Below, in pieces: positions 1-28,559 of a DNA stretch of 28,559 nt. The position numbers and the translations under genes are program-made. Under the pieces are notes generated by a model. It made no database searches, was not told where the DNA came from, and saw only the letters and a program-made list of their open reading frames with translations. Each line of letters begins with the position of its first letter. Positions within the stretch are counted from its first letter, which is position 1. The stretch is from a virus: the IMG/VR virus record IMGVR_UViG_3300025892_000105, positions 1 through 28,559 of that record; one strand, 5' to 3'.

Positions 1-3000
1 GTGGATCATCAGGTTCTTCAGGTACTGTGGGTGTGGCAGGTCAATCAATGCTTAGTGGTACATCAGGAAGTTCAGGAACTTCAGGAAATGATGGAACTAC
101 AGGAACAAGTGGAACATCAGGTCAATCAGGATTAACTGGTACAAATGGTACTTCAGGAGAAAGTAGAACTTCAGGTTCTACGGGAACAGCAGGTACATCA
201 GGTGAAACAGGAACAATAGGTACAAGTGGAGACTCATCAACATCAGGTTCAAGTGGCTCAAGTGGTACATCAGGAACCTCAGGTAAAACAGAAACATCAG
301 GAACTTCAGGTGAAAGTGGAACTTCAGGTTCTACAGGAACATCTGGTTCTTCAGGAGCTAGTGGTTCAACTGGTTCTTCAGGTACAACAGGAGCTTCAGG
401 TGCAAGTAAAACTTCAGGTTCATCAGGATCATCAGGTTCATCAGGTACTATAGGTGTAGCAGGTCAATCAATGCTTAGTGGTACAAGTGGTTCATCAGGT
501 ACAAGTGGTAATGATGGTACAACAGGTACATCTGGTACCTCAGGTCAATCAGGATTAACTGGTACAACTGGTACTTCCGGAGAAAGTAGAACTTCAGGTA
601 CTTCAGGTACAAGTGGTTTAAGTGGTTCAACAGGTACAATAGGTGCTTCAGGAGGATCAGGATCATCAGGTTCATCAGGTACAGCAGGTTCATCTGGTAA
701 AACAGAAACATCAGGAACTTCAGGTGAAAATGCAACTTCAGGAACAACAGGAACAGTTGGTTCAAGTGGAGCTACAGCAACAAGTGGTACCTCAGGACAA
801 TCAGGTTCATCAGGTACAACAGGTACTGTAGGTGCCTCAGGAAGTAGTAAAACTTCAGGTTCAAGTGGATCATCAGGTTCGTCAGGAACTATAGGTGTTA
901 ATGGACAATCTATGTTAAGTGGTACAAGTGGTACATCAGGAACCTCAGGTAATGATGGTACTACAGGTACTACAGGTACTTCAGGACAATCAGGATTAAC
1001 AGGTACAAATGGTACTTCAGGAGAAAGTAGAACTTCAGGTACTAATGGTACTTCAGGACAATCAGGTTCAACAGGTACAGTAGGTGCTTCAGGAGAAAGT
1101 AAAACTTCAGGTTCATCAGGTACTTCTGGTTCATCTGGAAATACAGGAACAGTAGGTTCTTCAGGAAATAGTAAAACATCGGGAACATCAGGTACATCAG
1201 GTTTAAGCGGTTCAACAGGTACAATAGGTGCTTCAGGAGGATCAGGATCATCAGGTTCATCAGGTACAGCAGGTTCATCTGGAAATACAGGAACAGTAGG
1301 TTCTTCAGGTTTAAGTAGAACTTCAGGTACTTCAGGTACAAGTGGTTTAAGTGGTTCTACAGGTACAATAGGTGCTTCAGGAGGATCAGGATCATCAGGT
1401 TCATCAGGATCATCAGGTTCATCAGGAACTATAGGTGTTAATGGACAATCAATGCTTAGTGGTACAAGTGGTTCATCAGGTACTTCAGGTAATGATGGTA
1501 CAACAGGAACAAGTGGTACATCGGGTCAATCAGGATTAACAGGTACAAATGGTACTTCCGGAGAAAGTAGAACTTCAGGTTCATCAGGTACATCAGGACA
1601 ATCAGGTTCAACTGGTACAATAGGTGCTTCAGGAGGATCAGGATCATCAGGTTCATCAGGTACAGCAGGTTCATCTGGTAAAACAGAAACATCAGGTACA
1701 AGTGGAGAAAATGCAACTTCAGGTTCTACAGGAACAGTAGGTTCTTCAGGAGCTACAGCAACAAGTGGTACTTCAGGACAATCAGGTTCATCAGGTACAA
1801 CAGGTACTGTAGGTGCCTCAGGTGCAAGTAGAACTTCAGGTTCATCAGGATCATCAGGTTCATCAGGAACTGTAGGTGTTAATGGACAATCTATGTTAAG
1901 TGGAACTTCAGGTTCATCAGGTACTTCAGGAAATGATGGTACTACAGGAACAAGTGGTACATCGGGTCAATCAGGATTAACAGGTACAAATGGTACTTCA
2001 GGTTTAAGTAGAACTTCAGGTTCATCAGGTACATCAGGACAATCAGGTTCAACTGGTACAATAGGTGCTTCAGGAGGATCAGGTTCAAGTGGATCATCAG
2101 GTACAGCAGGTTCATCTGGTAAAACAGAAACATCAGGAACTTCAGGACAATCAGGTTTAAGTAGAACTTCAGGTACAGCCGGTACTTCAGGAAACACAGG
2201 TTCTTCAGGAACTATAGGTGCTTCGGGTGCAAGTAGAACTTCAGGTTCAAGTGGATCATCAGGTTCATCAGGAACTATAGGTGTTAATGGACAATCAATG
2301 CTTAGTGGTACATCAGGAAGTTCAGGAACTTCAGGAAATGATGGTACAACAGGTACTTCAGGTACTTCAGGGCAATCAGGATTAACAGGTACAAATGGTA
2401 CTTCAGGTTTAAGCAAAACTTCAGGTACTAATGGTACTTCAGGACAATCAGGTTCAACAGGTACTATAGGTGCTTCAGGAGGATCAGGATCATCAGGTTC
2501 ATCAGGTACAGCAGGAACCTCAGGTAAAACAGAAACATCAGGAACTTCAGGACAATCAGGTTTAAGTAGAACCTCAGGTACTAATGGAACATCAGGAAAT
2601 ACAGGATCATCAGGTACAGTAGGTGCTTCTGGTGCAAGTAGAACTTCAGGTTCAAGTGGATCATCAGGTTCATCAGGTTCAAATGGTACCCATGGACAAT
2701 CAGGTGCAAGTAGATCTTCAGGTACATCAGGTTCATCAGGTAACAGTAGATCCTCAGGTACTAATGGTACTTCGGGTCAATCAGGAAATACAGGAACAGT
2801 AGGTTCTTCAGGTGGGAGTGGTACCTCAGGGTCAAGTGGATCCGGAGGATCAAGTGGTATTGCGGGAGCACAAGGTGAAAGTTTTCCTTCAGGTACATCA
2901 GGTTCTAGTGGTACAAATGGAACATCAGGAAATACAGGTTCAAATGGTACAAATGGACAATCAGGTGCAAGTAGAACTTCAGGTACTAATGGAACATCAG

Positions 3001-4625
3001 GAAACACAGGTTCTTCAGGTACAATAGGTGCTTCTGGTGCAAGTAGAACTTCAGGTACATCAGGTTCATCAGGTTCAAGTGGTACAAATGGACAATCAGG
3101 TGCAAGTAGATCCTCAGGTACATCGGGTTCATCAGGTAACAGTAGATCTTCAGGTACTAATGGTACTTCAGGACAATCAGGATTAACAGGTACAAATGGT
3201 ACAAGTGGACAATCAGGTTTAAGTAGATCTTCAGGTACTAATGGTACTTCAGGAAATACAGGATCATCAGGTACAATAGGTGCTTCGGGTGCAAGTAGAA
3301 CTTCTGGTACATCAGGTTCATCAGGTTCATCAGGTACAAATGGACAATCAGGTGCAAGTAGATCTTCAGGAACAAGTGGTTCATCAGGTAACAGTAGATC
3401 CTCAGGTACTAATGGTACTTCGGGTCAATCAGGAAATACAGGAACAGTAGGTTCTTCAGGTTTAAGCAAAACTTCAGGTACTAATGGTACTTCAGGACAA
3501 TCAGGTTCTTCAGGTACAATAGGTGCTTCTGGTATAAGTAGAACTTCTGGTTCAAGTGGATCATCAGGTTCAAGTGGTACAAACGGACAATCAGGTGCAA
3601 GTAGATCTTCAGGAACAAGTGGTTCATCAGGTAACAGTAGATCTTCAGGAACAAATGGTTCTTCAGGGGCTAGTGGTTCAAGTGGTACCCATGGACAATC
3701 AGGTGCAAGTAGATCCTCAGGAACAAGCGGTTCATCAGGTTCATCAGGTACAAATGGGCAATCAGGTGCAAGTAGATCTTCAGGTACATCAGGTTCATCA
3801 GGTAACAGTAGATCCTCAGGAACAAATGGTTCTTCAGGGGCTAGTGGTTCAAGTGGTACCCACGGACAATCAGGTGCAAGTAAAACTTCAGGAACAAGCG
3901 GTTCATCAGGTTCATCAGGTACAGTAGGTGCTTCTGGTGCAAGTAAAACTTCAGGTTCAAGTGGTTCATCAGGTACTTCAGGTGTTGGAGGTGCTGCTGG
4001 TGTTAGTGGAGGAAGTGGTACATCAGGTACATCAGGTGTTGATGGAGCTTCAGGAGCTAGTGGTAACCCATTAGAAATTGATTTAAATAGTAATTCTGTT
4101 GGAAATATTGAAATTGATGGGTCCAATACTACATTTACATTAAATTCAGATTTTACCCTAGGTATTAGAAACCCACTTAAAATAGGATTAAATGAAAGTA
4201 ATAATTCTGGTTTTATAGAATATGGTATTCCATCTGCTTTTGATAATGCCAGTGGAGAAATATATTATCCTTCGGGGGTAAGTGGTACAATTGCTTATGG
4301 AGATTTAATTTCCTTAAATACTAATAACCAATGGCAAAGGGCAGATGCTGATAATGTTACATCAACAAAAATGTTAGGTATAGCATTAGGGACTAATTCC
4401 ACACTTACTACTGCAGGAGTTTTATTAAGAGGATTTGTTAAACATAGTGGATATAACTTTAATGAAGGACTTCCCTTATATATTTCAACAATTGCAGGGT
4501 CAATGACTACTACAGTCCCACCATCAGCAAATGATTATGTAAGAATAGTTGGTTATCAAGTTTCTAGTACCACTTTAGATATAATTTATTTCAACCCAGA
4601 AAGTACTTGGATAATTAGAGGATAA
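1..4625 (+). CDS. Giant collagen-like tail fibre protein (5' end outside window)
   Basis: The frame is open to the left edge, so the GTG at 27 is not the real start and the N-terminus lies upstream. About 1,355 residues are Gly-X-Y triplets dominated by GTS, GSS, GTN and GQS. They contain only one proline, and at intervals Gly is replaced by Arg, Lys, Glu, Ala, Met or Phe without losing the register (for example GES-RTS, GKT-ETS, GQS-MLS). From about 4071 the repeat stops and a globular, beta-rich C-terminal domain of about 185 residues follows, rich in Asn, Thr, Ile and Gly, which I take to be the trimeric tip or receptor-binding end. Collagen-like fibres are known in other phages and in Bacillus BclA, but those are proline-rich. 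The next gene starts 3 nt after the stop, so the two are probably co-transcribed. Ser/Thr richness and the glycosyltransferase genes downstream suggest O-glycosylation (inference). A fibre role is likely; the exact location on the virion is unknown. Confidence 0.8.
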   Translation, partial: GSSGSSGTVGVAGQSMLSGTSGSSGTSGNDGTTGTSGTSGQSGLTGTNGTSGESRTSGSTGTAGTSGETGTIGTSGDSSTSGSSGSSGTSGTSGKTETSGTSGESGTSGSTGTSGSSGASGSTGSSGTTGASGASKTSGSSGSSGSSGTIGVAGQSMLSGTSGSSGTSGNDGTTGTSGTSGQSGLTGTTGTSGESRTSGTSGTSGLSGSTGTIGASGGSGSSGSSGTAGSSGKTETSGTSGENATSGTTGTVGSSGATATSGTSGQSGSSGTTGTVGASGSSKTSGSSGSSGSSGTIGVNGQSMLSGTSGTSGTSGNDGTTGTTGTSGQSGLTGTNGTSGESRTSGTNGTSGQSGSTGTVGASGESKTSGSSGTSGSSGNTGTVGSSGNSKTSGTSGTSGLSGSTGTIGASGGSGSSGSSGTAGSSGNTGTVGSSGLSRTSGTSGTSGLSGSTGTIGASGGSGSSGSSGSSGSSGTIGVNGQSMLSGTSGSSGTSGNDGTTGTSGTSGQSGLTGTNGTSGESRTSGSSGTSGQSGSTGTIGASGGSGSSGSSGTAGSSGKTETSGTSGENATSGSTGTVGSSGATATSGTSGQSGSSGTTGTVGASGASRTSGSSGSSGSSGTVGVNGQSMLSGTSGSSGTSGNDGTTGTSGTSGQSGLTGTNGTSGLSRTSGSSGTSGQSGSTGTIGASGGSGSSGSSGTAGSSGKTETSGTSGQSGLSRTSGTAGTSGNTGSSGTIGASGASRTSGSSGSSGSSGTIGVNGQSMLSGTSGSSGTSGNDGTTGTSGTSGQSGLTGTNGTSGLSKTSGTNGTSGQSGSTGTIGASGGSGSSGSSGTAGTSGKTETSGTSGQSGLSRTSGTNGTSGNTGSSGTVGASGASRTSGSSGSSGSSGSNGTHGQSGASRSSGTSGSSGNSRSSGTNGTSGQSGNTGTVGSSGGSGTSGSSGSGGSSGIAGAQGESFPSGTSGSSGTNGTSGNTGSNGTNGQSGASRTSGTNGTSGNTGSSGTIGASGASRTSGTSGSSGSSGTNGQSGASRSSGTSGSSGNSRSSGTNGTSGQSGLTGTNGTSGQSGLSRSSGTNGTSGNTGSSGTIGASGASRTSGTSGSSGSSGTNGQSGASRSSGTSGSSGNSRSSGTNGTSGQSGNTGTVGSSGLSKTSGTNGTSGQSGSSGTIGASGISRTSGSSGSSGSSGTNGQSGASRSSGTSGSSGNSRSSGTNGSSGASGSSGTHGQSGASRSSGTSGSSGSSGTNGQSGASRSSGTSGSSGNSRSSGTNGSSGASGSSGTHGQSGASKTSGTSGSSGSSGTVGASGASKTSGSSGSSGTSGVGGAAGVSGGSGTSGTSGVDGASGASGNPLEIDLNSNSVGNIEIDGSNTTFTLNSDFTLGIRNPLKIGLNESNNSGFIEYGIPSAFDNASGEIYYPSGVSGTIAYGDLISLNTNNQWQRADADNVTSTKMLGIALGTNSTLTTAGVLLRGFVKHSGYNFNEGLPLYISTIAGSMTTTVPPSANDYVRIVGYQVSSTTLDIIYFNPESTWIIRG
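30..2684 (+). repeat. Higher-order modules of 45-60 triplets starting at GVxGQSMLS
   Basis: The segment beginning with GVAGQSMLSG or GVNGQSMLSG recurs at 30, 453, 894, 1434, 1875 and 2280. The spacings are 423, 441, 540, 441 and 405 nt. Each copy continues with similar text (GNDGTTGT, then GQSGLTGT, then GxSRTSG or GLSKTSG). The unequal but in-register lengths suggest past unequal recombination between modules. Confidence 0.8.
2694..3900 (+). repeat. Second module type, GQSGASRSSG units
   Basis: After about 2680 the module changes to one beginning GQSGASRSSG or GQSGASKTSG, with starts at 2694, 3090, 3342, 3585, 3693, 3756 and 3864. Spacing shortens from 396 to 63 nt. Several copies (for example 3585 and 3756) are near-identical over more than 60 nt, which points to recent duplication. 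Confidence 0.75.
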
Positions 4626-4628
4626 ATT

Positions 4629-5333
4629 ATGGCAGTAGTAAATGTATCACCATATTTAACAGGAGGAGTATATGCCTTAACCACAGGATATAGAGGTCCA
4701 ACAAACTCATGGGCTGGAGTTCGTAATGCTACAACCGGAACTGGGGTACAACAATCAAACTCTGCAATAAGAGTATCAGCTATTTCTGGTGGTAGAGGTA
4801 TTAGTTATAATCTGAGTAGGTTATGGATGTGGGCAGATTTACAAACCTATGCTCCTAACATTACAGATATAGAGTTAGTTCTTTCAACAACAGTATCACC
4901 AACAGTCACATTTGATATTGCAATAGTTGAGGGTAGTGGATTTAGTAATAGTTCAAACTCAACATTAACAACATCAGATTTTAATAATTTAGATTTTGCT
5001 ACTGATTATTATGGAGGTTCAGCCCCATGGACCAATGCAGCAGGTTCTCAAAATTATACTTTAAATAACACAGCTTTAAATGCTGCTAATACTAATGGTA
5101 AATTACAAGTATGTGTTATTAATGAACAGTGGGATTACCAAGATGTAGATCCATATACTGGACTTAGTTTTGATTTTAATAACTATATAGATTATGCAAA
5201 CCCCTCAAAATCAGGATTTAAAGTTACTTATAATGCTGGTTATGGTAATCTAGTAAATGGTGTAGCAGCAACATCTATAAGTTCTGTAAATGGTGTTGCT
5301 ACAGGAAATATTAGTACAATAAATGGAGTATAA
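4629..5333 (+). CDS. Putative beta-rich virion/tail fibre-associated protein
   Basis: This 234-residue protein has no catalytic motif I recognise. Its composition (many Asn, Thr, Ser, Gly and aromatic residues, no long helices) suggests an extracellular beta-sandwich such as a fibre head, decoration or carbohydrate-binding domain. The C-terminus has three short related repeats, LVNGVAAT, SSVNGVAT and STINGV (residues about 211-234); such NGV repeats are a common motif in structural proteins of marine phages, as I remember them. The ATG lies 3 nt after the stop of the giant fibre gene, so translation is probably coupled and the product may work with that fibre as tip, collar or assembly partner. 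No signal peptide is seen. Function is inferred from context. Confidence 0.6.
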   Translation: MAVVNVSPYLTGGVYALTTGYRGPTNSWAGVRNATTGTGVQQSNSAIRVSAISGGRGISYNLSRLWMWADLQTYAPNITDIELVLSTTVSPTVTFDIAIVEGSGFSNSSNSTLTTSDFNNLDFATDYYGGSAPWTNAAGSQNYTLNNTALNAANTNGKLQVCVINEQWDYQDVDPYTGLSFDFNNYIDYANPSKSGFKVTYNAGYGNLVNGVAATSISSVNGVATGNISTINGV

Positions 5334-5391
5334 TTTGGATATAGAATAATTTTTCATTATATTGGTTAAATAGTTTTAATTAAATTGTTAT
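5334..5391 (+). promoter_or_regulatory. Leader of the glycosyltransferase operon, possible Bacteroidetes-type promoter
   Basis: A 58-nt gap with no gene. TTTG at 5334-5337 and TATATTGG at 5358-5365 are 20 nt apart, resembling the Bacteroidetes -33 TTTG and -7 TAnnTTTG elements with one mismatch in the second. A start near 5370 would leave a short leader before the ATG at 5392. In DNA this AT-rich the match could be chance. Confidence 0.25.
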
Positions 5392-7413
5392 ATGCAAAAA
5401 CTTTTATATATAGCTCCTCATTTATCAACTGGAGGATTACCACAATATTTAACAAAAAAGATAGAATTATTACAAGATGAATTTGATATTTATCTTGTAG
5501 AATACACGGATTTTACTGGAGGAAAATTAGTAGTCCAAAAAAATAAAATTTTAAATTTAATTCCTAAAGACAAATTTTATACTCTTCAAGAAGATAAAAT
5601 GGAATTAATTAAAATAATTAAAGAAATACAACCTGATATTATCCATAGTGAAGAAATTCCTGAATTTTATATGGATGAAAAATTAGCTCAAGCTTTATAT
5701 TCAACCGATAGAAAATATATTATTGTAGAATCATCTCATGATTCATCTTTTGACACAACCTCAAAAAGATTTTTTCCTGATAAATTTATGTTTGTATCTA
5801 ATTGGCAAATTGAACAATATAAAGACATAGATATACCTAAAATATTAGTAGAATACCCCATCGACTACGTTGATAGACCTAATAGAGAAGATGCGTTAAA
5901 ACGTTTAGATTTAGATCCTAATAAAAAACATATTCTCCATATTGGTTTATTTACTTCAAGAAAAAACCAAAAAGAATTTTTTGAATATGCAAAATCATTA
6001 CCAGAGTATGAATTTCATAGTGTAGGAAACCAGGCAGATAATTTTAAATGGTATTGGGAACCTTTAATGAAAGATATTCCTGATAATTTAACATGGTGGA
6101 ATGAAAGAACAGATGTAGAAAATTTTTATCAATCAATGGATTTATTTCTATTTACATCTAGAGGAACAGCTAATGATAAAGAAACAATGCCTTTAGTTAT
6201 TAGAGAAGCTTTGTCATATCAAATACCCCAATTATTATATAATTTAGAAGTTTATCAAGATTATTTTGATAAATATGATTCTATTAATTATTTAAATTTT
6301 GATAACTTTAATGAAAATGTTTTATTAATTAAAGATCAACTATCCTCCCCTAAAAAAGATCTTAGTGAACAAGAAGCTTATGTAGTTTCTACATATCCTA
6401 TTAATTCTTCTATAGAAAAAACTACAATAGAATGTTTAAAATCTTTAAAACAAGATAATAGAATTATAATTACAACATCCCACACACCAGTATCAAAAGA
6501 AATACAAGAACTTTCTGATTATGTTATATATGATAATAATAATATTTTAACTAATCATACATTTGGGTGGTGGTATAATGAAGATAATAAAAAATTTAAA
6601 GTAAACTTTTCTATTTCAAATACAGGAAATAGCCAATATCATGGTCCTTCATGCCATACTAATTTTTATAATGCCTCAAATTTGTGTAAAAAATTAGGTA
6701 TTAATAAATTCTATGGAATTAATTATGACTACCATTTATTAAAGAAAGAAAATATTGATGAATTATCTAAAATATTAGATGATTATGATATGGTAACTAC
6801 TAGAACTTTAGAAGGTAATGGAGATACACCTCAACTATTTACAGCTTTTTTTGGAGCTAGAGTTGATAATTTTACTAAAAACCAACCATTTATTGAAAAT
6901 GCTTATGATTGGGATAAATTACAAAGAACTTATAAAACTCCTTCTAATGGGATGGAATGTTTATGGTATCATATCCTTGAAAACAATTCAAAAATATTTT
7001 TTGAAAGTAAAAAAAATTGGAATAGATTTATGGATGATACTTTTACATTTGTAGACTACTCCCAATGTGAGTATTTCTCAGTTATTCCAGTATATGAAAA
7101 TATTCAAAAAGATGGATTAGAAATTAATAATCCTACTAATAACATTGCAATATTTCTAAAAACTAGTAATAAAAAAGATAATAGGATATTTAATTTAAAA
7201 ATATATGAAGGAGAAAATCTTATAGAAGAAGAAAAATATGAAATTACAACATATTTTAGTTCTTATAAAATATTACCTGAGTCTAAATATAGATTAGTAC
7301 TTGAAATTTATGATATAAATTCTAATAAAATTATTGAAGTAAAAGAAATTATAATAGATCAAAATTATTTAGAAAATATTCTTCCAAAAAATGGTAAATT
7401 TGCTTTAAAATGA
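5392..7413 (+). CDS. Multi-domain glycosyltransferase (GT-B, second GT-like and C-terminal beta domain)
   Basis: This 673-residue protein looks like three parts. Residues 1 to about 325 are a GT4-like GT-B unit: an N-terminal strand followed by the glycine loop STGGLPQYL, a second Rossmann-like half opening with ILHIGLFTSRKN, and the nucleotide-sugar signature MPLVIREALSYQIPQ around 266-280, where the second Glu of the usual E-x7-E is present. Residues about 328-560 form a second unit (starts YVVSTYPI; contains FYGINYDYHLLKK near 440) that resembles a GT-A fold glycosyltransferase-like domain without a canonical DxD. Residues about 563-673 are a beta-rich domain. It overlaps the next gene by ATGA, so the three glycosyltransferases form one operon. 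Placement between two fibre genes favours virion-protein glycosylation over DNA or surface-sugar modification, but acceptor and sugar are unknown. Confidence 0.75.
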   Translation: MQKLLYIAPHLSTGGLPQYLTKKIELLQDEFDIYLVEYTDFTGGKLVVQKNKILNLIPKDKFYTLQEDKMELIKIIKEIQPDIIHSEEIPEFYMDEKLAQALYSTDRKYIIVESSHDSSFDTTSKRFFPDKFMFVSNWQIEQYKDIDIPKILVEYPIDYVDRPNREDALKRLDLDPNKKHILHIGLFTSRKNQKEFFEYAKSLPEYEFHSVGNQADNFKWYWEPLMKDIPDNLTWWNERTDVENFYQSMDLFLFTSRGTANDKETMPLVIREALSYQIPQLLYNLEVYQDYFDKYDSINYLNFDNFNENVLLIKDQLSSPKKDLSEQEAYVVSTYPINSSIEKTTIECLKSLKQDNRIIITTSHTPVSKEIQELSDYVIYDNNNILTNHTFGWWYNEDNKKFKVNFSISNTGNSQYHGPSCHTNFYNASNLCKKLGINKFYGINYDYHLLKKENIDELSKILDDYDMVTTRTLEGNGDTPQLFTAFFGARVDNFTKNQPFIENAYDWDKLQRTYKTPSNGMECLWYHILENNSKIFFESKKNWNRFMDDTFTFVDYSQCEYFSVIPVYENIQKDGLEINNPTNNIAIFLKTSNKKDNRIFNLKIYEGENLIEEEKYEITTYFSSYKILPESKYRLVLEIYDINSNKIIEVKEIIIDQNYLENILPKNGKFALK

Positions 7414-8360
7414 AAATAGCTCAAATTAATCCAGGATGTGGTATACCAATTCCACCTACAACATGGGGGGCAATTGAAAAAATTGTTTGGGAATTTATTT
7501 GTAATTTAAAAAAATTAGGACATGAAGTTGATTTAAAATGGTCAAATGAAGTTAAAAAAGGAGATTATGATATAGTAATGGTTCATGTAGCTAATCTTGC
7601 TATTGAATTAGCAAATCGTAATATTCCTTATATATTTCAACACCATGACCATCATGCTTATCATTATGGTAAAGATTCTAAGGTATATAAAGAAAATTTA
7701 GAAGCCATGGAAAGGTCAGTTATATCTTTAGTACCAGCTCGTTATTTAGTAGATTATTTTGAAACAGATAAAGTTATATATTTTTCTCATGGAGTTAATA
7801 CTGATGATTTTTACCCAGCAATAATACCCCCCTCTAAACATAAACTGCTTATGTTAGCTAATAATGGGTTAGGGGGTTATGGAGAATATGATAGAAAAGG
7901 ATTTACTTGGGGGGTTCAAACCGCAATGTCCTTAAATTTACCTATTACTATTGCAGGACCTAAAAATAATTTAAATTGGTTTAAAGCAAATCCATGGGTA
8001 TATGGTTATCCTAAATTAGATATAATATGGGAGCCTTCAAATAAAGAATTAAGAGATTTATATACATCTCATACAATATTCCTCCATCCTTCAAATTTAG
8101 AAGCAGGACATCCAAATTTAACTTTATTAGAAGCAGCAGCTTGTGGTTTACCAATTTTAGGTTGGATTGAAATGGAAACTACATTTGACGGTTTATGGAG
8201 AACCCCACGTGATATAAATAAAATGATAGTAGGATTAAATACTATTATTGAAGAATATCCTAATTATAGACAAAATTCATTGAAAACTTCAAAAGAATTA
8301 TCATGGTTAAATAGAGCAAAAGAATTAGAAATTTTATTTAAAAAAGTTATAAATTTATGA
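7410..8360 (+). CDS. GT4-family-like glycosyltransferase
   Basis: A 316-residue single GT-B enzyme. The N-terminus has a compact Gly/Pro-rich loop (GCGIPIPPTTWGAIEKIV, residues about 9-26) in the position of the GT4 phosphate loop. The C-terminal half carries HPSNLEAGHPN followed by LLEAAACGLPILG (residues about 225-250), the classical nucleotide-sugar binding E-x7-E motif of GT4 retaining transferases. The length is slightly short for GT4 (usually 350-400), with no membrane segment, so it should be cytoplasmic. Start overlaps the upstream stop (ATGA at 7410) and its end overlaps the next start (ATGA at 8357), which indicates tight translational coupling. It may extend or initiate the same glycan as its neighbours; the substrate cannot be read from sequence. 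Confidence 0.85.
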   Translation: MKIAQINPGCGIPIPPTTWGAIEKIVWEFICNLKKLGHEVDLKWSNEVKKGDYDIVMVHVANLAIELANRNIPYIFQHHDHHAYHYGKDSKVYKENLEAMERSVISLVPARYLVDYFETDKVIYFSHGVNTDDFYPAIIPPSKHKLLMLANNGLGGYGEYDRKGFTWGVQTAMSLNLPITIAGPKNNLNWFKANPWVYGYPKLDIIWEPSNKELRDLYTSHTIFLHPSNLEAGHPNLTLLEAAACGLPILGWIEMETTFDGLWRTPRDINKMIVGLNTIIEEYPNYRQNSLKTSKELSWLNRAKELEILFKKVINL

Positions 8361-9550
8361 AGAAAATTTTAATAAAAGAATATAAAAATACAATTTTAAA
8401 TCCCAAACCCCCTTTACACCCAAAAAATTCACTTAATGTAGATTTTGTAAATGGGTGTAAAGTAGAAATTAATGGTAATTACGAAACTAAATATAAAGTT
8501 CAATTTATAAACCAGTTAAATAATGATATTGTATATGAAGCTACTATTTCTAATAATATGTGGTGCAAAACTAATATTAGGTATTTTATTGATTTTATAA
8601 TTAAAGTAGAAGATTTAACAACTGGTAAAATAGCATATGAACATATATTTAATGCTAAAGATAAAAAAGTATATATTCATTTAGCTTCAAAAGCTTTAGG
8701 GGATACTTTAGCTTGGGTTCCTTATTTAAAAGAATTTAAAGATAAACATAAATGTGAGTTGGTTGTATCTACATTTCATAATAAAATGTTCAACACCCAA
8801 TACCCAGATATAAAATTTGTAGAACCTGGTACTGAAATTTTTGGTTTATATGCTATGTATGAAATTGGGTGGCATTACCAAGAAAGTGGTGAGGTACAAT
8901 GGGATTGTAACCCCCAAGATTTTAAAAAATATCCACTCCAACAAACAGCAACAGATGTTTTAGGATTAGAATATACTGAAATAAAACCTAAAACCACTTT
9001 TATAAATAAAGGTTCTAAAATAGAAGGAGATTATGTGTGTATAGCTCCACATGCATCGGCACATGCTAAATATTGGATGTACCCTGGAGGGTGGCAAAAA
9101 ATAATTGATTATCTCAGATTTAAAGGATATAAAGTTGTAATGATTACCCAAGAGCCATTAAATGATGAATGGCATGATTCTAAATTAGGGGGGACATTAA
9201 AAAATGTAATTGATAAAACGGGTGATTATTCTTTAAGTGAAAGAGCAAATGATTTAATGAATGCTAAAGCTTTTATAGGATTAGGAAGTGGGTTAAGTTG
9301 GTTAAGTTGGGCTGTGGGTTGTCCTACAATTTTAATTAGTGGATTTAGTGAGTATTATAGTGAATTTAAAGATTGTGAACGAATATCACCCCCAAGTAAT
9401 AAGTGTAAAGGATGTTTTAATAAATACCAACTAGATGCTGGGGATTGGGAGTGGTGTCCTGAACATAAAGATACAAATAGACACTTTGAATGCACCAAAT
9501 CAATTACACCTGAAATTGTAATTAAAGCAATAAATAATCAACTTGAGTAA
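8357..9550 (+). CDS. Autotransporter-type O-heptosyltransferase (TibC/BAHT family) homologue
   Basis: This 397-residue protein matches the bacterial autotransporter heptosyltransferase family from end to end. It has an N-terminal strand-loop-strand beta domain (residues about 28-100), then KALGDTLAWVPYL (112-124), PLQQTATDVLGLEY (193-206), PHASAHAKYW (231-240), and GLGSGLSWLSWAVG (308-321) followed by ISGFSEYYSEF. The C-terminal cysteines at about 350, 353, 367 and 379 (CxxC-x13-C-x11-C) match the metal finger that binds iron in TibC. Family members transfer heptose from ADP-heptose to Ser of adhesins such as TibA and AIDA-I in the cytoplasm. Here the obvious candidate acceptors are the Ser/Thr-rich fibres on either side (inference). 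The phage gene would depend on host ADP-heptose, or the donor sugar may have changed. Confidence 0.9.
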   Translation: MKKILIKEYKNTILNPKPPLHPKNSLNVDFVNGCKVEINGNYETKYKVQFINQLNNDIVYEATISNNMWCKTNIRYFIDFIIKVEDLTTGKIAYEHIFNAKDKKVYIHLASKALGDTLAWVPYLKEFKDKHKCELVVSTFHNKMFNTQYPDIKFVEPGTEIFGLYAMYEIGWHYQESGEVQWDCNPQDFKKYPLQQTATDVLGLEYTEIKPKTTFINKGSKIEGDYVCIAPHASAHAKYWMYPGGWQKIIDYLRFKGYKVVMITQEPLNDEWHDSKLGGTLKNVIDKTGDYSLSERANDLMNAKAFIGLGSGLSWLSWAVGCPTILISGFSEYYSEFKDCERISPPSNKCKGCFNKYQLDAGDWEWCPEHKDTNRHFECTKSITPEIVIKAINNQLE

Positions 9551-9559
9551 TTTTTTTGA

Positions 9560-9568
9560 TATTTATAA
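9560..9568 (+). promoter_or_regulatory. TATTTATAA element upstream of second fibre gene
   Basis: Recurring AT element, here in GATATTTATAACAAAA, 20 nt before the ATG at 9589. It recurs before several late genes and is a candidate late promoter or leader element. Confidence 0.4.
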
Positions 9569-9588
9569 CAAAATTAAAATATTAAAAA

Positions 9589-11160
9589 ATGGCTAAAAAA
9601 TTTACAAACACAGGGATATCAACAGGTTTAACTGTTAAAGCATCACAAGTATCTCAATCATTTGATGCTTTTACAGGAGCCCAGGATTATGATATTATTA
9701 TATCTGGTAGTTTAAATTTAACAGGTTCATTTGAAAATACAGGCTCATTTGAAACCACAGGCTCATTTGAAAACACAGGCTCATTTGGAAACACAGGTCT
9801 ATTTTCAAATACAGGCTCATTTGAAAACACAGGTTCATTAACAAGTACAGGTTCATTTTCTCTTTCTGGCTCTAGTAATTTAGATGGGGATGTAATTATT
9901 ACAGGTAGCACTAGACAAACAGAAGAAATTTGGACAGATTCATTTGTATCAGCATCTCAATTTAGAGGAACAGCATCTTGGGCTACAAACGTAGTAAATC
10001 AAGATGATAATGATTGGTATAATGGAACAACTTATTTATCTTCATCTTTACCTTTAAGCATTACAGGATCTATATTAGTAACTGGTAGTGATACAAAGAT
10101 TTCTCATTCTAATTTTGATTCTAGAAATTCATCTGAAGAATTAATATTATCCTACAATGGATTTAAAAGATTAAGAACTCAATTAGATGGTATAGATGTT
10201 ACTGGACAAATCACATCATCTACCAATATAAAAGCTGGTGGTACAATTACTGCTAATAATTTAGTTTCAGACGCAAATTTAGAGGTTGGAGGAAATACAA
10301 CATTAGGTAGTTCTACTAGTGATGAAACTGAAGTTATAGGATTATTAAAAGTAACAGCATCTATACAACCAATGCAGGTATCAGGAAGTCTTGAAGTAGA
10401 TGGTCCTATATCAGTATCAAATGCAGGTGGTCTTCAAACTGTATTTACAGGAAATGATATTAATTTTGATAGAAACAATACATCATACATTCATAACCTT
10501 AATACAGGTGATGGTTCAAGAATTAGTTTAGGATTAGACACTGGAACAAGTGCAAATTCTCATATTCTAATATCTGGAAGTGAAAGTTTAACAGGTGAGC
10601 AAGTTTGGATTCCAAATGGCCCTCTTAGATTAGACAATGGCAATTTAGTCAATATTGCCACCCCATCAGTTTATCAAATTATAGGTAATGATAGTAATTT
10701 TGACACAGTAGGGGGGATGCAAATATATGATTTAAAATTCCCCGTGTTAGTTACAAATACTAGTACTACCGATCAAACCTTAATTAATTTTAGTCCTGTA
10801 GACGGATTGTTTGGGGTTGATTCTACAGGAGAAGGTTGGGGTTGTTGGATAGAAGTACATATTACTATGACACAAAATTTAGCTAATGTATATGGTGGTT
10901 CTACAGCTACTGCAGCATGGAAAAGTGAAGCTTATTTTGCAAGTAATGGTGGTGGAACAGGTGGTTCAAATGAAGTTTTTCAAGTAGGAGCAACTGTAAC
11001 AAGAGCATTTAGTCAAATACCAACAAGTATAGGAGTAGGTATAAGTAGATCGGGAAATAATAACAAACTTATTAATGTCACAGTTTCACCCGCTACCACA
11101 ACCTCTTTACGATGGACAGGAATGGCAAGATGTTGGTTAACAAAACTAACAAATGCTTAA
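9589..11160 (+). CDS. Tail fibre/structural protein with hexapeptide repeats
   Basis: A 523-residue protein. After a short N-terminal segment (residues 1-40, possibly the attachment part) come eight or nine hexapeptide repeats of the type TGSFEN (about 44-95). A long beta-rich middle follows with many 'SGSLxVxGxI'-like strands, as in trimeric beta-helical or beta-prism phage fibres. The last 150 residues or so (from about 375, with GEGWGCWIEVHITMTQN and a GGGTGG turn) look like a globular knob. There are no enzymatic motifs. It starts with ATG in an A-rich leader after a TATTTATAA element. Being just downstream of the glycosyltransferase operon and again Ser/Thr-rich, it is a second possible glycosylation target. 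The fibre assignment rests on repeat architecture and context. Confidence 0.7.
   Translation: MAKKFTNTGISTGLTVKASQVSQSFDAFTGAQDYDIIISGSLNLTGSFENTGSFETTGSFENTGSFGNTGLFSNTGSFENTGSLTSTGSFSLSGSSNLDGDVIITGSTRQTEEIWTDSFVSASQFRGTASWATNVVNQDDNDWYNGTTYLSSSLPLSITGSILVTGSDTKISHSNFDSRNSSEELILSYNGFKRLRTQLDGIDVTGQITSSTNIKAGGTITANNLVSDANLEVGGNTTLGSSTSDETEVIGLLKVTASIQPMQVSGSLEVDGPISVSNAGGLQTVFTGNDINFDRNNTSYIHNLNTGDGSRISLGLDTGTSANSHILISGSESLTGEQVWIPNGPLRLDNGNLVNIATPSVYQIIGNDSNFDTVGGMQIYDLKFPVLVTNTSTTDQTLINFSPVDGLFGVDSTGEGWGCWIEVHITMTQNLANVYGGSTATAAWKSEAYFASNGGGTGGSNEVFQVGATVTRAFSQIPTSIGVGISRSGNNNKLINVTVSPATTTSLRWTGMARCWLTKLTNA
9721..9870 (+). repeat. 18-bp tandem repeats encoding TGSFEN
   Basis: Imperfect tandem copies of ACAGGCTCATTTGAAAAC-like units encode TGSFEN, TGSFET, TGSFGN, TGLFSN, TGSLTS and TGSFSL. 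Copy number could vary by slippage in 6-residue steps. Confidence 0.85.
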
Positions 11161-11199
11161 AAATAATAATTTAATAATAAGTTTTAATACGTATAACAG

Positions 11200-11445
11200 A
11201 TGACAAAATTAACAACAGAAGAACTACAACAAATCTCCAATCTAAAATTAGATTATGATAAAATAGTAGAGTCTTTAGGAGCAGTAGAAGCACAAATTAT
11301 TTTATTTCAAGAACAAAAGATTCAATATAAAAATTCTTTATTAGAGTCAAAGAAGCAAGAAATGGAATTATATAAAAATTTAGAAACAAAATATGGTATA
11401 GGAACTATTTCTTTAGAAAGCGGTGAATTTACCCCACAAAAATAG
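11200..11445 (+). CDS. Small coiled-coil protein, unknown function
   Basis: An 81-residue protein, predominantly helical. Residues about 5-64 carry heptad-like hydrophobics in two runs, split near residues 25-30, suggesting a helical hairpin. It ends in a non-helical tail YGIGTISLESGEFTPQK. There are no cysteines, signal peptide or membrane segment. It sits between a fibre gene and the tail sheath. Similar small coiled-coil proteins with a conserved tail are common near tail genes of T4-like marine phages, as I remember them, but the role (chaperone, minor structural or assembly factor) is not known. A TACGTATAA variant lies only 3 nt before the ATG, too close to act as an ordinary promoter with a leader. 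Confidence 0.65.
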   Translation: MTKLTTEELQQISNLKLDYDKIVESLGAVEAQIILFQEQKIQYKNSLLESKKQEMELYKNLETKYGIGTISLESGEFTPQK

Positions 11446-11465
11446 TTTTTTGAAAAAAAATCATA

Positions 11466-11474
11466 TATTTATTA
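11466..11474 (+). promoter_or_regulatory. TATTTATTA element upstream of tail sheath
   Basis: One-base variant of the recurring TATTTATAA element, 23 nt before the sheath ATG, in a 52-nt gap. Strong expression would be expected for a sheath gene. Confidence 0.35.
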
Positions 11475-11497
11475 TCAAAATATAACAATTAAACAAC

Positions 11498-14092
11498 ATG
11501 GCAGAAACATTAATATCCCCAGGAGTACTAGCAAGAGAAAATGATCAATCTCAGATCACAGCTCAACCAGTACAAGCTGGTGCAGCATTGATAGGACCAA
11601 CAGTTAAAGGTCAAGTAAACATTCCAAAGCTTATTACTACATATAGTGAGTATCAAGCTGATTTTGGTACTACTTTCTTAAGTGGTTCAGCAACAGACAC
11701 TAGTGAATACACATTCTTAACGTCAATTTCAGCTTACAATTACTTTGCAAATGGAGGTACTTCTTTGATTGTTACTAGAGTAGCATCAGGATCATTTACT
11801 CCAGCATCTTCCTCTAAAATTGCTAATGATCAAGAAACAGGACAAATTTTAGCTGGAACTAATTTATTAAGTTCTGCCGTAGGTGGTGGAGGTGGAGATG
11901 CTCCATTCTCTGGAACACCTTCTTTTACAGGAGGGTCAGGAACAGGATTAACACTTAATGCTGCTGTAACAACAAATGGTGGTGTTAAAGTAGCAGTAGA
12001 TACTTTACTTGATAATTTAAATGCAGGTACAAACCCAGTTAATGCCGTAGATGGATCTTACACAGTTCCATTAGTTGGAGGAACAGGAACTAACCTAACA
12101 GCTTCAATTACAGTATCAGGAAATACAGTTACTTCTATCACAACTCCTATAGCAACATCAGGTTCAGGTTACACAGCTTTAGATGCTTTAACTTTCCCAG
12201 CAGGTGCTTTATCAGATGGTCAATTAATAACAGCTCAAAATATATTATCTATATCTAATGGGGCTTCTTTAGCAATAGGAGCAGGTGGTCCCGTAACTGG
12301 AGTAGGTATCACAACAGTTACTGGAGGTGCAGTACAATCAGGAACAGGAGCAACAGTTGATATAACATCAGATGGAGTAAATGTTTCAGTATTAACAGTA
12401 AATGGATTAGGAACAGGATATGTTACAGGTAATATATTAACAATTTCACAAGCAGATTTAGTTACAGCTGGGTTCGCAGCCGCAGCAGGAGATTTAACAA
12501 TTACATTAACTCCTTCAAATGTTGAATTATCAACAGCAGGAGCCTTAACATTACAAGCTGCAGATTTATTTTACTCATTAACAACTTTAACTGCTGCTAC
12601 AGAAGGTACAGGATATGAAGTTAATGATGCATTAACAATTGCAGCAGGTGCTATGGGTGCAAATTCATCAGAATGTATAATTACATTAGTAGATGCTGAT
12701 ATAGTAGATGGAAATGCATTTATATTAGAATCAATTGGTCAAGGTGTAATTATGAATAGTGCAGGAGCTGAAAATTCTCAAGGTGCTTTAACAAATGGAA
12801 CATCAGATAATTTAAGATGGGAAATTCAATCACCTAATACTTCTTCAGGTACATTTAGTGTAATTATTAGACAAGGTAATGATACTACAAGAGCAAAATC
12901 AGTACTTGAAAGCTTTAATGGTGTATCATTAGATCCAATGTCCCCAAATTATATTTCAAGAATAATTGGTGATCAAACAAAAACATTATTAGGTGCTGGA
13001 ACATCAGATCCATACTTACAAACAACTGGATCTTATGCTAATGCTTCAAGATATGTAAGAGTAAAAGAAGTTAGGTTTAAAACACCTAATTATTTAGATA
13101 ATAGTGGTCAACCAAAGGCTGAATATACAGCTTCAATCCCAGTAGCAGGTTCAGGATCATTTGGAGATGCTCAAGGATCAATATTAACAGGACAAGGAAA
13201 ATATTATGATAAAATTACAGCTAATGATTCTCAAGGTTTAGTAGGTGGTAATTATACAGATGCTATTAATTTATTAGCAAATAAAGATGATTACAAATAT
13301 AATATTATTTCAACTCCAGGTTTATTCCAATCAGGATATGGAACAACATTAACAAAATTAGTTTCAAACACTGAAAATAGAGGAGATAATATTGTAATAT
13401 TAGATCTTGAAGCTTATGATTCTTCAATTACAGCTATTACATCAACAGCAGCTGGGCAAGATACATCATATGCTGCTTCATATTGGCCTTGGTGTATGAT
13501 AACAGATCCAGATTCTAACCAAAGAGTTTGGGTACCAGCAGGAACATTAATTCCAGGAGTTTATGCCGCTAATGATAGAACAGCAGAAGCATGGTTTGCT
13601 CCAGCAGGTATTAATAGAGGTGGATTAGGAAATGTAATTCAAGCTGAAAGAAAATTAACTCAAGCGAACAGAGATACATTATATACAGGTAAAGTAAATC
13701 CAATCGCTACATTCCCAGGTAGAGGAGTTGTAGTATTTGGTCAGAAAACTTTACAAACTCAAGCCTCAGCTTTAGATAGAGTAAATGTTAGAAGATTATT
13801 AATTGCATTAAAAAATTACATTAGTCAAGTATCGGATAATTTAGTATTTGAACAAAATACAGCAGCTACAAGAAATATATTCTTAGGCCAAGTTAACCCA
13901 TACCTGGAATCAGTACAACAAAGACAAGGTTTATACGCGTTTAAAGTTGTAATGAACGATTCAAATAATGGACCCGACGTAATTGATAGAAACGAATTAA
14001 GAGGTGCGATATACATTCAACCAACTAAAACGGCTGAATTCATTTACTTAGATTTCAACATTCTACCAACAGGAGCTGAATTTCCTGCATAA
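11498..14092 (+). CDS. gp18: Contractile tail sheath protein (T4 gp18-like) with insertion domain
   Basis: An 864-residue protein with the N-terminal hallmark of phage sheath proteins (LISPGVLARENDQSQI, then GAALIGPTVKG, residues about 5-40). The family-typical C-terminus has AIYIQPTKTAEFIYLDFNI, the region that mediates interlocking between sheath subunits. It is about 200 residues longer than T4 gp18. The extra length is a Gly/Thr/Ala-rich insertion at roughly residues 125-430 holding three related motifs: GSGYTALDALTF (about 222), GTGYVTGNILTI (305) and GTGYEVNDALTI (370). These probably form surface beta-hairpin repeats on the outside of the tail. The tube gene follows directly, the usual sheath-tube order. 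Confidence 0.95.
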   Translation: MAETLISPGVLARENDQSQITAQPVQAGAALIGPTVKGQVNIPKLITTYSEYQADFGTTFLSGSATDTSEYTFLTSISAYNYFANGGTSLIVTRVASGSFTPASSSKIANDQETGQILAGTNLLSSAVGGGGGDAPFSGTPSFTGGSGTGLTLNAAVTTNGGVKVAVDTLLDNLNAGTNPVNAVDGSYTVPLVGGTGTNLTASITVSGNTVTSITTPIATSGSGYTALDALTFPAGALSDGQLITAQNILSISNGASLAIGAGGPVTGVGITTVTGGAVQSGTGATVDITSDGVNVSVLTVNGLGTGYVTGNILTISQADLVTAGFAAAAGDLTITLTPSNVELSTAGALTLQAADLFYSLTTLTAATEGTGYEVNDALTIAAGAMGANSSECIITLVDADIVDGNAFILESIGQGVIMNSAGAENSQGALTNGTSDNLRWEIQSPNTSSGTFSVIIRQGNDTTRAKSVLESFNGVSLDPMSPNYISRIIGDQTKTLLGAGTSDPYLQTTGSYANASRYVRVKEVRFKTPNYLDNSGQPKAEYTASIPVAGSGSFGDAQGSILTGQGKYYDKITANDSQGLVGGNYTDAINLLANKDDYKYNIISTPGLFQSGYGTTLTKLVSNTENRGDNIVILDLEAYDSSITAITSTAAGQDTSYAASYWPWCMITDPDSNQRVWVPAGTLIPGVYAANDRTAEAWFAPAGINRGGLGNVIQAERKLTQANRDTLYTGKVNPIATFPGRGVVVFGQKTLQTQASALDRVNVRRLLIALKNYISQVSDNLVFEQNTAATRNIFLGQVNPYLESVQQRQGLYAFKVVMNDSNNGPDVIDRNELRGAIYIQPTKTAEFIYLDFNILPTGAEFPA

Positions 14093-14108
14093 GAATTAGA
14101 AAATATAA

Positions 14109-14117
14109 TATTTATAA
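14109..14117 (+). promoter_or_regulatory. TATTTATAA element upstream of tail tube
   Basis: Same element as at 9560 and 15860, 29 nt before the tube ATG in a 54-nt gap. It would give a separate transcript for this highly expressed gene. Confidence 0.4.
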
Positions 14118-14146
14118 CTGAATAAAAAAATAAAAAAGAACATAAA

Positions 14147-14635
14147 ATGGCAGTATTAGACCCAAACGAAATATTTTTCACAGCTTTTGAACCAAAAGTA
14201 GCTAATAGATTTATTATGTATGTTGATGGATTTCCATCATATATAATCAAAGGTATTAGTGGTTTAGGGTTCGCGCAAGATGAAATTACATTAAACCATA
14301 TTAACACTTACAGAAAAGTAAAAGGTAAGTTAAGATGGAATGATATTACAATGCAATTATTTGACCCTATTACTCCTTCAGGCGCTCAAGCTGTAATGGA
14401 GTGGGTTAGATTACACCATGAATCTGTAACAGGTAGAGATGGTTATAGTGATTTTTATAAAAAAGATCTTACTATTGATGTATTAGGTCCTGTAGGTGAT
14501 GTGGTTTCAGAATGGATAATCAAAGGTGCATTTATCAAAGATGGGTCATTTGCTGATATGAACTGGGATACCGATAATGAAGCTCAAAACATCGATCTTA
14601 CAATTGGAATGGATTACTGCGTGTTAAATTTCTAA
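14147..14635 (+). CDS. gp19: Tail tube protein (T4 gp19-like)
   Basis: A 162-residue protein of the usual gp19 length (T4 gp19: 163). It begins with a short segment followed by NRFIMYVDGFPSYIIKGISG, then KGKLRWNDITMQLFDPI, a helix with AVMEWVRLHH, and a terminal strand INDLT-like (IDLTIGMDYCVLNF). These match the tube-fold pattern of T4 gp19 and cyanophage relatives. It polymerises as hexameric rings inside the sheath. It sits immediately downstream of the sheath gene and upstream of a strong terminator, so it probably ends a sheath-tube transcription unit. Confidence 0.95.
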   Translation: MAVLDPNEIFFTAFEPKVANRFIMYVDGFPSYIIKGISGLGFAQDEITLNHINTYRKVKGKLRWNDITMQLFDPITPSGAQAVMEWVRLHHESVTGRDGYSDFYKKDLTIDVLGPVGDVVSEWIIKGAFIKDGSFADMNWDTDNEAQNIDLTIGMDYCVLNF

Positions 14636-14661
14636 AAAGAAATTACATATTTTTTAAAATT

Positions 14662-14688
14662 AGCTTGGCTTCGGTCAAGCTTTTTTTT
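14662..14688 (+). terminator. Rho-independent terminator after tail tube
   Basis: AGCTTGGC and GTCAAGCT form an 8-bp stem (one G-T pair) closed by a TTCG tetraloop, followed at once by T8 (14681-14688). It lies 26 nt after the tube stop in the longest gap of the window (103 nt) and is the clearest intrinsic terminator here. Confidence 0.9.
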
Positions 14689-14717
14689 ACATTATATATG
14701 TATACATGATAATTAAG

Positions 14718-14724
14718 TTATAAC
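14718..14724 (+). promoter_or_regulatory. TTATAAC element upstream of gp26-like gene
   Basis: AGTTATAACTAAATAAAA lies between the terminator and the ATG at 14739. It shares TTATAAC-AAA with the TATTTATAAC elements and would restart transcription after the terminator. Confidence 0.35.
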
Positions 14725-14738
14725 TAAATAAAATTTAT

Positions 14739-15539
14739 ATGAGTGAAGTTAAAACGGGAACTGAGAATACCTCACCCCAACCTCAATTAAAAGAAGAACC
14801 AAAATACAATTTTCCAACTGAAATTGTTGAATTACCTTCAAAAGGATTAGTTTATCCTGAAGATTCCCCATTAGCTAGTGGTAAGATTACAATGAAATAT
14901 ATGACAGCTAAGGAAGAAGATATTATTACAAATCAAAACTATATCCAAAAAGGAACAGCTATAGATCATTTATTAAATGCCCTAATTATTACCCCAGGTG
15001 TTAAGCAAGATGATTTAATTACTGGGGATAAAAATGCAGTTTTAATAGCATCACGAATCTTAGGATATGGAGCTAATTATAAGTTTGAATATATGGGTGA
15101 AAATGTTGAAGTAGACTTATCTACCTTAGAAAATAAAGAAATAGATTATTCTTTAATAGAAGGTAGAACAAATGAATTTGAGTTTACTCTCCCTCACACA
15201 GAAACACCAATAACATTTCGACTTTTAACAGGAAAAATTGAAAATAAAATTACTGCTGAGTTAAAGGGTTTAGCAAAAATTAATAAGTTAAAATCAGCAG
15301 AAATGTCAACTAGAATGAAGCATTTAATTGCATCTGTAAATGGTAATGATGACAGAAAAACTATTAGAGATTTTGTTGATACTAATTTATTAGCTAGAGA
15401 TGCTAAAGCATTAAGGGATTATATTGCAAAAATTCAACCTGATGTTAATATCAAATTTGATTTTGAAGACTATGATGGTGAAATCAAAGAAAGAGAAATT
15501 CCAATTACTTCAGGGTTTTTTTTCCCTGACCCCGAGTGA
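14739..15539 (+). CDS. gp26: gp26-like baseplate/tail assembly protein (short, unshifted product)
   Basis: A 266-residue protein resembling the T4 gp26 baseplate family. A charged N-terminal tail is followed by FPTEIVELPSKGLVYPEDSP (residues about 28-47), ITMKYMTAKEEDIITNQNYI, and a central TFRLLTGKIENKI segment. Proteins of this family were assigned to the baseplate hub in T4. Its position between tail tube and tape measure is that of the tail-assembly chaperone in other phages. The frame ends with SGFFFPDPE at a TGA, just after a T8 run from which translation could shift into the next frame. The start is the first ATG, 14 nt after a TTATAAC element. Product identity is good; the functional role (hub or chaperone) is open. 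Confidence 0.85.
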   Translation: MSEVKTGTENTSPQPQLKEEPKYNFPTEIVELPSKGLVYPEDSPLASGKITMKYMTAKEEDIITNQNYIQKGTAIDHLLNALIITPGVKQDDLITGDKNAVLIASRILGYGANYKFEYMGENVEVDLSTLENKEIDYSLIEGRTNEFEFTLPHTETPITFRLLTGKIENKITAELKGLAKINKLKSAEMSTRMKHLIASVNGNDDRKTIRDFVDTNLLARDAKALRDYIAKIQPDVNIKFDFEDYDGEIKEREIPITSGFFFPDPE

Positions 15540-15548
15540 GGCGAGGGA
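15513..15548 (+). other. Candidate programmed frameshift site
   Basis: GGGTTTTTTTTCCC (15513-15526) lies in the overlap, with the zero-frame stop at 15537-15539. On T8, phenylalanine tRNA can re-pair perfectly after a +1 or -2 slip. TCCCT (15523-15527) and AGGGA (15544-15548) can pair, with an inner CC/GG, forming a GC-rich hairpin in an AT-rich region. Confidence 0.6.
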
Positions 15549-15849
15549 GTATAGAATAGGTTTATTTTCTCAAATTCATGATATAATTTTTCACGGTAAC
15601 GGAGGTTTTGATTATATGACAGTATATAATATGCCCTTATGGTTAAGAAAATTTACATTTAATAAATTAAATGCTCACTATGAAGAATTAAATTCACAAA
15701 AATCAGGAACATCAACAGATAATTTAAGTGAAGCTAGAAGTATTTTACAAAAAGCACAACAACAAAAAACACCCCAACAGAAAAAAACCCAACCAAAAGT
15801 TAAGGTTCCTGACTTTGTTACAAGTACTAGAAAGACGTCACAAAAGTGA
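15520..15849 (+). CDS. Frameshift-encoded C-terminal extension (gp51-like), giving a 369-370 aa fusion
   Basis: The frame encodes about 109 residues starting FSLTPSEAREYRIGLFSQI, then HGNGGFDYMTVYNMPLWLRK and FTFNKL, ending in a Gln/Lys-rich tail. The middle part resembles the small protein that follows gp26 in T4-like phages (called gp51, hub assembly catalyst; recalled, not searched). Its only upstream ATGs (15424, 15472, 15475) lie inside the gp26-like gene and would add residues that merely shadow that frame. The first ATG downstream falls within the conserved segment. Fusion to the upstream protein by +1 or -2 shifting on the T8 run at 15516-15523 is therefore the best explanation. Alternatives are an internal coupled start or a one-base homopolymer error in the assembly. 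Confidence 0.65.
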   Translation, partial: FSLTPSEAREYRIGLFSQIHDIIFHGNGGFDYMTVYNMPLWLRKFTFNKLNAHYEELNSQKSGTSTDNLSEARSILQKAQQQKTPQQKKTQPKVKVPDFVTSTRKTSQK

Positions 15850-15857
15850 TGTCTTTC
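15830..15857 (+). other. 12-bp stem-loop across the stop codon before the tape measure gene
   Basis: GAAAGACGTCAC and GTGATGTCTTTC pair over 12 bp (one G-T) around an AAAA loop. The TGA stop (15847-15849) is in the 3' arm. No T-run follows, so it may be a weak terminator, an RNA processing site or an mRNA stabiliser. A TATTTATAA element begins 3 nt downstream. Confidence 0.6.
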
Positions 15858-15859
15858 AA

Positions 15860-15868
15860 TATTTATAA
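15860..15868 (+). promoter_or_regulatory. TATTTATAA element upstream of tape measure
   Basis: AATATTTATAACAAAAC, 18 nt before the ATG at 15887; nearly identical to the element before the 9589 gene over more than 12 nt. Confidence 0.4.
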
Positions 15869-15886
15869 CAAAACAATCCCATATAC

Positions 15887-18800
15887 ATGGCTAATTCTGA
15901 TGAAATAAAAAGACTAACAGCAGAACTTAAACGTTTAAGGTTAGAATTTGGAGAAACTGAAAATTATAAAATAGTATCTACTAATGAAGTAAATATTATT
16001 AAAGAGCTTAATTCACAGATCTTAGAATATAGAAATTCTTTAGATGAAATAGCAGATAGTTGGGGTACGGTTAAAGGAATTATTGATGATGTTCAAAAAC
16101 AATTTGGAAAATCTGCTGATGGTTTTAAAACAGCATTAAGTTCATTTAATAGACTTCAATCAATTAGTAATAAGTTTAGAGAAGATGCTTTAGGTCTTCA
16201 AAAAATGAGTTCTAAAGAGATTAAAAGTAATATTACAAACATTCAAAAAGAAATTGTTGTTCAACAAGAAGCATTAAATTTACTTATAGCAAAATCAAAA
16301 ACAGCAGAGGGGTTAACTGAGAATGAAAAAAATATGGTTGAGGAGCTACAATCTGAAAATATTCAGAATAAATTAGCTTTAAAAACTGCAAGAGCAAGAC
16401 TTACTCAAGAGCAAAAAATCCAAAAAACATTAGGTATAACAGGTACTGTTGTACAAGGTTTAGAAGGAACCTTTAAGAAGATAGGAATGAATGCTGATTT
16501 CTTTGAAGACTTAAATGAAGATATGTATGAAGCTGCCAAAAGTGGTAGTAAACTAAAAGTAGCTTTAACAGGTCTTAAAGGTATTGGAAAAGGTATAGCA
16601 GGACAATTAAATGATCCTGTAGTAATATTTGGTTCTATTTTTAAAGGACTAAAAGCATTATATCAGCTAACTGGTAAATTTATAAAACAACAAAAAGAAG
16701 CATTTTTAGCTACATCTGGAGCTTTTGGTAAAGGAGCAATTAAAAATATGGAAAGTACTCAAGGTTTATTTGAGAACTTAACAGCATCTGCTAATGCTTT
16801 AAGAACAGAACTAGGTTTTGTTCCCGATGTAAATAAACAAATACTAACCGGAGTTCATACTTTAGTAGATGGGTTTGGGATGTCAGGAGCTGAAGCTGCT
16901 AACTTATTTAAACTTAGTGAAGAATTAGGAATTAGTGTAGCTGATATGCCGGGTCATATCGCAGGATTAGGAGGTGAAATGGAAGCTGCTAGTGGAATGG
17001 CTATTGACTTCCAAGAAGCTATGGGAATTGTAGCTAACGCTAGTGCTAGTACTAGATTTAATATGAAAGGTAGTGCTAATCAATTAATAAGAGCAGCAAA
17101 CTTTGCTTCTCTTTTAAATATGAGCATGTCTGATATTCAAAATGCAGCTGAATCAACTTTAGACTTTGAAAGTTCTATTCAAAAAGAAATGGAAGCTGAA
17201 TTATTTTTAAATAAAAACTTAAATTTAGAAAAATATAGATATGCAGCTCTAACTGGAGATGCTACAACACAAGCTTCAGAATTACAAAGATTAATTAAAG
17301 AAAATGGTCCTTCCTTAAAAGGTAATGTTTTAGCTCAACAGAAATTTGCAGATGCTTTAGGAATATCAAAAGAACAACTTGCAGAGTCTATTGAATCTAT
17401 GGAACTTCAAGAAAAATTAGGATTTAAGGCTGTGGGTACTCAAAAAGCTCTAGATATTTTAATGAAACAAGGCTTAACTAAAGAACAAGCTATGTCTAAG
17501 TTAAGGCAACAAGGTGCAGATGGAGTTACAAACGCTATTGAAGCTGAAAAAGCATTTCAAAATAGATTTGAATTAGCTCAAAGAAAATTCCAAGAAGCCT
17601 TTACAGGTTTAGCCGAAAAAATATTTTCACCATCAAATATGGCTAAAATTGATAAAATGATTAGCGCTTTTGCAGATTTTATGGGAGGTCCTGTAATGCA
17701 AGGTGTTATTAATTATCTTCCCCACATAGCAGCAGCCTTAGCAGCTTTATCAGTTCTTAAAATGTTCAATCCTATCCAAAATGTAGGAATAATGAATGTA
17801 GCTCGTATGAATGGTGGTATGGGTGGAGGTGGTATGGGTGGAGGTGGAGGTGGTTATGGTTCTAGTGGTAGTGGTGGAAAAAGAGGTAAAAAAGGTAAAG
17901 GTAGTAGAGGTAGAGGTAGTAGAGGTAGAGGTAGAAGAGGTGGAAGAAGAGGTGGAAGAGGAAGAGGATTAGGTGGATTAGCTATTGGGTTAGGAAGCAT
18001 GTTAGCTATGGATATGGCACTTAGTAGTGCTGATAATGCTATAGCTGGAGATGAAGGTGGAGATGGTGGTGCTTCAACGTCAGCAATGGGTACTGGAATG
18101 TTAATGAATACTGGAATAGCAGGTGCTGAAGTAGGTGCCGATGTTATAGGTAATAATATAGCAAATAAAGGGGCTAAAGCTACTAGCTCTGGTGGTGGAT
18201 TTTTATCTAAACAAATGGCTAAATTAAAAGGAGCAGGAGGAGGAATGTTAAATTTAGGTGCTAAAGCCAAAGATTGGGTAGGGTCAAAAATCGGAGGTAT
18301 TTTTCCTAAAATATTAGGAACAATTAAAAAACCATTAAGAGGAGTTTTAAGTAAAATTCCATTAGTTGGTGCTATTATCGAAGCTATATTTACTGGAATG
18401 GATGTAAATGCTATTGCAAAATCACAAGATTTATCCAAAGAAGAAATGTATGCCGATATGGGAGCATCCGTAATATCAGGAGGATTAGGATTAACAATGG
18501 GTTCATTAGCAGCAGCAGCAGTTTCATCTTTACAAGCTGTAGGTATACCAGGTTGGTTACTCTCAGGAGCTGCTTTTATGGGGGGTGATTGGTTAGGAAG
18601 ACTATTAGGTAATGCTATTTCAGACCATATAGGAGGACCTTTATTAGGTAAATCTATATTTGATTTATTTTATAAAGATGCACCTAAAGAAATGGCAACT
18701 GGAGGTATTGTAACTGGACCTACAAATGCTATAGTAGGAGAAGCAGGTGCTGAAGCTGTTGTACCATTAAATGAATTTTATGCTAAAATAGACGAACTCA

Positions 18801-18889
18801 TACAAGTAGTTAAAGATGGGGGGGATGTTTATTTAGATGGAGCAAAAGTAGGTAAATCTTTAGTTATGGCGACTTCTAAAATAGGTTAA
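15887..18889 (+). CDS. Tail tape measure protein
   Basis: A 1,000-residue protein in the usual place after tube and chaperone-like genes. Residues 1 to about 190 are charged and coiled-coil-like. A long helical middle (about 190-620) has Ala/Met-rich amphipathic stretches. Residues about 642-692 are a striking Gly-rich then Arg/Lys-Gly tract (GKRGKKGKGSRGRGSRGRGR and on). Hydrophobic segments follow near 693-712 and 860-905, suitable for membrane insertion during DNA ejection. The C-terminus has ATGGIVTGPTNAIVGEAGAE, a motif found near the end of many tape measure proteins. By the tape measure rule, 1,000 residues would fit a tail of roughly 150 nm (about 0.15 nm per residue), though non-helical tracts make that approximate. 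Confidence 0.9.
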   Translation: MANSDEIKRLTAELKRLRLEFGETENYKIVSTNEVNIIKELNSQILEYRNSLDEIADSWGTVKGIIDDVQKQFGKSADGFKTALSSFNRLQSISNKFREDALGLQKMSSKEIKSNITNIQKEIVVQQEALNLLIAKSKTAEGLTENEKNMVEELQSENIQNKLALKTARARLTQEQKIQKTLGITGTVVQGLEGTFKKIGMNADFFEDLNEDMYEAAKSGSKLKVALTGLKGIGKGIAGQLNDPVVIFGSIFKGLKALYQLTGKFIKQQKEAFLATSGAFGKGAIKNMESTQGLFENLTASANALRTELGFVPDVNKQILTGVHTLVDGFGMSGAEAANLFKLSEELGISVADMPGHIAGLGGEMEAASGMAIDFQEAMGIVANASASTRFNMKGSANQLIRAANFASLLNMSMSDIQNAAESTLDFESSIQKEMEAELFLNKNLNLEKYRYAALTGDATTQASELQRLIKENGPSLKGNVLAQQKFADALGISKEQLAESIESMELQEKLGFKAVGTQKALDILMKQGLTKEQAMSKLRQQGADGVTNAIEAEKAFQNRFELAQRKFQEAFTGLAEKIFSPSNMAKIDKMISAFADFMGGPVMQGVINYLPHIAAALAALSVLKMFNPIQNVGIMNVARMNGGMGGGGMGGGGGGYGSSGSGGKRGKKGKGSRGRGSRGRGRRGGRRGGRGRGLGGLAIGLGSMLAMDMALSSADNAIAGDEGGDGGASTSAMGTGMLMNTGIAGAEVGADVIGNNIANKGAKATSSGGGFLSKQMAKLKGAGGGMLNLGAKAKDWVGSKIGGIFPKILGTIKKPLRGVLSKIPLVGAIIEAIFTGMDVNAIAKSQDLSKEEMYADMGASVISGGLGLTMGSLAAAAVSSLQAVGIPGWLLSGAAFMGGDWLGRLLGNAISDHIGGPLLGKSIFDLFYKDAPKEMATGGIVTGPTNAIVGEAGAEAVVPLNEFYAKIDELIQVVKDGGDVYLDGAKVGKSLVMATSKIG

Positions 18890-18898
18890 TATTTATAA
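18890..18898 (+). promoter_or_regulatory. TATTTATAA element upstream of small tail gene
   Basis: The element begins 1 nt after the tape measure stop and 30 nt before the ATG at 18929, within a 39-nt gap. Confidence 0.4.
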
Positions 18899-18928
18899 TA
18901 AAAACACAAACAATTAAAATTTAAAATT

Positions 18929-19225
18929 ATGGCAGAATCAATCTTAAAATCATTTGACGCAAACGGTTCCCCGTTAGCTGTCCCAGTATCTCCAGCAAAT
19001 GGATTCACTCCTGATGCTGTTAGTGTTGTAGGTAATTCTCAACTTCATAACCAATATTCTAATATTGGTGATCCTGAGTTAAATAAACCAGCATATACTA
19101 ATTTTGGAGCAGGAGCTATGGAATATACTAATCCCCCAACTTCACAGTTAGGAGAAGCAACACAAGCTTACCAAGAACCTGTAAACAGATACTCTAACAA
19201 TGCCCCAGAAGAAAGGTCATTCTAA
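18929..19225 (+). CDS. Small Asn/Pro-rich protein, unknown function
   Basis: A 98-residue protein rich in Asn, Pro, Ser, Ala and Tyr with little predicted secondary structure, no membrane segment and no cysteine. It starts MAESILKSFDANGSP and ends in an acidic-basic EERSF. I do not recognise a family. It sits between the tape measure and a large baseplate gene and is read in the same direction with a 10-nt gap to the next start, so a minor baseplate, tube-cap or assembly role is plausible. An A-rich leader and a TATTTATAA element precede it, and its good coding character makes it a real gene. Confidence 0.65.
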   Translation: MAESILKSFDANGSPLAVPVSPANGFTPDAVSVVGNSQLHNQYSNIGDPELNKPAYTNFGAGAMEYTNPPTSQLGEATQAYQEPVNRYSNNAPEERSF

Positions 19226-19235
19226 ATTTGTTTAA

Positions 19236-21386
19236 ATGCCTTTAATAACCTCTACTACACTTTTAAATAAGTATAAGTTTGGAGTAGGGCCTAATTATGA
19301 CGAACGTGGTGGGGGTAATAGTAATCAACCCTATATCAAACGTGATATACCTGGGGTCCAGTATAACAATCCAAACCAAACTTTTGAATCCGTTATGGAA
19401 GGAGATCTTCCTGTTAGGTCAGGTCCTGATTTTCTTATTAGGAATGGATTTTTAGCACCTTTAGATGCTGCAAGAGATGTAAGTAGATTAGCACAAATGT
19501 TTGTAGATACAAGATCTCCTAATGGTCTTTTATTTATAGCAAAAGAAAATGTACTATCACGTACAGCTAATAAAACTCAAGCTTCCGTAGGAATAGGTTA
19601 TGGTGGAGCTACTGATTTATATTTAGAAAATACTCCAACAGGAGTTAGAATGGGAGGTGGTGCTAATGTAAATGCAGGTATTTATACTCCTCTTTCAACA
19701 TTAGGACAAGCTTTAGGAGGTTTTGCAGGGGCACATTTAAATTTATTAGGTTTAGATCCTACCTCCCCAGTAAGTGGAGTAGTAGAAGGAGGATTATTTC
19801 CAGGTGCAGGTTTAACTACTTATGAAAGTGTAGTAGGTCAAGAAAAAACTTTAAATATAAACCCAAACACTCCTGATGGAGGTCCTAATAGATTAGTAAA
19901 TTTAAAATATTTTATAGATGAAGATGGAACTACTCCAAAAGTAAATTTATTAGAATATGCAGGAGGCCCAGGTGCTGTTTTAGGTATAGGAAATACAAAT
20001 ATTAAATTTGCAGATCAAAGAACAGGAGCTGCAAATAAAAATGGGATGGGTATTATAAATAATACTTATCAAGTAGGACAAAATAATAGATCAACAAATG
20101 AAGCAATAACTGGAAGTTTTACTTTTGATTATAGAGGTAGAGGAGTATCAAATGCAACTTCCCAATATGTTTTTCTTAACCCATCAGTTGATCCTAATAA
20201 AGCATTTTTATCTAATGGTTTACCTGCTATAGAATTAGGACCTAATGGTCCTTATCAGACATTTAAAACATCTGTAAATTCAATTATAATAGGAGAAGAA
20301 GGTCAAACCCTTCAAACTAATAATGAGGTTTTATATGCTAATAATTCAATTACCTATAATCAAAAACAACTAACAGAAAAAGATAATGTAATAGAAGGTG
20401 GGCAATCTTCTTTATACCCCACAGATTTTAGAAAAGAGTTATATACATACCCTAATAGTGGAAGTGCTCCTACAGATAACCCATCCAACCCAACAACAGG
20501 AGGTACACAAACGTCAACTGTATTATCATTATCCCCATCATATAGAAATAAAAATAAAGATGTAAGACTTAATCAAGGTCAACCTGGAAAAACAGGAGGT
20601 CAATTAAGAGATACTAATAATGGAAGTAAAAATGTTTGGAATTATGGAATAGCAGCCACGGAATTAGAAGCACTAGATAAAATTACAGCTATGCCCATGT
20701 ATTCAGGTGTAGGTCCTGATGTTAATCAACCTATTAATGATTTAGTAAAATTTAGAATAGCTGCAATTAACAATAATAAATCAAATGGTGAAGCCGTTTA
20801 TATGCACTTTAGAGCATTTTTAGATGGTTTTTCTGATGCTTATACTTCAACTTGGAATCCTGTAAACTATGTAGGTAGGGGAGATACTTTATATAATTAT
20901 GGAGGATTTGGAAGAACAATTAGCATGGGGTTCACAGTTGCAGCCCAATCAAAAGCTGAATTAATTCCAATGTATAAAAAGTTAAATTATTTAGCCTCAA
21001 CTTTAGCTCCTGATTACACTGAATCTGGATTTATGAGAGGAAATTTAGTTAGATTAACAGTTGGTGGGTATTTATATGAACAACCTGGATTTATTACTTC
21101 ATTAACTTATGATGTACCCCAAGAAAGTTCTTGGGAAATAGCTTTAAATGCTGAAGGAGGATCAGATAAAAGTGTTAAAGAACTTCCACATATGATTAAA
21201 GTAAGCGGGTTTGCATTTACTCCTATTCATACATTCCTACCACAAAAACCAAATAATGCAAATTTCCCAACTGAAAGGTATATAGCATTATCAAATGGTG
21301 TAAATAGCAATTATAATGATGTATATGAAACTTATCAACCTAATGCTGCATCAGGTGGTGATGGTGATAATAACTTAAGCACATAA
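19236..21386 (+). CDS. Large baseplate protein, possibly tail-tube-cap-like
   Basis: A 716-residue protein without catalytic motifs. The N-terminal two thirds are Gly/Asn-rich and contain an Ala/Gly-rich helix-prone patch (TLGQALGGFAGAHLNLLGLD, about residues 155-174). The C-terminal part (about 500-690) is the most ordered: DLVKFRIAAINN, MHFRAFLDGFSDAYTSTWNP, YVGRGDTLYNYGGFGRTISM, PMYKKLNYLASTLAPDY and GNLVRLTVGGYL. This pattern resembles a conserved baseplate protein that follows the tape measure in cyanophages and other T4-like phages (gp48/gp54-like tube caps or baseplate initiators; from memory). Its TAATG stop overlaps the next start, so baseplate genes are coupled. Structural role likely, exact name uncertain. 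Confidence 0.65.
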   Translation: MPLITSTTLLNKYKFGVGPNYDERGGGNSNQPYIKRDIPGVQYNNPNQTFESVMEGDLPVRSGPDFLIRNGFLAPLDAARDVSRLAQMFVDTRSPNGLLFIAKENVLSRTANKTQASVGIGYGGATDLYLENTPTGVRMGGGANVNAGIYTPLSTLGQALGGFAGAHLNLLGLDPTSPVSGVVEGGLFPGAGLTTYESVVGQEKTLNINPNTPDGGPNRLVNLKYFIDEDGTTPKVNLLEYAGGPGAVLGIGNTNIKFADQRTGAANKNGMGIINNTYQVGQNNRSTNEAITGSFTFDYRGRGVSNATSQYVFLNPSVDPNKAFLSNGLPAIELGPNGPYQTFKTSVNSIIIGEEGQTLQTNNEVLYANNSITYNQKQLTEKDNVIEGGQSSLYPTDFRKELYTYPNSGSAPTDNPSNPTTGGTQTSTVLSLSPSYRNKNKDVRLNQGQPGKTGGQLRDTNNGSKNVWNYGIAATELEALDKITAMPMYSGVGPDVNQPINDLVKFRIAAINNNKSNGEAVYMHFRAFLDGFSDAYTSTWNPVNYVGRGDTLYNYGGFGRTISMGFTVAAQSKAELIPMYKKLNYLASTLAPDYTESGFMRGNLVRLTVGGYLYEQPGFITSLTYDVPQESSWEIALNAEGGSDKSVKELPHMIKVSGFAFTPIHTFLPQKPNNANFPTERYIALSNGVNSNYNDVYETYQPNAASGGDGDNNLST

Positions 21387-21706
21387 TGAATAGATACGCT
21401 GACATAAAACAAATTAAAAATACAAACCCAAATGTGGGAACTTTAGGTACTAAGTATTATGTAAATGTTACTTATCCTGAAATTACACCAAGTGCTAGTG
21501 ATATTTGGGTAGAAACTGAATTTGGGGATAGGTTAGATTTATTAGCAAATCAATTTTATCAAGATGTTACTTTATATTGGATAATAGCATGTGCTAATCC
21601 TAATAAAGTAAATATGGGTTCTCTGTATTTAACAGAAGGAACTCAATTAAGAATTCCTACAGAAATAGTATCTATAGTAGACAGTTATAACTTAATTAAT
21701 CAGTAA
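21386..21706 (+). CDS. gp53: gp53-like baseplate wedge protein (LysM-type)
   Basis: A 106-residue protein. Residues about 38-95 have a LysM-like pattern: ETEFGDRLDLLANQFYQDVT, then LYWIIACANPNKVNMGSLYL and TEGTQLRIPTE. That is the fold of the conserved part of T4 gp53 and of small LysM tail proteins (such as phage P2 gpX) that connect baseplate and tube. It is shorter than T4 gp53 (196 residues). The ATG overlaps the preceding stop in TAATG, and the hub gene starts 4 nt after its end, so it belongs to the baseplate operon. It would join wedges to the hub or bind peptidoglycan. Confidence 0.75.
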   Translation: MNRYADIKQIKNTNPNVGTLGTKYYVNVTYPEITPSASDIWVETEFGDRLDLLANQFYQDVTLYWIIACANPNKVNMGSLYLTEGTQLRIPTEIVSIVDSYNLINQ

Positions 21707-21710
21707 TGTT

Positions 21711-24700
21711 ATGCCCAATAATTTTTTAGGACTACCATTCGCCCCATTTGTTAGAAAACAAATAAATACTAGACAAAATGCTTTAGGAAAATATGATAAT
21801 ATACCTTCTAAAGACCTTCAGTATTATAATTCCAAAACCCCATTTTTAAGACTAGCTAGTTCTGTAAATGTAACTAATGAAGGTCCTGATAATACAGAAT
21901 TAGAAAATAGTGTATTAAAAAAATTAATAAATTTAGGGTATGATCCTGAAATTATAACAGGAAAAGCATTAGCAACTAATTGTATTTTACAAGGGGGTGT
22001 TGTAAATACTGTTGATACTGATGAAAACGGTGAATTTTCTACAAATGCCTCATTTTCAGGTTTAAAATCAGGATTAAATAATGGAAGTACTTTAAGTGGA
22101 GCTTATGGGTGGGGAGGTATATCAGAAAGAGGGTTTGTTCCTATGCCAGGTATAATAAACGCTAATGTCCAATATTATAATAATGGAGCTTTAAATAAAG
22201 CAGTAGTAAATTTTAAATGTTTTTCTAAATCCCAATTTCAACTTATTGATGTTCTTTATTTAAGACCTGGATATACTGTACTTTTAGAATTTGGGTGGAG
22301 TCAATATTTGGATAATGATGGAAATTTACAATCTTTTAGTGAATTTTATACACCACCCTTAAGTAAATTACTTAATGGACAAAGTGATCAATTTGAAATG
22401 AATCAATTAATTTCATCTACAAAGAAACAACATTCGGGGAATTATGATGCTGTGTATGGTAAAATTAGTAATTTTAATTGGAAATTTAATATAGATGGAA
22501 GTTATGATTGTAGTTGTATCATTACGGGTATGGGGGATTTAATAGAATCTTTAAAAGTAAATATTACAAACCCATCAAAAGTAAAACTTACAGACAACTC
22601 TCCTAATGCTACAGGAAGTGCTGATAATCCACCAGAACCCCCAATTATTGCAAACGCAGATGCAACAGTAATTAATCAAGAATTATTTAAAATTTACCAA
22701 TCTAGCACAGGTACTTTAACTATTTCAACTTCAGATTATACAATTCCATCATTTAAAAATGAAGAGGGTATTATTGGAGATATAACTTATGCTGGGAGTA
22801 AATTAGTAGTACCAGGTACTACTTGTGATATTGAACAAAATCAATCACCTCAAGTATTTTTAAAATATGGAGCATTTTTAGCTTATCTCCAAAATACAGT
22901 ACTTATCTATGATGCGGATAAACCTCTTGTAACGTTTGATATGGATTTTCAAAACATTAATAATGATGAAAATGTTATTTTAAGAGTACCAGGACAATTC
23001 TCATCAGATCCTAGGGTTTGTTTAATACCTTATACTAATACTAATTTAGGAGATGCTGGAGATACAGGACTAAACATGCCTGATTGTTTATTAAACCAAG
23101 AATTAAAAAAATCTAATTATTTTTTTGAAGGTGAAGGATCTTTTACAGGTAGATTATCAAATATTTTTATTAATATTAATTTTTTAGCTGAAGCATTAGC
23201 AAATTCTCCCAAAAATGAAGATAATTCTATATCTTTATTATCTTATTTAAAAACTATAAATCAAAGTATTATTCAATCTTTAGGAGGAATTAATGAATTT
23301 GAAGTTAAATTAAATGATGATAATACTAAAATTAGATTTATAGAAGATATTCCTCAAAGATTTATAGGAGAACAAGAAAGTGAAGATGAATATACTAGAT
23401 TTAATGTTTTTGGGGTAAAACCTGGTATAAATGGAAGTTTTGTAAAAAATATAGATTTACAAGCTGATATCTCCCCAGAATTATCTTCTATGATAGTTAT
23501 AGGATCTCAAACTAATTCAAATCAAATATCAGCAAATGCTACTACTTTTGGAAACTATAGTGCAGGATTAATAGATAGGATTATACCAGAAAAAAAATCA
23601 TTTTCCCCGGATCCTAATGATCCATCAAATGATTCATCAGTAGATAAAACAATAAAATCAAATTGGGACAATAATATTAATAATGTTCAAAATGGGTTAT
23701 TTAACACAACTTATGGAGGTTTAAAATGGGTTTCTGCAAACTTATCATCATTAAACCAACATAACTCTACCCATGCTAGTTTAATATTAGGGGTATTAAC
23801 AACTCCTTCTCCAGAAGAAAAAGCACAGTTAGCGGCACCATTTTTTTTACCTTTTAAATTAAATTTAGAAATATATGGATTAAGTGGGATGAAATTATAT
23901 GAAAAGTTTTTAATAAGTCAAGATATTTTACCCCCATCTTATGAAAGAGAAGCAGTTGATCTTCAAATTAGAGGTTTAAATCATGATATTAACCCCACAA
24001 CGTGGACTACCCAAATAGAAGCTTTCTCAGTTCCATCAAATAAAGATTTAGGAGCCCCAAAAAGACCAGCACAATTAAAATCAGTAATAACAACACAACA
24101 ATCTGGAGGAGGAAGTGGTCCTTTACCATCCCCATCAATTGTTGAACCACCTCCATCATTAAACCCTGAATCTTTAACTAGATTTAATGCTATGCAAGCT
24201 AGTTATAATGCCGTATTTGCTAGAGATGGAGCAGTAAGTGGTATGTGTGCACAATGGACCTATAATTTAGCTGTTAATTATATAGAATATTTAGAAGGTA
24301 GATCTATAAGTGGCCCTAAATTAAAAGCTGGGGGTAATGCTAATAATAATAATGAATATTATAACAACTTAACAAAATTAGGATACACTAAAACTATTTC
24401 TAGAGGATTAACAAAAGACCAGTTACAAAATTCAATAAATAACCCATCCTCCCCTTGGGGTTATGGTGATGTAGTAGCTTATTATGCTAATGATAAACCT
24501 GCATCGGGGGCAATTACTCATTGGCAATATGGTCATACTCAAATTTATGTAGGAACAATTAATTCATCAAAATGGTCGACTTCAACAGCTACTAATTATG
24601 GTACTAGTTTTGTGTATGCAGGTAGAAATAGTAACAATTGGGATCTTTTAGTATTTAGAGCCCCATCAGATTCAGAACCAACAACAACAACATCATCAAC

Positions 24701-24980
24701 AACAACATCATCAACTACCACTACAACAGGTAATTTTGACCAACAAAATGTAACAAATGAGTATATTGAAGATTATTTTACGGGAGCAGCAATAACAGCT
24801 TCAACACTTCAAGTTGGGGATGAATTTTATTATCAAATTGAATATAATAATAATGGAACAACAGTTTATGGTCAAGGATTTGGAACCGTTGGTGATCAAG
24901 GAGCATTAAGTACAGCTAGAAACATAGCCATTGCTTCCGCAAAACTGAAGGCAAAAGGTGAAATAATAAATAATCTATAA
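21711..24980 (+). CDS. Giant baseplate hub protein with CHAP peptidoglycan hydrolase
   Basis: A 1,089-residue protein. The first 820 residues or so are beta-rich with segments typical of hub or tail-tip proteins (YTVLLEFGWSQYLDN; ISNFNWKFNIDGSYDCSCII; DINPTTWTTQIEAFSVP near 765-780). A proline-rich spacer then leads to a CHAP-type cysteine amidase/endopeptidase domain at about 825-965, with the catalytic Cys in SGMCAQWTYNLA (Cys about 846) and His in GHTQIYVG (about 942), plus the typical WGYGDVVAYY. A Thr/Ser-only linker (about 990-1007) and a small alpha/beta C-terminal domain follow. It probably serves the role of T4 gp27 plus gp5, locally digesting the cell wall during injection. This start is preferred because it follows the gp53-like stop by 4 nt. 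Confidence 0.8.
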   Translation: MPNNFLGLPFAPFVRKQINTRQNALGKYDNIPSKDLQYYNSKTPFLRLASSVNVTNEGPDNTELENSVLKKLINLGYDPEIITGKALATNCILQGGVVNTVDTDENGEFSTNASFSGLKSGLNNGSTLSGAYGWGGISERGFVPMPGIINANVQYYNNGALNKAVVNFKCFSKSQFQLIDVLYLRPGYTVLLEFGWSQYLDNDGNLQSFSEFYTPPLSKLLNGQSDQFEMNQLISSTKKQHSGNYDAVYGKISNFNWKFNIDGSYDCSCIITGMGDLIESLKVNITNPSKVKLTDNSPNATGSADNPPEPPIIANADATVINQELFKIYQSSTGTLTISTSDYTIPSFKNEEGIIGDITYAGSKLVVPGTTCDIEQNQSPQVFLKYGAFLAYLQNTVLIYDADKPLVTFDMDFQNINNDENVILRVPGQFSSDPRVCLIPYTNTNLGDAGDTGLNMPDCLLNQELKKSNYFFEGEGSFTGRLSNIFININFLAEALANSPKNEDNSISLLSYLKTINQSIIQSLGGINEFEVKLNDDNTKIRFIEDIPQRFIGEQESEDEYTRFNVFGVKPGINGSFVKNIDLQADISPELSSMIVIGSQTNSNQISANATTFGNYSAGLIDRIIPEKKSFSPDPNDPSNDSSVDKTIKSNWDNNINNVQNGLFNTTYGGLKWVSANLSSLNQHNSTHASLILGVLTTPSPEEKAQLAAPFFLPFKLNLEIYGLSGMKLYEKFLISQDILPPSYEREAVDLQIRGLNHDINPTTWTTQIEAFSVPSNKDLGAPKRPAQLKSVITTQQSGGGSGPLPSPSIVEPPPSLNPESLTRFNAMQASYNAVFARDGAVSGMCAQWTYNLAVNYIEYLEGRSISGPKLKAGGNANNNNEYYNNLTKLGYTKTISRGLTKDQLQNSINNPSSPWGYGDVVAYYANDKPASGAITHWQYGHTQIYVGTINSSKWSTSTATNYGTSFVYAGRNSNNWDLLVFRAPSDSEPTTTTSSTTTSSTTTTTGNFDQQNVTNEYIEDYFTGAAITASTLQVGDEFYYQIEYNNNGTTVYGQGFGTVGDQGALSTARNIAIASAKLKAKGEIINNL
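24679..24729 (+). repeat. ACA/TCA triplet repeat encoding a Thr/Ser linker
   Basis: A run of ACA, TCA and ACT codons encodes about 17 consecutive Thr/Ser residues between the CHAP domain and the C-terminal domain. It is a flexible linker, prone to slippage and a possible O-glycosylation stretch. Confidence 0.75.
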
Positions 24981-24986
24981 TAAATT

Positions 24987-25640
24987 ATGTACATACCTAA
25001 AAGTAGAATATTAACAGATCAATATACAAATGATAAAAAATTAATGGTAAAATCTACTAAAGAATTTTACACAGGATTTTATTATAAAACTTTTGAAGGA
25101 AAATACTATACAGGTAAAACACCAAATAATCCACCAAATGATGAATTAATTAAAGTTGAAAACACTGAAACAACTTATAATAATACTTTACCCCAAAATG
25201 AAATAGCATTTACAGACGCTCCTACTATATTTAACTCACTTGAAACCCCGGGTTATGATGAAGGAATAGTTGTAGATTATGCTAATTTACAAGATATTAA
25301 TTTGGACCAATCAACAAGAAAATTTCTACCTTACCAATCATACCCTCAACCAACCGTAGATGATTATAATTTAGGTTCATTTATAAGATATTTTTGTGTT
25401 AAAATCAACCAACCTATTTATCTAGAATTGGATAAAAAAGTATATGAAGCATTATTTAATCAAAATAATTCTTATTTATGGGAACCTTACAAACCCTTTT
25501 CAATTCAATGGACCTTAACAGGTAATAAAGATTCTGTAGAAGAAACAAATAACAATATAGTTTTACTAGAAGAAAAAAGAAACAAAAGAATAGGATTTGC
25601 AAAATTTTTAAAATTTAATTTTTTAAAGTTTTATAAGTAA
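24987..25640 (+). CDS. Putative baseplate-associated protein, unknown function
   Basis: A 217-residue acidic, Asn/Tyr/Thr-rich protein beginning MYIPKSRILTDQYTNDKKLM. It contains FYTGFYYKTFEGKYYTGKTP (about 27-46) and, near the end, a basic stretch KRNKRIGFAKFLKFNFLKFY. There are no catalytic motifs, cysteine pairs or membrane segments. It starts 6 nt after the hub gene stop, so it is the last gene of the late baseplate cluster before the replication genes. Proteins opening with YIPKS and an FYTGxYY motif seem to recur next to hub genes in T4-like marine phages (memory only). A structural role is inferred from context. Confidence 0.6.
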   Translation: MYIPKSRILTDQYTNDKKLMVKSTKEFYTGFYYKTFEGKYYTGKTPNNPPNDELIKVENTETTYNNTLPQNEIAFTDAPTIFNSLETPGYDEGIVVDYANLQDINLDQSTRKFLPYQSYPQPTVDDYNLGSFIRYFCVKINQPIYLELDKKVYEALFNQNNSYLWEPYKPFSIQWTLTGNKDSVEETNNNIVLLEEKRNKRIGFAKFLKFNFLKFYK

Positions 25641-25687
25641 GTTTGGTTTAACTCATTTAGTTTCATATATTAATCAAAAATAAAGTT
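25641..25687 (+). promoter_or_regulatory. Boundary between late structural and replication genes
   Basis: A 47-nt gap where gene function switches from baseplate to DNA replication. There is no hairpin terminator and no TATTTATAA element. TTTGG at 25642-25646 could be part of a -33-like element, but no matching downstream box is convincing. Confidence 0.2.
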
Positions 25688-26959
25688 ATGTTTTGGTTAG
25701 TTGAATCGGAGGATCAAATAAAAAGGTTTTATCAAAGTAGTTTCAAAGAAGCATTTGTTGAGGTAATTCCCTATAATAATAATATCCACCCTACCCAAAA
25801 TCAAATTTGTGCTATTTATATTCGTCCGTTAGTATCAACTAAAGGATTTGTTGTGCCCATTTCCCATAGTGAAACGTTAAATGTTAATATAGACAATATT
25901 AAACACCTATTAAACAATTATAACACATTGTATGTACGTGATAAAAAAGAATTTTTACATTATTTTCCATTAAAAACTCTCTTTGACATAACCTTAAATT
26001 CGCATACGTATATACAACAATACACCCAAACCCACTCTTACTTCTACAGCAAGATGGGTAGTAAAAAAGATATAAACCGCATTATTCCGATAGTAAAACA
26101 CTATGAATATTGTGAAAATATGTTTAATGAATTAAAAGATAAAATCAATGAGCCAATCAATGAATTTAACAACACAAAAACCACAGTGGTATTCAACGCC
26201 TTGGAGCGAAGTGGAATACGAATTAATAGAGAAAAATTCAAATCGTACTTTCACGATGTTGATGGAGAGTATGCCTACACACAATTCAACTTTAAAACCA
26301 CTACAGGAAGACCAAGTAACAAATTTAGAGGAGTAAATTATGCCGCAATACCAAAAGAAAACGGCAGTAGAGAAAGTTTTATTCCACGTAATGATGTTTT
26401 GCTTGAGTTGGACATTAGTGCTTATCATCCTACTTTGTTGGCTAAGTTGGTGGGTTATGATTTTGGTGATGAGGATATTCATTCTGCCTTTGCTAAAATG
26501 TATAAAGTGGATTACCAAAAAGCTAAGGAACTAACATTTAAACAGCTATACGGAGGAGTATTTGACAAGTATAAAGATCTGGAATTTTTTAAAAAAGTTC
26601 AAGTATATACTGACGATTTGTGGGAGTGTTTTCAAAATGAAGGTTCAATTAAATGTCCTATTTCGGGACATGTTTATGATAAAGAAAAATTAGAAAAAGA
26701 GGGGAATGAAATGAAACCCCAAAAATTATTAAATTATCTACTACAAAACTTGGAAACATCATATAATGTTTGTATATTGTGGGAGATATTAAAATTATTA
26801 AAGAATGCGAAAACTAAATTAGTATTATATACTTATGATAGTTTTTTATTCGACTTTGATAAAGGAGAAAAAGAATTATACTCCAAAATTGAGGAAATAT
26901 TTAAAAGTTATAAATTACAAATAAAAGTTAATTATGGAGACACTTACAATTTCAAATAA
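25688..26959 (+). CDS. Reduced family-A DNA polymerase
   Basis: A 423-residue protein with the three polymerase motifs of family A. Motif A is LLELDISAYHPTLLA (Asp about 242). Motif B is KELTFKQLYGG, where Lys280, Phe284 and Tyr288-Gly289 align with E. coli Pol I Lys758, Phe762 and Tyr766-Gly767. Motif C is YTYDSFLFDF (Asp about 384), with Ser in place of the usual Glu of HDE. A TTTGRPSNKFRGVNYAAIP segment (205-223) corresponds to the conserved TGRLSS-like region. Residues 1 to about 110 may be a remnant of a 3'-5' exonuclease domain, but no intact DxE site is seen. The protein is much shorter than Pol I or T7 polymerase (about 700-930). The first part uses CGT/CGC/CGA for Arg more than the tail genes, which use AGA. 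It overlaps the next gene by 26 nt and is grouped with gp32 and uvsX, so it is likely the replicative or a repair polymerase. Confidence 0.8.
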   Translation: MFWLVESEDQIKRFYQSSFKEAFVEVIPYNNNIHPTQNQICAIYIRPLVSTKGFVVPISHSETLNVNIDNIKHLLNNYNTLYVRDKKEFLHYFPLKTLFDITLNSHTYIQQYTQTHSYFYSKMGSKKDINRIIPIVKHYEYCENMFNELKDKINEPINEFNNTKTTVVFNALERSGIRINREKFKSYFHDVDGEYAYTQFNFKTTTGRPSNKFRGVNYAAIPKENGSRESFIPRNDVLLELDISAYHPTLLAKLVGYDFGDEDIHSAFAKMYKVDYQKAKELTFKQLYGGVFDKYKDLEFFKKVQVYTDDLWECFQNEGSIKCPISGHVYDKEKLEKEGNEMKPQKLLNYLLQNLETSYNVCILWEILKLLKNAKTKLVLYTYDSFLFDFDKGEKELYSKIEEIFKSYKLQIKVNYGDTYNFK

Positions 26960-27407
26960 ATTCGCTAATATGTATAAGATAGATGACTTCCAGGAGTTAG
27001 ATAACTTAAATATAGCAGATTTGAATAATAAATTATTTTGCACGTTTACTACATTAGAAGAATTAGATGATTTGTTAAATCATATAACATCTACTTATTC
27101 TATTATGTATAACAAGATTTTTGTTTTACATATTAAAAGTAATGATGAATATGTTTGCACTTACAATATAGAACAAGGAAATACAGAAGGCCTTCCCCCT
27201 AATACCATAATGGTTCATAGGAAAAAAGATACAAATACACTTTACACTATTAATGCTTTAAATGAATTAATTAAAAAACTTAATGGTGGGGTAGTTGATA
27301 CTAAATTTCCAATAGATTGGCAACATTATAGAAATACAGTTCTATTAACTCAACATGATGAGTTAAAACAACTAAAAACAAAAATATTTAAGATTATTGA
27401 ACTTTAG
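26934..27407 (+). CDS. Conserved-looking protein of unknown function in the replication cluster
   Basis: A 157-residue protein (from the first ATG). The ATG at 26934 overlaps the polymerase gene by 26 nt. A second in-frame ATG at 26970 (MYKIDDFQEL) follows the polymerase stop by 10 nt and is an equally possible start, giving 145 residues. Recognisable stretches are LFCTFTTLEELDDLLNHI, KIFVLHIKSNDEYVCTYNIE, NTIMVHRKKDTNTLYTINAL and a C-terminal ELKQLKTKIFKIIEL. The predicted fold is small alpha/beta. I know of no function. Position between a DNA polymerase and gp32 suggests a replication accessory role, nothing more specific. Confidence 0.6.
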   Translation: METLTISNKFANMYKIDDFQELDNLNIADLNNKLFCTFTTLEELDDLLNHITSTYSIMYNKIFVLHIKSNDEYVCTYNIEQGNTEGLPPNTIMVHRKKDTNTLYTINALNELIKKLNGGVVDTKFPIDWQHYRNTVLLTQHDELKQLKTKIFKIIEL

Positions 27408-27471
27408 GTTGGTAATCTAAAAATTAGTTCTTATATTAACATAGTTATTAAATTAAAAAAAAGTTATAAAC
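27399..27471 (+). promoter_or_regulatory. gp32 leader: hairpin plus unstructured A/T-rich tract (possible autogenous operator)
   Basis: TTAGGTT (27404-27410) and AATCTAA (27414-27420) form a 7-bp stem around GGT. GAACT (27399-27403) and AGTTC (27426-27430) can add an outer stem with a 5-nt bulge. A/T-only or near A/T-only sequence then runs to the ATG. In T4, gp32 represses its own mRNA by nucleating at a pseudoknot about 40-67 nt upstream and coating the unstructured leader; the spacing here (-73 to -42) is similar. No pseudoknot partner was identified. Confidence 0.4.
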
Positions 27472-28311
27472 ATGGATTTAAACGCAATTAAAAAGAGACT
27501 TGGCGAAATGCAAAGTCAATCAAACAACAACACAGGTGGGGGTAAGCAATTATTTTGGAAACCATCAGTAGGCAAGCAAGTCGTAAGAGTTGCACCTAAT
27601 AAGTATAATAAAGATTTTCCCTTTACAGAAATGAAATTTTATTATGGTATTGGTAGTAAAAGAGTAATGGCATCACCATCAAATTGGGGGGAAAAAGATC
27701 CAATTATGGAATTTGCTAAGCAACTTCGTGGAACTAATGATAGAGAAAATTGGAGACTAGCTAAAAAATTAGACCCAAAAACCCGTATTTTTGCCCCAGT
27801 AGTAGTTCGTGGTCAAGAAGATGAAGGTGTAAAATTATGGCAGTTTGGTAAAGAAGTTTATCAAGAATTTTTAAACATGGCTGCTGATGATGAAATTGGT
27901 GATTTTACTGACATTGCAGGTGGTAGAGATATCAAACTAACTACTGTAGGACCAGAAACAACTGGAACCCCATATAATAAAACATCAATTGGACCTTCAC
28001 TAAAAACATCTCCACTTCATGCTGATGCTGCAATTGTTGAAACTTTAATAAATGATCAAGCAGATCCAATGAAAGTATTTAAACCACTTTCTTATGATGA
28101 AATGAAAGAAGCTCTTCAAGAATGGTTAGCACCTGAAGGTGAAGAAGAAGGATCAATTTCATCAGAACCTGCAGTAGCATTTGATAGTGACAAAAAAGAT
28201 TCTAATTATTCATTAGATACAACAGCAACTACTGTAAAAAAATCAAAAGCAGCACAGTTTGATGATTTGTTTAATGATGAATCTTCTAAATCTGACGATT
28301 TACCGTTTTAA
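27472..28311 (+). CDS. gp32: Single-stranded DNA-binding protein (T4 gp32-like)
   Basis: A 279-residue protein with the gp32 layout. A short basic N-terminus (MDLNAIKKRLGEMQ) serves cooperative self-association. A DNA-binding core follows, with KQLFWKPSVGKQVVRVAPNK (about 25-44), FTEMKFYYGIG and an aromatic/basic patch. An acidic, Ser/Asp-rich C-terminal tail ends in FDDLFNDESSKSDDLPF and would recruit replication partners. The core length is a little under T4 gp32 (301). No cysteine is present, so the zinc site of T4 gp32 is absent. uvsX follows after a 10-nt gap, so ssDNA binding and strand-exchange proteins are produced together. The leader suggests self-regulation. Confidence 0.9.
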   Translation: MDLNAIKKRLGEMQSQSNNNTGGGKQLFWKPSVGKQVVRVAPNKYNKDFPFTEMKFYYGIGSKRVMASPSNWGEKDPIMEFAKQLRGTNDRENWRLAKKLDPKTRIFAPVVVRGQEDEGVKLWQFGKEVYQEFLNMAADDEIGDFTDIAGGRDIKLTTVGPETTGTPYNKTSIGPSLKTSPLHADAAIVETLINDQADPMKVFKPLSYDEMKEALQEWLAPEGEEEGSISSEPAVAFDSDKKDSNYSLDTTATTVKKSKAAQFDDLFNDESSKSDDLPF

Positions 28312-28321
28312 TTAAAAATAT

Positions 28322-28559
28322 ATGGCAAGAAAGAAAAAATCACTATCGGAGGCAGTCTCCTCAGAAATTAAAGCAAATTTTAATTTAGATGGTTTTAAAT
28401 CAAAAAAAGGTTTAACATCTAAAGCTAAATTTAAAGAGCAAGAATGGATACCACTTTCTGATGCATATCAAGAAATTACATCAGTTCCAGGAATTCCTAT
28501 GGGGCATATTGTTTTACTTAGAGGTCATTCAGACACAGGTAAAACAACTGCTCTATTAG
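28322..28559 (+). CDS. uvsX: UvsX/RecA-like recombinase, N-terminal part
   Basis: The first 79 codons are in the window; the rest lies to the right. A basic N-terminus (MARKKKSLSEAVSSEIK) precedes a segment EWIPLSDAYQEITSVPGIP that is typical of UvsX-like proteins just before the ATPase core. The Walker A loop GHSDTGKTT begins at about residue 68. The family forms presynaptic filaments on ssDNA, displacing gp32, for recombination-dependent replication and repair. The upstream gp32 gene is in the same transcription unit. Confidence 0.85.
   Translation, partial: MARKKKSLSEAVSSEIKANFNLDGFKSKKGLTSKAKFKEQEWIPLSDAYQEITSVPGIPMGHIVLLRGHSDTGKTTALL

Follow-up and report, generated by a model that had tools for sequence, protein, structure and literature searches.

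Background

In phage lambda, two overlapping reading frames between the tail tube and tape measure genes are expressed by frameshifting as a short (gpG) and a long (gpGT) protein. Frameshifting in tail genes is, according to a review, conserved in long-tailed phages except T4 (PMC5009743). In T4, the hub assembly chaperones are listed as including gp26 and gp51; gp51 is required but absent from the virion, the status of gp26 is disputed, and the tape measure protein gp29 is itself a hub protein (PMC3004832). No published link of gp26 or gp51 to frameshifting or to G/GT was found in the open-access literature searched. Here, a locus of a marine phage is described in which a gp26-like gene (ORF A) is followed, in another frame, by a C-terminal extension (frame B), and is compared with these systems.

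Methods

The sequence analysed, henceforth called the window, was an IMG/VR viral contig (IMGVR_UViG_3300025892_000105) taken at its full length of 28,559 bases. Scanning IMG/VR with the A protein yielded at least 80 loci, or 81 with the window copy; this set includes the window copy (L001) and an identical contig (L002). After removal of near-copies, 66 non-redundant loci remained among the matches listed, and 55 listed loci differed by more than 10%. The cyanophage set consisted of DSL-LC02 and 80 further loci; 80 loci were readable through the junction. Scans with the A proteins of phages RM378 and GXN1 (Streptococcus) added almost nothing new. A tree of 37 A domains was rooted at midpoint; it contains three long rows, and the order of its deepest events is unsure. 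The label “-1” in the tree also covers split cases and Ackermannviridae, whose site is unclear.

Results

Gene order and junction in the window

The window holds a contractile-tail gene block comprising sheath, tail tube, ORF A, frame B, and tape measure (Table 1). The A/B pair sits between the tail tube and tape measure genes, as it does in the phages immuto, SP-15, and LIS04; this placement had been proposed in the initial annotation and was borne out by profile and BLASTP matches. Terminator-like hairpins flank the pair on both sides, which suggests a transcription unit of its own. The tail sheath protein (11498-14092) is long (864 aa) with Pfam sheath domains recognised only in its C-terminal third, which suggests that a large domain is inserted or sits at the N-terminus. 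Two glycosyltransferase-like genes (PF00534, weak; PF01075, E 1.5e-8) lie shortly before the tail genes, at 7410-9550.

Table 1 Coordinates of features at and around the A/B locus, in positions of the window
Feature	Position	Strand	Basis
Tail tube protein (gp19-like), gene preceding A	14147..14635	+	Pfam PF06841 E 3e-5 (under curated cut-off); phrog_4542 E 7e-23
Intrinsic-terminator-like hairpin between tail tube and A	14662..14688	+	Terminator annotated at same place in Bacillus SP-15
ORF A, 266 aa, gp26-like, putative short form (lambda gpG analogue)	14739..15539	+	phrog_150 matched by 24/25 clade members; Foldseek to T4-like hub proteins
Predicted frameshift fusion A-B, 369 aa by +1 (370 by -2), putative lambda gpGT analogue	14739..15849	+	
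T8 slippery run, zero frame TTT TTT TT	15516..15523	+	T7 core invariant in clade
ORF B, 110 aa plus stop, +1 frame, helical C-terminal extension of the putative long form	15517..15849	+	Position corresponds to T4 gp51 C-terminus
CCTGAC just 3' of T run; zero frame Pro-Asp, +1 frame Leu-Thr	15525..15530	+	Near-invariance in clade
Zero-frame stop TGA, end of short form	15537..15539	+	Sequence
Intrinsic-terminator-like hairpin at end of B	15830..15857	+	
Tape measure protein, 1000 aa, gene following B	15887..18889	+	BLASTP E 6e-29 to annotated tape measure protein of Flavobacterium phage immuto

The end of A reads GGG TTT TTT TTC CCT GAC CCC GAG TGA, and throughout this overlap the +1 frame, that of B, has no stop. 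The T8 run with a zero-frame stop close behind, as initially noted, was confirmed, with 13 bases between the two. Although the second frame is open over 15424-15849, position 15424 is merely a mechanical TTG, the first after a stop, and homology of B begins not there but at the T run (15517). Translation of the window with one base skipped at the junction gave 369 residues without a stop, in keeping with the 369-370 residues initially predicted for the fusion. The predicted +1 junction peptide, ...SGFFSLTPSEAR, has one Phe fewer than the -2 product. Positions 15510-15529 form a perfect inverted repeat, TCAGGG-TTTTTTTT-CCCTGA, whose loop is the T8 run. As a general element of the clade this hairpin was probably ruled out, since of the fetched loci only L003 and the two identical contigs, the window and L002, show it.

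Conservation of the junction

Protein similarity to B was found in the same +1 frame directly after the T run in all of the 81 listed loci, a recurrence which, as a comparative result, is far beyond chance. All seven T were invariant in 55 of the 55 listed loci differing by more than 10%, where third codon positions nearby carry about 0.1 bit. The run was a T7 in 44 and a T8 or T9 in 22 of the 66 listed non-redundant loci, and was followed by GGCCTGAC or CCCTGAC in nearly all of them. Relatives with T7 carry TTTTTTTGG and are still out of frame. Both junction Phe codons are invariant in every locus, as against TTT 567 and TTC 119 for Phe codons elsewhere in A, which points to selection. Within CCTGAC, the bases C, C, G, A, and C were invariant and the T was kept in 53 of the 55 listed loci. 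In the +1 frame this motif forces the Leu codon CTG, which otherwise makes up 8/220 Leu codons in B and 24/1595 in A. Dual coding of Pro-Asp and Leu-Thr may explain the conservation of CCTGAC, a stimulatory role in the shift being the other option; why the short form keeps Pro-Asp remains unexplained.

Differences in B between relatives, read in the +1 frame, amount to 0.25/0.16/0.49 per codon at positions 1/2/3, and because they concentrate at codon position 3, frame B looks translated. No ATG, GTG, or TTG precedes the conserved part of frame B in 22 of the 66 listed non-redundant loci, and 47 of these 66 lack an ATG. In some loci, a stop in frame B lies one or two bases upstream of the T run. 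Given the missing starts and these stops, the change of frame must therefore take place at or after the T run and before the stop of A. The initial annotation had postulated a programmed frameshift at the T8 run into a second frame without a credible start, had named the search for relatives with conserved T runs and the same frame offset as a check, and had counted seven T in one continuous gene and relatives with a clean separate start among the refuting outcomes. With the offset kept in 81/81 listed loci, T7 invariant, and T7 relatives out of frame, the check was passed and the first of these outcomes was not seen; as to the second, the starts missing in 22 of the 66 listed loci agree with the postulate as well, the support being strong and comparative throughout. 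Relatives of A/B are also present in Flavobacteriales MAGs, which suggests Flavobacteriia hosts.

The same +1 arrangement was found in isolate phages, with the junctions AGC TTT CTT TGG CCT GAC in Flavobacterium immuto, AAC TTT TTT TGG CCT AAG TAA in Microcystis Mel-JY01, TCC TTT TTT TGG in Rhodothermus RM378, GAG TTT TTT AGT in Listeria LIS04, and GAA TTT TTT CAC in Bacillus SP-15; it is present as well in Streptococcus GXN1 (TTC TTT CGT) and LR756508 (AAC TTT CTA), which, like immuto and SP-15, have no long T run. In every +1 relative, a zero-frame Phe codon (Leu in immuto) is followed by a base which permits re-pairing in +1, i.e., TTT-T, TTT-C, or CTT-T. B is annotated as a hypothetical protein of 36 residues in immuto and as a short ORF in SP-15. 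Elsewhere, the C-terminal piece of B alone is annotated as a tiny separate gene, gp51 or hypothetical protein (L195:2301-2396, L082:5851-5961, L194:2321-2440).

Other phages have the extension in a different frame or as a gene of its own. In cyanophage DSL-LC02 and Aeromonas Ah1, the gp26 gene ends with GAT TTT TTC NNN TGA and the next domain lies in the -1 frame. This frame holds B in 80/80 readable cyanophage loci, and the classical -1 heptamer T_TTT_TTC is present in 37/38 non-redundant cyanophage loci. T_TTT_TTC or T_TTT_TTT also occurs in P-SSM7, pf16, Bhz51, OLIVR5, Atu_ph04, phiN3, and the Straboviridae member VS2. A -1 shift at T_TTT_TTY is thus inferred for Kyanoviridae, Aeromonas Ah1, and Vibrio VS2. 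In a third state (LR756511, Pseudomonas Cygsa01, and Vibrio D508), B forms an ORF of its own that starts with an ATG. In Ackermannviridae (Se_AO1, Kevin; L201, L204), the extension lies in the -1 frame and has no ATG; just before the stop of A, ATTTTC / GTTTTC is found in place of a standard heptamer.

Relation to gp26 and gp51 of T4

The PHROG family phrog_150 (“baseplate hub”) was matched by 24/25 members of the window clade (best 3.7e-14), and more distant members match PF12322; the window's own A had no Pfam match and no significant PHROG match. In the structure model of the fusion, the A part mostly has pLDDT >85 and the helices of B about 50-60, and a Foldseek search of this model against BFVD returned T4-like hub proteins (E 1e-18 to 1e-8). 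HHalign gave no significant match when window-clade A was compared directly with T4 gp26, with gp51, or with cyanophage A, which is why the link from window A to T4 is transitive, running through intermediates, the fold, and the tree. Between window-clade B and cyanophage B, similarity was weak (E 7e-4, probability 27%); the extension helices follow the same long-short-long order in the window model and the gp51 model. The most probable PDB match of the window model was the HK97 chaperone 2ob9 (0.41), which at E 1.2 is not significant, and the gp51 model had no match to solved tail-assembly chaperones (folds considered: HK97 2ob9 and YqbN 3klu).

T4 gp26 and gp51 are paralogous (E 4.5e-20; both PF12322), the Pfam domain spanning all of gp26 and residues 1-201 of 249 of gp51. 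As read from these alignments, gp51 is a gp26-like domain to which a C-terminal extension of some 45 residues is added. HHalign places the cyanophage extension on gp51 residues 200-250 (E 3e-10), and when the fusions and gp51 are aligned together, the junction Phe-Phe shares a single column, at which T4 gp26 stops. The initial description of A as gp26-like is accordingly upheld by the phrog_150 and Foldseek matches, though through intermediates only and with the window's own A unmatched, while its “gp51-like extension” holds for the gp51 extension, which corresponds to B, and not for the rest of gp51, which is a gp26 paralog.

If gp26 and gp51 replace the short and long forms, two PF12322 genes are expected in T4-type genomes and one in frameshift-type genomes. 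Two copies were found in 5/5 T4-type genomes and one in 13/13 frameshift-type genomes with a match; two frameshift-type genomes, immuto and Mel-JY01, had no PF12322 match, being beneath the reach of the profile. In the tree, gp26 and gp51 group together in a single clade (98/97) within the frameshift phages; closest to this clade are Ah1, VS2, and Bhz51 (89/95), each with a single copy. The +1 phages make up a clade of their own (100/100). Copy number and tree together fit an ancestor that frameshifted and a single duplication on the line to T4.

Discussion

We regard a programmed frameshift at the T run, +1 and less likely -2, as very probable, the shift itself being inferred without protein or reporter data. 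The majority of ribosomes would translate A to its stop and yield the short form, and a minority would slip at the Phe-Phe codons, where the P-site tRNA-Phe on TTT would re-pair one base ahead (TTT-T to TTT) and enter the +1 frame, so that the A-B fusion is made. The efficiency of the shift is inferred as well, and for the window itself the direction, +1 or -2, is unresolved. No distinctive RNA stimulator was detected downstream (mean z -0.6 to -0.9, vs -0.06 to -0.5 upstream), nor any conserved structure there, and a Shine-Dalgarno-like motif upstream was present in 12 of the 55 listed loci against a control rate of 13%, which is weak.

Entry into the frame by -2 slippage, as in phage Mu, would give a fusion of 370 residues with one more Phe; at the window site T7/T8 lets tRNA-Phe re-pair at -2 as well as at +1, and the Mu tail genes provide a precedent (PMC5009743). 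We nevertheless hold it to be improbable, as -2 re-pairing would be mismatched at the junctions of LR756508 and GXN1, where +1 (TTT to TTC) pairs fully, and both fall in the same clade as the window. Long homopolymer runs can also cause transcriptional slippage, and RNA polymerase slipping on T8 would produce mixed mRNAs, some of them in frame. The T8-T9 runs in part of the clade would allow this, but most of the listed clade members have T7, the frame relation is kept with runs as short as TTTCTTT and TTCTTT, and in some relatives such slippage is unlikely because the run is only three T; as an account of the family it is very unlikely.

Equally little weight is given to B as a separate protein made by re-initiation or coupling. 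The phages with a separate B gene show that B can have its own ATG, and many cyanophages have an ATG just after the stop of A. In the window clade, however, the listed loci without start codons described above stand against it (22/66 without ATG, GTG, or TTG, 47/66 without ATG), conservation begins at the T run, ahead of any start, and the T run itself is invariant; a CTG start at CCTGAC is not retained in distant relatives. That the junction is a homopolymer also raises the question of a sequencing or assembly error in what is really one continuous gene. This is practically excluded, since the same offset occurs in 81/81 listed loci and independently sequenced isolates show the same arrangement with different and shorter runs.

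With a programmed frameshift as the preferred reading, there is good reason to think that A and B form a short/long pair of G/GT-like tail-assembly chaperones which was replaced in T4 by duplication, the shift, its direction and efficiency, the partners, and the function all being inferred. Gene position, the short/long architecture, and T4 genetics make a chaperone function probable. If lambda G/GT serves as a guide, the tape measure protein would be coated by A domains, a few of which would carry the B extension and with it recruit subunits of the tail tube or hub, and both A and A-B would depart before tail completion. The assignment of gp26 and gp51 to the chaperone family, made in the initial annotation, is well supported on the side of position and architecture, and its functional side, i.e., binding and product ratio, remains inferred. 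That the pair works like G/GT is likely; homology to G is left open, the structural evidence being only a hint. It is also conceivable, if unlikely, that the frameshift is real and the pair acts only in baseplate hub assembly and not as a lambda-type tape measure chaperone, as the description of T4 gp26 and gp51 as hub assembly chaperones (PMC3004832) and the lack of a significant structural match to lambda-type chaperones would have it. Against this, the gene adjoins the tape measure gene and the short/long architecture matches lambda G/GT, and the two roles may be one, as the T4 tape measure gp29 is a hub protein (PMC3004832).

In the proposed course of events, the T4 ancestor would have duplicated the gene, so that gp26 corresponds to the short form and gp51 to the long form and the frameshift is no longer needed. 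Replacement of the frameshift pair by gene duplication in T4 is well supported by copy number and tree, evidence that is confined to sequence. It is reasonably likely that the T4 superfamily carries a G/GT chaperone system in four states (+1, -1, split overlapping genes, and the T4 duplication), and that T4 lost the frameshift by duplication, the gp26:gp51 expression ratio taking the place of frameshift efficiency. The apparent exception of T4 would thereby be explained, as gene 26 seems to be frameshifted in its relatives, and in T4 the two products have come to be encoded by paralogous genes. In the best-studied contractile phage, the contribution of gp26 and gp51 to hub assembly has remained unclear; a testable role as tape-measure/hub chaperone pair is obtained for them, and in many genomes of cyanophages and myoviruses, genes labelled “gp51” or “hypothetical protein” appear to be mis-annotated. 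That two clades reach the same fusion by opposite shift directions constitutes a natural experiment on the evolution of frameshift sites.

Comparison with known systems

As in bacterial prfB (CUU UGA), a P-site tRNA would slip +1 onto UUU, immuto having CTT TGG; unlike prfB, the window system has no A-site stop codon and no conserved Shine-Dalgarno stimulator and is not autoregulatory. The frameshifts of the Mu and HSTV-2 tail chaperone genes differ from that of the window in slippery sequence and protein family. What they have in common with it is a tail chaperone gene that accesses the +1 frame, by -2 in phage Mu and by +1 in the haloarchaeal myovirus HSTV-2 (PMC5009743). With lambda gpG/gpGT, the window shares a pair of overlapping frames, placed after the tail tube gene and before the tape measure gene, from which short and long forms would arise by frameshifting, whereas the shift is -1 in lambda and would be +1 (or -2) in the window, and the window family (PF12322/phrog_150) has no significant sequence or fold similarity to lambda-type chaperones. 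T4 gp26 and gp51, in turn, are two separate paralogous genes without a frameshift, but belong to the same protein family (PF12322), with gp26 ending at the Phe-Phe junction and gp51 continuing into a B-type extension.
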